DNA from: Bacteroidales bacterium
GTDB taxonomy: Bacteria > Bacteroidota > Bacteroidia > Bacteroidales > UBA932
Reading direction: 5' to 3'
Assembly: GCA_030695025.1 (NCBI GenBank)
Contig: JAUYTX010000013.1
Location: 1 to 64,000 of the forward strand
Length of the DNA: 64,000 nt
The notes under the pieces were generated by a model. The model ran no database searches, was not told the DNA's origin, and saw nothing but the letters and a program-made list of their open reading frames with translations. This document shows positions 1 through 64,000 of the stretch, piece after piece. Numbering within the stretch: position 1 is the stretch's first letter; the number at the start of each line of letters is the position of its first letter. Both the position numbers and the translations under genes were made by a program.

Positions 1-2
1 CA

Positions 3-485
3 AGGGAGGAGATTATTTCAAGTGGTCTTGTGAGTGAAAGTGATTACGAAAAAATTGAGCAATACTCTTTGGCTCTGTTTGAAAGAGGCACCCAAATTGC
101 AGCCGAGAGGGGTTTGATTCTCGTAGATACCAAGTACGAATTCGGTAAAAAGGGTGATGAAATATATCTTATTGATGAAATTCACACCCCTGACTCATCA
201 AGATATTTTTACGCTGACACCTATCAGGAACTTTTTGACAAGGGAGAAAATCAGAGACAACTTTCAAAAGAGTTTGTAAGGGAGTGGTTGATGGAAAATG
301 GATTTCAGGGCAAACCGGGCCAGGTTGTGCCTGAAATGACAGACCAGATTGTTACCTCTATCTCTGAAAGATATATTGAGCTTTACGAGAAAATTACAGG
401 CAACAAATTTGAAAAAGCTGTTTATGATAACGATATTTACGAAAGAATAGAGACCAATATCCGAAACATGCTCGCCAGATTATGA
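3..485 (+). CDS. purC: Phosphoribosylaminoimidazole-succinocarboxamide synthase, C-terminal part (5' end outside window)
   Basis: Open frame continues to the window edge; motifs [22 protein letters not shown] and SKEFVREWL are typical of SAICAR synthase. Confidence 0.9.
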
Positions 486-2164
486 GAAATTTATTAATAC
501 TCCTGCTTCTTACTTTTACAGTTGTGCCACTGGGTTGCCGTGCCCAGTACGCTCCTGTAAAGGTTAACATCTCAACTGAGATTACTACCATTGACGGAGT
601 AAGTTATTATGTTCATACTGTAGAGAAGAGGCAGACTCTTTACTCAATTTCCAGATCATATAATGTTTCTGCTGAAATTCTTATCAACGACAATCCGGAG
701 TTAAAGCAGGGTCTTAAAGAGGGAGATAAGATTCTTATCAGAAGAGTAACTGATTACACCTCCCCGGAAAAAGTGACTACTCCTGCAAAACAGGCTGTTG
801 TAAAAGATACAGTTTCTCCTGTTAGAATTCAGGCAGATCATCTTGTAAGATGGTATGAAAATCTCGCTTCGATTTCTAAAAAATACGGCGTTACCGAAGA
901 GGAGATAGCAATAGTAAACTCACTGAGTGGAGGAAAAATCCAGGCCAGACAGGTGCTAAAAATACCCTATCCCGGAGAGGCAGAAAGATTTGCTCAAATC
1001 CAAAGAGATGATATCAAGCCTATTACTGAGATAAAGAGCGAAGAACCGGATGATGAGAAAATTGAGGCAAAAAGAAGACGGTCTGGAGCAAGAAGAGGGA
1101 GCTATACCGCGTCACTTATCATTCCTATGGGTGGAAGGGATTCTGCCTCCACAGGCCATATTTCGGGTAATTTTGTTGAATTTTATCAAGGATTTCTGAT
1201 TGCCCTGGAAGATTTAAAAGAGGAGTTTAGTGGCATCAATTTGGAGTTAAGAGTATTTGATTCAGACAGGATACCGGCGTCTGAGATTGCACTAAGGGGA
1301 GATCTTAAAGGTAGTGACTTGATAATTGGGCCTGTTTTATCAGCACAGATAGAACCCGTTCTATCTTTTGCACATTCAAATGATATCCCTCTTGTTTCAC
1401 CTGTTGACCCTTCGGGAGATGAGCTCTCCGTAAGATATCCCAACTATTTTCATGTTGGAACTCCTGTTGCTTATCAGCAAAAGGCCCTTATAGAGAGTGT
1501 TTCTGCTTCGGGTAACATTGTTCTTATTTTTGAGGAGGGAGGGCAGGATAGCCGTTTTGTTCAGATAACACGACAAATGCTGCAGGATGCCGGGCTTAGA
1601 TATAAAACACTGTCCTATACTATTTTAGGTGGAAGATCCATACTCCCGCAATTCGAAAACAGGCTTGTTAAAGAGGGTATAAATCAGATAATAGTAGCAT
1701 CCAACTCCGAAGCATTTGTCTCAGATGTTCTCAGAAACCTCAATTTGATGCAATCCAGAAGCGGTTATTCAATCAAGCTTTTTGGAACACCCTGGTGGAG
1801 ACATTTTGACAATGTGGATATAAACCTTTATCACACAATGAATCTTAGCATCTCTATGCAATACTATGTAGAATACAATAGTGAAAATGTTAAGAGATTT
1901 ATTGCCCGTTTCAGGGAGCTATACAATGCAGAACCAACAGCCTATTCATTTCAGGCATATGATGTTGCCTATTTCTTTTTGGGTGCGTTGTATAACTACG
2001 GAGGTGATATTGAGGATAATATAGGTAAGTACAACAGAAAATTACTTCAGTCAGATTACAAATTTATTCGTAGAAACGGAGATGAGGGATTTATAAACAG
2101 TGGAGTAAGAGTTCTTAAGTACAGACCCGATTTTTCAACCGATACTGGCAGTCCTGGCCTTTAG
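482..2164 (+). CDS. LysM-domain protein with periplasmic-binding-protein-like (type 1) domain
   Basis: N-terminal signal, two LysM-like segments ([54 protein letters not shown]), then a PBP1-like fold; ATGA overlap with purC. Confidence 0.75.
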
Positions 2165-3931
2165 CCACTCTGCTTCATTCTTTTTAAGAAGAGGTGATAT
2201 AGTAGTGAATACAACTTTATGATAGTTATTTAGCCACTCAACCTCTTCATTTCCAAGCAAAGAGACAATTACAGCCCTTGTGTCAACAGGCACAAGGGTT
2301 AGTGTTTCAAAGTTATAGAAGGTCCCGTAAAGATTGGCTTCATACTCTTTGCATAAAATCACATTTTCGGTTCTGATTCCGTAAGATCCCGGAACATAAA
2401 CGGCAGGTTCGTTTGAAGTTACCATCCCCGGCTTTAATTCAACAGGGTTCTCCTCCATCCTTATGCTTTGCGGCCCCTCGTGCACACATAGATAATGACC
2501 GATCCCATGACCGGTTCCGTGCGAATATAGCTTTCCGGCAGAGCAGACAGGGCCTCTTGCCAGGAAGTCCAGAGATGAGCCTCGTGTCCCCTTTGGAAAT
2601 ATTGCTCTGCTTAAATTTATCATCCCCTTAAGTACAAGTGTAAAGTCCCTTTTTTGCTCCTCTGTCAGCTCTCCAAGTGAAAATGTTCTTGTAGTATCTG
2701 TGGTTCCGTAAATGTATTGTGCGCCTGTATCGACAAGCAGAAAACCCTCTTTACGGATGGTTACCGGCTTATCCCCTGAAGGCGAATAGTGTGGTAGCGC
2801 AGCGTTTGCTCCAAAAGCAACAATAGGATGAAAACTCTCTCCTCTGTAATCGGGAGATTCTGCTCTTAAAAGTGCAATTTTTTCTGCTAAAAGATGTTCA
2901 GTCAGGTTTCCTGATTCTTTTTCAAGTTCTCCCTCCATAAACATAATGAATTTTACCCATGCAACAGCATCTCTTTTCATTGCCTCTCTGAATCCATTTT
3001 GCTCCACACTGTTTTTTATGGCTTTTAACGCACCTGTTATACCGCCTCTTGCTTCATCTGTAATAAAACGGGCACCGCCTGAGATTGCCTGATTGTATAA
3101 CGAGATGGATATTTTATCAGCAGGAGCAATAATTGAAAAGCTATGGTCAAATGATGAGAGGAATTGCCCTGTGTTACTATAATTCATTATCTCTACTCCA
3201 TGACTCATTAGCTCTTTTTGCAGGGAATTATCAACAACACCTTCATTAACTAAAAGATACGATTTCTCATTAGTAACAACAGCGTAGGATGCAAAGAGCG
3301 GGTTGAATGGGATGTCGCTCCCCCTTAAATTAAAAAGCCATGCTATATCATCGCACGATGAGATAATGTACACCAGATTTTCATGGGGAGGCATTGCCAA
3401 CTTTATCCTTTCAAGCTTACTTGTTATAGTCTCTCCTGCTAACCGAATATCAAGTGATATAACCTTATTGAATTGTAGCAGTGGTCTGTTTTCCCAAATA
3501 TCCTGAAATGGATCATTTACCGATTTTAGCACTATGGGGCATAGTGCTTTTGAAAGAGAGTCAAATTCCGATTTTGAAACAATCTGACCATCTATAGCAA
3601 TAACACCAGTCCTGCCCACCTCTGCTTTCAGCCATTCAGGTATAGAAGGGGTGCCTTCGACCTTCATCTTCATTAAGACAACACCACTTTCTGCAAGCTC
3701 ATTTTCTGCCTGGACAAAGTATCTCGAATCTGTCCAAAGTGCAGCATTTTTTGAAGTAATCACAAGCGTTCCTGCAGACCCGGTAAAGCCCGACACCCAT
3801 TTCCTGCAGGCGAAATACTCCTGATAATACTCTCCAAAATGGTTATCTCCCGAAGGGATAATAATTGCATCCACAGAGCTCTTTGTCAAATAGTCTCTTA
3901 CAGCCTTTTGCCTTTCTGATGATGTTTTCAT
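2135..3931 (-). CDS. Xaa-Pro aminopeptidase, M24 family
   Basis: Creatinase N-domain and M24 motifs (LVDTGAQYIYGTTDTTRTF, HGTGHGIGHYLCVHEGPQSI, EPAVYVPGSYGIRTEN); start placed at MKTSSERQ. Confidence 0.92.
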   Translation of the reverse strand: MKTSSERQKAVRDYLTKSSVDAIIIPSGDNHFGEYYQEYFACRKWVSGFTGSAGTLVITSKNAALWTDSRYFVQAENELAESGVVLMKMKVEGTPSIPEWLKAEVGRTGVIAIDGQIVSKSEFDSLSKALCPIVLKSVNDPFQDIWENRPLLQFNKVISLDIRLAGETITSKLERIKLAMPPHENLVYIISSCDDIAWLFNLRGSDIPFNPLFASYAVVTNEKSYLLVNEGVVDNSLQKELMSHGVEIMNYSNTGQFLSSFDHSFSIIAPADKISISLYNQAISGGARFITDEARGGITGALKAIKNSVEQNGFREAMKRDAVAWVKFIMFMEGELEKESGNLTEHLLAEKIALLRAESPDYRGESFHPIVAFGANAALPHYSPSGDKPVTIRKEGFLLVDTGAQYIYGTTDTTRTFSLGELTEEQKRDFTLVLKGMINLSRAIFPKGTRGSSLDFLARGPVCSAGKLYSHGTGHGIGHYLCVHEGPQSIRMEENPVELKPGMVTSNEPAVYVPGSYGIRTENVILCKEYEANLYGTFYNFETLTLVPVDTRAVIVSLLGNEEVEWLNNYHKVVFTTISPLLKKNEAEWLKARTASIG

Positions 3932-3969
3932 GATTGTTAAAATTATTATCACAAATATACTCAGTTGCG

Positions 3970-4000
3970 TTGTAAATGTTTTTATAAAAAGCTAAATTTG
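3970..4000 (+). promoter_or_regulatory. Bacteroidota-type promoter for rubrerythrin
   Basis: TTG (3970-3972), 20-bp spacer, TAAATTTG (3993-4000), matching TTG-N19-21-TAnnTTTG. Confidence 0.6.
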
Positions 4001-4030
4001 CCCGGAACAAACTTCAATAATATTTGAAAT

Positions 4031-4609
4031 ATGGAAAAGAGCATTAAAGGAACAAAAACTGAACAAAATCTTCTTAAAGCTTTTGCAGGAGAATCTCAGG
4101 CAAGGAGCAGATACGTATACTTTTCATCGGTTGCAAAAAAAGAGGGCTTCGAGCATATAGCCGCTGTTTTTGCAGAGACTGCAGAGCAGGAGAAAGAGCA
4201 TGCAAAGAGATTTTTCAGTTTTCTTGAGGGTGGAATGGTTGAAATAACTGCTTCATATCCTGCCGGCATAATTGGTTCAACTGCAGATAATCTTGCTGCA
4301 GCAGCTGACGGAGAAAACGAAGAGTGGACTGAGCTTTACCCTACATTTGCAGAGATCGCGATGGAAGAGGGCTTTCCAAAAGTTGCCACTGCATTTAAAA
4401 TGATAGCCAAGGTAGAGGCCGAACACGAAGCCCGCTACAGAACTCTTCTTGCAAGAGTTATTGCAGAGAAGGTATTTGAAAGAGAGGAAGAGATTGAGTG
4501 GCAGTGCCGCAATTGCGGTTATGTTCACAAAGGCAAAAAAGCTCTGGAGAACTGCCCTGCCTGTAACCACCCTAAAGCTCACTTTGAGCCAAAGAAAAAT
4601 AATTATTAA
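4031..4609 (+). CDS. rbr: Rubrerythrin
   Basis: Ferritin-like ExxH motifs plus C-terminal rubredoxin CxxCGYVHxGxxALExCPxCxH. Confidence 0.93.
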   Translation: MEKSIKGTKTEQNLLKAFAGESQARSRYVYFSSVAKKEGFEHIAAVFAETAEQEKEHAKRFFSFLEGGMVEITASYPAGIIGSTADNLAAAADGENEEWTELYPTFAEIAMEEGFPKVATAFKMIAKVEAEHEARYRTLLARVIAEKVFEREEEIEWQCRNCGYVHKGKKALENCPACNHPKAHFEPKKNNY

Positions 4610-4625
4610 CAGTTAAAATTATCAC

Positions 4626-4633
4626 TATCTTTG
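4626..4633 (+). promoter_or_regulatory. -7 promoter box (TATCTTTG) upstream of the nucleoside-recognition gene
   Basis: Exact TAnnTTTG match 15 nt before ATG at 4649. Confidence 0.5.
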
Positions 4634-4648
4634 CAGACTGTTTCTAAT

Positions 4649-5593
4649 ATGGAAAAATCTGCAATTTACAGAGCCTGGGGCTCAATAAAAGAGATAATGC
4701 CAAAGACACTTAAGACGTGTCTTTGGCTTATTCGTATAACCGTACTCGTAACATTGGGTGTTCAGTTTTTGGAATACTTTGAAATATTACCCTGGATTTC
4801 CAGATTTCTTAGCCCTGTATTCAATCTGATGGGGCTACCGGGGGAGGCAGCACTTGCCTATGTTTCCGGGTTTTTCGTCAACAATTACTCAGCTATAGCA
4901 GTTATGGCCACTTTAAATCTGGATGTAAGAAGTATTACAATTCTGGCTGTTATGCTTTTGTGCTCTCACAATATGATCACTGAGACAGCTGTACAAAAAA
5001 AGACAGGCTCTTCCGGCGTAAGAATGTTTGTAATAAGGGTTCTTAGTGCTTTTATTCTTGGATTCACTTTAAATCTTATTATGCCTGAATCAACAGAGGC
5101 GGTAAAAATATCAATCCCGGTTTCTGAGTTGACTTTCATGGAGATGATGGAGATTTGGCTTTATAAAACATTAAGACTCATCATCCTGATGACGGTTCTT
5201 ATATTCTCCCTTTCTATCTTGCAGAAACTCCTTTCTGAATTCGGCATAATAAAATGGTTATCAAGATTTTTGAAACCAATCCTGGCAGTTTTCGGGCTGC
5301 CTGCAAAGACATCTTTTCTTTGGATTGTTGCCAACACTCTTGGTCTTGCTTACGGTGCCGCAGTAATGATTGACGAAACCGAAAGTGGTAAAATAACCCG
5401 AGAAGATGTTGATTTGCTCAACCACCATATTGGAATATCCCACAGTAATCTTGAAGATGTTATTCTTTACGGCTCAATCGGTGCAATGCTTGGATGGATG
5501 TTGATTTCCAGATGGATTATGTCATTTATACTTGTTTGGGAACTTCGCCTTGAGATGGCTCTAAGAAAAAAATTTCCTACCTTTGCCGGTTGA
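4649..5593 (+). CDS. Nucleoside recognition (Gate) domain membrane protein
   Basis: Polytopic; GLPGEAALAYVSGFFVNNYSAIAV and HNMITETAVQKKTG resemble Gate-domain proteins; start at MEKSAIYRA. Confidence 0.75.
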   Translation: MEKSAIYRAWGSIKEIMPKTLKTCLWLIRITVLVTLGVQFLEYFEILPWISRFLSPVFNLMGLPGEAALAYVSGFFVNNYSAIAVMATLNLDVRSITILAVMLLCSHNMITETAVQKKTGSSGVRMFVIRVLSAFILGFTLNLIMPESTEAVKISIPVSELTFMEMMEIWLYKTLRLIILMTVLIFSLSILQKLLSEFGIIKWLSRFLKPILAVFGLPAKTSFLWIVANTLGLAYGAAVMIDETESGKITREDVDLLNHHIGISHSNLEDVILYGSIGAMLGWMLISRWIMSFILVWELRLEMALRKKFPTFAG

Positions 5594-5623
5594 AACGGAA
5601 ACTAAATTTTTCAATTTAAAATT

Positions 5624-6559
5624 ATGACGAAAGAGAATATAAAATGTTTAATTATTGGCAGCGGTCCGGCCGGATACACTGCCGCAATATATGCATCAAG
5701 AGCAAACCTCAATCCCGTGCTTTATGAGGGTATTCAACCTGGTGGGCAACTAACAACCACTACTGAGGTGGATAATTTTCCGGGATATCCAAAAGGGGTT
5801 ACAGGCCCCGAAATGATGGAGGATCTCAAAGAGCAGGCAACCAGGTTCGGCACAGACGTCCGCTTTGGTATTGCAACCTCTGCAGACCTCTCAAAAAGAC
5901 CATTTAAAATAACCATTGATAACGAAAAAGAGATTTTCGCCGAAACTCTGATACTTTCTACTGGTGCAACTGCAAAATATCTTGGCATGGAAAGCGAGGA
6001 GCGTTTCAGAGGTCAGGGTGTATCTGCATGTGCAACGTGCGACGGCTTTTTCTATAAGGGAAAAGATGTAGCTGTTGTAGGGGGCGGAGATACCGCTTGC
6101 GAAGAGGCATCATATCTTGCAGGACTTTGCAATAAGGTTTATATGATTGTTCGCAGAGATGTTTTACGCGCCTCTAAAGCAATGCAGGACAGAGTAATGA
6201 ACACACCTAATATTGAAATTCTTTGGAATTACAATACAAAAGAGATAACAGGGTCGCCAATGGGCGGGGTTAATGGTGCGATTCTTGTTAACAAAGACGG
6301 AAGTGAGAAGAAAATTGATATTCACGGGTTTTTCCTTGCCATTGGCCACCACCCAAATTCAGAGCTGGTAAGTGAATGGATAAAGACAAACGAAGAGGGG
6401 TATATTATTACCGAAGGTAAAAGCACCAGGACAAACGTTCCTGGAGTGTTTGCTGCAGGTGATGTTCAGGATCCTCACTACAGGCAGGCAGTGACAGCAG
6501 CCGGTTCGGGTTGTATGGCAGCCATTGATGCCGAAAGATTTCTTGCTGATAACAAATAA
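5624..6559 (+). CDS. trxB: Thioredoxin-disulfide reductase
   Basis: GSGPAGYTAAIYASRA, CATCDG redox motif, GVFAAGDVQDPHYRQAVTAAGSGCMAA. Confidence 0.96.
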   Translation: MTKENIKCLIIGSGPAGYTAAIYASRANLNPVLYEGIQPGGQLTTTTEVDNFPGYPKGVTGPEMMEDLKEQATRFGTDVRFGIATSADLSKRPFKITIDNEKEIFAETLILSTGATAKYLGMESEERFRGQGVSACATCDGFFYKGKDVAVVGGGDTACEEASYLAGLCNKVYMIVRRDVLRASKAMQDRVMNTPNIEILWNYNTKEITGSPMGGVNGAILVNKDGSEKKIDIHGFFLAIGHHPNSELVSEWIKTNEEGYIITEGKSTRTNVPGVFAAGDVQDPHYRQAVTAAGSGCMAAIDAERFLADNK

Positions 6560-6562
6560 ATT

Positions 6563-7360
6563 ATGATGAGATACATTAAAACAGCAATTGCATTAGCCAT
6601 AATTGCATTTACAACATCCTGCAAATCGGAATTTGAGGCGCTAAGAAACTCCAGAGATGTAAACGAGCAATACAGAGGAGCTTTTCGTTACTATGAAGCA
6701 GGCAAATACCTAAAGGCCGCTGATCTGTTTGACCAACTATTGGTTGCGACAAATGGTACTTCACAGGACGACACTGTTCAGTTCTACCTTGGAATGAGTA
6801 ACTTTAAACTCGGGGACTATGTAATTGCAGAGGCTAACTTTGACCGTTTTGTCAGTGTGTTTCCAAGAAGTCCATTCACAGAAGAGGCAAAATACCTCAG
6901 AATTGAATGTTTATACCGCTCGACATACAGATACGAACTTGACCAGCTGCCCTCCTATAAGGCAATGGCTGCAATAGATGTATTTCTGTATGAATACCCC
7001 AACAGCAAATATCTCAAACAGATGAGAGATATGCTTGTTGATCTTCAGGAAAGGCTTGACAAAAAAAGCTTTGAGTCTGCAAAAATCTACTATACCATAG
7101 AGGATTACAAAGCAGCCGCCTATGCACTTAAGAATGTACTGAAAGATAATTCAGAGAACCAGTACAGAGAAGATATCATGTACTACATTGTTGCTGCCAA
7201 TTATCATTATGCAGACAAAAGCATTCCGGAAAAGCAGAAAGAGAGGTTTCTCTTGTTTGTAGATGAGTATTATAATTTTATCAGCGAATTTCCCGACTCT
7301 AAAATGAGAAAAGAGGTTGACGGAATGTTCGAAAAAGCACAGACATATATAAAAAACTAA
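6563..7360 (+). CDS. bamD: Outer membrane protein assembly factor BamD
   Basis: Lipoprotein signal, TPR-rich, followed by rpoZ-coaBC-recN as is common in Bacteroidota. Confidence 0.85.
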   Translation: MMRYIKTAIALAIIAFTTSCKSEFEALRNSRDVNEQYRGAFRYYEAGKYLKAADLFDQLLVATNGTSQDDTVQFYLGMSNFKLGDYVIAEANFDRFVSVFPRSPFTEEAKYLRIECLYRSTYRYELDQLPSYKAMAAIDVFLYEYPNSKYLKQMRDMLVDLQERLDKKSFESAKIYYTIEDYKAAAYALKNVLKDNSENQYREDIMYYIVAANYHYADKSIPEKQKERFLLFVDEYYNFISEFPDSKMRKEVDGMFEKAQTYIKN

Positions 7361-7365
7361 ATAAA

Positions 7366-7680
7366 ATGGAGATAAGCAAAAGCGTTCCGACAAACACAAT
7401 TACCCGCGACCTGTCAAAACTTGCTGCACCTACAGGCAACATTTATGAGTCTGCAATGATTATTGCAAAAAGATCAAATCAGATTGCTGCCGAGCTTAAA
7501 CAGGAGCTGAAACAAAAACTTGAGGAGTTTTCATCATTTGCTGATACACTTGAAGAGACCTTCGAAAACAGAGAACAGATAGAAATTTCCCGTTATTACG
7601 AGAGACTTCCTAAAGCAACCCTTCTTGCAATTCATGAATTTGAGGAGGAAAAAATTCAGGTTAGGAAAATTGAGGGCTAA
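7366..7680 (+). CDS. rpoZ: DNA-directed RNA polymerase omega subunit, Bacteroidota type
   Basis: GNIYESAMIIAKRSNQIAAELKQEL; synteny with coaBC. Confidence 0.8.
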   Translation: MEISKSVPTNTITRDLSKLAAPTGNIYESAMIIAKRSNQIAAELKQELKQKLEEFSSFADTLEETFENREQIEISRYYERLPKATLLAIHEFEEEKIQVRKIEG

Positions 7681-8895
7681 ATGCTTAAAGGGAAACACAT
7701 ACTTCTGGGTATAACAGGAAGCATAGCTGCTTATAAAGCGGCTGTGTTGGCCCGTGCCCTGGTAAAAGAGGGTGCTCAGGTAAGAGTTATTATGACAGAT
7801 ATGGCCAAGCAGTTTATTACACCGCTTACAATGGCCACAGTCACAAAAAATCCTATCCTTGTGGAGTTCTACAATCCTGAAAACGGTGACTGGAACAGCC
7901 ATATCTCTCTTGGTATGTGGGCCGATCTTTTTCTAATTGCACCTGCCTCGGCAAATACAATTGCAAAGATGGCAACCGGTATTGCCGACAATCTTCTTCT
8001 AACCACATACCTCTCGGCTAGATGCCCTGTTGCAGTAGCTCCGGCTATGGATGTAGATATGTTCATGCACGAAGTTACCCAAAGCAATATCGCATTATTG
8101 CAGAAAAGGGGTGTTTATGTAATAGAACCCGCATCAGGAGAACTGGCAAGCGGTCTTGATGGTAAAGGGCGTATGGAAGAGCCTGAGGTAATTGCAGAAT
8201 ATGTTAAAGGGTTACTATCAGGCAAGAGAGGTGAAAGGAGTTTTTCGGGAACAAATGTACTTATTACTGCAGGCCCTACTGTGGAAAAGCTTGACCCGGT
8301 TAGATATCTTTCAAACTACTCTTCGGGAAAAATGGGGTACTCTATTGCTGAGGAATTTGCTGTACGTGGCGCATCTGTCACATTAATAAGCGGCCCCGTT
8401 AATATTAAAACTGTCAACCCTTCCATTAAGGTTATTGGAGTTACGACAGCAGCTCAAATGTATGAAAAGACAGTTGAAGAGTACAATAAAGGCACCCAGA
8501 TAGCTGTTCTTGCAGCAGCTGTTGCAGATTTTACTCCTCATAAAGGGTCAGGCACAAAGATAAAGAGGGGTGGAGGGAATCTTGTTCTTGAACTTGTACC
8601 CACAAAAGATATCGCAGCCTCTTTAGGGGAGATCAAAAACAAAAATACAATGCATATTGGTTTTGCACTGGAGACAGACCACGAAGATGAGAACGCCAGG
8701 ACGAAACTTAAAAACAAAAATTTTGATGCAATTGTATTGAATTCACTTAATGATCCGGGAGCCGGATTTGCAGTAGACACAAACAAAATCACCATAATAG
8801 GTTCAGACGGCAGTAGCCTGGCCTTTCCACTTAAACACAAAAGAGAGGCTGCCTCTGATATTGTAGATTATGTCGAAAAGCTCTTTTTATGCTAA
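7681..8895 (+). CDS. coaBC: Bifunctional phosphopantothenoylcysteine decarboxylase/phosphopantothenate-cysteine ligase
   Basis: GITGSIAAYKAA, PAMDVDMF, ITAGPTVEKLDPVRYLSNYSSGKMGY. Confidence 0.95.
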   Translation: MLKGKHILLGITGSIAAYKAAVLARALVKEGAQVRVIMTDMAKQFITPLTMATVTKNPILVEFYNPENGDWNSHISLGMWADLFLIAPASANTIAKMATGIADNLLLTTYLSARCPVAVAPAMDVDMFMHEVTQSNIALLQKRGVYVIEPASGELASGLDGKGRMEEPEVIAEYVKGLLSGKRGERSFSGTNVLITAGPTVEKLDPVRYLSNYSSGKMGYSIAEEFAVRGASVTLISGPVNIKTVNPSIKVIGVTTAAQMYEKTVEEYNKGTQIAVLAAAVADFTPHKGSGTKIKRGGGNLVLELVPTKDIAASLGEIKNKNTMHIGFALETDHEDENARTKLKNKNFDAIVLNSLNDPGAGFAVDTNKITIIGSDGSSLAFPLKHKREAASDIVDYVEKLFLC

Positions 8896-10550
8896 GATCT
8901 TTGGCGATATCCAATTATGCACTTATAGACACCCTTGAGATAACTTTTCCTGAGGGTCTTATTATAATTACGGGAGAGACAGGAGCAGGAAAATCAATTT
9001 TGCTCGGAGCAATGTCACTTCTTCTGGGAAGCAGGGCAGATAAAGAAATTTTAAAAGATGTCTCCAAAAATTGTGTTGTGGAGGCAACATTTACAATTGA
9101 ACCCGATTCTTCTACAATTGAGTTGTTCAATGAGTTTTCAATTGAACCGTCAAATGAGATAATCTTAAGACGAGTTGTTACTCCAAATGGGAAAACACGC
9201 TCATTTATAAATGACCAACCCGTAGGAGTTCAATTTCTTAAAGAACTGTCCGACAAAATTATAGACATTCACGCTCAACACGAACACCTTCTTATTGGGG
9301 ACAGCCGATTCCAATTATCAGTCCTGGACTCATTTGCCAAAAGCAAAAATCAACTCGACATATATCAGGCATCATACAATCTGCTTAAAGAGCTTGAAAC
9401 CGAGAAAGAGCTTCTTAGCGAGAAAATCACAAAAGAAGAACTGGAACTTGAATATAATCGGTTTCAGTTTAACCAGCTTGAGGATGCAAAACTTCTCCCG
9501 GGTGAGCTCGAAGAGTTAGAGGCCGAATTTAATATTCTTAATAACGCTGAAGAGATAAAGAGCAATCTTCAACTGGCAATAAGCTGTTTGAATCCGAATG
9601 ACATTTCTGTTGTGCAGGGTCTGCGTGAGATTCATACAATTCTGGATAAAATTTCACGTAATTTACCTGCCGCTTGGGAGATTGCCCAAAGAGCAGAAGA
9701 GTGCAGAATTGAGCTTAAAGACATTGAATCTGAACTGCTGTTAATATCAGAGAAAATTACCGTTTCGCCACTTAGAGCACAACAATTGGATGAGAGAATA
9801 TCTCTGTTGTATGAACTTCAGAGAAGATATAAAGCAGACACTATTGAAAGACTAATCCAAATTAAAGAGGAGCTTGCTCAAAACCTCCTGAATACTCATA
9901 ATGACCGGGAGAAGCTTGAAAAATTAAATGCCAAAATCATAGAAGTTCAGGGAGAGAGGGAGAGGTGTGCCAAAGCTCTTACCAACACAAGAGCTGACTC
10001 ATCTTTGGGGTTTTCATCTGAACTCAGGGACAAGATTCGTGAACTTGAAATGCCACATGCTGAGTTCAATGTAATAATAACAGAGAGCCCTAACTACCAT
10101 TTTTATGGTAAAGATGAAGTTGTATTCACTTTCTCAGCCAACAAAAACATACCTCCAAGAGAGTTGTCAAAGGTGGCATCTGGAGGAGAACTTTCAAGAA
10201 TAATGCTATGTTTGAAAGCAGTAATGGCCCGTGAGAGCGGAATGCCTACTCTTATTTTTGATGAAATTGACAGTGGTGTCTCCGGAAGCATAGCAGACAA
10301 AATGGGGGTACTGATTGACGAACTGAGTAAAAATATGCAGGTTTTTGCAATAACCCATTTGCCGCAAATTGCTTCAAAAGGCGGTTGTCATCTCCTGGTT
10401 TACAAAGAGGCCGATATTACAGGTAAAGCAGCTACAAAAATAAAAGAGATTAAGGAAGATCAGAGAGTGATGGAGATTGCCCGGATGCTAAGTGGGGCTG
10501 GCCTTACGGATGCAGCTGTTGCCAACGCAAAAGTATTCCTTAAAACTTAA
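8889..10550 (+). CDS. recN: DNA repair protein RecN
   Basis: Walker A GETGAGKS, coiled coil, LSRIMLCLKAV, FDEIDSGVSG; overlaps the end of coaBC. Confidence 0.95.
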   Translation: MLRSLAISNYALIDTLEITFPEGLIIITGETGAGKSILLGAMSLLLGSRADKEILKDVSKNCVVEATFTIEPDSSTIELFNEFSIEPSNEIILRRVVTPNGKTRSFINDQPVGVQFLKELSDKIIDIHAQHEHLLIGDSRFQLSVLDSFAKSKNQLDIYQASYNLLKELETEKELLSEKITKEELELEYNRFQFNQLEDAKLLPGELEELEAEFNILNNAEEIKSNLQLAISCLNPNDISVVQGLREIHTILDKISRNLPAAWEIAQRAEECRIELKDIESELLLISEKITVSPLRAQQLDERISLLYELQRRYKADTIERLIQIKEELAQNLLNTHNDREKLEKLNAKIIEVQGERERCAKALTNTRADSSLGFSSELRDKIRELEMPHAEFNVIITESPNYHFYGKDEVVFTFSANKNIPPRELSKVASGGELSRIMLCLKAVMARESGMPTLIFDEIDSGVSGSIADKMGVLIDELSKNMQVFAITHLPQIASKGGCHLLVYKEADITGKAATKIKEIKEDQRVMEIARMLSGAGLTDAAVANAKVFLKT

Positions 10551-10576
10551 CATAAAACTTAACACATCTACTATAT

Positions 10577-11392
10577 ATGAGACTTATAATCCAAAACTCT
10601 TACGAACAGGTATCCCAGTGGGCAGCAGCACACATTGTTAAGAGAATTAAAGAATTTGAACCTACACCGGACAAACCCTTTGTTCTCGGGCTGCCAACAG
10701 GTTCAACTCCTTATGGGACGTACAAGGAGCTCATTCGCTATTGCCGAGAGGGTGTGGTTTCCTTCAGCAATGTCGTGACCTTTAACATGGATGAGTACAT
10801 AGGCATCCCAAAAGAGCACCCTCAATCCTACTTCTCTTTTATGTGGGAGAACTTTTTCCAGCACGTGGATATTAAACGTGAAAATGCAAATATTCTTGAC
10901 GGAAATGCACATGATCTGGAGCTGGAATGTGAGAACTACGAAAAAAAGATGAAATCTTACGGAGGTGTAAATCTCTTTATGGGTGGTATCGGCCCTGACG
11001 GACACATTGCATTTAATGAGCCGGGGTCGTCATTGTCTTCAAGAACCAGATTGAAAAATCTTACTACTGACACAATAATTGCCAACTCAAGATTCTTCAA
11101 TAACGACATATCTCAGGTTCCAAAAACAGCACTTACAGTTGGAATAGGAACCATAATGGATGCCGATGAGGTAATGATTCTGGTTAACGGACATCATAAA
11201 GCAAGAGCCTTGTTCCACGGCGTTGAGGGAGCAGTAAACCATATGTGGACCATCAGCGTACTACAGATGCACCGTAAAGGCATTATAATATGTGACGATG
11301 CTTCGACGGTTGAGCTTAAGGTTGGCACTGTAAACTATTTCAAGGATATTGAACGTGAAAACCTTGATCCCAGAAGTCTTCTGATGTTCTAA
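10577..11392 (+). CDS. nagB: Glucosamine-6-phosphate deaminase
   Basis: [42 protein letters not shown]. Confidence 0.95.
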
Positions 11393-11393
11393 A

Positions 11394-12488
11394 CTAAGCC
11401 TGCCCCAGAAACAGGGCTGCTTTTGAAAATACATTTTCGAACCAAAAATTTTTCTCCACGAGGTTTACCTTTTGACTGTCAGCCGGGAAAGGTACCTCGT
11501 GTGAGTATTTAAAGGGAAAGTCCAACTCAGTAAGAATGCTCTTGTACACTCCTCCCAAAGCTCTTTTAATCCCTTCCGTAGGTATTACTGTGTCCTTTTT
11601 AAGAGATATGATTCTTATTCTCTCTTTGTTTTTTTTATAAAACCCTACCCTCTTCTCTCTATTCAGTTCGTAACCTATATGTGTAATAAAGGCATCTTCA
11701 ATACTGTCTCCTAATCTTCTGTTTTCACCGTTTTCCTTAACAAAAACTTCACGGTAGTAGCTATTGAGCATTTTGAATGATCTTCTGTCCATTATCAGTT
11801 TAGAGCTGCCATTCATCTCAGAAAAGAGCGCCCCTCCGCAAAACATAAATAGCCTACTCTCTTTAAAAATTCCAGCAGGGTCTGACATAAAAAGCACCTG
11901 AGACAACAACGCTCCTATTGAATAAGCAAAGACATCCATTCTGCAATTTTTGTCAAATAATGGATGACCTCCTTCACGGATTTCATTTCCCAGCTGAGAT
12001 ACATTAAAAACAGTCTCTCTGCCTGCCAGATAGAATCTGAAAGGATCGGCTGCTATCCTTGTGCTCAAAGCATAATTAAAGAAAGAGAGATCCTGAGAAT
12101 CTCCTCCATTGGATATATGTTCGTTTACCAGTTTCTGCATCTCTCTGGGGTTACTCCAACTGGCGGGAGAACGGTTTATATGAAGCGAGATGGGAAATAA
12201 AATTACAGGCTTACCTGTTTTATCTGACAAATAATTAGCCCATGGGCGGTATTTGTCCCAACTGCGTTCATTAAGGCCGTGAAAAAGTAAAATTGCCGAA
12301 CTGAACCTTTTGTCCGGCACATCATCTCCAATATTTGAAGGCACGACTACATAATATTTAAAATTTTGATTTTCTATAATCTGATTGTCATTATCAGGAA
12401 AGTGCTCGGGAACGGCAACACTCTCTCTGGCCCCGCTAATCTGATCGTAGCCCAGTCTTTCGCTGAATTCCAAAGTAAATTCTCTCAT
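11394..12488 (-). CDS. Alpha/beta-hydrolase-like protein resembling the DUF6051 family
   Basis: ILLFHGLNERSWDKYRPWA and DVFAYSIGALLSQVLF serine-hydrolase-like patterns. Confidence 0.6.
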   Translation of the reverse strand: MREFTLEFSERLGYDQISGARESVAVPEHFPDNDNQIIENQNFKYYVVVPSNIGDDVPDKRFSSAILLFHGLNERSWDKYRPWANYLSDKTGKPVILFPISLHINRSPASWSNPREMQKLVNEHISNGGDSQDLSFFNYALSTRIAADPFRFYLAGRETVFNVSQLGNEIREGGHPLFDKNCRMDVFAYSIGALLSQVLFMSDPAGIFKESRLFMFCGGALFSEMNGSSKLIMDRRSFKMLNSYYREVFVKENGENRRLGDSIEDAFITHIGYELNREKRVGFYKKNKERIRIISLKKDTVIPTEGIKRALGGVYKSILTELDFPFKYSHEVPFPADSQKVNLVEKNFWFENVFSKAALFLGQA

Positions 12489-12621
12489 TTTTTCTATTTA
12501 ATTTTTCACAAATAAAGAGATGAGAACCGGTCGTGTCAAAAAAAAGGTTTGTAGGTATCTGTTTTGGGATAAAATTATGGTATAAGGGATAAAAAAGTGA
12601 TATGAGTGGCGAAATTATTTC

Positions 12622-12629
12622 TAAATTTG
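12622..12629 (+). promoter_or_regulatory. -7 promoter box (TAAATTTG), 6 nt before ATG
   Basis: Exact TAnnTTTG match inside the longer ORF-track model. Confidence 0.45.
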
Positions 12630-12635
12630 TTTGTT

Positions 12636-13481
12636 ATGCAAATACCCGAATACATAAATAAAAAGAAAAACATTGTGCGGCTTGTTGGGTTTACAGCTCT
12701 TTTTGCCCTTGTTTTCATAAATATTTACAAACCTTTCAGCTCTTCCGGGTGGTATAAAGTTTCGGAGTTTATGTTTTTTGTTTACTCCTCAATAATTATT
12801 CTAACAGGAGTTCTTGTGGTTGTTATAAGTCGCCTCATTATGTATTTCTATAGCAAAAGGCACAAGATATCATACTGGAAATATGGAATCTGGGTCTTTA
12901 TTGAAATATTTTTAATGTCATGCTTTTATACCTTCTACACACTTCTTCTGAATACTGACAGAGATATTATGGAGATTTTTGAAGGGTCTCTAAAGAATAC
13001 CACGCTCGTTCTACTGCTCCCCTATATTGTTCTGTGGTTCTATTTCGGGTGGAGGGACAGTGTAGAAAAGCTGGCTGTTATTGAAAATCCTGATGAAATG
13101 ACTTTTTTGCTTCCCGGGAGTATTGCTTTTACTGACGAAAAGGGAGTTTTAAGACTATCTCTCTCCGGGTCAGATCTTCTGTATATTGAATCTTCTGATA
13201 ATTATGTTTTAATTCATTATACAGTTAATGAAAAGATTAAAAGATATCTTTTAAGAAATACATTAAAAAATCTGGAAAAAGAGCTCGAAAATACCATGGT
13301 TACAAGGTGTCACCGCTCTTTTCTGGTTAATCTGGAAAGGGCAAAGGTTATAAGAAGGGATAGAGATGGACTATATATTGAACTGGACGCTCCAGGATCA
13401 GAAGATATCGCTGTCTCAAAGAGCTATCAAAAAAAAGTGAGCGAGAAATTTCTCGCCCACTCATTTAAAGATCAAAAATAA
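12636..13481 (+). CDS. Membrane-anchored LytTR-family response regulator/transcription factor
   Basis: About four TM segments, then LytTR domain (LLYIESSDNYVLIHY, RCHRSFLVNLERAKVIRR); start placed at MQIPEYIN. Confidence 0.85.
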   Translation: MQIPEYINKKKNIVRLVGFTALFALVFINIYKPFSSSGWYKVSEFMFFVYSSIIILTGVLVVVISRLIMYFYSKRHKISYWKYGIWVFIEIFLMSCFYTFYTLLLNTDRDIMEIFEGSLKNTTLVLLLPYIVLWFYFGWRDSVEKLAVIENPDEMTFLLPGSIAFTDEKGVLRLSLSGSDLLYIESSDNYVLIHYTVNEKIKRYLLRNTLKNLEKELENTMVTRCHRSFLVNLERAKVIRRDRDGLYIELDAPGSEDIAVSKSYQKKVSEKFLAHSFKDQK

Positions 13482-13484
13482 ACT

Positions 13485-14039
13485 CTACTTAAGATTCTCT
13501 GTGATTTTTGGATCCATAGGTTTAACTTTTGATGGGTAAAAACCTACAAGGCGTCCTTTTTCATCTATCAGATATTTTCCGAAATTCCACGAAGGCTCAG
13601 TGGTATTCCATCCGTTTTTTGCTTTTTCTGACAGCCATTTGTATATGCTGTTTTTATCAGCACCCTTTACAGAGGATTTTTCCATCATCATAAATGAGAC
13701 TCCGTAATTCATTTCGCAGAACTCCTTTATCTGTTCGTTTGTACCCGGATCTTGCGCTCCAAAATCATTTGAAGGAAATCCCAAAATAACAAGTTTCCCC
13801 TTATACTCCTGGCTCATTTGTTCAAGCTCTTCAAATTGCGGGGTATAACCGCATTTTGACGCCGTGTTTACAATTAATACCTTTTTGCCTTTTAGATTAT
13901 CGAATTTAAATGTTTCGCCTGTTATTGTCTTGAAAGACATAGCATAAAAATCAGAGGGAGGTGTAACCGGGTTCTGAGATATCGCCTCAGTTGCGAAAAG
14001 GGCAGCTACTGCCGAAAATATTGTTTTAACTATATTCAT
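13485..14039 (-). CDS. Glutathione peroxidase
   Basis: GKKVLIVNTASKCGYTPQFEELEQ, LGFPSNDFGAQDPGTNEQI, WNFGKYLID. Confidence 0.92.
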   Translation of the reverse strand: MNIVKTIFSAVAALFATEAISQNPVTPPSDFYAMSFKTITGETFKFDNLKGKKVLIVNTASKCGYTPQFEELEQMSQEYKGKLVILGFPSNDFGAQDPGTNEQIKEFCEMNYGVSFMMMEKSSVKGADKNSIYKWLSEKAKNGWNTTEPSWNFGKYLIDEKGRLVGFYPSKVKPMDPKITENLK

Positions 14040-14093
14040 TTTTGTGTGAGTTAATTTCTGCTAATATAAACAACTTAATGTTAAAAAAGTTTC

Positions 14094-16484
14094 TTAATAT
14101 CCAATTCTTATTAAACTCTGTTGTTCACCCTCTTCTTCCCGCTTTTGAGATTTTGACTGTTGTATCCTGTTTAAGTTGAACGTAAGTCCAATCCATAGTA
14201 CTCTGCTTTGATTTTTGCTGTTATTGTTCAATCTGTATATCGGGTTGTCTGAACTTATGTCCCATCTTCTCGTATTTAACGCATCTGACAGAGTAAGTGA
14301 TGCACTCAATTTGTCCTTTATAAGTAATCTCTTTATTGCTATGTCCAAAAAGTGTACCGCTTTTGTTTTAAATTGAGGGTAGGTTGCCGGAGAGGTATAA
14401 AAATATTGCAGACTTATGTCACTCTTTTTATCAGGAGTGATATTCACAGCAGCATTCCCCGACCACATTACGCTGTTGCTTGCAAGATCAAATCCGTTGA
14501 AAGAACCTGTTGTAATGCCGTAATACAAACTGCCTCCTGAGTTGAAAGAGAGAGCAGGTGAAACTTTATGTCTCAGATTGATATCAATTCCTGTTTTCTC
14601 ACTACGCTTACCATTTACATAGGTTAACATTAATGCATCATCGCCATAAAGCGAGGATACCTGCGTAATAAAATCAGAGATTGTACTATAAAAAAGAGAA
14701 GCGTTTAAGGATGTTCCGTTTTTGGAATAGTTGTACATGAGTTCAACTTTGGTTATCTGTTCCGGTTTTATGTATCTGTTTCCTGTTTCATAAACACTTT
14801 TGTCCAGCATGTTTACATAGGGATTAATCTGAGGATAAGTTGGTCTGGTAATTCTTCTTGATAGACTGAACGAGAGTGATGACTGCGAATTGAAATCTTT
14901 TTTAATCAAAAGAAAAGGAGCCAGAAAGATGTTATTGGTATGAATTGCTTCATTCTCCTTTACAATAATTAAATCTGATACTCCATATTCAGTTCTTAAA
15001 CCAAGTTTATAACTTAAGTCTTGCTTAAGCTTTCCTGAAAGGTTAAAGTATGCCGAACCAATATCTTCACCATGTGTAAGGTCAGTACTAAAGAAATCAT
15101 TAAAAACCCAATCATCTGTAAATGAGTCATATTGATACGTATCAAATTTAAAAGAATTTCCTCTGTGGAAATATCTGATACCTGCCTCTATAAGCGTTTT
15201 ATTGGGTGCTTTAAATGTATAGTCTGTCTGAAAAGAGTAGTTGGTTGGATGACCTCCTCCAAGAGATTTTAAAACGAATACATCATCTTCGAAATACCTT
15301 GCCGGTCTCTGCCCTTTTGTTCTTGAAAAGGAACCTCGGAATGTAATATCGCTAACATCTTTTTTAAGGATTTTTCTGTAATCGGCAACTGCCTCTCCCA
15401 TATGTCTAAGATGGTGGAATTCGTTTTCACGGTTAACAAAAGTAGTGTTTGACGAAGTTGTACTCAAATTAATAATCTGTTGATTATTATTGATTTCAGG
15501 TTTCACGTATTTAAAATTTAATGTGAGTTGATCGCCGTTACTGAATTTTTTAATTGCATTAAATATCAATGAATTTGTTTTTTGTTTCTGAACCGACTCA
15601 ATCTTTTGTTCTATTGAATTTGATGTTGAATAGAAAAATCTGTCAAGTTCACTGCTGACTTTTTCGACATGATATTTTCCAGAATAGCCAAATCCAAATT
15701 TCCATCCTAACGCATTAAACATGATGTTTGCATCACCATTTATCCTGTCGGGAAACCCATAGTTTAGAGATGAAGCAAGCGAAAAGCCATCCCTGTTCTC
15801 TTTTTTGGTAATAATATTGATTATTCCCCCAGTCCCTTCGGAGTCGTATTTTGCATCCGGATTGGTTATTATCTCTATGCTCTGTGCGAGAGAAGCCGGC
15901 ACACCGGCCAGTGAGCCCAATGTTGATGGAATTCCATCAATAAGAATAAGTATATTTGAATTTCCCCTTATTGAGATAGAATTATTGTTGTCAATCTGAA
16001 CCATAGAGGCAGATCTTAACAGATCGGTTATTGAACCTCTTGATGCGGCAATTGATGCAGATGGGTTAATTTTTGTTCTCTCAATATCTGTCTGTTTTTC
16101 GTTATAGGATGCAGTAACAGATGCCTCGTTTAGCAGATTTACTGAAGCATTAATCATAATTGGTTCAGTAAGTTTGTTTTCTCCCTCTTTAAGAGTTATG
16201 TCCAAAATTTTGGTTTGGTAGCCAATAAAACTGATTTCTAGTTTGTAGCTGGCAACTTTACTCGCCTTTAACCTGAAGACTCCAAGACTGTCTGTGAGTG
16301 CTCCGGCAACTATTTTATTTTCTGAATTTTTTAAAACAACCGAGGCAAATTCAACATTTTTTTCTCCCTCTTTCACTTTTCCTGTGAGGGATATGTTGTT
16401 TGGTGATGAGTTTTGGGAATAGATATTATTGGAAAAAAGTGTCAATAGTATGACTGATATAAGATAGATCGATTTGTTGAACAT
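14094..16484 (-). CDS. TonB-dependent receptor / outer-membrane beta-barrel protein with carboxypeptidase-regulatory-like N-terminus
   Basis: Signal peptide, CarboxypepD_reg-like domain, plug (ISIRGNSNILILIDGIPS), ITNPDAKYDSEGTGGIINIITKK, beta-barrel. Confidence 0.88.
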   Translation of the reverse strand: MFNKSIYLISVILLTLFSNNIYSQNSSPNNISLTGKVKEGEKNVEFASVVLKNSENKIVAGALTDSLGVFRLKASKVASYKLEISFIGYQTKILDITLKEGENKLTEPIMINASVNLLNEASVTASYNEKQTDIERTKINPSASIAASRGSITDLLRSASMVQIDNNNSISIRGNSNILILIDGIPSTLGSLAGVPASLAQSIEIITNPDAKYDSEGTGGIINIITKKENRDGFSLASSLNYGFPDRINGDANIMFNALGWKFGFGYSGKYHVEKVSSELDRFFYSTSNSIEQKIESVQKQKTNSLIFNAIKKFSNGDQLTLNFKYVKPEINNNQQIINLSTTSSNTTFVNRENEFHHLRHMGEAVADYRKILKKDVSDITFRGSFSRTKGQRPARYFEDDVFVLKSLGGGHPTNYSFQTDYTFKAPNKTLIEAGIRYFHRGNSFKFDTYQYDSFTDDWVFNDFFSTDLTHGEDIGSAYFNLSGKLKQDLSYKLGLRTEYGVSDLIIVKENEAIHTNNIFLAPFLLIKKDFNSQSSLSFSLSRRITRPTYPQINPYVNMLDKSVYETGNRYIKPEQITKVELMYNYSKNGTSLNASLFYSTISDFITQVSSLYGDDALMLTYVNGKRSEKTGIDINLRHKVSPALSFNSGGSLYYGITTGSFNGFDLASNSVMWSGNAAVNITPDKKSDISLQYFYTSPATYPQFKTKAVHFLDIAIKRLLIKDKLSASLTLSDALNTRRWDISSDNPIYRLNNNSKNQSRVLWIGLTFNLNRIQQSKSQKREEEGEQQSLIRIGY

Positions 16485-16551
16485 AATTTTAGAATGGAGT
16501 TATTTATTGAATTATTGGACAGCAAATATATCTTATTCCTACTATTCGTTA

Positions 16552-17202
16552 TCACTTTTCAATGAACTTAACAATCTCGGCTACGTTATCAGGATTTTTA
16601 AAATCAACCGGATTAGTCTTTGTATAGGCCTTGAATTCGGATGATTTTTCTTTGTACAAATTCCCAAGCTGCTTAATATTGATGAATTTATTCATTTTCC
16701 CCTCTCTCTTTAGCCAGTAGTTAATATACGGTCTGGTTTTATATCCCTCAGGCAGGGTAAGTTCATACAATACCCCGCCGGCATAAAGAGAAGAGTATGT
16801 TTTTGTTGCTGCTGTTTCAGTGGTAGTGCCATAGGCCGAAGGGGTTCCGGGCATTACCAGTGTGCAACGGTATTCGGCAAAAAGTTCATCTTTGCCTGAA
16901 TAGAGTAACTCAACAAACTTATTATTCTGAACAACAAATTTTCTCTCCCCAATTTTAACGGTGTCAATATCTTTAACAATCTCAGGGCCTAAAGCTAAAA
17001 TTTTACCTTGCTGATTAAAAAGCATCTCTTCACTTAGTAGATAATAATTCAAAACAGCAAAGTTGATTGAGCGATCTTTCATTATAACTGCTCCAGGAGT
17101 AAATTCTGACAGAAGGTAGTGTGTTATTTCTATTGATCTGTTTTGGGAGTTAAGAGAAACAGCCGAAATGCTGAGAATCACCATAAGAAAAATGTATTTC
17201 AT
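16552..17202 (-). CDS. Secreted hypothetical protein
   Basis: Signal peptide MKYIFLMVILSISAVSLNSQ; no family recognised. Confidence 0.65.
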   Translation of the reverse strand: MKYIFLMVILSISAVSLNSQNRSIEITHYLLSEFTPGAVIMKDRSINFAVLNYYLLSEEMLFNQQGKILALGPEIVKDIDTVKIGERKFVVQNNKFVELLYSGKDELFAEYRCTLVMPGTPSAYGTTTETAATKTYSSLYAGGVLYELTLPEGYKTRPYINYWLKREGKMNKFINIKQLGNLYKEKSSEFKAYTKTNPVDFKNPDNVAEIVKFIEK

Positions 17203-17276
17203 AGCACATTTGATTAAAAATCTGTGTAAAGTTATCACAAACTAAATATTTTACAAGGATATATTAACTCTTTTGA

Positions 17277-17284
17277 TATATTTG
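17277..17284 (+). promoter_or_regulatory. -7 promoter box (TATATTTG)
   Basis: Exact TAnnTTTG match upstream of the beta-barrel gene. Confidence 0.45.
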
Positions 17285-17405
17285 TATTCTTTTTTAATAA
17301 ACATCTGGCGTTCAGAAGTTACAGCGGCATAATAATTGCTGGGAAGCACATAATTATACATCTGCACCATTTTGTTGAATATTTCAGACCTAACCAACAC
17401 CAAAA

Positions 17406-19856
17406 ATGAAAAAGTTAATATTGCCAATCTTAATGCTGATTATGACAGCAGTGAATCTTCATGCGCAAAAAGCAGAAAATGTAAAAATAACAATCACCGG
17501 CGTAGTAGTGGATGCTGCTACCGGTAAGACAGTTGAGTACCCAACAGTTGCTATCTTCACTGATTCTTTAAAACTAATTACTGCAGCAGCGGGAGGTGTG
17601 GATGGAAAGTTCTCTCTTGAGGCTCCATCAGCAGGAAAATATATTTTCTCAGCTGCTATGACAGGATATACAAATTATAAAAAAGAGCTGGTTCTTGATA
17701 ACAGTCAGCGCAGAGTAGATTTAGGCAAAATTGAAATAGCAGAGGGCTTGGAATTAAAAGAGGTGACCGTATCGGGTATTAGGCCTCTTATCAAAAATGA
17801 ACCTGACAAGCTTACCTACAATATTGATGCAGATCCGATGGCTTCATCCAGCGTGATTGCAGATATTCTCAGAAAGGTCCCTATGATAAGTGTAGATGGA
17901 GAGGGGACCGTAAGGCTTAACGGAGAGACAAATTTCAAGGTTCTGGTGAACGGCAGATCATCGGGAATGTTGGTAAAGAACTTTAAGGATGCTATTAAGG
18001 CAATGCCTGCTAATACAATAAAGTCTATTGAGGTAATTACAAATCCTCCGGCAAAATATGATGCCGAGGGTGTTGGTGGGGTAATCAATATTATAACTAA
18101 CCGCAAAACCACTCAGGGTTACAATGGAAATCTGAATGTCGGAGCAAATACACTGGGGGGTTATAATGCAGGTGGATATATTTCTGCTCAGGTTGGAAAA
18201 TTTGCAATCAGTACAAATATTTATCATGGAAACGAAGTTTCAAAAAAGGGCAGGAATACTTCAGAATCTGAAAATTTCCTAAGTACAGATTATCACTACT
18301 CTGAATCATTCGGTAGCTCCGATTCATATACAAAATTCACTTTCGGAAATATTGAAGCGAGCTATGAAATTGACAGCCTCAACCTTATCACACTATCGGG
18401 TGGCGGGTATCTTGGGGCCTCAACAAGTGAAGGTCTTTCAACTTTTACAACAATGAACATAAACAGGCAGATAACCAGAAAGTATAATAACGTCTTCAAT
18501 TCCAAAAACGGGTTTGGATCACTCTCAGGAAGTCTCTCTTATCAGAAAACCTACAAAAAACCTGATCAAAACCTAACCTTTAGCTACAGTGTGGACGCAA
18601 GTCCAATGAATACAGATATTACAAGTGAAATTGACCCTGAAGTCAACTATATAGGCTACAAACAGCACTCAATTAACGATGCAAAGGGGATGGAACATAC
18701 AATTCAGGTTGACTATTACGATCCTCTTACAAAAAAGCATATGATAGAGGTTGGTGGAAAATACATTCTTCGACAAAATACATCTGACTCAAAGGTTGAA
18801 AGATATGTGGAAAACGTTTGGACTGATGATCCTGCAAGAGTAAACGACCTTGACTATGATCAGCACATTGCAAGCATGTATGGTGGATATGCTTATAAAT
18901 ACAAAACGGTGACTGCAAAAGCTGGTTTCAGGGGCGAATACACATTTAATGATGGTTTATCAAAAAGCTATGAGGGTGATATTCCTTTTACAAATAAACA
19001 ATTTGATGTTGTTCCGTATGTAAACTTAAACATGATGCTCAAGAAGGGTAATATGTTGTCATTTGCCTTCACCCAACGATTGAACCGCCCAGGAATTTGG
19101 TACCTCAACCCATATGTTAACGATTCTGATCCTATGAACATTAGGTATGGTAATCCTGAGCTGGAAACCGTTAGGAGAAACTCTGTCAGTCTTGGATACC
19201 GTAAAGCTTCGCTCAAATGGAATTTTGGAGTAAATCTAAGCGGGAACTTCTCTGTAAATAATATTGAAGAGATACGTCGTATTGATGAAAACGGGGTGAG
19301 AAGCACAACATACGAGAATATCGGAAAGAACAGCAGTTACCGCTTGAATGTCAATTACTCATACAGAGCAGGGGAAAAATTAAATCTAAATGTTAACGGA
19401 GCTGTTGCATATACTACTGTCAGCTCTGTTGATTTGAGTTTAGAGAACGAGGGATTCAGTTTCAACGGAGGAATGAGTGCCTCTGCTGCTCTCTGGAAGA
19501 AGGCAACCATCTCCTTTGATTCGTACCTTTTCGGTGGAGATATAAGCCTGCAATCCAAGAGACCGTTGATGTTCTTTACAGGTATCGGTTTCAGACAGAG
19601 AATGCTTAATGATAAGCTGACCTTCTCTGTCTCTGTAAGAGATCCGTTCTCGGCAACAAAGACATTTGAATACGACTCAATCGATCCAACTTACAGGATG
19701 AATTCAAAATCTATAATGTATACAAGATCTGCCAACTTCAGCCTCTTCTGGAGATTCGGAAAATTCAATGTAAATGTGAGAAAAGCACGCAAAAGTGCCA
19801 CAGATGATAAGATCGGAGGCGGTAACCCATCAGCAACAACAACTGCAACACCATAA
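17406..19856 (+). CDS. TonB-dependent receptor / outer-membrane beta-barrel family protein
   Basis: Signal peptide, CarboxypepD_reg-like domain, plug, ITNPPAKYDAEGVGGVINIITNRK, long beta-barrel. Confidence 0.9.
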   Translation: MKKLILPILMLIMTAVNLHAQKAENVKITITGVVVDAATGKTVEYPTVAIFTDSLKLITAAAGGVDGKFSLEAPSAGKYIFSAAMTGYTNYKKELVLDNSQRRVDLGKIEIAEGLELKEVTVSGIRPLIKNEPDKLTYNIDADPMASSSVIADILRKVPMISVDGEGTVRLNGETNFKVLVNGRSSGMLVKNFKDAIKAMPANTIKSIEVITNPPAKYDAEGVGGVINIITNRKTTQGYNGNLNVGANTLGGYNAGGYISAQVGKFAISTNIYHGNEVSKKGRNTSESENFLSTDYHYSESFGSSDSYTKFTFGNIEASYEIDSLNLITLSGGGYLGASTSEGLSTFTTMNINRQITRKYNNVFNSKNGFGSLSGSLSYQKTYKKPDQNLTFSYSVDASPMNTDITSEIDPEVNYIGYKQHSINDAKGMEHTIQVDYYDPLTKKHMIEVGGKYILRQNTSDSKVERYVENVWTDDPARVNDLDYDQHIASMYGGYAYKYKTVTAKAGFRGEYTFNDGLSKSYEGDIPFTNKQFDVVPYVNLNMMLKKGNMLSFAFTQRLNRPGIWYLNPYVNDSDPMNIRYGNPELETVRRNSVSLGYRKASLKWNFGVNLSGNFSVNNIEEIRRIDENGVRSTTYENIGKNSSYRLNVNYSYRAGEKLNLNVNGAVAYTTVSSVDLSLENEGFSFNGGMSASAALWKKATISFDSYLFGGDISLQSKRPLMFFTGIGFRQRMLNDKLTFSVSVRDPFSATKTFEYDSIDPTYRMNSKSIMYTRSANFSLFWRFGKFNVNVRKARKSATDDKIGGGNPSATTTATP

Positions 19857-19881
19857 GTCAATTATAAACAAGGGCATAAAC

Positions 19882-19910
19882 AAAAACGCAGTGAATTTCG
19901 CTGCGTTTTT
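19882..19910 (+). terminator. Rho-independent terminator
   Basis: AAAAACGCAG-tgaatttcg-CTGCGTTTTT just after the receptor stop codon. Confidence 0.85.
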
Positions 19911-19922
19911 TATTTGCTAATT

Positions 19923-20099
19923 CCCGAATCACTCAACTCAAAGGCAACATTTGTTTTCCGATAATTTTCAGCGGCTACTTTTCGGGAACGACGAGGACTG
20001 TTTGACGACCGAAGGGAGGAGTTCCGCAGTCGCCGAAAAGTACCAGGAAAATTTGAGGGCACCCTAAAACAATCGGTTGCCGGAGTTGAGTGATTTGGG
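19923..20099 (-). repeat. Dispersed palindromic repeat, copy A
   Basis: Ends CCCGAATCACTCAACTC / GAGTTGAGTGATTTGGG form a near-perfect stem; interior matches the reverse complement of copies B and C with a handful of substitutions. Confidence 0.9.
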
Positions 20100-20163
20100 T
20101 AAACCAAAACAGATTTTGAGTAAAGGTAATTCAAGCGTGATAAGACCATAGGTTATTAACGAC

Positions 20164-20196
20164 AAAAGCCGCATGCTGTAACGCTATGCGGCTTTT
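20164..20196 (-). terminator. Rho-independent terminator downstream of tRNA-Phe
   Basis: AAAAGCCGCAT-gctgtaacgct-ATGCGGCTTTT hairpin. Confidence 0.8.
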
Positions 20197-20199
20197 GGG

Positions 20200-20272
20200 T
20201 GGTGCCACCAGGAATCGAACCGGGGACACAAGGATTTTCAGTCCTTTGCTCTACCAACTGAGCTATGGCACC
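20200..20272 (-). tRNA. tRNA-Phe (GAA)
   Basis: Reverse complement GGTGCCATAGCTCAGTTGGTAGAGCAAAGGACTGAAAATCCTTGTGTCCCCGGTTCGATTCCTGGTGGCACCA; anticodon loop CTGAAAA. Confidence 0.97.
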
Positions 20273-20366
20273 ATTTGTTTGGGAGTGCAAAAGTAGCACT
20301 AATTTTGATTTTTGCAAAAAAATATCCCCATTTATCTTATCTTTACGCCAAATTAAATATATCTAT

Positions 20367-20936
20367 ATGGCAAGTACATCTGATTTTAAAAACGGACTAT
20401 GTATCGATTTCAATGGCAAACCCTGCTCCATCGTTTGGTTCCAACATGTAAAACCCGGCAAGGGAGGAGCATTTGTGAAGGTTAAGATGAGAAATCTGGA
20501 GAACGGAAGAATTCTTGAAAACACATATAATGCTGGTGAAAAAATTGAGATAATCAGCGTAGAAAGAAGACCATACCAGTTTCTTTATAAAGACGATATG
20601 GGTTACAACTTCATGCACAACGAAACATTCGAACAGATATCGCTTGATGCCAATATGGTTGATAATGCCGATCTTATGAAAGAGGGTCAGAATGTTGAGA
20701 TGATGTTTCTTGCAGATGAAGAGAGAGTGCTTACATGTGAACTTCCTCCTTTTGTTGAGATGGAGATCACATATACCGAGCCTGCAGTTAAGGGAGATAC
20801 TGCATCAACAAATGCAATGAAAGCTGCCACAGTAGAAACCGGAGCTGAGGTTATGGTTCCCCTTTTTATTAATCAGGGAGAACGTATTAAGGTTGATACC
20901 CGCACCAGAAGCTATTCAGAGCGCTGCAAATCATAA
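20367..20936 (+). CDS. efp: Elongation factor P
   Basis: KNGLCIDFNGKPCSIVWFQHVKPGKGGAFVKVKMRN; start at MASTSDFKNG (the ORF-track start would overlap the tRNA). Confidence 0.96.
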   Translation: MASTSDFKNGLCIDFNGKPCSIVWFQHVKPGKGGAFVKVKMRNLENGRILENTYNAGEKIEIISVERRPYQFLYKDDMGYNFMHNETFEQISLDANMVDNADLMKEGQNVEMMFLADEERVLTCELPPFVEMEITYTEPAVKGDTASTNAMKAATVETGAEVMVPLFINQGERIKVDTRTRSYSERCKS

Positions 20937-20972
20937 GCAGAGAAACAATTCTCTAAACTTAAACATAAAAAT

Positions 20973-22421
20973 ATGAGGAACATTTCCTTAATAATTCTCT
21001 CCACACTGCTTTTTGCTTGTGGAGAGTCTTTGTCTTATAAGATGCCGGACAAAGAACTAATCAACAAAACCATTGAAAAAGGCGATTTCACTGAAGCATC
21101 AAAAATGATCAGGCTCTATCTTGCAAGCGACACCATTTCTGAAACAGAGCGCTGGGACATGAACTTCCTTATTGAGAAAATGGACAGAATAAGGAGAGAC
21201 TTTACCCGTAGAGATACCTCTGTTATTAACTACATCAAGAGACACCACCCTGAGGTTACAACCGAAGAGATAGCTGCATGGGAGAAGACAAACGCAATTG
21301 AAAACATGATTATTGATGGAGAGAAATTATATTTTAGCTCCGCTCCCAGAAATCTTTTCAGAATAGACTCTGTTGCAGCTAAATATTTTCAGCACCCTAA
21401 CGGAGGCCAGAGCGACTCCCTGAACAGATTTCTTGCGTGGCACATTCCTCAGCTGGTTACAGAGGCAAAAAAGGTGAAAAAAGAGTTGATTTCTCCGGTA
21501 AAAATGAATGTAACATACACCCTTACAGTAAAACCGGGAGAGGTTCCGGCGGGCGAAATCGTAAGAGTTTGGATGCCATACCCAAGAACAGACAATAAGG
21601 CTCACACCGGCATAGCATTACTTTCAGTATCGCAACCAGAATACATTATCTCACCGGACACATATGACCATAAAACCATCTATATGGAGGGTGTTGCATC
21701 AGTTGATGAACCGCTTGTTTTCAGTTACAAATTTACCTACACCTCATATGCTCAGGTTCACATGTTTAAGGAAGAGGATACAAAAGAATATATCACAGAA
21801 TCGCCCGATTACATAAAATACACTTCAGAGAGGGCTCCGCATATATTATTCAGCGAAAACATTAAGAACGCAGTAAAAGAGGCTATAGGTGATGAGGTAA
21901 ATCCATATCTTAAAGCAAGAAAAATTTATGAGTGGATTGACTCCAACTTCCCTTGGGCAAGTGCTCGTGAATATTCAACAATTGACAATATCCCTGAATA
22001 TGTACTTGCAAACAGACATGGTGACTGCGGTCAGGTCTCTCTGCTATTTATCACAATGGCTCGTTGTGCAGGTATTCCTGCAAAATGGCAATCAGGATGG
22101 ATGATGCATCCGGGTAACAAAAACCTTCACGACTGGGCAGAGGCATATTTTGAAGGTATTGGCTGGGTCCCTGTAGATCAGTCATTTGGCAGAGTTAAAG
22201 AGAGTAAAGGTGACAACGACTCATTCTACTTCTTTACAAAGGGACTTGACGCCTATCGTCTGATTGTTAATAACGACATTTCACAGCCATTATTCCCGGC
22301 CAAAATTCATCCGAGAAGTGAGACGGTAGATTTCCAGCGCGGAGAGGTTGAATGGAGAGGCGGTAACCTTTACTTTGGAAGGTGGAGATACAATATGGAG
22401 ATTGATTATCTGAACAAATAG
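20973..22421 (+). CDS. Transglutaminase-like domain lipoprotein
   Basis: Lipobox LLFACGES; NRHGDCGQVSLLFITMARCAGIPAKWQSGW and HDWAEAYFEGIGWVPVDQSFG. Confidence 0.88.
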   Translation: MRNISLIILSTLLFACGESLSYKMPDKELINKTIEKGDFTEASKMIRLYLASDTISETERWDMNFLIEKMDRIRRDFTRRDTSVINYIKRHHPEVTTEEIAAWEKTNAIENMIIDGEKLYFSSAPRNLFRIDSVAAKYFQHPNGGQSDSLNRFLAWHIPQLVTEAKKVKKELISPVKMNVTYTLTVKPGEVPAGEIVRVWMPYPRTDNKAHTGIALLSVSQPEYIISPDTYDHKTIYMEGVASVDEPLVFSYKFTYTSYAQVHMFKEEDTKEYITESPDYIKYTSERAPHILFSENIKNAVKEAIGDEVNPYLKARKIYEWIDSNFPWASAREYSTIDNIPEYVLANRHGDCGQVSLLFITMARCAGIPAKWQSGWMMHPGNKNLHDWAEAYFEGIGWVPVDQSFGRVKESKGDNDSFYFFTKGLDAYRLIVNNDISQPLFPAKIHPRSETVDFQRGEVEWRGGNLYFGRWRYNMEIDYLNK

Positions 22422-22438
22422 AATTTTCAGGAGAGCAT

Positions 22439-23074
22439 TTACAGCTTTCTTATAATGTACAGGCCGTCGCGCAGAGGGAGAATGAAACCCGAAACGCGGC
22501 GGTCATTTTTTACCATCTCGTTAAACTTTAATATCCCCTGTGTCTGTGCATCTTTTGGAGGTGCTGCCTCAGTTACCTTCCCATACCAAAGCACATTGTC
22601 TGCCAGAATGTAGCCACCTGGTTTTACAAGATTAAATGCCAGATTGTAATATGAACAGTATTCGCGTTTGTTTGCATCAATAAAAACAATATCGTACTCC
22701 TCTTTTATTTGAGGAATCAGCTCCTTTGCGTCGCCAAAGTGCAAATTGATTTTTGTGGTAAGGCCGGCCCTCTCTATTCCATCTTTGATAAGAGAGATGT
22801 GTCTCTCATCTTTTTCAAGAGCATCCAGAACACCATCAGACGTTAAACCCTGAGCCAGACATATTGCCGAATATCCGGTGAAAGTCCCTATTTCCAGTAT
22901 TTTTTTAGGCGCGACCAGTTTGGAAAATTCAATTAAAAATCTTCCCAATACCGGGCCGGCTAACATTTTTGAATGGTGGCCGGTTTGGTTCAATGTTTCA
23001 TTTTCCAGCCACTCCAGAACCGGCGGCAACTCACCTGTGTGATCATATAGATAATTATCCAGTGGCAGATTCAT
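22439..23074 (-). CDS. O-methyltransferase (class I SAM-dependent)
   Basis: KILEIGTFTGYSAICLAQGL, YDIVFIDANKREYCSYY, GGYILADNVLWYGKV. Confidence 0.9.
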   Translation of the reverse strand: MNLPLDNYLYDHTGELPPVLEWLENETLNQTGHHSKMLAGPVLGRFLIEFSKLVAPKKILEIGTFTGYSAICLAQGLTSDGVLDALEKDERHISLIKDGIERAGLTTKINLHFGDAKELIPQIKEEYDIVFIDANKREYCSYYNLAFNLVKPGGYILADNVLWYGKVTEAAPPKDAQTQGILKFNEMVKNDRRVSGFILPLRDGLYIIRKL

Positions 23075-23076
23075 AA

Positions 23077-24315
23077 CTAATTATAAATTAGAGTAAACAT
23101 CCTGTCAGTGTCCAATATCTCCACAGCCGCCTTATGTATCTGAGATGCCTCAATTGATGCAATCTTCTCTCTTATTACCTCAATCGGCTCAACCTTTCCG
23201 TAAAAGAGAAGTGACTTTCCAAGAGAAAGGCACTGAGATTCAGCATTGTCGGTTGAGATTGCAAACTGACCCAAAAGCTGCTTTTTTGCAGCCTTGAGAA
23301 TAGCGGGAGAAAGTTCTCTCTCCTTAAGCAGATTTATCTCTTTGTTTACTATTTCGCGGCACTTCTCAAGATTATTTTTGTCTGATCCAAAATAGATTGT
23401 AAACAGGCCTGTATCGGTGTATGGAGTATAGCTTGCATCTACCGTATAAGCTAATGCATGCTTCTCTCTGAGTGATTGGTTAAGTCGTGAATTCAGAGCC
23501 GGACCTCCCAGTATGTTGGTCAGAAGTGCCAGAGGGAGGCGCATAGGGTTGTACATTGAGTATGCCCTTGAGCCGGTAACACAATGAACCTGATAGGTTT
23601 TTCTTGGAATAACTTTGAGTCCGGCAGGTGTAGATGGCACCAAAGGAATTTCCTCTTTTCTGACACCATTGGGAGCGTGTCCGTTATTAACCATTTTACC
23701 GAAAAATTTTTCAACCAGCTTTGCTCCCCTTTCAGGCTGAATATCAGCAACAATACTGAAACTCATATTTGCGGGACGATAATAGCTTGTTGTAAAATCT
23801 TTTATATCCTGTGCCGAAATTGATTTCATGGATTTTGGTTTGCCGAGTATAGGCATAGCAAGAGGGTGTCCTCCAAACAGATATTCGTCAAAATGATCAA
23901 ATATCTGCTCTGAGGGAGTGTCCTTATAGGAACTTATCTCATCAAGAACAATTTCTTTCTCTTTTTTAAGTTCCTTTTCAGGGAATAAAGAATTGAAAGC
24001 AAGGTCACTAAGCAACTCCACTGCTTTTGCAATATCCTCTTTCAGAACTGTAGCGTGAATTACTGTCTCTTCCTTTGTTGTGTATGCATTCAGTTCACCT
24101 CCCAGACTCTCAAGAAGGTTATTTATCCTTCTTGCACCACGTGTAGTGGTTCCCTTGAAGAGCATGTGTTCGGTAAGATGGGCAATACCATTCTGGCCCG
24201 GCTTTTCGTCACGGGTACCTGCCTTTATACTTAATGCGCAATAAGCAACCGGAGAAGATATTTTACGGAATGCATATCTGATTCCCGAGTTGAGCTCTGT
24301 TGTAATTATAGTCAT
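23077..24315 (-). CDS. M16 family (insulinase-like) zinc peptidase
   Basis: HLTEHMLFKGT (HxxEH) and M16 C-terminal domain. Confidence 0.93.
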   Translation of the reverse strand: MTIITTELNSGIRYAFRKISSPVAYCALSIKAGTRDEKPGQNGIAHLTEHMLFKGTTTRGARRINNLLESLGGELNAYTTKEETVIHATVLKEDIAKAVELLSDLAFNSLFPEKELKKEKEIVLDEISSYKDTPSEQIFDHFDEYLFGGHPLAMPILGKPKSMKSISAQDIKDFTTSYYRPANMSFSIVADIQPERGAKLVEKFFGKMVNNGHAPNGVRKEEIPLVPSTPAGLKVIPRKTYQVHCVTGSRAYSMYNPMRLPLALLTNILGGPALNSRLNQSLREKHALAYTVDASYTPYTDTGLFTIYFGSDKNNLEKCREIVNKEINLLKERELSPAILKAAKKQLLGQFAISTDNAESQCLSLGKSLLFYGKVEPIEVIREKIASIEASQIHKAAVEILDTDRMFTLIYN

Positions 24316-24317
24316 CT

Positions 24318-25169
24318 TTAAAACTGAAACGGTACTGATATCTTCCGAATGTCTTCTCTTGTAAAACCTGCCGGCAACAGTAACGAAATCCTGTGCCTTC
24401 TGAAGAAAAGTAATTCGTGGCTGTCAGTTCCTATCAGTAACTTGTAGCAATGTGACCCTCTGCTGTTACCTCTTGGTTTGATAAGAATCGTAACAACTGT
24501 ATTTGCCTTATTATTCATAACAGCATCCTCAATATCATCTCCTGAAACAAGTTCTGCTTTACCCTTGAAAAGATCCTGAATCTCCGTTTCGGCAGGGGTG
24601 AAGGAGAGATATTCAGATGCAATCAGCAGTTTTTTGTCTTTGACCTCGCTTACTCTGTCAGCATAAAATGAATTCCCTTTAAATGCAAGGGTTACATCTT
24701 TCTGTATCTTATATATGTGGTTTTGAATTATATCAACATATATTGGGAGTAAATGGAGGTTGGCTCCGGAAACATCTTCAGACTCATGAATGGGTAAGTT
24801 AATAATGTTTTTATTGCTGTATGCTCCCCGTTTTACCTCAGGCCCGCCTTGTATTAGAGTGAGGTATTCAATTTTCGCCTCAAGATCTTTTCTGTATTTT
24901 CCATCTACCCTCATAAGAAAGAAGAAGCTGGTATCATTTTTCAGCTTTTCATACTCTTCCATGCTGCAAAACTCAAAAGGAGAGATCCTCCAGCCCTTGT
25001 TGACAGCGTCTCTGAGAACCATATCAGGAAGAGTATTTGATGGCAATACAACCTTTGTAACTTTAGCTCCAAAACTTGTAAAAGTGTTTCTTGTTTCACG
25101 GATAAACCTCTGAGCATAAGCACCGGAAGTTAGTGATAAAGAAAGTAAAAGCATTATAAAATATCTCAT
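24318..25169 (-). CDS. Secreted hypothetical protein
   Basis: Signal peptide MRYFIMLLLSLSLTSGAYAQ; start moved to avoid overlap with dnaX. Confidence 0.65.
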   Translation of the reverse strand: MRYFIMLLLSLSLTSGAYAQRFIRETRNTFTSFGAKVTKVVLPSNTLPDMVLRDAVNKGWRISPFEFCSMEEYEKLKNDTSFFFLMRVDGKYRKDLEAKIEYLTLIQGGPEVKRGAYSNKNIINLPIHESEDVSGANLHLLPIYVDIIQNHIYKIQKDVTLAFKGNSFYADRVSEVKDKKLLIASEYLSFTPAETEIQDLFKGKAELVSGDDIEDAVMNNKANTVVTILIKPRGNSRGSHCYKLLIGTDSHELLFFRRHRISLLLPAGFTREDIRKISVPFQF

Positions 25170-25212
25170 TTTTCTATTTTTTTTGACTAATGCAAAATTA
25201 GATAAAAATTCG

Positions 25213-25220
25213 TACTTTTG
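25213..25220 (+). promoter_or_regulatory. -7 promoter box (TACTTTTG), 6 nt before dnaX ATG
   Basis: Exact TAnnTTTG match. Confidence 0.5.
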
Positions 25221-25226
25221 TCTGGT

Positions 25227-27095
25227 ATGGAAAGATTTATTGTATCTGCAAGAAAATACCGTCCCGACAGCTTTGAAAGCCTTATCGGACAAGGGAATAT
25301 AGCAACTACCCTCAAGAATTCAATTTTACGGAAACAGCTTGCTCACGCATACCTATTCTGCGGTCCAAGAGGTGTCGGCAAAACTTCTACTGCACGAATT
25401 TTTGCTAAAACCATTAACTGCCTGAATCCCGGTCCCGGTATGGAGCTGTGCAACAGTTGTGAATCATGTGTCTCATTTACAGAAGGTCGCTCCTACTCAA
25501 TTCATGAGCTTGACGCAGCCTCAAATAATTCTGTAGAAGATATCCGGCAATTGAACGAACTTGTAAGAATTCCTCCTCAAATAGGCAAATACAGCGTTTA
25601 TATTATTGATGAGGTTCACATGTTATCTTCTTCGGCCTTCAACGCCTTTTTAAAGACTCTTGAAGAGCCTCCTGCCCACGCAATTTTTATACTTGCAACA
25701 ACTGAAAAACACAAAATACTTCCCACAATTCTTTCCCGATGTCAGACATATGATTTTAACAGAATTTCAGTTGAAGATATTGTTAAAAATCTGACAGATA
25801 TTTCAAAAAAAGAGGGAGTTTCCATAGATCTGGAAGCATTACACATAATTGCACAAAAGGCAGATGGAGCAATGAGAGACGCCCTTACAATTTTTGACCA
25901 GGCTGTAGCATTCTGCGGATCACAAATAACATACGAAAATGTAATCTCAACACTTAATGTGCTGGATTACGACTACTACATAAGGCTGACTGAGCACTTC
26001 CTTGCAGGGAACCATAAAGAGGCTCTTCTCATTTTTGACGAGATTCTTTCAAAGGGATTCAACGCTCTCCATTTCATTGGCGGGTTAAGCTCTCACTTTC
26101 GTGATCTTCTCATCTGCAAAGACAACAGCACCATGCCTCTGCTTGATCTTGCCCCCTCAATAATCCGCAAATACAAAGAGCAATCTGAACATTGCTCTCT
26201 CCATTTTCTTTATGACGCCCTTAACCTGACCTCATCATGCGAATCAGGATACAAAAGCAGCGGCCATCCACGTTTGCATATTGAAATTGCCCTCTTAAGG
26301 CTTTGCAAAATAAACTCTCCTGCCTGGGTAGGAGAAGAGTTAAAAACTACTGAAAAGGTTGTTATTAATAGTTCAACCATTAAAGGCTCATCACCGGCAT
26401 CGGTCAATAACAAACCGGTTTCAGACACTTCAAAAAAATCTGAAGAAGAACTAAAAGAGACAAAAGAAGAGATAGTTGAAACTGTAGCGGAAGAAGCTGA
26501 TTTGCAAATAAATGGACAGGTTTCGGAAGAGATAAACAAAAGGGAAAAGGTAGAAGATGAGGCTAAAGTAGAAGCAAAGGAAGAGAAGCCCGAAAAGCAA
26601 GCAGATGTTAAACCGACAAAAACAAATGGTAATGGAGGGTTCAACTCAATATCAATTAAAGACCTTTTAAATTCTGCCGGTAAAAACTCAGGGAAAACAG
26701 GTCCGGGAAGTGAAAACAGAATCGGAACTGATAAAATTGACCCAGATAAGCTAAACGAAGTATGGGCAAAAATGGCTCAATCGGAAAGCTCTATGCCACG
26801 ACTGTCAACCACAATATCTCAGACAGCTCCCGTATTATCCGGAGAGAGCCAAATTTTGTTCAAAGTTAAAAATGACCTTCAAAAAAATTGGATTGCTCAA
26901 CATTGCAAGGCCCGACTTGTTGAATTTCTGAGAGTTAATTTAAACAATAAAGATATTTCCCTTGAAATTGAGGTAACTCCTGACGAAGAGGTAGAAGAAA
27001 AATTATACATGCCTCAACAAAAGGCAGACTTTTTGAAGTCAAATAATCCTGAGGTTAAAAATATTGTGGACGACCTCAATTTAGAACTGAAATAA
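25227..27095 (+). CDS. dnaX: DNA polymerase III subunit gamma/tau
   Basis: [32 protein letters not shown], zinc-binding [31 protein letters not shown]. Confidence 0.96.
26432..26443 (+). other. Candidate frameshift/slippage site in dnaX: A AAA AAA followed by -1 frame ATC TGA
   Basis: Seven A residues 26432-26438 in zero-frame phase TC[A AAA AAA] TCT; -1 frame stop TGA at 26441-26443. Confidence 0.55.
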
Positions 27096-27097
27096 TA

Positions 27098-27964
27098 ATG
27101 CGATTACACTGCAGCAATCTTGTAAAGAACTACGGCGCCAGAACCGTAGTTAAAAATGTATCCATAGAGGTAGAACAGGGAGAGATTGTTGGTCTTCTTG
27201 GCCCTAACGGCGCCGGCAAAACCACCAGTTTTTATATGATAACCGGGCTTATAAAACCAAATTCCGGTAAAATTTTTCTTGACAACGAAGATATTACGGA
27301 GTTGCCAATGTACAAACGGGCTCAAAAGGGTCTTGGCTACCTTGCACAAGAGGCATCGGTATTCAGAAAACTATCTGTAGAAGACAATATCATGGCCGTT
27401 ATGGAGCTCTCATCTCTGACAAAAAAAGAGAGACAAGATCGACTGGAGGTATTGCTTGACGAATTCAGCCTTCATAAAGTAAGGAAAAATCTGGGAGTGC
27501 AGTTATCAGGAGGAGAAAGGCGCAGATGTGAAATAGCAAGAGCGCTTGCCATAGATCCTAAGTTCATCTTACTTGATGAACCATTTGCAGGAGTCGACCC
27601 AATTGCAGTTGAGGATATACAGCACATTATCTCAAAACTCAAAACAAAAAATATCGGGATTGTGATTACCGACCACAATGTTCACGAAACACTTGCCATT
27701 ACAGACAGAGCGTATCTACTGTACGAGGGGAGTATTCTTGAGAGTGGTACGGCAGAAGTTCTTGCCAACAATCCTGAGGTAAGAAGAAAGTATCTGGGTC
27801 AGAATTTTGAATTACGAAAAGCCGTCCTCAAGAAGAAGAAAAAAGAGGAAGGCACCGAAATCCCACATATTGATGTCAAATCAGACAAAGACAATAATAG
27901 TGGAACCGGTGCCGATATGTCCGGCTATAGTGACCGGGCCAGTGATCTGGAAAGAGGAGCTTAA
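27098..27964 (+). CDS. lptB: LPS export ABC transporter ATP-binding protein with extended C-terminus
   Basis: [50 protein letters not shown]. Confidence 0.93.
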
Positions 27965-28533
27965 TTCTCTTTCTGTTCTACTTTGCGGGCCTTTTGCATC
28001 TGCATAATTACGACCTCTTTTTGCCCTGCAGGCATTGTGTCCATTCTTCTGAAACCTTGACCCTCCTGCATTCTGAAATGCATGGCACCTTGTGCAGAAC
28101 CTTGCTGCATTTTGCCTCTGAAATTGCGATTGTGCATTTTACCTGAGCGTGTATCAAACATCAATCTTTGCTCATCTGTCAGCAGCGAACGCACTTTTGC
28201 CCTATTTGCTGCAGAAGCCTTCATCTTCTTGTTTTGAAGAGTTGTAATCTCGTCAATCTTTGAGTTTATCGCCCTCATATCCGGCTTTTCTACCTGCTCA
28301 AGAGTTTTAAGCTGGGCTCTCTTTTCAGCAAGTTGATTATCAACCTGCAACATCTCTTTGCGAAGCTCAAGTCTGAGGTTTTTGATAGCCTCCTGCTGTT
28401 CAGTAGTGAATTTTGGCTCAAGCTTTGCAGGGTTTGCGCCCATGAAGCCTCTTTCGCCAACAGGGCGATTCTGTGCAACAAGCGAGATGGCAAATGCCGC
28501 AAATACTAAAGTAATGTAAAATCTTTTCATCAT
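27961..28533 (-). CDS. Spy/CpxP-like periplasmic protein
   Basis: Signal peptide; LTxEQ-like repeats ([31 protein letters not shown]), Met/Gln-rich helical protein. Confidence 0.6.
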
Positions 28534-28605
28534 CTTAACCTTTTAATGTTCGTTTCTTCTAAGACTAATCGGGTCATAAAAGGTTTAATATTAAGGAAAG
28601 ATTTA

Positions 28606-28613
28606 TACCTTTG
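28606..28613 (+). promoter_or_regulatory. -7 promoter box (TACCTTTG)
   Basis: Exact TAnnTTTG match upstream of the mutase operon. Confidence 0.5.
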
Positions 28614-28653
28614 CGAATTATTTTGAAACACTCAATTAACAAAAACAATAGAT

Positions 28654-30519
28654 ATGGCAAAACAACTATTTGCTGAGTTTCAATCTGTTCCCACAACACA
28701 ATGGGAAGAGGTCATAAACAAGGACCTCAAAGGGGCCGATTATGAAAAGAGACTCGTATGGAAGACAATGGAGGGATTTGCAGTTCGCCCTTACTACAGA
28801 GAAGAAGATCTCGTGAAGCTGAACCATATGGGAGGCACACCGGGATCTTTTCCGTTTGTAAGAGGAGTAAACGAGGGCAATAACTGGCTTGTACGCCAGG
28901 GCTACTGCGCCTGGGAGAGCTTTGAAAAGGCAAATGAACAGGCCGTTGACGGTCTAACGAGAGGTGTAGAGTCAATTGCATTTTGCATTGACGGAAATGC
29001 CGAGATGTGCATTGGAGAGATGTCGGTTCTTTTAAAAGGTATAGACCTTTCGAAAACCGAAGTTAATTTTGAAGGATGCTCATGTGCAACAGCAGAGATT
29101 ATTGCATCATTCCTTCAGGTGGCCTCTGCTGCAGGCGTTAAACCTACTCAAATTAAGGCATCATTCGATTTTGATCCTTTAAACAAACTAACCACAACAG
29201 GTAACTTTTGCTGCTCTGAATACAAGACTACAATTAAAAAGAGCATGGATCTGGTTAAGGATTATCCCGGAATCAGAGTTATTGGAGTTGAAGGGTATGC
29301 ATTTAATGATGCAGGAAGCACAATTGTACAAGAGCTTGGTTTTTCAATAGCAGCAGGAAGCGAATACATAAACATGCTAACTGAGATGGGCTATTCGGCA
29401 GATGAAGCAGCTTCGAGAATTAAGTTTACTCTGGCAATCGGACCAAACTACTTTATGGAGATAGCAAAATTCCGTGCGGCAAGATTACTTTGGGCTAACG
29501 TAGCAAAAGAGTACGGAGCAAAAGAGACAGAATCACAAAAGATTAATATACACGCTGTTACAAGCCAGTGGAACATGACCGTTTATGACGCATATGTTAA
29601 TATGCTCCGCGGCACAACCGAGGCGATGAGTGCAGCTCTTGCAGGTGTAAGCTCACTTGAGGTACTTCCTTTCGACTATATTTACCGTGAACCGGCAGAG
29701 TTCAGCAACAGAGTTGCCAGAAATACTCAGATAATTCTAAAAGAGGAGTCTCATTTCGATAAAATTACTGACCCTGCAGCAGGATCATACTATATAGAGA
29801 CTCTTACAGCCTCTGTAGCTGAGCAGGCGTGGAAGCTTTTCACAGCAGCTGAGGAGAAGGGTGGATATATTAATGCATTCAAACAGGGTTATATTCAAGG
29901 TGAAATAAAGTCTGCATCTTCAAAGAGAGATTTGAATATAGCAACAAGAAGAGAGATTCTTCTTGGAACAAACCAGTATCCTAACTTTAACGAAAAGGCA
30001 GAAAAAGAGGTAACTCTTGACGTCGTTACTCGTGGAGCTGACTGGAAAAAGAGCGACAATCCTATAGCCCAACCTATTGAAAAATACCGTGGTGCACAGG
30101 CATTCGAAGCACTTCGCTTTGCAACAGAAAGTATGGGACACACCCCTACTGCATTCATGCTAACCTTTGGAAATCTAGCATTTGCAAGGGCAAGAGCACA
30201 ATTCTCATGCAACTTCTTTGCAGTAGCCGGATTTGAGGTTGCCGACAATAACCGCTTTGCTTCAGTTGAAGAGGGAGTTGAGGCAGCACTTAAGGCCAAA
30301 GCAGACATTATTGTAGCCTGCTCATCTGATGACGAATATAGTGTAGCAATGCCAAAGATTAAAGAGTTGGCAGGAGATAAAGCAATAATTGTTGTTGCCG
30401 GAGAGCCTGCCTGCAAAGAGGAGCTTATTGCTGCAGGAATTACAAACTTCATAAGCGTTAAGAGCAATGTACTTGAAACTCTTAAGCAGTATCAGGATTT
30501 AATGGTAAGTAAGAAATAA
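28654..30519 (+). CDS. mutA: Methylmalonyl-CoA mutase small subunit
   Basis: Mutase fold similar to the downstream large subunit; adjacent position. Confidence 0.92.
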
Positions 30520-30530
30520 TATTATCGGCT

Positions 30531-32657
30531 ATGCGACCAAAATTTACAGATATAAAATATAACGGAGAAGCTGCACCTGCAAAAGGTGAACAGCCGGTAT
30601 GGATGACACCTGAGCAGATTGGCCTTAAGGGCACATATACTGCTTCTGACCTCGAAGGTCTGGAGCATATGAATTTTGCAGCAGGTATTCCGCCATTTTT
30701 ACGCGGTCCATACAGCACAATGTACGTAATGAATCCATGGACTGTCAGACAGTACGCCGGATTCTCAACAGCAGAGGAGTCAAACGCATTTTACAGAAGA
30801 AACCTTGCTGCCGGGCAGAAGGGTCTTTCGGTAGCATTTGACCTTGCAACACACCGCGGTTATGATGCCGACCACCCAAGGGTTGTAGGTGACGTAGGAA
30901 AAGCAGGTGTAAGCATTTGCAGCGTAGAGGACATGAAGGTTCTATTCAACCAGATTCCGCTAAACAAAATGTCGGTATCGATGACGATGAACGGCGCTGT
31001 GCTTCCTATACTGGCATTTTACATTGTTGCCGGAATGGAACAGGGGGCAAAACTTGAAGAGTTGTCAGGAACCATTCAGAACGACATTCTAAAGGAGTTT
31101 ATGGTTAGAAACACCTACATTTACCCTCCTGATTTCTCAATGAGAATTATTGGCGACATATTCTCATACACAGCTCAGAAAATGCCAAAATTCAACTCAA
31201 TCTCAATTTCGGGTTACCATATGCAGGAGGCAGGAGCAACCTGCGATATTGAGATGGCATATACACTTGCCGACGGTCTTGAGTACCTAAGAACAGGAAT
31301 TGCAGCAGGAATGGATGTCGATCAATTTGCACCACGTCTCTCATTCTTCTGGGCAATAGGCATGAATCACTTCATGGAGATTGCAAAGATGCGTGCAGCA
31401 AGAATGATCTGGGCAAAACTTGTAAAACAGTTCAACCCTAAAAATCCTAAATCGATGTCTCTTAGAACACACTCACAGACATCGGGATGGTCACTAACTG
31501 AGCAGGACCCATACAACAACGTTGCCCGTACATGTGTCGAGGCAATGGGTGCAGCACTGGGACACACTCAGTCACTCCACACCAACGCCCTTGACGAAGC
31601 AATCGCACTCCCTACAGATTTCTCTGCCCGTATTGCAAGAAATACACAGATTTATCTTCAGGAAGAGACCCAGATCACCAAATCACTTGACCCTTGGGCC
31701 GGCTCATACTATGTTGAGAAGCTCACTGCAGATATTGCAGAGCGCGCATGGGGACATATTGAAGAGGTTGAAAAGCTGGGTGGAATGGCCAAGGCAATTG
31801 AGACAGGTATTCCTAAACTCAGAATCGAAGAGGCAGCTGCCCGCAAACAGGCAAGAATTGACTCACGTATCGACTCCATTGTAGGTCTTAACAAATACCG
31901 TCTTGAGAAAGAGGATCCATTGGAAATTCTTGATGTTGACAACTCTATGGTAAGAGAGTCACAAATAGCAAGGCTTAAAGAGCTTCGTGCAAACCGTGAC
32001 GAGGTTAAGGTTAAGGCAGCTCTTGCAGCAATTACAAAGGCTGCTGCCGAAAAGAGTGGCAACCTTCTTGAACTTGCCGTTGAGGCAGCCCGTTTAAGGG
32101 CTACTTTGGGAGAGATCTCAGATGCTTGCGAAGAGGTAGCAGGAAGATATAAAGCAATAATTCGTATGAACACAGGTGTTTATTCAAGCGAGGTCAAAAA
32201 TGACAGCGAATTCGAAAAGGCAAAGAGTCTGGTTTCTGAATTTGCAAAAAAAGAGGGGCGTCAGCCAAGAATCATGATTGCAAAACTTGGACAGGACGGT
32301 CACGACCGCGGAGCCAAAGTGGTTGCAACAGGCTATGCAGACTGTGGCTTTGATGTTGACATGGGACCACTGTTCCAGACTCCCGAAGAGGCTGCAAAAC
32401 AGGCTGTTGAGAACGACGTACACATTGTTGGAGTTTCATCACTGGCTGCAGGTCACAAGACGCTTGTACCTCAGATCATGGGCGAACTTAAGAAACTGGG
32501 ACGTGAAGATATCATGGTAATTGTTGGAGGAGTTATTCCTGCACAGGATTATGATCAACTTTACAAAGCAGGAGCCGTAGCAATTTTCGGCCCCGGAACC
32601 TCGGTAACAGGTGCTGCCATTAAACTAATGGAACTTCTGCTACAGAAGTTTGAATAG
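30531..32657 (+). CDS. scpA: Methylmalonyl-CoA mutase large subunit
   Basis: [47 protein letters not shown]12 motif [13 protein letters not shown]. Confidence 0.96.
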
Positions 32658-32673
32658 CACTCAATTATTCATG

Positions 32674-32710
32674 AAAAAAGCTGTCAGGGAATATCCCTGA
32701 CAGCTTTTTT
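32674..32710 (+). terminator. Rho-independent terminator of the mutase operon
   Basis: AAAAAAGCTGTCAGGGA-ata-TCCCTGACAGCTTTTTT. Confidence 0.95.
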
Positions 32711-32723
32711 ATTTAATAAATTA

Positions 32724-33776
32724 TCAAAAGAACTTGTAAAGAACCATATACAATACCAGAATAATCATCGAAACAATTATAAACTGATAGAGAAAGAAAG
32801 CTGTAACCATTCTCAAAATAATTTTTCTCCATTTTGCCTTATAAAGCTTTCTTCCTCCGGCAATAAGATATACCGGAAAAATCATAAGAAGCCACGCCTC
32901 ATACATTGTCTGCTTTTGAGGAAAAATCAGAGAAATAGTTATCAGAATTGAAAAAATTACAAATAGAAACGCATGCTGATTAAGTGAGAATATAAAATGT
33001 GCCAGATAATGCCTCTGTTGCTTTCTAAACAAAAACCACAGAAGCATAGCATAGAGCGGCATCATTCCAATCAAAGCCCAGGATAAATAGGTAAAAAATC
33101 TGGATATATAAAGCTCTTTGTTTTGTTTAACCTCCTCAAAATTTCTTTTACCATTTTTACCTTTTTTATCTTTTTCGCTTATTTCTTTCTTACTCTCATT
33201 AATCTGGTTCTGGATAGCAGCCAGATCTACATATTCCGGGTTTATCTCAACAACCTGTTCCTTCTTAGAATCTTCTTTGTCGTCTATAGAGATCAGCTTA
33301 ATATTCGTATCGGCATCTGTCGATAACCTTAGCAACAAGAAGAATATGAAACTTATAAAAAGATATAGTCTGAATGGAGGCATATACCTCATCCTCTTTC
33401 CTGCAACATAGTCAAGAGCCATTTCTCCCGGCTTAAACAGAATTGACTTGAGCGATTTCCAGAGGCGTGTATCAAATGCCATCATATTAGCCATAGCATC
33501 TACAATTAAGACACTAACAGGCCTGTCAAAATCTTTTGCTGATTGCCCGCAATTATTGCAGAAATGGCCGGTGAACTCAGTTTCACAGTTCTTGCAAACA
33601 ATCATCTCAGCATTATGGGCATTAAGGAGTTCTGCCTCATTCTCTTCAATTACTGATTGGTCCTCTGATTTAATATCATCTTTTGTATTTCTAGGGGTTA
33701 CCGGGTTAACATCAGTCTTCTTGTCCTCTGCGTTGTTTATTTCTTCAGAGAGATTGCCGCTGTTTTGGTTTATCAT
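32724..33776 (-). CDS. DUF3667-like membrane protein with zinc-ribbon
   Basis: CKNCETEFTGHFCNNCGQSAKDFDRPV followed by C-terminal TM helices. Confidence 0.7.
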   Translation of the reverse strand: MINQNSGNLSEEINNAEDKKTDVNPVTPRNTKDDIKSEDQSVIEENEAELLNAHNAEMIVCKNCETEFTGHFCNNCGQSAKDFDRPVSVLIVDAMANMMAFDTRLWKSLKSILFKPGEMALDYVAGKRMRYMPPFRLYLFISFIFFLLLRLSTDADTNIKLISIDDKEDSKKEQVVEINPEYVDLAAIQNQINESKKEISEKDKKGKNGKRNFEEVKQNKELYISRFFTYLSWALIGMMPLYAMLLWFLFRKQQRHYLAHFIFSLNQHAFLFVIFSILITISLIFPQKQTMYEAWLLMIFPVYLIAGGRKLYKAKWRKIILRMVTAFFLYQFIIVSMIILVLYMVLYKFF

Positions 33777-33796
33777 ATAGTTTAAGTTTAGTCAAA

Positions 33797-34792
33797 TTAG
33801 AATTCTATCACCTCAAAACAGCCTCTGTCGGCAAGGGTAATGTATGCCTTTTTGTAGTCATTTGAAAAGGTGATATTGGTAGGGAGTTTGCCTTTCAGAA
33901 GATATTCTGCAGTAATGGTTCCGGAAGGAGACAACTTAACAACCGTTCCCTTTCCGTGGCGTGTTATGTATAGGTTGCCGGCAGGGTCACACCTCATGCC
34001 ATCCATCCCAAAATCATCAAATTTATAAAATAGCCTTTTGCCTGAAATACTTCCGTCGGGAAGAATATCGTAAACCCATACATTTCGCTGAATTGATTCA
34101 TTAACATAAAGCAGTTTACCATCGGGGCTCACCTCTACTCCATTTGTGGTTCCCATATTTTTCTCAAGAAGGGTAACCTTACGGTCTAATGTTATCATCC
34201 ACAGCATTCCGGTTGAATCTCTCCATGCCGGATCGCTTGCATATATAATTCCGGAAACAGGGGAAATTGTAAGGTCATTTGGCTGGTTCATTGTAGAATT
34301 GTGGGCATAGACCTCAATTTGCCTGTTATCCGGATTAACCCTGAGAATATTATGTTTAGTGTAATCGGCTATGTACATCTTTCCATCACTGCCAAACCTG
34401 ATTCCATTACCAACAGAACCTTGCGGCAACATTACAAATTCAGAGACAACTCCTTCGGGAGTAACTATTCCGATTGTGCCCTGTTCTCTGAAATTAACAG
34501 CATACAGATTGCCTTTTTTATCAACTGCAGGCCCTTCCATACCTTTGGTAAAAGAGCCCTCGGGCAGTAAATCTGTCACTCTGTAGGCAGGATCTGTACA
34601 AGTCTCGCAACCATCACCAACTACCCCTTTTTTAAAATTACTATAGCTATTTTCCTGAGCTTTTAACATGCCGGGAAAGATTGTCAGGATCAGCCCCAAA
34701 ACAAGAAACACCTGGTTGCATATTATAGATTTGAACTTTTTCATCACTTTCAATTTTGTTGTAAATAACTGACAAATATACCAATTATACAT
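33797..34792 (-). CDS. SMP-30/gluconolactonase/LRE-like beta-propeller protein
   Basis: EGPAVDKKGNLYAVNF, NGVEVSPDGKLLYVNES, DGMRCDPAGNLYIT. Confidence 0.85.
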   Translation of the reverse strand: MYNWYICQLFTTKLKVMKKFKSIICNQVFLVLGLILTIFPGMLKAQENSYSNFKKGVVGDGCETCTDPAYRVTDLLPEGSFTKGMEGPAVDKKGNLYAVNFREQGTIGIVTPEGVVSEFVMLPQGSVGNGIRFGSDGKMYIADYTKHNILRVNPDNRQIEVYAHNSTMNQPNDLTISPVSGIIYASDPAWRDSTGMLWMITLDRKVTLLEKNMGTTNGVEVSPDGKLLYVNESIQRNVWVYDILPDGSISGKRLFYKFDDFGMDGMRCDPAGNLYITRHGKGTVVKLSPSGTITAEYLLKGKLPTNITFSNDYKKAYITLADRGCFEVIEF

Positions 34793-34827
34793 AAATGATA
34801 AAAAAGAAAATTATTAAACACGTATAA

Positions 34828-34835
34828 TAAATTTG
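34828..34835 (+). promoter_or_regulatory. -7 promoter box (TAAATTTG) upstream of the Met/Thr leader
   Basis: Exact TAnnTTTG match 46 nt before the leader ATG; no clear -33 TTG seen. Confidence 0.45.
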
Positions 34836-34881
34836 GATTTTTTAATTACAATTCATAACTTCGCCGCCGATAGATCAATAA

Positions 34882-35016
34882 ATGCTAAGAGAGAACAACA
34901 TACAACCATGTAAAGGCAGAAATAACTCTGCCCGTATCTCTTTTTCTTCCACAGGCATTACGATTTTCACATCCACAACGATGATGATGCGAATGCATCG
35001 CAAGATGCATAGCTAG
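34882..35016 (+). CDS. Candidate attenuation leader peptide, 44 aa: MLRENNIQPCKGRNNSARISFSSTGITIFTSTTMMMRMHRKMHS*
   Basis: Small ORF (below the ORF-track cutoff) before metY-metX-thrA-asd; 5 Thr in residues 24-33 and 5 Met in residues 34-42. Confidence 0.65.
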   Translation: MLRENNIQPCKGRNNSARISFSSTGITIFTSTTMMMRMHRKMHS

Positions 35017-35054
35017 TTTCGGGTTCTTACGCAGAACCATTGGGCTTTGCCCAA
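34986..35054 (+). promoter_or_regulatory. Candidate attenuator structures
   Basis: GATGC(34986-34990)/GCATC(34995-34999)/GATGC(35004-35008) mutually exclusive pairings; GGTTCT-tacgc-AGAACC (35022-35038); TTGGGC-ttt-GCCCAA (35040-35054). Confidence 0.45.
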
Positions 35055-35100
35055 AAATCCCCTTCAAGAGATTTCGTAACCCTTAAATCATCATCAATCA

Positions 35101-36420
35101 ATGAGTAAACAATATTTTGATACCTTACAGGTACATGCAGGACGTGACAGAAGCACATCTAATGGGCCCTGCGCAACCCCGATAGCACAAACATCCTCCT
35201 TTTTATTCGATAGCACCGATCATGCTGCTTCACTTTTCAATCTCTCCCATCCTGGACATATATATACCAGATTATCAAACCCTACAACAGAGGTACTGGA
35301 GAAAAGAATTGCCGCACTCGAGGGTGCAGCAGCCGCCGTAGCCGTTTCATCAGGACAGGCATCACAATTTCTGGCAATCCAGAATATTGCCTCTGCAGGC
35401 GATAATATCGTAAGTGCAACTTCGCTTTATGGTGGCACACACAATCAATTCAAAATCAGCTTTGCACGCCTTGGAATAGAGTTCAGATTTGCTCCAAATG
35501 ACAATATTGGTGAATTTGAAGCCAAAATTGATAACAAAACGAAAGCAATTTTCATTGAGACAATCGGAAATTCAGATTTTTATATTCCTGAATTTGAAGC
35601 CTTTGCATCATTAAGTAAAAAATACGACATTCCTCTGATTGTTGACAACACTTTTGGGGCTGCCGGATACCTTTTCAGACCTATTGAGTACGGCACTGCT
35701 GTAATAACTCACGCTGCTACAAAATGGATTGGCGGACACGGCACATCAATAGGCGGTGTAGTTGTCGACTGCGGAAATTTCAACTGGGCAAACGGTAAGT
35801 TTCCACAATTCACAAACCCTTCGGAATCATACCACGGACTTAGTTTCTGGGATAGCTTTGGAGCAAACTCTCCTCACGGGAACATAGCCTTTGCAGTTAA
35901 GGCACGTGCCGAAGGTCTGCGTGATTGGGGATGCACTCTAAGCCCTTTCAATTCTTTCCTGATTCAACAAGGGTGTGAAACTCTTTCCCTGAGAATGGAT
36001 AAAATTCTTGGAAATGCACTTGAGCTTGCAAGTTGGCTGGAGGCTCACCCAAAGGTAGAATCTGTAAACTATCCGGGGCTTAAAAATAATCTCAACCATG
36101 AAAGGGCAAAAAAGTATCTGAGAAACGGGTTCGGAGGAGTTCTTACATTCACCCTAAAGGCAGCTGAAAAGGGCAATGGTGGCTTGCCTGCGGGCAAGAT
36201 TCCCGATTTTGTTCACTCACTTGAACTCTTAAGCCATCTGGTAAATGTGGGAGACAATAAAACACTTATAAGCCACTCAGCTTCTACCACGCACGCACAA
36301 CTTAGCGAAAAGGAGCTTGCAGCTGCCGGAATAGGGGCAAATATGCTCAGAATATCCCTGGGAATTGAGAATATTGAGGACATTAAAGCCGATATTGAAC
36401 AGGCATTAAGGAGGGTGTAG
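35101..36420 (+). CDS. metY: O-acetylhomoserine aminocarboxypropyltransferase/cysteine synthase family protein
   Basis: PLP Cys/Met metabolism enzyme: [38 protein letters not shown]. Confidence 0.93.
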
Positions 36421-36423
36421 CTT

Positions 36424-37449
36424 ATGCAGAGAAAAGTTTATAAACACGCATCACCCTTTGTGCTCGAGAGCAATGCAACCCTTGATTCAATTGAAATTTG
36501 TTATCACCAAAGCGGCACATACATTCCAGGCAAGAGGGTAATATGGATATGTCACGCTCTTACTGCCAACTCAAATCCCCAAGAGTGGTGGAGCGGACTT
36601 GTTGGCCCGGGCAAACTCTTTGACCCCGAAAAATATCATGTTATCTGCGCCAATATGTTGGGTTCATGTTATGGCAGCACAGGCCCGGCCTCAAAAGGAG
36701 TTAACGGTAAACCTCATTTACTGGACTTTCCGGATGTTACAGTGCGTGACACTGTTGCTGCCCACAACCTGCTAAGAGAGCATCTTGGAATTGAGCAAAT
36801 TGAACTTATTATCGGAGGTTCAATAGGAGGATTTCAGGCACTTGAGTGGAGTATAATGTATCCGAAAGTGGTTAAGAACCTGGTCCTGATAGGCTGTAAT
36901 GCGGCAGTATCGCCCTGGGGAGCAGCATTTAACGAATCTCAGAGAATGGCACTTCTGGCAGACCCCTCATTCAGAGAGCAGAGAGATATAAACGGAGGCA
37001 AAGCCGGGCTTGAGACGGCCAGATCAATCGCTCTTTTATCGTATAGATCCTATGAGGGATACGGAAAAAGTCAGGGAGAGGATAACAACAATTTTATCTT
37101 CGCTTCAAAGGCGTGCAGCTACCAAAGACATCAGGGTGAAAAGCTATCAAAAAGATTTGATGCATACTCATATTACACACTGACAAAATCTGTTGACAGT
37201 CACAATGTTGCAAGAGAAAGAGGGAGCATAGAGAGGGCACTTTTGTCAGTTGAGGCCTCTACACTTGTAATAGGCATTGATACAGATAACCTGTTTCCAT
37301 TGGAGGAGCAGATATTTTTAAGTCGAAAAATTAAGGGGGCTAGGCTGGCTATTATAAAATCACTGTATGGCCATGATGGATTTCTGCTCGAATGGGAGCA
37401 GACTGAAAGTATTATCAGGAACAACTTTCAACTTTTTAACAATAACTAA
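36424..37449 (+). CDS. metX: Homoserine O-acetyltransferase
   Basis: ICHALTANSNPQEWWSGLVGPGK, GGSIGGFQALEWSIMYP, LYGHDGFLLE. Confidence 0.93.
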   Translation: MQRKVYKHASPFVLESNATLDSIEICYHQSGTYIPGKRVIWICHALTANSNPQEWWSGLVGPGKLFDPEKYHVICANMLGSCYGSTGPASKGVNGKPHLLDFPDVTVRDTVAAHNLLREHLGIEQIELIIGGSIGGFQALEWSIMYPKVVKNLVLIGCNAAVSPWGAAFNESQRMALLADPSFREQRDINGGKAGLETARSIALLSYRSYEGYGKSQGEDNNNFIFASKACSYQRHQGEKLSKRFDAYSYYTLTKSVDSHNVARERGSIERALLSVEASTLVIGIDTDNLFPLEEQIFLSRKIKGARLAIIKSLYGHDGFLLEWEQTESIIRNNFQLFNNN

Positions 37450-37451
37450 TT

Positions 37452-39890
37452 ATGCAAGTACTAAAATTCGGCGGGAGCTCGGTTGCAAATGCAGCCAACA
37501 TTTCTAAGGTCGCCTCCATAGTAGCGGAGGCAGTGAAAAGAGACAGAACAATTCTGGTTGCCTCGGCAATCGGAGGTTGTACAGATAAGCTCATCCTGAC
37601 GGGAAAACTTGCATCCTCCAAGGATACCGAATACAAAGAGATAATTACAAATTTGGAGAGAAGACATAAAGAGATAACCGAGCAGCTAATTCCACAAGGC
37701 TTTAGAGAGCCCGTTGAAAAAAGGTGCTCAGAGCTGTTTGTGAAGCTCAGGGAGATCTGCGAAGGAATTTCATTAGTGGGAGAGCTTACTCCGGCATCTT
37801 CAGATGTTGTGGTAAGTTTCGGAGAGTTGCTCTCAACATCAATTATCTCTGCAAAACTGACATCAATGGGCATAAACAACGTTTGGACAGATGCCCGCAA
37901 CTTTATAAAAACAACCCGGGTAAACTCGGCGAACATAGTAGATACCAATGAAACATACAAAAGAATGGGCGAGTACCTGCAGGCAAACGGAACAAGGTTG
38001 TACGTTGTCCCGGGATTTATTGCCAGCGACAATGAAGAGCGAACAACCACCCTTGGCAGGGGTGGGTCAGATTACACTGCCTCGCTCTTTGCAGCAGGAA
38101 CAGGAGCAAGAGTTCTTGAAATCTGGACAGATGTAAGCGGAATGATGACTGCCGACCCCAGAATTGTACCTGAGGCCCGCACCATTGACCATATCTCGTA
38201 CAAAGAGGCGCTTGAGCTTTCGCACTTTGGGGCAAAAGTTGTTTACCCTCCTACCATTCAGCCCGTTGTAAGAAAAGCAATTCCCATAATTGTCAAAAAC
38301 ACCTTTGACCCAAAGGGGTCATCAACAATAATTGAGAGATATCCACCCGAAAACAAGAGCAAAATTCGAGGAATATCAAGCAGCAACCGTATAGCACTAC
38401 TCTCACTTGAGGGGAGTGGAATGGTTGGCATTCCGGGTTACTCGGGAAGATTCTTTACAGCCCTTGCCAACGCCTCGATAAATGTAATTCTCATAACACA
38501 AGCCTCTTCGCTTCACACAATGTGCGTTGCTGTTGAGGAGGCAGATGCAGTAAGAGCAGGGTTAGCGGTAGATGAGGCATTTGCCTATGAAATAAGCATA
38601 AACAAGGTGAATAAAGTGGTTGTAGAAAAGGGCTTTTCGATTGTCACTCTTGTTGGAGATGATATGAAAAACCAATCCGGCACCGGGGGCAGAATGTTTG
38701 ACGCTCTGGGCAGGGCAGGAATAAACCTCAGGGCAATAGCACAAGGCTCTTCGGAGAGAAACATCTCAACCATAATTGCAGCGGCGGATACCAATAACGC
38801 AATTAAGGAGATTCATGATGAATTTTTCGGAACCAGAAAGAGGAGAATCAACCTCTTCATTGCGGGGTTCGGGAATGTAGGCAAAGAACTTGTTTCGCTC
38901 ATAGGCCAACAGGTGAACGAACTATATGCATCAAAAAACGTAAGTGTGGTAATCACCGGAATTTGCACAAGCAAGATGATGGTGGTGAGAAAAGAGGGCA
39001 TTAACCCGGCCGAAGCAGAGCAGGCTCTGCAAGAGGGGGAGAGAGCCGACATCAACTCATTTATTCGTCAAGCCTCCTTTGCAGCTCCACGGAATGCAGT
39101 CTTTGCCGACTGTACAGCCGACCCTTCGGTAGCTTCACTTTACGGTGAAATCTTTTTCAAAGGGATTTCAGTTGTTACCTGCAACAAAATTGCTTTGGCC
39201 TCCGAAACCGATAATTACCAATCTCTTAAAAGGGGAACATACGAAAACGGAGTTAAACTATTCTATGAAACTACGGCAGGAGCTGCCCTCCCTCTATTAT
39301 CAACAATAGAACGCCTTAAGGAGAGCGGCGAGAAGATAATCTCACTGGAAGCAATCCTTTCGGGAACACTCAACTACCTCTTTAGCAACTACGATGGGTC
39401 AAAAACCTTTGCAACCCTCATAAAAGAGGCAAAAGAGGCCGGATACACCGAACCTGATCCTAGAACTGACCTTTCTGGAGGTGATGTTGTAAGAAAGTGC
39501 ACAATAATTGCCAGAGAGTGCGGGTTTCAGCTTGAGCAGAGCAATGTTAAGACAGAGCCTGCAATTGAGACCTCACTAATGTCAGGCAGCATTGAAGAGT
39601 TCTACAAAAAAGTTGAGAAGGCAGAGAAGAGCATAAGTGAGAAGTTTGCAGAGGCTGCCCAAAAGGGAGAGAGGCTGAAATACATTGCCTCTATTAAAGA
39701 TGGAGAGTATTCGGTTGGGATAAAAAGCGTTGGCCCTGAACACCCGCTCTATAACATCAACGGAACAAATAACTCTCTAATGATCAAGACATCTAACTAC
39801 CCCGATGGAGTTGTTATAACCGGAGCCGGAGCAGGCGCAAGAGTAACCGCCGGGGGCGTATTGAACGATATTTTAAGAGCAGCAATTTAA
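37452..39890 (+). CDS. thrA: Bifunctional aspartate kinase/homoserine dehydrogenase
   Basis: KFGGSSVANA, LGRGGSDYTASL, ACT domains, C-terminal HSD (GFGNVGKELV, LSGTLNYLFSNYD). Confidence 0.96.
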   Translation: MQVLKFGGSSVANAANISKVASIVAEAVKRDRTILVASAIGGCTDKLILTGKLASSKDTEYKEIITNLERRHKEITEQLIPQGFREPVEKRCSELFVKLREICEGISLVGELTPASSDVVVSFGELLSTSIISAKLTSMGINNVWTDARNFIKTTRVNSANIVDTNETYKRMGEYLQANGTRLYVVPGFIASDNEERTTTLGRGGSDYTASLFAAGTGARVLEIWTDVSGMMTADPRIVPEARTIDHISYKEALELSHFGAKVVYPPTIQPVVRKAIPIIVKNTFDPKGSSTIIERYPPENKSKIRGISSSNRIALLSLEGSGMVGIPGYSGRFFTALANASINVILITQASSLHTMCVAVEEADAVRAGLAVDEAFAYEISINKVNKVVVEKGFSIVTLVGDDMKNQSGTGGRMFDALGRAGINLRAIAQGSSERNISTIIAAADTNNAIKEIHDEFFGTRKRRINLFIAGFGNVGKELVSLIGQQVNELYASKNVSVVITGICTSKMMVVRKEGINPAEAEQALQEGERADINSFIRQASFAAPRNAVFADCTADPSVASLYGEIFFKGISVVTCNKIALASETDNYQSLKRGTYENGVKLFYETTAGAALPLLSTIERLKESGEKIISLEAILSGTLNYLFSNYDGSKTFATLIKEAKEAGYTEPDPRTDLSGGDVVRKCTIIARECGFQLEQSNVKTEPAIETSLMSGSIEEFYKKVEKAEKSISEKFAEAAQKGERLKYIASIKDGEYSVGIKSVGPEHPLYNINGTNNSLMIKTSNYPDGVVITGAGAGARVTAGGVLNDILRAAI

Positions 39891-39915
39891 AAACAGCATT
39901 TAACAGAATATTTAT

Positions 39916-40932
39916 ATGAAAATAGCAGTCGTAGGAGCTACCGGCCTGGTAGGAACTAAAATGCTGGAGGTTCTGGCAGAGAGAGACTTTCCCGTAACCG
40001 AACTCATTCCCGTTGCATCTGAAAGGTCAGCAGGCAGGAGTATATATTTCAAGGGAAAGGAGTACAAGGTTGTAACACCAAAAGAGGCAATTGCAATGAG
40101 ACCCCATATTGCCCTCTTCTCGGCAGGTGCCGGCACCTCAGGAGAGTGGGCACCCAAATTTGCAGCTGCCGGTTGCCGGGTTGTTGACAACTCATCCCGG
40201 TGGAGAATGGAGCAAGGGATTAAGTTAATTGTCCCCGAAGTAAATGGCAACACACTCATAAAGAGCGATATGATAATTGCCAACCCCAACTGTTCTACCA
40301 TTCAAATGGTGGTAGCACTCAATCTTTTACATGCAAATTTCAAGCTCAGGAGAATTGTTGTTTCAACATACCAATCTGTAACAGGAAGCGGCATCAAAGG
40401 CATTAATCAACTCACCAACGAGCGGGAAGCCAATCTTCAGGCAAACACACCAGGGGAGACACCTTCATCTGCCTACCCGTACCAATCTGCATACCCCTAT
40501 CAGATAGACATGAACCTCATCCCCCAGATTGATACCTTTCTCGATAACGGATACACAAAAGAGGAGATGAAGATGGTGAATGAGACCAAGAAGATAATGG
40601 GCGATGAATCAATTGCTGTTAGTGCAACAACGGTAAGGGTTCCGGTGGTTGGCGGCCACTCCGAAAGCGTGAATGCAGAGTTTGAAACCAGTTTTACCAT
40701 GGAGCAGGTCAACAAAATTCTCAGGGAATCTCCGGGTGTAATTCTCTCAGATCATAATGAAGAACCTCCCTACCCTATGCCTCTTTTTGCACAAAACAGA
40801 GACGAGGTTTTCGTAGGAAGGGTCAGAAGAGACCTCTCTTGTGAAAATGCTATAAATATGTGGGTTGTCTCAGACAATCTTCGCAAGGGAGCAGCCACTA
40901 ATGCTGTGCAGATTGCAGAACTTTTCCTGTAA
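39916..40932 (+). CDS. asd: Aspartate-semialdehyde dehydrogenase
   Basis: VVGATGLVGTKMLEVL, ANPNCSTIQMVVAL, VGRVRRDLS. Confidence 0.96.
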   Translation: MKIAVVGATGLVGTKMLEVLAERDFPVTELIPVASERSAGRSIYFKGKEYKVVTPKEAIAMRPHIALFSAGAGTSGEWAPKFAAAGCRVVDNSSRWRMEQGIKLIVPEVNGNTLIKSDMIIANPNCSTIQMVVALNLLHANFKLRRIVVSTYQSVTGSGIKGINQLTNEREANLQANTPGETPSSAYPYQSAYPYQIDMNLIPQIDTFLDNGYTKEEMKMVNETKKIMGDESIAVSATTVRVPVVGGHSESVNAEFETSFTMEQVNKILRESPGVILSDHNEEPPYPMPLFAQNRDEVFVGRVRRDLSCENAINMWVVSDNLRKGAATNAVQIAELFL

Positions 40933-40993
40933 GAATGTTCTTATTTTGTTTATAACCTGCTTTGTCGAATGTACTCATAAGCGTTAAAATTTT

Positions 40994-41001
40994 TAACTTT
41001 G
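40994..41001 (+). promoter_or_regulatory. -7 promoter box (TAACTTTG)
   Basis: Exact TAnnTTTG match upstream of parE. Confidence 0.5.
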
Positions 41002-41023
41002 TACAAAATTCCCAAAAACCCAT

Positions 41024-42859
41024 ATGAGTACATATACAGAGAAAGAGGTCAAAACCCTGGAGTGGAACGAGCATATCCGCAGAAGGCCGGGTATGTACAT
41101 TGGAAAACTAGGAGACGGAGCTTCGCCTGATGACGGAATTTATGTACTGTTAAAAGAGGTTATGGATAACTCCGTTGACGAATACGCAATGGGTTTCGGC
41201 AAAAGCATCTCCATTACCATTGAGAACAGGGTTGTAACCGTAAGAGATTACGGGAGGGGTATTCCACTGGGCTCGCTGGTTGATGTAGCAAGCAGAATGA
41301 ACACCGGAGCAAAATATGACAGCAAGGCATTTAAAAAATCGGTAGGTCTAAACGGAGTAGGTATTAAAGCGGTAAACGCACTCTCCGTTGCATTCTATAT
41401 ACAGGCATTTCGTGAAGGAGAGAGTCAGTACGCAAGGTTCAGCAGAGGTGAACTCATAGAGGAGAGTCGTATTCTTTCAAACGAAAAGAACGGTACCCTT
41501 GTACAATTTACCGCAGACGAGGAGCTATTTGGCAACTTCGTTTTCAATATGGAGTTTATCGAAAGTATGGTTCGCAACTACTCCTATCTGAACACCGGAC
41601 TGCAGATAAAGCTGAATGGAGCAGAATTTGTCTCAAGAAACGGTCTTCTTGACCTGCTTAACGAGACTCTCACAAAAGAGCCATTCTATCCGCCAATTCA
41701 CCTTAAGGGTGATGACATAGAGATTGCACTTACCCACGGCAACGACTACGGCGAGGGCATTTCATCGTTTGTAAACGGTCAGTTCACAACACAAGGCGGT
41801 ACACATCTGGCTGCGTTTCGTGAGGCGGTTGCCAAAACCATAAAGGATTTCTTCAAAAGGGACTTTGACCCGAGCGATGTTCGCCAAAGCATGATTGCTG
41901 CAGTGAGCATTAAGGTTCAGGAACCTGTATTTGAATCTCAGACAAAGACCAAACTTGGTTCAAAAGAGATTGCCCCCGGGGGAACCAGCATCAGAAATTT
42001 CATTGGAGACTTCTTAAAAGAGCACCTAAATAACTACCTCCACAGGCACCCGGACGCTGCAGACACAATGCTTCGCAAGATTCTTGACTCAGAAAAGGAG
42101 CGCAAAGCAATTTCGGGCATTCAGAAACTTGCCAGAGAGAGGGCAAAAAAGGCCAATCTTCACAACAAAAAGCTTCGCGATTGCAGGGTTCACTACAACG
42201 ACAAACACGAAAGGGCAATGGATAGCACCCTTTTCATTACTGAGGGTGATTCGGCAAGCGGTTCTATAACCAAGAGCCGTGATGTTGTTTCGCAGGCAGT
42301 ATTCTCGCTCAAGGGTAAACCTCAAAACTCATACGGGCTTAGCAAAAAAATTGTATACGAGAACGAAGAGTTCAACCTGCTTCAGGCAGCCCTAAACATT
42401 GAGGAGGATCTTGAAAACCTCCGCTACAATCAAATAGTTATTGCCACCGATGCCGACGTTGACGGTATGCACATTCGTCTGCTACTTTTAACCTTCTTCC
42501 TGCAGTTCTTTCCTGACCTTATCCGTCAGGGGCACCTCTATATACTTCAAACTCCTCTTTTTAGAGTGCGAAATAAAAAAGAGACAATATACTGCTATTC
42601 AGGTGAAGAGCGCGACAAGGCAATCAGAAAATTAGGAACCAATCCCGAGATTACCCGCTTTAAAGGTCTTGGAGAGATCTCCCCTGACGAGTTCAAATAC
42701 TTCATTGGTGAGAGCATCCGCCTTGAAAAGGTTCGCCTTGGCAACGACGACAACATTCCCGAACTGCTTGAGTTTTACATGGGCAAAAACACCCCCGACA
42801 GACAAAACTTCATAAAAGCCAATCTCCGCTCCGATGTAATTGTTGAGGAGGCGGTATAA
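41024..42859 (+). CDS. parE: DNA topoisomerase IV subunit B
   Basis: [48 protein letters not shown]. Confidence 0.93.
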
Positions 42860-42887
42860 TTCTCCGCGCCACTCTCTTCTGTTTTCC

Positions 42888-43058
42888 CAACTCCTCAACT
42901 CCGGCAACCGATTGTTTTAGGGTGCCCTCAAATTTTCCTGGTACTTTGCGGCGACTGCGGAACTCCTCCCTTTGGTCGTCAAACAGTCCTCGTCGTTCCC
43001 ACAAAGTAGCCGCTGAAAATTATCGGAAAACAAATGTTGCCTTCGAGTTGAGGATTTG
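42888..43058 (+). repeat. Dispersed palindromic repeat, copy B
   Basis: Terminal TCCTCAACTC (42892-42901) / GAGTTGAGGA (43045-43054); 5 differences from copy C over the 163-bp core. Confidence 0.92.
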
Positions 43059-43265
43059 CTCAGTAGGTCATAAAGTCTTGGTAGAAATTATATATCTGTA
43101 TAAATATTCGGTTTTTTCGGAAGTTGTATTTCAAGTTGTTTCACAAACAACTGATTAGCTTATAAATACGGAATTGACTTAACTGTTTTCAACTCTGTCA
43201 ATTTTATATCATGCTTGTTATGTGCAACTTACAACACAACTTAAAATTCCACTTTTTTTGCTTTC

Positions 43266-43436
43266 CAACTCCTCAACTCCGGCAACCGATTGTTTTGGGG
43301 TACCCTCAAATTTTCCTGGTACTTTGCAGCGACTGCGGAACTCCTCCCTTTGGTCGTCAAACAGTCCTCGTCGTTCCCACAAAGTAACCGCAGAAAATTA
43401 TCGGAAAACAAATGTTGCCTTCGAGTTGAGGATTTG
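43266..43436 (+). repeat. Dispersed palindromic repeat, copy C
   Basis: Terminal TCCTCAACTC (43270-43279) / GAGTTGAGGA (43423-43432); direct orientation relative to copy B. Confidence 0.92.
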
Positions 43437-43464
43437 CTCAATAGTTCACAAACTGAAAATTCAA

Positions 43465-44004
43465 TTACTTCTGGCGCACCATTAAACCCTTCATGTACTG
43501 CCCCGGAGTTATACCCTCTAAGCGTTTAAAGTACCTGATGAAGTTGCGTTTACTGCCGAAGCCTGAGACAATTGCTAGGTCATCAATTGTGGTGTTTACC
43601 TTTGAATTGGTTTTTGAGTTAGTCTTAGAGTTAGTTTCCGGATAAGATTCTGAGTATAATTTAGTGTCAGTTTTCGCATTAGTAAAATTCACCAGATAAT
43701 CCTTTGCATAGGCGATCCTATGAAAGTTAATATAATCTGTAAAGGTTGTTCCCTTAATACTCTTAATGGACCTTGAGAGGTAGGTTCTGTTGGTTCCTAC
43801 CTCCTTGGCCAACTTGCCTATTTGCAGGTTTTGATTTAGAAAGAGTTTGTCTCTTTTTAGTACAGAGTCTGATCTGCTTATTATTAAATTATCTCTGGTC
43901 AGCTTACAATCCTGTTCTGTTTTGCGAAATCTTTTGAAAACTGCCTTAACAACGAGCTGTCCAATCAAACTGAGAATCCTTTTAATGTCTTGATTCTTTT
44001 TCAT
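43465..44004 (-). CDS. Short AraC-family HTH protein
   Basis: LQIGKLAKEVGTNRTYLSRSIKSIKGTTFTDYINFHRI and IVSGFGSKRNFIRYFKRLEGITPGQY. Confidence 0.85.
   Translation of the reverse strand: MKKNQDIKRILSLIGQLVVKAVFKRFRKTEQDCKLTRDNLIISRSDSVLKRDKLFLNQNLQIGKLAKEVGTNRTYLSRSIKSIKGTTFTDYINFHRIAYAKDYLVNFTNAKTDTKLYSESYPETNSKTNSKTNSKVNTTIDDLAIVSGFGSKRNFIRYFKRLEGITPGQYMKGLMVRQK
43600..43635 (-). repeat. 12-bp tandem repeat x3 inside the AraC-family gene (encodes TNSK-TNSK-TNSK)
   Basis: Plus strand CTTTGAATTGGT / TTTTGAGTTAGT / CTTAGAGTTAGT. Confidence 0.8.
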
Positions 44005-45127
44005 GGTAAATTTTCATTTTCTGATCTTTACACCAATCCGCAGGAGATCTCCCGACATAAAATCTAAAAGCAATCGTAAAGGTTGCCATCGAGCCAAATC
44101 CTGAAAGATCACACAATTGCTGAATTGACAATTTTGTATCGCTGTAAAACAGCTTTTTGGCCTCTTCAATCCTGTAATAGTTTACGAACTGGTTGAAGTT
44201 ATGACCGTAGCTGTCATTTATCACTCTCGAAATATAGGTTTTGTTTGTATAAAGGTAGAGCGATACCTCCTGTATTGTAATGTCAGATCGCAGGTATGGT
44301 TTCTCCGTTTCGAAATATTGTATAAGCCTGTCTCTTATCTCTTCGCTTTTCCCTTCATCAGAAATTCTTCTTTCACCGGGATGTGAATTTTTTATTGACA
44401 CATTTTCAATTAAAGCCGCTACCGGATGATACTTAATATATGGGTAAAGTAATTTTAAAATAATCATATAATTGACTAATGAAAGTGCAACTTCAAATCC
44501 ATTAATTCTTGTCTCTACCTTAACCGAAATAATATAAAAAATATAAATCAACGACAGTATTACTGCAAGAATAAGCAGAAAAGCATCATTAAGGAATTTC
44601 TGAGATGAGACGGCGTCGTATTTGGTTATTGCCTTGAACAGTTTTATAACACTGAATATTATAACCAACATATTGATGGTGCTTATCAAAATGATAGTAC
44701 TTATGAGTGCTTTACCTGAATTAGTACTGTAATTGCTTAGAAACATAATAAGAATCACATTTAAAACGAGAGCAAGCAGAGGTGTCAGTGTATAAAATTT
44801 AAAGTTGATCTCTTTGTTGCTAAGATGGACTTTGTTGTAAACATGAATTGGCAGAAAGAGTTGAACCAGGTTTGCTGCCAATAGGGGTTTCACATCCACG
44901 AAGCCGGAAAAGCCTTCATAATATGGCATTGCCATCCTAAGTAGCTGCAAAATAAAGATACCGGATGCAGTTAAAGAGAGTACAATTAGTGTCTGCCTCT
45001 CTTTAAAAGGTAACTCTTTCCTGAGGACGCACAAATAGACGAGGTAAGCCGAAATCACAAGATAAATCAAAGGAATCAGAGACTCTGCCTGATGAAAAAT
45101 CTCTCCCCACAAATTAAAGTTTAGCAT
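43982..45127 (-). CDS. AraC-family transcriptional regulator with multi-TM N-terminal domain
   Basis: About 6-7 hydrophobic segments, then HTH_18 (YLYTNKTYISRVINDSYGHNFNQFVNYYRIEEAKKLF...CDLSGFGSMATFTIAFRFYVGRSPADW). Confidence 0.87.
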   Translation of the reverse strand: MLNFNLWGEIFHQAESLIPLIYLVISAYLVYLCVLRKELPFKERQTLIVLSLTASGIFILQLLRMAMPYYEGFSGFVDVKPLLAANLVQLFLPIHVYNKVHLSNKEINFKFYTLTPLLALVLNVILIMFLSNYSTNSGKALISTIILISTINMLVIIFSVIKLFKAITKYDAVSSQKFLNDAFLLILAVILSLIYIFYIISVKVETRINGFEVALSLVNYMIILKLLYPYIKYHPVAALIENVSIKNSHPGERRISDEGKSEEIRDRLIQYFETEKPYLRSDITIQEVSLYLYTNKTYISRVINDSYGHNFNQFVNYYRIEEAKKLFYSDTKLSIQQLCDLSGFGSMATFTIAFRFYVGRSPADWCKDQKMKIYHEKESRH

Positions 45128-45255
45128 AGTATTTAGTTTAAATTTGTTTCTACCAATTTAAATAAAATTGTAGAAAGAAAAAACTAAATATCTATGAATC
45201 TGTAATTTATCTGATTCTAGGTTTATTTTCTAATGCTGAATGTGTAAAAGTGGCT

Positions 45256-46155
45256 CTACTTCTTCATTTCATCGAATCCCTGGCCATAAACACCCATTAC
45301 ATTGCCAACAGATAAAAATGCGTTTTTATCGATTTCTCGTACGATTTTAAAAACGAAGTTGCTTTCGGTGCGCCTTACTATCACCATTAGCACCTTACCG
45401 TGCTGCTTTGTGAACCATCCCATGGCGTCAATTACGGTTACGCCGCGGCCAAGTGTGGTTATGCGGTCGGCAATCTCTTCGTGATTTTTTGAGAAGATGA
45501 ATATCTGGATAGATTGTCTGGCGCCTGAGAGTATCAGGTCAATGGTGTAGCTTGTTACCCCTATTAATACATAACCGTAGATTATGGTTGCCACTCGGCT
45601 GCCTAATGAACCTTCGGTTGGGATTAGTATTGCGCTGCCAATGATTATGATGTCCATCATAAGTATTAGCCGGCCGGGTGAGATGTTGCGGTATTTATTG
45701 ATTATGAGGGCTATAATGTCGGTTCCGCCTGAGCTGCCTCCCTGGGTAAAGGTTATGGCTATGCCGGCCCCGGCACAGGCTCCGCCTATAATGGCAGAGA
45801 GCAGCTTGCCGTTCTCTATTGCGATATCCTGAATCAGCTCTGGGGGTATGATTCCGGGAAGGAATTTAAGGAATAGTGTTACGGCAAAAATTGCATAAAC
45901 AGTTTTAAGCCCGAATGTCTTGCCCAGAATCTTAAGGGCAAAGGCAAGCAGAATGATATTAATGATAAAGAATGAGTAGCTTACCTGAAAGCCGGTCATG
46001 TAATATATTATTGCAGAAATGCCTGTAACTCCTCCGCCAACCAGGCCGTTGGGTATAAGAAAAACTACCCAGCCGATAGAATAGAGCAAAAGCCCCAATG
46101 CTATGAGCAGATACTCCTTTATTCCTGTAAAGATTGTTCCGGTTTTCTTCTCCAC
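45256..46155 (-). CDS. YitT family membrane protein (paralog 2)
   Basis: N-terminal YitT TM region (FLIPNGLVGGGVTGISAIIYYMTGF; GGSSGGTDIIALI), C-terminal DUF2179-like domain. Confidence 0.88.
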   Translation of the reverse strand: MEKKTGTIFTGIKEYLLIALGLLLYSIGWVVFLIPNGLVGGGVTGISAIIYYMTGFQVSYSFFIINIILLAFALKILGKTFGLKTVYAIFAVTLFLKFLPGIIPPELIQDIAIENGKLLSAIIGGACAGAGIAITFTQGGSSGGTDIIALIINKYRNISPGRLILMMDIIIIGSAILIPTEGSLGSRVATIIYGYVLIGVTSYTIDLILSGARQSIQIFIFSKNHEEIADRITTLGRGVTVIDAMGWFTKQHGKVLMVIVRRTESNFVFKIVREIDKNAFLSVGNVMGVYGQGFDEMKK

Positions 46156-47024
46156 GATATTTTCCCTCCTTTAATCTGATCAAAGCCTTCGCCGTAGACA
46201 CTTGTGATTGACGATACGGTCATGAAGGCGTTTCTGTCTGTGTTTTTAATTATCTCTGTTATCTCCGGCAGTTGCGATTTACGCATCACAATTACCAGTA
46301 CTTTACTTTCTGCCTGAGAGTACCACCCCATTGAGCTGAGTGCTGTAACTCCGCGCTTCATCTCTTTGGTTACCTTCTCTGCTATCTGGGCATATTTTGA
46401 TGAGAAAACAAGTACTTGCACCGATTGTTTATTTCCGGTAAGAATCATGTCTATCACATATGAGAATGATACCATTACAATGTAACCGTAAATTACATCT
46501 GACAGCTCTTTGCCTGGTATGAAATAGACCGAGCCAATTATCACAAGGTCGCACATCAAAAAGACCCTGCCGGGTGATGTCTCTCTAAAACGGCCGATTA
46601 TTAGCGCAATAATGTCGGTACCGCCTGTGCTGCCCCCTTGCAGGAATATCATTCCAATACCTATTCCGCTTAATGTTCCTCCAAGAACTGCATTTATCAG
46701 TTTGTCTTCAATGTCCGACACCCATGGTATGAGTGGCAAAAACTCAAACATAAGCGCAGCCATCGCTATGCAATAGATTGTTTTGAACCCGAATGCCTTG
46801 CCCAGTATTAAAAATCCAATTAAGAGGAGAATTGCGTTAATTATGATGTACGAGTAGGCAACCTGGAATCCGGTTGAGTAGTTGATTACAGATGCAAGTC
46901 CGCTCACTCCTCCGCCTGCTATCTGGTGGGGAATGAGAAAGGCTGTCCAGCTGAAGACAAAAATAAAGAGCCCTGCTGTCATTATAACATAGGACTTTAT
47001 TGTTTTAAATATGCCGTTGTTCAT
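46119..47024 (-). CDS. YitT family membrane protein (paralog 1)
   Basis: FLIPHQIAGGGVSGLASVINYSTGF; GGSTGGTDIIALI; DUF2179-like C-terminus. Confidence 0.88.
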   Translation of the reverse strand: MNNGIFKTIKSYVIMTAGLFIFVFSWTAFLIPHQIAGGGVSGLASVINYSTGFQVAYSYIIINAILLLIGFLILGKAFGFKTIYCIAMAALMFEFLPLIPWVSDIEDKLINAVLGGTLSGIGIGMIFLQGGSTGGTDIIALIIGRFRETSPGRVFLMCDLVIIGSVYFIPGKELSDVIYGYIVMVSFSYVIDMILTGNKQSVQVLVFSSKYAQIAEKVTKEMKRGVTALSSMGWYSQAESKVLVIVMRKSQLPEITEIIKNTDRNAFMTVSSITSVYGEGFDQIKGGKISWRRKPEQSLQE

Positions 47025-47034
47025 CTGAGCGTTA

Positions 47035-47826
47035 TTAAATGTATATGTGTGAGCGGCTAAAGGTGACTGCTTTACCTTTGATTATCACCCGCTCCTGAGT
47101 GAGGGTAAGGTAGAGTATTCCTCCTCTTTCAGATACCTGTCTTGCATGCAGTTCTGTCTTGCCAAGCCTTTTTGACCAGTATGGAGCCAGAGTGCAGTGC
47201 GCCGATCCTGTAACAGGGTCCTCCAGAATGGTTGCCTGAGGGGTAAAGAATCTTGATACAAAGTCGCAATCGGTGCCGGGGGCAGTTACAATAACCCCTC
47301 CGGGATTGATGTTTATCTCATCAAAAATTCCTCTGTTTATCTCCAGTTGCTCAACCTCTTCCTGCTTTGAGTAGATGAGCATGAAATCGCGGGCTTTATA
47401 GATGTCAATCGGCTTAATGCTAAGACTGTCAAATATCTCGGCAGGGAGTACAGCCTTGTGCCCCTCTCTTATTGGAAAGTTAAGGATGTACATATCTCCA
47501 TCTCTTTTTACTGTCAGTTCACCGGAGAGTGAGCTGAATGTTATCTCATCACCCTGGAAGCCCTCTTCGGTAAAGAGAACATGTGCCGAGGCAAGTGTTG
47601 CGTGTCCGCAAAGGTCCATCTCAATGTCGGGGGTAAACCAGCGGAGGTTGTAGCCGCTGCCCTCGGGTAAAATGTATGCCGTCTCCGGAACGGCGTTCTC
47701 TCTTGCAATTTTAAGCAGAGTCTGGTCGTCCGGCTTTGATTCCAGCATAACAACTACAGCAGGGTTTCCGCAAAAAACCGTCTCTGTAAATGCATCAACC
47801 TGATAAGCTCTTAGTTTCATCAGCAA
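47035..47826 (-). CDS. PhzF family phenazine biosynthesis/isomerase-like protein
   Basis: [50 protein letters not shown]. Confidence 0.92.
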
Positions 47827-50582
47827 ACGATGTTAATAATCTTTTTGGGGACAACAATTATCTTTTTAATGGATGCTCCTGCAAGATATTTGGATGTTTG
47901 TTCGTTCTCTCTTGCAGCGGCCTCTATCTCCGCGGCAGTAAGTGAAGCGGAGAGAGTTAGTTTATACCTCAGTTTTCCGTTGAAGGATACCGGGTATTCA
48001 AAAGAGTCCTCTATTGTGTGTTCTGCATTGAATTCAGGGAAGGCTGCCAGTGATACGCTTTGGGTATGTCCAAGGCGGCTCCAGAGCTCTTCGCTTATGT
48101 GTGGTGCAAATGGAGAGAGCAATATAACCATTGGTTCCAGAATCTCTCTCTTGTTGCAGTTTACTTCGTATAGTTCGTTCAGGGCAATCATAAAGGCACT
48201 CACGCTTGTGTTGAATGAGAAGTTCTCTATGTCTTCCTGAGTCTTTTTAATTAATTTATGGAGTATTTTAAGCTCTGCAGCGGTTGCCCTCTCCTCTGAT
48301 ACACCAAATGTTTTATCTGCAAAGAAGAGCCTCCAGAACCTTTTAAGAAAGCGATGAACTCCGTCTATTCCGTTTGTGTCCCAAGGTTTTGACTGCTCAA
48401 GCGGGCCAAGAAACATCTCGTACATTCTCAGGGTGTCTGCTCCGTAGTTGTCGCAGATGATATCGGGGTTAACAACGTTGAACATAGATTTGCTCATCTT
48501 CTCAACTGCCCATCCGCAGATATATTCATCATTTTCAAGTATGAATTCTGCATCTGCATAATCGGGCATCCACACCTTAAAGGCTGCCAGATCGAGTTTG
48601 TCGTTATGCACGATGTTAACATCAACATGTATCTCGGTTGTGTCGTAGCTATCTTTTAGCCCAAGTGAAACAAACTTATTTGTACCCTTAACTCTGTAAA
48701 CAAAGTTAGAGCGTCCCTGAATCATACCCTGGTTGATAAGCTTGCGGAATGGTTCTGCTTCGCATACCCTGCCTGTGTCGTAAAGAAACTTGTTCCAGAA
48801 CCTTGAGTAAATCAGGTGCCCTGTTGCATGTTCGGTTCCCCCTATGTAGAGGTCAACACTTCTCCAGTATTCATTTGCCTCCTTTGATACAAGTGCGGTG
48901 CTGTTTTGAGGATCCATGTACCTAAGGTAGTATGCGCTGCTGCCGGCAAAACCTGGCATTGTGCTCTTTTCAAGCGGGTAACCGTTGTGTGTCCAGTTTT
49001 CTGCCCTTGCAAGAGGGGGCTCTCCGCTCTCTGTTGGCAGATATTTGTCAATATCCGGAAGTTCAAGTGGTAGCTGATCGTAGGTAAGAGGTACTGCAAT
49101 ATCGTCTTTGTAGTAAATCGGGAATGGCTCTCCCCAGTATCTCTGGCGTGAAAAGATTGCATCTCTTAGTCTGAAGTTTACCTTTCTTTTGCCTAATGCT
49201 CTCCTTTCAACCTCATCAATGGCAGCAGGAATCGCCTCCTTTACAGACATTCCGTTAAGGAAGCCCGAATTGCACATGACTCCCTCTTTAGCATCAAAGC
49301 TCTCCTGAGATATATCGCACCCCTCTATCAGAGGAATTATTGGCAAATTAAAGTGTTTTGCAAAGAAGTAGTCTCTGCTGTCATGTGCAGGAACTGCCAT
49401 GATTGCTCCGGTTCCGTACCCTGCCAGCACATATTCTGATATCCATACAGGTATCTTCTCAAGGGTAAAGGGATTTACCGCATAACTTCCGCTAAAGACT
49501 CCGGTAACCTTTTTGGTTTCGGCCATTCTTTCGCGCTCTGTCTTTCTTGATGCATATTTGATGTACTCGTCAACCTCAGCTTTTTGATCTGCAGTTGTAA
49601 GCCTCTCCACCCATTCGCTCTCAGGTGCAAGGACCATGAAGGTTGCTCCAAAAATGGTATCAGCTCTTGTTGTAAATATCTCAAGATCAAACTCCTCTTT
49701 ACCGTTTGATACCTTAAAAATCATCTCGGCTCCCTGTGATCGTCCAATCCAGTTCCTCTGCATATCTTTGAGTGAATCGGTCCACTCCAGTGTGTCAAGA
49801 TCGTTAAGAAGCCTTTCGGCATAGGCCGAAACCCTCAGTTGCCACTGTTTCATCTTGCGCTGCTCAACAGGATGGCCACCACGAAGTGAAATTCCCTCCT
49901 TTACCTCATCGTTTGCCAGAACAGTTCCAAGTGCCGGGCACCAGTTTACTGAGGTTTCACCAAGATATGCAAGGCGATACTGCATAAGAACTTCTTCCCT
50001 CTCCTTCTCTCCCATTCCATTCCACTCATCTGCTGTGAAAAGGGCTACATCTCCGCAGGCTGCGCAGACATTTTTATTACCATCCGTTTCAAAGATCTTG
50101 ATTAGAGTCTCTATCTTTTGAGCGCTTTGTGTATTGTTGTTGTACCAGTGGGCAAACATTTCGAGAAAAGCCCATTGAGTCCATTTGTAATATTCAGGCT
50201 CACAAGTTCTTACCTCTCTAGACCAGTCATATGAGAAGCCAATTCTATCCAATTGTTCGCGATATCTTGCGATATTTTTTTCGGTTGTTTTGGCCGGGTG
50301 CTGGCCTGTTTGAATTGCATACTGTTCGGCGGGGAGGCCGAATGCATCGTACCCCATCGGGTGAAGTACGTTAAACCCTTTTAATCTTTTGTAACGGCTG
50401 TATATATCACTTGCTATGTAACCAAGAGGGTGTCCTACATGAAGACCTGCTCCCGATGGGTAGGGGAACATGTCCAGTACATAGAATTTTGGTTTTGAAT
50501 TATCCTCTTTAACCTTAAAGGTTTGCTCCTGCGACCAGCGGGACTGCCAGTGCTTTTCAATCTCAAGAAAATTATACTCCAT
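47820..50582 (-). CDS. leuS: Leucine-tRNA ligase
   Basis: [18 protein letters not shown] (HIGH), editing domain, KMSKS. Confidence 0.97.
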
Positions 50583-50622
50583 TTCGCGGCTTTTAAAACA
50601 GCCACAAAAGTAATAAAAATTG

Positions 50623-51933
50623 CTATCTCTTTAGTCTGAATTCTACAGGAAGGGAGATTTTGCTCCTTACCGGCTTACCGCCAATCATTGCTGCTTTCCA
50701 TTTTGGAGAGGCTTTTATAACCCTCACCGCCTCGTCGTCAAGAAGCTGATCTGCCGATTTATTAATTGTGACATTTGTCACCTCACCGTCTTTCTCTACA
50801 ATAAAGTCAACAATTACCCTTCCCTGAATTCCCTCACTGATAGCCTCTGCAGGATATTTCAGGTAGTGATAAACCCATTTAGTCAGGAATACCCTTTCGT
50901 CTCCCTTGTCATAAATTGCTCTTCTGTCAACCTCATTTTGTGAATAGACCATTTCGGGATCATCTTCCGGCACCTCTGCCTGATCTGCAAATACTGTCTT
51001 TTCAAGTGGTTTCTGGGTATTGGCAGCCACCTTCACAAGATTGTATGTAAAGTGAGCAAGATCTTCCATCACGTTGTAATTTAGTTTTTCGGGAGTATCC
51101 CTTACAGTGTGGTAATCTCTGTGTATAAGTGTCGTAAAGAGAACAACCGGTATTCCAAGCGTTGCAAATATTCTGTGGTCACTCGGGAAATAGTCTGTTG
51201 TTCTAATATTCGGAGTAATCATCAGTGGTAAGTCAGCAACATCTTTTAACATTGTAACAAGCTGTGTATGTGGCAATACAGTATATGCCGATACGTTTTG
51301 TCTGCCTGCGGCTCTGCCTACCATATCAAGGTTTATCATTAAAGAGACGTCGTTGATCGGCGCAAAGGCACGATTTGCAAAATACCATGAACCTGTCATT
51401 CCTCTCTCCTCGGAACCGAAGGCTGCAAAGATTACCGAACGGCGAAACTCCATTGAGCTCTCCTTTACCATTCTAGCAACCTCAAGCATTACTGCCACCC
51501 CAGAGGCGTTGTCGTCTGCTCCTGCAAAGATCATAAGAGAGTCCTTGCCATTAATTTTAATAACTGTAGTGCCCAGATGGTCATAATGGGCGCCTATAAG
51601 AATATACTGATCTCTGAGTTTTGGATCCCATCCCTCTACTACACCAATAATGTTGGAAGACTTTAAGGTGTCACCCTCTGCTGCAATAATTGAGAAATCC
51701 TGACCGGGAGAGGGGTACAAAAGGGTAACATCTGCCTTTAGAAACTCCCGCTCTATGTATCTGGCTGCCTTAGCTTCACCTGTAGTACCTGCCTCTCTTC
51801 CCTTGAGCGAGTCTGCTGCCAGTACGGCTACATCTCTTTTCATGCGCAACAGCGTTGCTGATTGAGAGAAAAGCCCTGCATAACATACTGTCAGCAGAGC
51901 TATTGTTATAATAAATCTTTTATTCATAATCAT
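50623..51933 (-). CDS. M28-family metallopeptidase fused to a TonB C-terminal-like domain
   Basis: [40 protein letters not shown]-terminal [68 protein letters not shown]. Confidence 0.9.
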
Positions 51934-52304
51934 TTCTTTGGTGGTAACACCTCAAGCCAGTAACCATCGGGGTCATTAATAAAATATATGCCCATTCCCG
52001 GATTTTCGTAGCAGATGCACCCCATTTGTGTGTGTTTTTGGTGTGCAGATTCAAAGTCATCGGTACGAAAAGCCAGATGAAACTCATTATCTCCCAAGTT
52101 ATAAGGCCTGTCCCAATCTCTTAGCCATGTAAGTTCCAACTGGTGTTCAGAAGAGCCGTCAGAAAGGTAAACTATTATAAACGAACCATCAGGCTTGGTT
52201 ATTCTTCTCACCTCATCCAGACCCAGAGCCTCTTTATAAAAAGCCATGCTCTTCTCCAGATCCTTTACGTTTATGTTATTGTGAACAAATCTGAATTTTG
52301 CCAT
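51930..52304 (-). CDS. VOC family / lactoylglutathione lyase-like protein
   Basis: FRFVHNNINVKDLEKSMAFYKEALGLDEVRR, INDPDGYWLEVLPPK. Confidence 0.85.
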   Translation of the reverse strand: MAKFRFVHNNINVKDLEKSMAFYKEALGLDEVRRITKPDGSFIIVYLSDGSSEHQLELTWLRDWDRPYNLGDNEFHLAFRTDDFESAHQKHTQMGCICYENPGMGIYFINDPDGYWLEVLPPKK

Positions 52305-52308
52305 ACCC

Positions 52309-52641
52309 TTATCTTTTAAAGTGTGGTATTTCAACAGGTAACTCTATTGAGAACTCAACAAGTCCTGCAACAGCACCCTCTTTATACCAGGGAGTTTGAT
52401 GTATCAGTTTCTTAATCCCGTTTTTCTCAATAGTGTATGAGTTTGACGTCCCGTTTTGAATCATTTCATGAATCACCTCCCAGGATTTGGCAGCATGGCA
52501 ATCTTTTAGGTTTTTTCCTATCAGATCTCCATATGACTCAAATGTCTTTACAGCCTTGATATTTTGCCATAAGACAATGCCTTCGCAATCGCAGACTGTT
52601 ACGGCGCACGAAAGTTCGTTTGCCCACTCAAAATTTTCCAT
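52309..52641 (-). CDS. Small PAS-domain protein
   Basis: AVTVCDCEGIVLWQNIKAVKTFESYGDLIGKNLKDCH. Confidence 0.7.
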   Translation of the reverse strand: MENFEWANELSCAVTVCDCEGIVLWQNIKAVKTFESYGDLIGKNLKDCHAAKSWEVIHEMIQNGTSNSYTIEKNGIKKLIHQTPWYKEGAVAGLVEFSIELPVEIPHFKR

Positions 52642-52648
52642 TCAAACT

Positions 52649-53755
52649 TTACTTCTTGTAAAACGGTGCTCTGACAACATTAGCTTTAAGCAGTTTATCC
52701 CTCACCTTGATAAAAATATCTGTGCCGGATTTTGCAAATTCAGGTTTGACATATGCCATACCTACTGCCTTTTTAACTGCCGGGCCCATTGTTCCGGATG
52801 TTACAATACCAATTTCCGTGCCGTTTGCATCGCAAACTTCATATCCGTGTCTTGGAATACCTCTGTCGAGAAGTTCAAAACCAACAAGCTTTCTGGAAAC
52901 ACCACCATCTTTTAGCTTGAGCATATACTCACGGTCGATAAAATCACCCTTTGCTTCGCTGAATTTGGTAATCCATCCCAGACCGGCCTCAATTGGTGAA
53001 GTTGTGTCATCAATATCGTTCCCGTAGAGGCAGAAACCCATCTCAAGACGGAGTGTATCGCGGGCACCGAGACCTATAGGCTTAATGTCAAACTCTTTGC
53101 CGGCCTCAAAAACTGCATTCCAAAGCTTTTCACCATCTTCGTTGGCAACATAAATTTCGCAACCACCCGATCCGGTATATCCTGTTGTAGAGAATATTGC
53201 ATCTTTAATACCAGCTATTGTCAGCTTCTTAAAGGTGTAGTACTCCATATCCTCTACAGTTGTGTCGCAAATCTTTTGCATTGCCTTTAGTGCGAGCGGA
53301 CCCTGAACAGCTAACTGGCAAATTTCGTCAGATGCATTGTACAGCTCTTTGCCCGGTGTAATACCGAATTTGGGAGCATGCTCGCACAGGTGAGCATAAT
53401 CTTTATCAACGTTGGATGCGTTAACAACAAGAAGATAGGTAACGCTGTCTAAGCAGTAAACAAGAAGGTCATCAACAATACCGCCTTTACCGTTGGGAAA
53501 GCAAGAGTATTGAACTTTACCGGGTGTTAGAAGAGATGCGTCGTTAGATGTTACGTATTGGATAAAGGCGAGGGCTTTGGGGCCCTTTACCCAGATTTCA
53601 CCCATGTGGGAGACATCAAAAACCCCAACCTTCTCCCTTACATGGTTGTGCTCTTCGTTAATCCCTACATACTCTACCGGCATATTAAAACCGGCAAAAG
53701 GCACCATTCTGGCACCAAGCTCAATGTGCTTAGCAGTAAATGCTGTTGTTTTCAT
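52649..53755 (-). CDS. gcvT: Glycine cleavage system aminomethyltransferase
   Basis: [42 protein letters not shown]. Confidence 0.96.
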
Positions 53756-53771
53756 AAATATTTTAATGAAA

Positions 53772-54278
53772 TTATTTTATATGTAATTGTTGTCTTATGT
53801 CGTATATCCAGATATCTCCGTCAAGGTTAAATTTAGACCCCATAAGATCATACATTTTATCATATGCCGCCGAGAGATTTGGGTGAGATGAGACAGAAAC
53901 AAGCCTGAACCCGTTTTTAAAATCAATGGTTAACGGCTTGTAACCGTTCTTTTCCAGCTTTTCGACCATTCCCTTAGCGTTTGAATACTCTCTGAAGCTG
54001 CCGCATATTACGTGATATCTGTTGGTGTTTGACAGGTCAACCATACCTGATGCCTTTGCAAGAGCAAGACTATCCTGAAATGCTCTGCTTACTGAATCCT
54101 CTTTTGCCCTCATTAAAGAGTCTGCTGATCTCTTTTCGGCGATTGCTCTCTCCTGCTCTCTCTTAAGAGCAGCAATGTCTTCTGATGTAGCCATTCCCAA
54201 TTGCTTTCTTGTCCAGTCACATCCGGTAAGAAGCAATGTAACAGCCATAAGCATTGCTATTAATTTTGCCGTTCTCAT
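53772..54278 (-). CDS. SPOR-domain lipoprotein
   Basis: Lipobox [41 protein letters not shown]. Confidence 0.8.
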
Positions 54279-54349
54279 AATTGATTAGTGTTAAGGATTT
54301 TTGTATAGAGACAAAATTAACATTTTTGGAGCAAAGAGAAAAATAAATG

Positions 54350-54357
54350 TATATTTG
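54350..54357 (+). promoter_or_regulatory. -7 promoter box (TATATTTG)
   Basis: Exact TAnnTTTG match upstream of the DUF389 gene. Confidence 0.45.
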
Positions 54358-54383
54358 GTAACGGTTTTTAAAAACACAATCAT

Positions 54384-55718
54384 ATGGCAACCATTTTAGA
54401 GCAGTTTAAATCTATTGTCAATTTTTCTGACCACATAGATATTGAGGGAACTACTGAGAGTATTAAAAAAGGAATAGATTTTAAAGGTCCTAATGCATGG
54501 ATTCTCTTTTTTGCGATAATTGTAGCATCGGTTGGTCTAAATGTAAACTCAATTCCTGTTATCATTGGTGCTATGTTAATTTCACCTCTTATGGGTCCTA
54601 TAATGGGAGCAGGGCTTGCAATTGGGGTAAATGACACTGAGCTGCTTCGCAAGGCTCTTAAAAACCTTGCCGTAATGGTCATAATCAGTCTGTTTGCATC
54701 GACTGCATATTTTATTATCTCTCCTCTTGCACTTGCAGAACCAACAGAACTGCTTGCAAGAACAAGACCTACAATTTATGATGTATTCATAGCACTTTTT
54801 GGTGGTCTGGCAGGAATCGTAGAGGGGTCAAAGAGGGATAAAGGAACAGTAATTGCCGGTGTTGCCATTGCAACGGCCCTTATGCCTCCGCTCTGTACAG
54901 CCGGCTATGGCCTGGCTAACGGCAATATGTCATATTTTGGTGGTGCCATGTATCTGTTTGCTATAAACTCAATATTCATAGCCCTTGCAACCTATCTTAT
55001 GGTAAGGTATATGAAGTTCCCCCACGTTCAGTTTGCCGATCCTGCAAAACAGCGAAGAGTCAGAAGAACAATCAGTCTCTTTACACTGATTCTTGTAGTT
55101 CCAAGTATCTATACGGGTTTTCTTGTTATACGTGAAAACTCTTTTAACCAGTCTGCCAAGAGATTTATAGCAGAGAACAAAACTCTTGCAAACGGATATA
55201 TTTACGACTACTCTGTTAATCATAAGGTAAAACCTTCTCATCTGGAAATTTCTATTGCCGGAGAGAGGCTTTCCGAAAACCAGAGAGAGATATTGTTCAC
55301 CAATCTCGAACGCCATGGTATAATGAGAAGTCAGGTTAACCTAAAGTTTAATGCACTTTATGAGGAGGGTTCGAGAGAGACCGAGATGCTAAAGGGCATT
55401 TTTGAAAGGACCGATCTGGAAATTGCCAGAAAGGATGAACTAATCAATGAGCTCCGCAAAGAACTTGATTCATACAGAACCAGAGAGATTCCATACGAAC
55501 AAATTACAAAAGAGATAAAAGCTCAACATCCTGAAATAATGTCACTTACAATTGCACGTGGTGCTGAAATATCATCAGCTCCTTATGCCTCAAAGGATCA
55601 GGTTGTTGCAATAATTAAATGGAAAGTGGAGCTCTCTGCAGCAGAGATAACCAAATTACAGGAGTGGCTATCTGTCAGATTAAATGTAACAAATGTTAAA
55701 ATTGTACAACTTAAATAG
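54384..55718 (+). CDS. DUF389 domain membrane protein
   Basis: VIIGAMLISPLMGPIMGAGLAIGVND and GVAIATALMPPLCTAGYGLANG. Confidence 0.88.
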   Translation: MATILEQFKSIVNFSDHIDIEGTTESIKKGIDFKGPNAWILFFAIIVASVGLNVNSIPVIIGAMLISPLMGPIMGAGLAIGVNDTELLRKALKNLAVMVIISLFASTAYFIISPLALAEPTELLARTRPTIYDVFIALFGGLAGIVEGSKRDKGTVIAGVAIATALMPPLCTAGYGLANGNMSYFGGAMYLFAINSIFIALATYLMVRYMKFPHVQFADPAKQRRVRRTISLFTLILVVPSIYTGFLVIRENSFNQSAKRFIAENKTLANGYIYDYSVNHKVKPSHLEISIAGERLSENQREILFTNLERHGIMRSQVNLKFNALYEEGSRETEMLKGIFERTDLEIARKDELINELRKELDSYRTREIPYEQITKEIKAQHPEIMSLTIARGAEISSAPYASKDQVVAIIKWKVELSAAEITKLQEWLSVRLNVTNVKIVQLK

Positions 55719-56786
55719 ATGAAGGTTATTGCGGTAGTTATTTTTCAGTTGATCTCGCTTCTCGCGGTGGGAAGCTCAGATACTCTGAAACTTCTCTTTA
55801 TTGGTGATGTGATGCAGCACGCTGCCCAACTGGATGCAGCATTCGACGGTAACGGCAAAAGAAGAGATGCCGCCTCATACAGCTATACCAGTTATTTTCA
55901 GTATCTTAAACCACATTTTAAAAAGGCAGATATTATAGCCGCCAATATGGAGACAACTTTTGGACCTGCTCCCTTTACCGGATATCCTGCGTTTTGCTCC
56001 CCATCTTCTCTGGCTCAGGAGGCTAAAGAGAGCGGAATTAACCTCTTTTTTGCTTCTAATAACCATTCGGTTGACAGAGGTGCTGCCGGATTAAAAGGGA
56101 CAATTGAACTGTATGAGCAGTTGGGCATCCCCTTTACAGGTATTTATCGTAACAGTAATGAGGAGTCGGCTAATCACCCGCTTATACTTAGCAAAAAGAA
56201 CATAAAAATTGCATTTCTTAACTACACCTATGGCACAAACGGCATAGCAGTACCCTCTCCATACATTGTTAAACTTCTGGATTCGTCAACTGTTCGCAGA
56301 GATCTTGCTGCTGCCCGTTTTGCAAAACCCGATTTTATAATTGTATCGGTTCATTGGGGAGAAGAGTATAAGCTTAGCCCTTCGATAAGCCAATTCAATT
56401 GGGAATCTCTCTTTTATGCTAACGGAGCTGATATTGTTATTGGATCACACCCACATGTTCCTCAGGATGTTGTGACATATCGTGACCCAAACGGTGATAT
56501 AGAACACATAACTGCCTACTCGCTTGGCAACGCAATTTCAAACATGACAGCAAAAGATACAAGAGTAGGTATAATGCTGGAGGTGTGTCTTGTAAAAACC
56601 TGTTTTGAGCAAAAAGAGCTGCTGCAACCTAAAGTTCACTATATTTGGACATCAAGACCTGCCGCAACAGGAGGTTACTTTACCATTGTTCCGATGAAAG
56701 AGTATTTGCAGGCACCCTCTGCCTTTGGTATTAATGGAGAGCATGAATTAATCGAAAGATATTACAACACATTTGAAAAGAGATGA
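55719..56786 (+). CDS. CapA family (PGA_cap-like metallophosphatase) protein
   Basis: LLFIGDVMQHAAQ, ASNNHSVDRGAAGL, VSVHWGEEY, GSHPHVPQDV. Confidence 0.88.
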   Translation: MKVIAVVIFQLISLLAVGSSDTLKLLFIGDVMQHAAQLDAAFDGNGKRRDAASYSYTSYFQYLKPHFKKADIIAANMETTFGPAPFTGYPAFCSPSSLAQEAKESGINLFFASNNHSVDRGAAGLKGTIELYEQLGIPFTGIYRNSNEESANHPLILSKKNIKIAFLNYTYGTNGIAVPSPYIVKLLDSSTVRRDLAAARFAKPDFIIVSVHWGEEYKLSPSISQFNWESLFYANGADIVIGSHPHVPQDVVTYRDPNGDIEHITAYSLGNAISNMTAKDTRVGIMLEVCLVKTCFEQKELLQPKVHYIWTSRPAATGGYFTIVPMKEYLQAPSAFGINGEHELIERYYNTFEKR

Positions 56787-57730
56787 TAGAGAAAGTTATT
56801 AGATTGGAAGAGATAGATCCTGTAGATATTTACGGAGTAAAAAACAGGCTTATAGATCTGTTGGCGGCATATTTCCCCAAAATGAGAGTTGTTGCCAGAG
56901 GTTCAGAAATTAATCTAAAGGGAAGTGCGAAAGATATTAAGTTGTTCGAAGAGAAAATAAACAGACTGATAGAGATTCGCAGCAAAAAAAGGCGGCTGAG
57001 CGAAGATGATGTAAACTCTCTGTTTGTTGTCACACAATCAGGAGAGGTGATTAACGAACTTCCGGAAAATGAGATAATCGTTTACGGGAATGAGGGTAAG
57101 GTGATTAATGCCAGAACAATCAACCAAAAAAAGCTGGTGGAGTGTTATGAGAAAAGTGATCTTATTTTTGCAATCGGCCCTGCCGGTACAGGCAAGACAT
57201 ATACTGCCATTGCCCTGGCAGTAAGAGCATTAAAAAACAGAGAGGTAAAGAGATTGCTTCTTACCAGGCCTGCTGTTGAGGCAGGCGAGAGGCTGGGTTT
57301 TCTTCCTGGCGATATGCGTGACAAACTGGACCCATACCTTCAGCCTCTGTACGATGCCCTCAGAGATATGATTCCTGCAAAGAGGCTTGCCGAACTTATG
57401 GAAGATGGAATAATTCAGATTGCCCCACTAGCCTATATGAGAGACCGCACTCTTGAAAGTGCCTTTGTAATACTTGACGAGGCACAGAACACAACAATGG
57501 GTCAGCTAAAGATGTTCCTTACCCGTATGGGCAATAACTCCAAATTCATTGTCACAGGAGATGCTACACAAATTGACCTTCCAAAAAAGAGTGACTCCGG
57601 ACTGCTAAGAGGGGTTAAGATGACAGGTAAAATAACTGGAGTCTCTGTTGTTGAGTTTGACAAAGGGGATATCGTAAGACACCCCCTTGTTTCAAAAATT
57701 GTTCAGGCATTTGAAGATAGCGGAGAGTAA
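56783..57730 (+). CDS. PhoH family ATPase
   Basis: FAIGPAGTGKTYTAIALAVRAL, LTRPAVEAGERLGFLPGD, ILDEAQNTTMGQLKMFLTRMG. Confidence 0.94.
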   Translation: MIEKVIRLEEIDPVDIYGVKNRLIDLLAAYFPKMRVVARGSEINLKGSAKDIKLFEEKINRLIEIRSKKRRLSEDDVNSLFVVTQSGEVINELPENEIIVYGNEGKVINARTINQKKLVECYEKSDLIFAIGPAGTGKTYTAIALAVRALKNREVKRLLLTRPAVEAGERLGFLPGDMRDKLDPYLQPLYDALRDMIPAKRLAELMEDGIIQIAPLAYMRDRTLESAFVILDEAQNTTMGQLKMFLTRMGNNSKFIVTGDATQIDLPKKSDSGLLRGVKMTGKITGVSVVEFDKGDIVRHPLVSKIVQAFEDSGE

Positions 57731-57758
57731 ATCCGTAAAAGATTTAATCTCAAAGCTG

Positions 57759-59390
57759 TTATCCTCTGCGAAGAACTCCTCCTCCCATTTTACCGGTTGG
57801 AGAACCATTAGAAATTGTCCATATACCATTTACAAGCACCTCATTAATCCCTGTGGCAAACTGGTGTGGCTGTGCAAATGTTGCTGTATCGATAATTTTT
57901 TCAGTGTCAAACACCACAATATCTGCCTGATAACCCGGTATCAGCAATCCTCTGTTTTTGAGTCCGAGTCTCTCTGCAGGCAACATTGTACATTTTTTAA
58001 CCGCCTCTGCTACGCTCATTAATGATTCCTCTCTGCAATATTTTCCGATAAAACGAGGGAATGTACCGTATGAGCGCGGGTGTGGCATACTCTGCCCCAG
58101 CGGACCTTCCGGTGAATACACGCTACCGTCGGAAGCCGGCATTCCAAGAGGATGTGAAAGAAACATCTTCACGTTCTCTTCTGTCATTGCAAATCCAATT
58201 ATACTAACCGAGACCCTCTCTTCAATCAGCAAATCCCTGATGAATGGCCATGGATCTTTTCCTGTCAGTTTACTGCACTCCTCAACATTCAAGCCGATAA
58301 ACCTCTTGTTGTCTTCTTGTTTGCAAGAGGTTACCACAACATTTTGAGGTCCTCCCAGGCGTTTGATTCGTGACATTGCATACTCCCCGATTTTCCCGGA
58401 GATTGTCTCGTCTTTCAATCTTGCAATTATCTCATCTTTTGTGCCTTGTCTTTCACTCAAAGGAATAAATGTCGACATGCCGGTAGAGAAAGCTGTGTAC
58501 GGATATCTGTCAAAGGCAATATCCAAACCTCCGGCTCTGGCTTGCTCAATCTGCTTTAGTAGAGCAGGAGCTTTATGCCAGTTTGCTGCGTTTTGTGCCT
58601 TGAGGTGTGATATCTGGAGCTTTACTCCGGCCGCTCTTGCAATATCTATTGACTCGGCAACAGACTCTTCGACTCTGTCATCTTCGTTCCTCATATGTAT
58701 TGCAAACAGCCCTCCGTATTTGGCTACCACTTTGCAAAGTTCAGCAATCTCTTCGTTTGTTGCGTATGAACCCGGAGTGTACTCCAGTCCGCATGAAATT
58801 CCCATTGCTCCCTGCTCCATCTGAAGTTCAAGAATGCTCTTCATTCTCTCCAGTTGCTCCTGGGTTGCCCTTACATCATTTTCTCCCACTACAAATTCCC
58901 TCAACTGTCCCTGGCCTACAAAAGATCCAAGATTAATTCCGTTTTGCTGGGCTGACATATCGCCAAAGAAGTTGTCCAAATTTTCCCATTTCTTACCGGG
59001 AAAAGGAGATCCTCCACAATTGCCTGCAATGTCTGTTGTTACCCCTTGATAGATTTTACTGTCACCAAGCGGGGCAGAAAACATGTTGTCATCGGTATGA
59101 GTGTGTATATCAATAAAACCAGGTGAGACAGCAGCCCCTTTAGCATCAACAACAATATCGGCACTCTCTCCAAGAGAGGTTGCCATGGCAGTTATTTTAC
59201 CATCTTTGATTCCGATTTCACCCGGATAGGGTCTTCCTCCCTCTCCGTTGTAAATAATTCCTCCTTTGATAATTGTATCAAAACGATTATTGGCCCTGAT
59301 AATTGAGCCACCTGCAAAACCAAGACCCAGAGCTGCTCCTGAAATAACAGATGTCCTGATGAAGTCTCTTCTGGAAATTTTACTGCCCAT
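57759..59390 (-). CDS. N-acyl-D-amino-acid deacylase / D-aminoacylase (amidohydrolase), Tat-like signal
   Basis: SRRDFIRTSV; SPGFIDIHTHTDDNMF; GGLFAIHMRNEDDRVEESVAESIDIAR. Confidence 0.88.
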   Translation of the reverse strand: MGSKISRRDFIRTSVISGAALGLGFAGGSIIRANNRFDTIIKGGIIYNGEGGRPYPGEIGIKDGKITAMATSLGESADIVVDAKGAAVSPGFIDIHTHTDDNMFSAPLGDSKIYQGVTTDIAGNCGGSPFPGKKWENLDNFFGDMSAQQNGINLGSFVGQGQLREFVVGENDVRATQEQLERMKSILELQMEQGAMGISCGLEYTPGSYATNEEIAELCKVVAKYGGLFAIHMRNEDDRVEESVAESIDIARAAGVKLQISHLKAQNAANWHKAPALLKQIEQARAGGLDIAFDRYPYTAFSTGMSTFIPLSERQGTKDEIIARLKDETISGKIGEYAMSRIKRLGGPQNVVVTSCKQEDNKRFIGLNVEECSKLTGKDPWPFIRDLLIEERVSVSIIGFAMTEENVKMFLSHPLGMPASDGSVYSPEGPLGQSMPHPRSYGTFPRFIGKYCREESLMSVAEAVKKCTMLPAERLGLKNRGLLIPGYQADIVVFDTEKIIDTATFAQPHQFATGINEVLVNGIWTISNGSPTGKMGGGVLRRG

Positions 59391-59409
59391 ATTTTAAGTT
59401 TTTTAAGGT

Positions 59410-60417
59410 TTATTGCTTGGTTTTGATTCCTTTACTCATGTAAACTTCAAGTTTACCATCCTTTGAATAGATAAGGTATCCCTCTATTCCGGGGGTCTTT
59501 TCAATCACCTCGATGGATTTTTCAAGTCCCGCAACCATGAAGTATGTTCCGTAAGCATCGGCAGTCATGGCATCGGCAGCAATAACAGTTGCACTCAGTA
59601 AATTATCTCTTACCGGATATCCTGTTTTGGGATTTATTGTGTGAGAATATTTCTCCCCGTTCTCTTCATAAAACTTCCGGTAGTTTCCGGATGTGGCAAG
59701 ACCACCTCCGCTAAGTAACAATATGTCCTGAATTTCGTGACCCTGAATCATGTTACCTTCTAAAGGCTTGTCTATTCCCACGCTCCAGCTTTTGCCTTTA
59801 GGATTAACCCCTTTGCAAAAAATCTCTCCTCCAATCTCGATCAGATAATTTTTTATTCCCAGATTGTCAAATGCCCTCCCTATCACATCTGCTGTGTAGC
59901 CTTGTGCAATTGCGTTAAAATTAAGCTTTACTCCCGGGCTCTTCTTGATAATTTTTGTTCCCTCAAGGGCAACTTTATCCATTCCGACAAATTGCATAAC
60001 AGAGTCTATAATCTGTTGATTTACTGTTGCTTTATTCTTAAATCCAAACCCCCATATGTCAAACAAAGGGGCGGCTGACACATCAAACAGACCCTCTGAA
60101 ATTCTATACATTTCAACAGAACGGTTAAAGACATCGGCAAACATAATGTCTACCTTAACAGAGTCACCGTTGTTTACTTGTGAAATTATTGATTCGGGAT
60201 TATATCCGCTCATTGAGAAATCAACCATCTTAAGAAGCGATTCTGTCAATGAATCGGGAACAAAATCTACATCATTGGAATAGACAATGTGATATGTGGT
60301 ACCCTGTGTAAATCCATCTATGGTTTTGTATTCTGTTTTTTCTTTGCAACCTATTGCAATTACCGCTGTTATGAATAAAAGGGGTAGAATTTTTCTGAAG
60401 AGGGGGTAATATTTCAT
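59410..60417 (-). CDS. apbE: FAD:protein FMN transferase
   Basis: KLNFNAIAQGYTADVIGRAFDNLGIKNYLIEIGGEIFCKG, HTINPKTGYPVRDNLLSATVIAADAMTADAYGT. Confidence 0.93.
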   Translation of the reverse strand: MKYYPLFRKILPLLFITAVIAIGCKEKTEYKTIDGFTQGTTYHIVYSNDVDFVPDSLTESLLKMVDFSMSGYNPESIISQVNNGDSVKVDIMFADVFNRSVEMYRISEGLFDVSAAPLFDIWGFGFKNKATVNQQIIDSVMQFVGMDKVALEGTKIIKKSPGVKLNFNAIAQGYTADVIGRAFDNLGIKNYLIEIGGEIFCKGVNPKGKSWSVGIDKPLEGNMIQGHEIQDILLLSGGGLATSGNYRKFYEENGEKYSHTINPKTGYPVRDNLLSATVIAADAMTADAYGTYFMVAGLEKSIEVIEKTPGIEGYLIYSKDGKLEVYMSKGIKTKQ

Positions 60418-60457
60418 TGTGAGGATCATTTTGGCACAAATTTAGAATAAAAAAGCA

Positions 60458-60465
60458 TATCTTTG
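60458..60465 (+). promoter_or_regulatory. -7 promoter box (TATCTTTG)
   Basis: Exact TAnnTTTG match 26 nt before ATG. Confidence 0.5.
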
Positions 60466-60491
60466 TCCACTAATTCGACAGCGGTTATTAT

Positions 60492-61505
60492 ATGAAAAAA
60501 TATTTTGGTCTTCTTCCGTTAACACTAGTTATTACACTTATTGCTTTCTCATCTTGTAAAAAAGATGATCCTGCTGATGATTCTCAGTACATGGAGGGTT
60601 CTATGGCTTTTGCTTTACCTAAATATCTGATTGCAAAATCGCCGGTAGAACTTGAAGTAAGCGGCATTACCCTTCCTGCATCAGGAATCACATATAAATG
60701 GAATACTACAGGTTTTGGCGTTGACTCGATAGTTGGACAAAAGGTAACTGTAACTGCACCTGCAGCCTGGGGAGATTATTCGGTGATAGTCACTGCAACC
60801 CACCCCGAATACAACTCCGCTGTAATAACAAAATCAACAACTGTAATTGACCCCTCTTCAAAAAGCAGCTTCTCCGGAATTGTTAAGACCAATGATTCTA
60901 TTATTGACTCCAGAGACGGAACTGTTTACTATTACAAAACATTTGACAAACTAAACTGGTTTGTTAGTAACCTCAATTGGAAAGGCGCAGGAAAACCTTA
61001 TCAGAACGAGTCTGCCCTTTCAGAAGTTTTAGGTATGCTATATTCCTGGAGTGAAGCTACAGGAGGTGTAAACAGAACAGGGCTTGGGAACGGGCCTCAG
61101 GGTGTTTGCCCTCAAGGTTGGTCTTTGCCAACAAGAGAAGATTGGGAGAACTTTGGCTCGGCAGTTAAAGGGGCTCCACTTTCATTTGATGATAATTGGG
61201 CAGGAATAGGTTCAAAAGCAGCAGTGAACGCAATGCTTAACGGAAAAAGCATGTGGAAATACAGCCCCGACAATATGAAAGAGAACAACTCAGGCTGGAA
61301 TGCAATTCCTGCAGGCAGTTCAACCAATAACTTCAACTATTTTACCAACATTAATATGTTTGGTTTCTGGTGGAGTGCATCCCAAAAAGACTCCACTAAC
61401 GGAGAATATCGTTTTATCCACTTTGACAACTCATCTTTCCCTTATAACTTCGCAAACAAGGCAAACTTCGGGGCATCTGTCAGGTGTGTTAAACTCGCTA
61501 AATAG
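60492..61505 (+). CDS. FISUMP-domain (Fibrobacter succinogenes major paralogous domain) lipoprotein
   Basis: Lipobox AFSSCKKD; YYYKTFDKLNWFVSNLNW, GVCPQGWSLPTREDWENFG, FWWSAS, ASVRCVK. Confidence 0.85.
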   Translation: MKKYFGLLPLTLVITLIAFSSCKKDDPADDSQYMEGSMAFALPKYLIAKSPVELEVSGITLPASGITYKWNTTGFGVDSIVGQKVTVTAPAAWGDYSVIVTATHPEYNSAVITKSTTVIDPSSKSSFSGIVKTNDSIIDSRDGTVYYYKTFDKLNWFVSNLNWKGAGKPYQNESALSEVLGMLYSWSEATGGVNRTGLGNGPQGVCPQGWSLPTREDWENFGSAVKGAPLSFDDNWAGIGSKAAVNAMLNGKSMWKYSPDNMKENNSGWNAIPAGSSTNNFNYFTNINMFGFWWSASQKDSTNGEYRFIHFDNSSFPYNFANKANFGASVRCVKLAK

Positions 61506-61531
61506 TTTATTAACTTAAATAAAAAGAAATT

Positions 61532-62128
61532 ATGAAACTGTCAAAAGGCATTATTGCATTATTGGTAGTCCTCGGTGTGGTATTAATTACTTTTATGTGG
61601 GCTAAAAATGGCTACAACCGCATGGTTGGCAATGAGGAACAGGTAACTACAGCCTGGTCGCAGGTTGAGAATGTATATCAAAGAAGGGCTGACCTTATCC
61701 CAAATCTTGTTGCAACAGTTCAGGGTTATGCCTCTCACGAAAGAGAGACACTTGAAGGTGTTGTAAATGCAAGGGCAAAGGCAACTCAAACTACAATTGA
61801 CCCTGCCAACATGACCCAGGCACAGATGGCTAACTTCCAGCAGACTCAGGGAGAACTCTCTCAGGCACTGGGCAGGCTGATGGTCGTTGTTGAGAGATAT
61901 CCCGATCTTAAAGCCAATCAAAACTTTTTGGAACTACAGGCTCAGCTTGAAGGAACAGAGAACAGGATCACAGTTGAGAGGCAGAAATACAACGAGGTTG
62001 TAAGAGTTTACAATACAAATATCCGCCGTTTCCCGTCAAATATTCTTGCCGGCATATTCGGATTTGAGAGAAAGATTAACTTCGAGGCCAAAGAGGGTGC
62101 AGATGTTGCCCCTGTTGTTCAGTTTTAA
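61532..62128 (+). CDS. LemA family protein
   Basis: GYNRMVGNEEQVTTAWSQVENVYQRRADLIPNLVATVQGYASHE. Confidence 0.95.
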   Translation: MKLSKGIIALLVVLGVVLITFMWAKNGYNRMVGNEEQVTTAWSQVENVYQRRADLIPNLVATVQGYASHERETLEGVVNARAKATQTTIDPANMTQAQMANFQQTQGELSQALGRLMVVVERYPDLKANQNFLELQAQLEGTENRITVERQKYNEVVRVYNTNIRRFPSNILAGIFGFERKINFEAKEGADVAPVVQF

Positions 62129-62130
62129 CC

Positions 62131-62568
62131 GTGGCCTCATCGGAATTTTTGTCAAAAAGTGAGCAGAGTCAGATTGTTAAGGCTATTGAATCTGCAGAGC
62201 TCAACACATCGGGAGAGATAAGAGTTCATCTTGAATCAACATGTGCAGGTGACCCTGTTGCCCGTACTGTTTATCTCTTCGGTAAACTGGGTATGCACAA
62301 AACCAGGGAAAGGAACGGCGTGTTGATATATATCGCATGGAAATCCCATAAGTTTGCAATCATAGGCGACAGCGGAATAAATTCAAAGGTTCCTGAAAAT
62401 TTCTGGGAGGAAGAGAAGGAGATTCTGCTTGGATTCTTAAAGGAGGGCAAGATTGCAGATGGACTCACCGAAGTTATTAAACTTGCGGGTAATAAGCTTA
62501 AAGAATTTTTCCCATACCAACAGGACGATACAAATGAACAAAGCAACGAAATCTCTTTTGGCGATTAG
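62131..62568 (+). CDS. TPM-domain protein (GTG start)
   Basis: AIESAELNTSGEIRVHLESTC, IAWKSHKFAIIGDSGINSKVPENFWEE. Confidence 0.85.
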   Translation: MASSEFLSKSEQSQIVKAIESAELNTSGEIRVHLESTCAGDPVARTVYLFGKLGMHKTRERNGVLIYIAWKSHKFAIIGDSGINSKVPENFWEEEKEILLGFLKEGKIADGLTEVIKLAGNKLKEFFPYQQDDTNEQSNEISFGD

Positions 62569-63355
62569 ATATCTGGCGGTTTTCACCGCTTTGATTCTAA
62601 CCTGGAGTAACTCATATGCGCAGATTCCTTCAAGACCCTCACCTCCTGTTCTTGTAAACGACCTGGCGTCTGTTTTCACATCTACTGAAAGGAGCGAACT
62701 TGAAAGAAGGCTTGTAGAATTCGCCAATAACACTTCTAATCAAATTGTAATCGTTACCCTTAGCACTCTTGACGGAAACGACAAAGCTCAGGTAGCCTTT
62801 TCAATAGGGCAAACCTGGGGAGTGGGTGATTCCAAATTCAATAATGGTCTTGTAATTCTGGTTAAGCCCAAAAAAGGATCCGAGAGGGGAGAAGCCTTTA
62901 TAGCAACAGGTTACGGTCTGGAGGGGGCACTTCCGGATGCAGTTTGCAAGAGAGTTGTTGAAAACGAGATGATTCCTTTTTTTCGTCAGAACAGGTACTA
63001 CGACGGACTGATGGCATCTCTGGATGTTATTCTGCCTATTGCTGCCGGTGAATATAGTCATAGTCAATACACTAAAGGAGCAGATGGCTCTTTCCTCCCG
63101 GCAATAGCTGTTCTATTTTTCGTAATTGTTTTTATTGTCTCTATGATTTCCAAAAAAGGTGGTGGCACAACCAACCTTGGAGGAGGCAATAAAAGAGGTC
63201 CAAGCGCATTGGATTTACTGTTATTGGGTTCAATTCTCTCATCTGCCGGAAGAGGCCGCTCAGGTGGTTTCGGTGGCGGAGGATTCGGAGGTGGAGGTTT
63301 CGGTGGTTTCGGTGGCGGAGGATTTGGTGGAGGCGGTGCCGGAGGAAGCTGGTAA
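62534..63355 (+). CDS. TPM-domain protein (YgcG-like) with Gly-rich C-terminus
   Basis: VNDLASVFTSTERSELERRLVEFANNTSNQIVIVTL; start at MNKATKSLLAIRYLAVF; GFGGGGFGGGGFGGFGGGG tail. Confidence 0.87.
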   Translation: MNKATKSLLAIRYLAVFTALILTWSNSYAQIPSRPSPPVLVNDLASVFTSTERSELERRLVEFANNTSNQIVIVTLSTLDGNDKAQVAFSIGQTWGVGDSKFNNGLVILVKPKKGSERGEAFIATGYGLEGALPDAVCKRVVENEMIPFFRQNRYYDGLMASLDVILPIAAGEYSHSQYTKGADGSFLPAIAVLFFVIVFIVSMISKKGGGTTNLGGGNKRGPSALDLLLLGSILSSAGRGRSGGFGGGGFGGGGFGGFGGGGFGGGGAGGSW

Positions 63356-63375
63356 AAGCCTCCCCCATTAACCAT

Positions 63376-64000
63376 CTATTCAATATTCCAAACACCCATC
63401 GCTGTCTCAAGTTTTACAAGAGCCATTGACTTATCGTATATTACAGAATACAACGAGTGTAGAATTTCGTCGTAACTTCTTTGTGCATCCAACACTTCGA
63501 TCAGGTGAATATCACCATTGTTGTAATCTTTTCTCTTCTCATCCAATACCTCTTTTGCTGTTCTGACAATACCTGCAGTTAAGAATTTTAATTTCTTATC
63601 GGTTGCCAAATACTCATTGTAAGCATTTATTACCTCAGAAGTCACCTCTCTCTCGGCCTGAATGTATCTTAGTTCTGCCTGTTTTCTTCTAACCTCGGCT
63701 GATTGAATTTCACCCTTTGACCTATTAAACAGAGGTATCGGGAAAGAGACTCCCAACTCAACTCCCCCGTGTCTTGGTGCCGGAGCCAATTCGTTCTTTA
63801 CCTCAGAATTAAAACCATAACCCAGGAAAATATCAAACTCGGGAATTCTCTCCTTTTTTGCAGCAACGACAGATAGCTTTGATACATCTATCTCTTTTTT
63901 AGCAGCAAGTATGTCTGCTCTTCTGGTAATTGCTGTCTGTATTATCTCGCTTAAATTAAAAATTTTAGAATTCCATATGTTTTTAGTTTCAGGGATATAA
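63376..64000 (-). CDS. TolC-family outer membrane efflux protein, C-terminal part (5' end outside window)
   Basis: Frame continues to the window edge beyond the ORF-track TTG start: IPEFDIFLGYGFNSEVKNELAPAPRHGGVELGVSFPIPLFNRSKGEIQSAEVRRKQAEL. Confidence 0.85.
   Translation of the reverse strand, partial: YIPETKNIWNSKIFNLSEIIQTAITRRADILAAKKEIDVSKLSVVAAKKERIPEFDIFLGYGFNSEVKNELAPAPRHGGVELGVSFPIPLFNRSKGEIQSAEVRRKQAELRYIQAEREVTSEVINAYNEYLATDKKLKFLTAGIVRTAKEVLDEKRKDYNNGDIHLIEVLDAQRSYDEILHSLYSVIYDKSMALVKLETAMGVWNIE

Follow-up and report, generated by a model that had tools for sequence, protein, structure and literature searches.

Three palindromic hairpins in the window

The 64,000-nt window, the whole stretch of Bacteroidales DNA that was analysed, contains three imperfect hairpins of ~170 nt (Table 1). 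Copy A is flanked by an outer-membrane beta-barrel gene and by a tRNA, with EF-P beyond it; copies B and C form a tandem pair with a gyrase B-like gene on one side and an AraC-type regulator on the other. As the sequence-only reading of this DNA had described, A is the reverse complement of B and C, with identities to copy A of 95% for B and 92% for C. Copy A folds at -76.8 kcal/mol (z -7.35), a value that 0 of 200 shuffled sequences equalled, and copy B gives z scores of -3.51 as RNA and -4.57 as DNA.

Three compensatory changes had been proposed between A and B/C, and all three are present: A:T to C:G and C:G to T:A at adjacent pairs of the terminal stem, and T:A to G:C in TACTTTT/AAAAGTA. 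The next T:A pair of the terminal stem has become an A.G mismatch. Neither terminal inverted repeats nor a target duplication could be recognised at the window copies, and GGATCACGA is absent from the whole window. Beside copy B, at position 42861, TCTCCGCGCC is a fragment of another palindromic repeat (TCTCCGCGCCA...TGGCGCGGAGA).

Table 1. Hairpin copies and associated features, in window coordinates.
Feature	Position	Strand	Remark
Terminator-like intrinsic hairpin adjoining copy A	19882..19910	+	Downstream of the left gene
Copy A, whole hairpin	19923..20099	+	+ strand holds the GACGACCGAAGGGAGG apex
Copy A, inner conserved unit	19952..20061	+	Model R1, E 6.7e-12
Copy A, apex module GAGGACTGTTTGACGACCGAAGGGAGGAGTTCCGCAG	19993..20029	+	Read in the sequence; same pattern in other genomes
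Copy B, whole hairpin	42888..43058	-	Sequence
Copy B, inner conserved unit	42923..43032	-	Model R1 match
Copy B, apex module	42955..42991	-	Sequence
Spacer of the B-C tandem pair, 207 nt	43059..43265	.	B-spacer-C stretch found again at other loci, in G001 and G023
Copy C, whole hairpin	43266..43436	-	Sequence
Copy C, inner conserved unit	43291..43410	-	Model R1 match
Copy C, apex module	43333..43369	-	Sequence

An undescribed repeat family at gene ends

The window hairpins are copies of an undescribed, non-coding palindromic DNA repeat family scattered at gene ends. Copy B has 12 matches in its own genome, nine of which are close copies or long fragments; two of the 12 (L011 and L012) belong to a second, diverged sub-family. 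For a wider search we used a covariance model (R1) that spans the inner ~120 nt and was built from nine sequences and a structure made by hand because the MAFFT alignment (A1) paired poorly. With it, copies turned up in 19 of 25 congeneric genomes, at 1 to 21 copies each, bearing out the earlier suggestion of a dispersed palindromic repeat. Named carriers include Bacteroidales bacterium CF, whose complete genome is CP006772, Rikenellaceae UBA12406 and HGW-Bacteroidetes-5, -7 and -8. Within a family sample of 200 genomes from 26 genera, copies occurred in this genus only. Copies in TM6 and Eubacteriales MAGs (L382, L394) were rejected as marking true hosts; the contigs are probably misbinned ones of Bacteroidales, as the Bacteroidales type of the elements and, on the TM6 contig, an OmpA-like gene suggest.

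Searches of phages, plasmids and IMG/VR gave neither the full element nor its tip, and the element's sequence was not found in the PMC literature. An already annotated RNA family had been named as one way in which the proposal might fail, and the Rfam covariance models gave no match.

Copies are located at the 3’ ends of genes and avoid the space between divergent genes. Among classifiable copies, 38 lay between convergent genes, 22 and 12 in co-directional settings and 1 between divergent genes; 9 more had a neighbour missing.

Covariation and conservation of the inner hairpin

The inner hairpin, of ~120 nt, is capped by a near-invariant tip of ~37 nt that reads GAGGACYGTYYRACGAMCRNAGKGAGGMGTTCCG in the orientation of copy A. 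In an alignment of 107 distinct copies, which was fitted to the model and is biased towards it, 27 of 39 pairs had both partners changed in one copy or more; double-changed cells numbered 506 against a shuffled mean of 147 (0 of 500 shuffles), and slid controls collapsed. A nine-sequence MAFFT alignment that was not fitted to the model gave the same verdict. Random substitution among genome-wide copies, the other outcome that would have counted against the proposal, is therefore not what was found: the covariation is real and far above shuffled controls.

The apex pseudoknot suggested earlier is not supported, as GACTG/CAGTC shares bases with GGAC/GTTCC and the two pairings exclude each other. 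The 3’ half of GACTG/CAGTC, moreover, is seen in the alignments only in the sub-family of the window.

Comparison of orthologous loci gave, at several of them, 94-97% identity for the inner unit and mostly 80-93% for the flanks. The unit looks to be under constraint, and its greater conservation than that of adjacent genes at these loci hints at either a host function or copy-to-copy conversion; it is the strongest argument against a purely selfish reading.

Outer arms and inverted copying

Beyond the inner unit the arms are specific to each locus. In most copies the two arms are complementary to each other, with 20 to more than 60 pairs (a few, L185 and L188-L190, are exceptions). The mean match score of a left arm with its own right arm was 18.3, compared with 8.8 for arms of other loci. 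G-U pairs are better tolerated by an RNA, so an excess of G.T over A.C mismatches might be expected of RNA-level selection; the two counts were about equal, at 56 G.T and 70 A.C in the outer arms and 31 and 25 in the inner unit. Locus-specific, self-complementary arms, some of which include a host terminator, and which show no G-U excess, fit inverted copying of DNA by template switching better than they fit selection on an RNA. The sequence-only reading had offered either selection for a folded strand or replication through one, and the alternatives appear to divide between the two parts of the element: the inner unit looks constrained, and the outer arms point to template switching.

Orthologous loci allow such copying to be followed. 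At one locus (O1) the element lies in the same orientation in six species. Between genomes G007 and G020 the flanking genes are 93 and 90% identical and the core 97%, yet the arms differ; we excluded low arm identities at orthologous loci as evidence, as they derive partly from ungapped comparison. A 42-nt segment of one G007 flank matches the opposite G020 flank, inverted, at 98%, and the G007 arm extends into the final codons of the gene on the right. At the same locus a terminator is present as two flanking, inverted copies in G011 and G013 and as a single bidirectional one in G022 and G024; these last two may be losses instead of never-occupied sites. The empty site for copy L158 of G006, found in G010, likewise has one terminator instead of two. 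We infer from these sequence comparisons that template switching, by which hairpin arms are known from published work to arise (PMC8794818), did the inverted copying.

Terminators between convergent genes can also be enclosed in extended palindromes that lack the element, as at the B/C locus of G001 (L069) and G007 (L260); the latter reads ATCTGCGCCGCAATT...AATTGCGGCGCAGAT.

Units with inverted ends and direct repeats

Some copies elsewhere in the genus lie in MITE-like units. In G001, one copy sits in a 400-bp unit (L353) with GGACCACGATCAAAAGTTG ends (GGACCACG...GTGATCA) and CCAATTTT on both sides, a direct repeat matching at 8 of 8 positions. A 194-bp relative that lacks the core (L356, also G001) is bordered by TCAAGTAA and TCAAGTAC, which agree at 7 of 8 bp, and in G019 copy L180 has ends AGTTTCCCACCT...AGGTGGGAAACT with GTTAACCT outside, again 8 of 8. 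All three have terminal inverted repeats, and family-1 copies occur in both orientations within the L353-type unit. Of the two candidate identities offered earlier, a structured RNA or a hairpin-type non-autonomous mobile element, these G001 and G019 units favour the latter.

A search of the 25 genomes with the family-1 end pattern matched 7; many ends lay at contig edges, and the two same-contig pairs that we opened span 400 and 194 bp, too short for a transposase, so that no cognate autonomous element was found there. Because terminal sequences vary between lineages, no single transposase accounts for all copies. For many type-I copies, insertion boundaries are inseparable from arm extension.

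A tip found beyond the genus

The family is apparently found beyond Bacteroidales, in an unrelated gut phylum: the exact apex pattern matches MAGs labelled Ca. Gastranaerophilales, five genomes of which gave 2-11 model matches each, with the assignment taken from record titles and the weakest matches near threshold. In these MAGs the tip consists of an asymmetric CTGTTTGA / GAGTT loop that encloses small, interchangeable hairpins (CTGTTTGA-[hairpin]-GAGTT), with stems such as CGACC/GGTCG, GCTGCAC/GTGCAGC and GCCTCAC/GTGAGGC. The minimal tip, TGTTTGAGCGAAGCGAGTT, occurs on 54 viral-contig stretches (L453-L506), many of them near-identical by descent; a control pattern made by reordering its letters had 0 viral-contig matches. 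In a few viral contigs (L454, L461, L462, L475) it caps unrelated complementary, terminator-like stems. This recurrence, which is not a count of independent origins, is suggestive of a recurrent cap. One viral contig (L511) carries TGTTTGAGCGTTAGCGAGTT four times at ~3.1-kb spacing.

A tip common to MAGs of two phyla and to unrelated viral-contig hairpins points to a recurrent hairpin-capping module. We raise, as a speculation that is rather unlikely to hold, the idea that the asymmetric loop with its interchangeable hairpin is recognised by structure instead of by end sequence, and that any palindrome around the loop would thereby become mobile. Were that so, phyla would carry repeats with only the tip in common, their arms being drawn from the host through inverted copying.

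Origin of the hairpins

We consider the window hairpins to be, somewhat more probably than otherwise, non-autonomous palindromic mobile repeats of a MITE- or REP-like kind, built on the recurrent capping module and possessing a conserved folded core. The repeat would spread by DNA transposition in trans and, once inserted, the hairpin would provoke template switching during replication, which would rewrite one arm from the other and copy flanking DNA, including a terminator, in inverted form. Such copying could yield both the compensatory changes and arms unique to each locus with no selection at the RNA level. Retention of the tip might reflect binding by a host factor or by a mobilising enzyme, or a role in capping and nucleating the fold. 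The window copies, with neither inverted ends nor a target duplication that could be recognised, and the lineage-dependent terminal sequences count against this reading.

The main rival, to which we assign a minor but appreciable probability, is a structured ncRNA or 3’-UTR element (an RNA stabiliser, a protein-binding tip or a transcription barrier) selected at each locus. The strong inner covariation, the position at gene ends and the conservation of the inner unit relative to its flanks all agree with it, as does the better folding as RNA of the GACGACC-apex strand in 41 of 42 copies; that bias, however, is not independent across copies because they have loop sequences in common. The G.T and A.C counts given above, copy numbers ranging from 0 to 21 among congeners and the empty Rfam search speak against an RNA. 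Compensatory changes are commonly taken as proof of a functional RNA; a family with locus-specific self-complementary arms, no G-U signature and traceable inverted copying allows template switching to be weighed against selection.

That a RAYT (Y1/HUH) transposase moves the repeat in the form of folded single-stranded DNA, in the manner of REPs and REPINs, seems improbable to us. RAYT (PF01797) proteins are present in 22 of the 25 congeners, and single-strand folds are the type of substrate that such enzymes use (PMC6006769). The element nevertheless adjoins a RAYT gene in only one of 20 RAYT neighbourhoods (L245), by our estimate about chance level, so the search for RAYTs that had been proposed turned up the genes but no linkage. 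Several RAYT genes, those of G000 and G023, are instead flanked by a different palindrome, TCTCCGCGCCA; copy-bearing G005 (12 copies) and G020 (5 copies), both incomplete genomes, gave no RAYT match; and the 8-bp direct repeats point to a DDE enzyme. Least probable of all, and already disfavoured, is an origin in which template switching makes the hairpins locally, at terminators, and they move little if at all. Element-free extended palindromes do exist around terminators, as in G007 at the B/C locus, and around RAYT genes, but spreading is needed to explain a near-invariant core common to dozens of loci that are otherwise unrelated, as well as the direct repeats beside some copies.

The mobile-repeat reading sets the family beside several known systems. 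It resembles Bacteroidota MITEs such as those of Porphyromonas gingivalis (PMC4596501) in being non-coding and dispersed, with inverted ends and 8-bp direct repeats at some copies here; unlike them, it has a folded core that is conserved and a tip that is fixed, its ends and arms vary by lineage and locus, and a cognate IS was not found. With REPs, the GTAG- and CGTC-tagged palindromes of RAYT systems (PMC3733652, PMC6006769), it has in common dispersed extragenic palindromes and RAYT genes in most genomes. It differs from them in length (~120-170 nt against 20-40) and in not flanking RAYT genes, which here lie beside another repeat; no GTAG/GTGG foot was noticed in the alignments. As in template-switch (quasipalindrome) mutation of hairpins (PMC8794818), perfect arms would be created and maintained with multi-base compensatory changes; here, however, they belong to a dispersed repeat family and reach terminators and a neighbour's stop codon.

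Follow-up and report, generated by a model that had tools for sequence, protein, structure and literature searches.

A 44-codon reading frame with a Met-rich C-terminus, not annotated as a gene, was found at 34882..35016 (+ strand) upstream of the genes metY-metX-thrA-asd of a Bacteroidales bacterium, in the stretch of 64,000 nucleotides analysed here (the window). This leader is probably a ribosome-mediated, Met-responsive attenuator of the four genes. In our best reading, attenuation would act on translation in the genus of the window, and some relatives would use it on transcription. Comparison with homologues in 10 genera shows a maintained frame, an enrichment of Met codons, a covarying hairpin (H1) at the end of the frame, a site before metY or metX and, in most of the genus, a pairing (P0) between Met codons and the metY start region.

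Leader reading frame, promoter and operon

Four genes follow the leader on the same strand: metY for an O-acetylhomoserine aminocarboxypropyltransferase (O-acetylhomoserine sulfhydrylase; 35101..36420, TIGR01326 above cut-off), a metX-like gene for a homoserine O-acetyltransferase (36424..37449, TIGR01392 with E 4e-93, below the curated cut-off), thrA for a bifunctional aspartokinase/homoserine dehydrogenase (I) (37452..39890, NF006959 above cut-off) and asd for an aspartate-semialdehyde dehydrogenase (39916..40932, NF011456 above cut-off). These NCBIfam assignments confirmed the identities given in a preliminary description of this DNA. The gaps metY-metX-thrA-asd are short (3, 2 and 25 nt), thus a single operon is likely. 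The leader reads MLRENNIQPCKGRNNSARISFSSTGITIFTSTTMMMRMHRKMHS* and stops 84 nt 5' of the metY ATG (35101); on re-reading, the coordinates, the sequence, this distance and the residue counts of the preliminary description were all reproduced. Residues 24-33 contain five Thr and two Ile (Thr/Ile codon block, 34951..34980, +), residues 34-42 contain five Met, including the codon run ATGATGATG (34981..34989, +), the likely control codons. Five Met in nine residues were unique to the leader among the 530 small ATG ORFs (20-70 amino acids) of the window, and 20,000 nucleotide shuffles of its sequence never produced them. Five Thr in ten residues were reached by 1.2 % of the shuffles and seven Thr plus Ile in ten by 0.3 %; the Thr cluster is less striking than the Met cluster. 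The leader ORF is real and no chance codon run. The leader region folded better than each of 200 dinucleotide shuffles (z -3.9).

The ORF starts 18 nt past a candidate promoter of the Bacteroidota type. The candidate -33 element, TTTG (34832..34835, +), was read directly from the DNA, and TTTG(G) about 20 nt 5' of the -7 element was also present in most relatives. The candidate -7 element TAACTTCG (34856..34863, +) has one mismatch to the consensus TAnnTTTG; L003 and L004 carry TAACTTTG. In 60 of 70 homologues a TAnnTTTG element was located 4-24 nt upstream of the start codon, thus the leader ORF begins near the expected transcript start.

Distribution among relatives

The window's genus comprised 24 other genomes, and a DNA search of 40 relatives recovered the leader in 22 of them; the nearest named relatives were MAGs labelled Rikenellaceae/Bacteroidales. 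The exact core, GCGAATGCATCGN(2-3)AGATGC, occurred in 69 of 300 family genomes and in 10 of 26 genera, with 0 matches for the reversed control. Across 396 genomes of the class it had no match beyond the window's own genome, which makes it a family-level feature. Because this pattern fixes the core sequence, two further checks were made, a peptide-level pattern and a sample of 40 genomes without the exact core that were reached via their metX gene. About 42 of 53 matches to the peptide-level pattern MRMHR-stop shared their codons apart from the third base of the last Arg, which varied. A clear leader variant was present in 14 of the 40 genomes of the metX-based sample; in the others, over half of the sample, the leader was degenerate or none was recognisable, and in some of these genomes metX followed directly after the promoter. 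The metX match in five genomes of one genus (G449, G569, G560, G637, G611) reads through one in-frame TGA, perhaps the natural terminus of a shorter protein, perhaps a true stop within the frame. The genomes of the whole-genome searches were species representatives, and related sequences are not independent, so that the p-values are too small.

In every examined leader copy whose downstream gene lay within reach, that gene was metY or metX. The frame of the ORF is kept among relatives between the promoter and the first structural gene; in 42 of 60 the +2 frame is open too, and the promoter spacing together with the constant 3' end is stronger support for the leader ORF than the openness of the frame. 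The proposal of an unannotated regulatory leader peptide is supported, as is its conservation in related Bacteroidales. The homologous ORFs have a common plan: Ile near the start, a middle part that varies, a stretch of Met-rich codons, and the end at, or just past, hairpin H1. The early Ile codon, often ATA, lies in codons 5-9 of most family leaders (...FIS, ...HII, ...LIQ); in genus g234 these codons are paired to the region of the metX start codon.

Methionine, threonine and isoleucine codons

Met accounted for 12-21 % of the leader residues in most genera compared with a background of 2.3 %, and still for 13-15 % in the larger genera after exclusion of the start and core Met. The enrichment was not clear in g224, g232 and g235, with one or two sequences each. 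In genus g216 the Met codons do not keep fixed positions (e.g. SMGMDMMGIVMMRMHR), an argument that selection acts on the codons as such and not only via RNA pairing. Judged from this codon content, Met is the conserved putative signal of the leader.

The preliminary description had proposed, as probable, a sensor for Thr, Ile and Met together. The operon contains thrA and also makes homoserine for threonine, the window leader has five Thr in ten residues, and the Thr/Ile block is intact in the window's own clade (L001-L004) despite changed codons 5' of it. The distant leader L173, with 11 Thr and 7 Ile among 47 residues, would allow for a lineage-specific Thr input. Against a background of 5.4 %, however, Thr made up 7.3 % of the residues in the genus of the window and 1-3 % in the other larger genera, and Ile was near background in most genera. 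Conserved Thr/Ile control codons of the thrL type were confined to the clade of the window and a few further lineages; the majority of the genus leaders (e.g. MNRENLIQFQPDSNSFAAFSLMFSSMSMMMMRMHRKMLA, MKRETFISMMMMMRMHRKMLA) and most of the remaining genera have no such block. Small upstream ORFs with runs of both Thr and Met had been expected in related Bacteroidales: the ORF and the Met enrichment were recovered, the Thr/Ile part was not in most leaders. Joint sensing of the three amino acids is therefore unlikely, and of the original proposal we retain Met as the sensed residue.

Hairpin H1 at the end of the reading frame

The most conserved part of the leader is H1, a near-invariant CGA-AUG (Arg-Met; 34990..34995, +) followed by a stem at the ORF end. 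In the window the hairpin is AUGCAUC-GCAA-GAUGCAU (34993..35010, +), its core stem formed by 34995-34999 with 35004-35008. In most genera the last Arg codon and the stop codon sit inside the stem GCAUC/GAUGC; the window's genus has a loop shorter by one base and a frame that continues for four more residues. Over 24 distinct sequences 98.3 % of the cells were paired and four of the five pairs had changed on both sides. Double-changed cells numbered 19 versus 4.6 in shuffles, and neither this count nor the covariation score was reached by any shuffle, in a counting that favours the structure somewhat, as stems were placed by hand and loops trimmed to four bases (the MAFFT core alignment left the loops ungapped). 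The stem was kept through the variants GCAAC/GUUGC, GCGCC/GGCGC and GCGUC/GAUGC while the peptide changed. On the contig with the GCGCC/GGCGC variant, Acido-Lenti-1 RNA (RF01687) matched just above threshold on the minus strand (L211:402-446).

Leaders from other Bacteroidales families (L042, L050, L054, L068, L072, L253) also stand upstream of metY; in them CGAAUG leads into GUGCU(G)/(C)AGCAC or a closely similar stem, and the codons are Met-Cys or Met-Cys-Cys. A pattern for the RMCC form gave two matches over 296 genomes of the order. One was 192 nt 5' of a MetY-like gene (L253), the other sits in apparent coding sequence and was taken as chance.

The near-constant RMHR, in most genera the end of the peptide, could also be seen as a nascent-peptide arrest sequence that stalls the ribosome on Met or SAM. 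A C-terminal peptide conserved independently of the RNA did not emerge from the leader comparison: the residues vary under a retained hairpin, with QMHR (L229), RMQR (L245), RMRR (L211), RMRL (L216), RMHL (L228, L242) and RMRA (L246), other families have RMCC and RMC instead, and the peptide of the window's genus extends four residues past RMHR. The first Arg is almost always encoded by CGA and the His always by CAT, a constraint on the nucleotide level. The change of residues under a covarying stem argues against an arrest peptide, which we regard as improbable. Still less credit is given to a DNA operator, in which a transcription factor would bind the palindrome ATGCATC-GATGCAT. Such a site, near-palindromic and highly conserved upstream of methionine genes, could equally produce symmetrical changes. 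The palindrome, however, is positioned downstream of the promoter and in frame at the ORF end, its loop of 4 to 8 nt usually contains the stop codon, and the stem can be wholly replaced (GUGCUG/CAGCAC) while CGAAUG is retained; an operator is thus highly improbable. A fixed CGA codon next to a near-fixed stem is conservation beyond the needs of a simple attenuator. Possible reasons are that CGA is decoded slowly, that the ribosome pauses at H1 or that a protein binds H1.

Pairing with the metY start region

The 5' arm of P0, GAUGAUGAU (34980..34988, +), pairs with the 3' arm AUCAUCAUC (35087..35095, +), which ends 5 nt before the metY start codon. Both arms have changed together in L018 (GAUGAUAAU/AUUAUCAUC) and L022 (GGUUAUG/CAUAACC). 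Between the arms lie the hairpins H2, GGUUCU-UACGC-AGAACC (35022..35038, +), and H3, UUGGGC-UUU-GCCCAA (35040..35054, +), both covarying within the genus, H3 without a U-run on its 3' side. In the predicted fold of the window P0 closes a junction with H1, H2 and H3. H2, H3 and P0 were annotated per sequence (through L019), as a single genus alignment misregistered H3 and the start region. The own-pair duplex of P0 was better than shuffled start regions in 13 of 23 genus leaders (p about 0.05 or below), with p = 0.06 in the window itself; P0 was weak or absent in L007-L009 and L023. A general pairing of leaders with start sites was tested across the family and not supported; outside the genus P0-like pairing was present only in g234, there between leader codons and the metX start, and in L171. 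The preliminary description had recognised the leader ORF, which stands, and had missed both the covarying H1 and the pairing of Met codons with the metY start.

Ribosome positions were modelled with a 30-nt footprint placed codon by codon and constrained folding. The predicted accessibility of the metY start rises with the P-site at -8 to +3 codons around CGA and is at baseline with the ribosome at the stop codon; the computed changes are modest, about +0.1. Alternative structures that depend on ribosome position were obtained in silico for the window's genus and partly for other genera, mainly g234. The pairing of Met codons with the metY start region indicates a translational rather than a thrL-type transcriptional attenuation in the genus.

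Known RNA elements, terminators and outputs of relatives

Rfam scanning of the leader region yielded no family at gathering score, and a permissive scan one chance-level match. No covariance-model match to SAM riboswitches reached the gathering score at the site, in agreement with the preliminary description, and the Bacteroid-trp leader (RF01692) was matched neither at the site nor in the searched genomes of the genus. If the leader were a riboswitch, H1, H2, H3 and P0 would make up a four-way junction with SAM or some other molecule as its ligand, and the ORF would be incidental. The four elements would form such a junction in the window's genus, where H2 and H3 covary. Against this stand the missing Rfam match at the leader and the loss of H2, H3 and P0 outside the genus with retention of the Met codons and H1. 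Moreover, in L246 (positions 551-656, genome G442) a genuine SAM-I riboswitch (RF00162, 63.9 bits) directly precedes a Met leader that has a hairpin of its own and is followed by metY, thus the two elements are separate. We hold a ligand-binding junction to be as improbable as an arrest peptide and return to the Met-responsive attenuator. L246 is possibly a tandem of SAM sensing and Met-tRNA sensing.

No intrinsic terminator was detected between leader and first gene in the leaders of the window's genus. Of the thrL-like attenuation suggested earlier, the ribosome-mediated principle is kept and the transcriptional form is abandoned for this genus. Intrinsic terminators were present between Met leader and metY in two g216 relatives (L165, L167), and also in L171. 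Together with the SAM-I riboswitch before the L246 leader they suggest that the outputs differ by lineage. MAGs labelled Prevotellaceae (L043, L045, L048, L049, L070) have different leaders 5' of metY, several of them rich in Met/Cys (e.g. ...MCMCFCICRTVSLLL), and in L045, L048, L049 and L070 a strong intrinsic terminator (AATCCGGC...GCCGGATTTTT) is situated 3' of the leader. By their terminators these leaders represent a separate type of putative transcriptional attenuator.

Proposed mechanism

The transcript would begin just 5' of the leader ORF, and a ribosome would translate the leader at once. With ample Met-tRNA it would reach the stop codon and depart; GAUGAUGAU could then pair with AUCAUCAUC before the metY start and hold down metY translation. 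With Met-tRNA in short supply, a ribosome stalled on the Met codons would cover the 5' arm of P0 and leave the metY start site open. Stalling, the response to Met and the direction of control are inferred. H1, with the ORF end inside, would serve as conserved gauge of the ribosome position, the role that a 1:2 hairpin has in classical attenuators. Some relatives carry an intrinsic terminator behind this head in place of the start-site pairing. Met limitation also lowers initiation everywhere in the cell, which complicates any sensor based on Met codons.

Taken further, the leaders might form a new class of Bacteroidales attenuators that gauges Met via elongator Met codons, with the CGA-AUG and stop-in-loop hairpin as fixed position gauge, with lineage-specific outputs (start-site sequestration, intrinsic terminator, preceding SAM riboswitch) and with the Met-Cys-Cys form as joint sensor of Met and Cys. 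We offer this wider reading tentatively and with more doubt than belief.

Comparison with known systems

Known controls of bacterial methionine genes include repressors, SAM riboswitches and T-boxes, and attenuators are known that read the codons of many other amino acids. SAM riboswitches and Met T-boxes, in which the RNA directly binds SAM or tRNA, share with the leader the RNA control of methionine genes; neither matched at the site. For attenuation by Met codons we found no published example in the open-licence literature, nor was a Met-codon leader or a methionine leader of Bacteroidetes found there, which is weak evidence of absence. A comparative account of methionine regulation in Proteobacteria (PMC4239095) covers regulators, riboswitches and the metX/metZ RNA element and reports no Met-codon leader. 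The metXZ element of beta-proteobacteria likewise is an RNA element upstream of metX or metZ; six conserved regions, a proposed pseudoknot and a terminator, and no leader peptide, are described for it (PMC4239095). A Met-codon device is not obvious a priori because Met shortage also starves initiation. If the proposed reading is true, it would add a missing case to attenuation and reveal a control element of Bacteroidales methionine genes that annotation has overlooked, with neither an Rfam family nor an NCBIfam protein family. It would also offer a small, well-conserved module for the study of one ribosome-sensing head joined to different outputs.

The leaders thrL and trpL of E. coli and similar ones act on transcription through an intrinsic terminator. 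The leader described here resembles them in its control codons for an end product and in a hairpin around the end of the leader ORF; unlike in them, no terminator was found in the leaders of the window's genus, though one is present in each of two g216 relatives. Within the Bacteroidota, the Bacteroid-trp leader (RF01692, PMC2864571) is a structured leader RNA with Trp codons, similar in the use of end-product codons and different in sequence and structure. Translational attenuation in Bacteroides is represented by tetQ of CTnDOT (Wang et al. 2005, as cited in PMC5418344), which is reported to respond to tetracycline and not to an amino acid. Translation attenuation has further been described for the polycysteine leaderless uORFs of mycobacteria (Canestrari et al. 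2020, as cited in PMC13236596). As presented there, these uORFs concern Cys in actinobacteria, whereas the leader concerns Met in Bacteroidales. To our knowledge, a CGA-AUG hairpin with the stop codon in its loop does not belong to the mycobacterial system. Common to both, as far as the citing paper describes the uORFs, is a short ORF rich in the end product, at or near the 5' end of the transcript and before biosynthesis genes.
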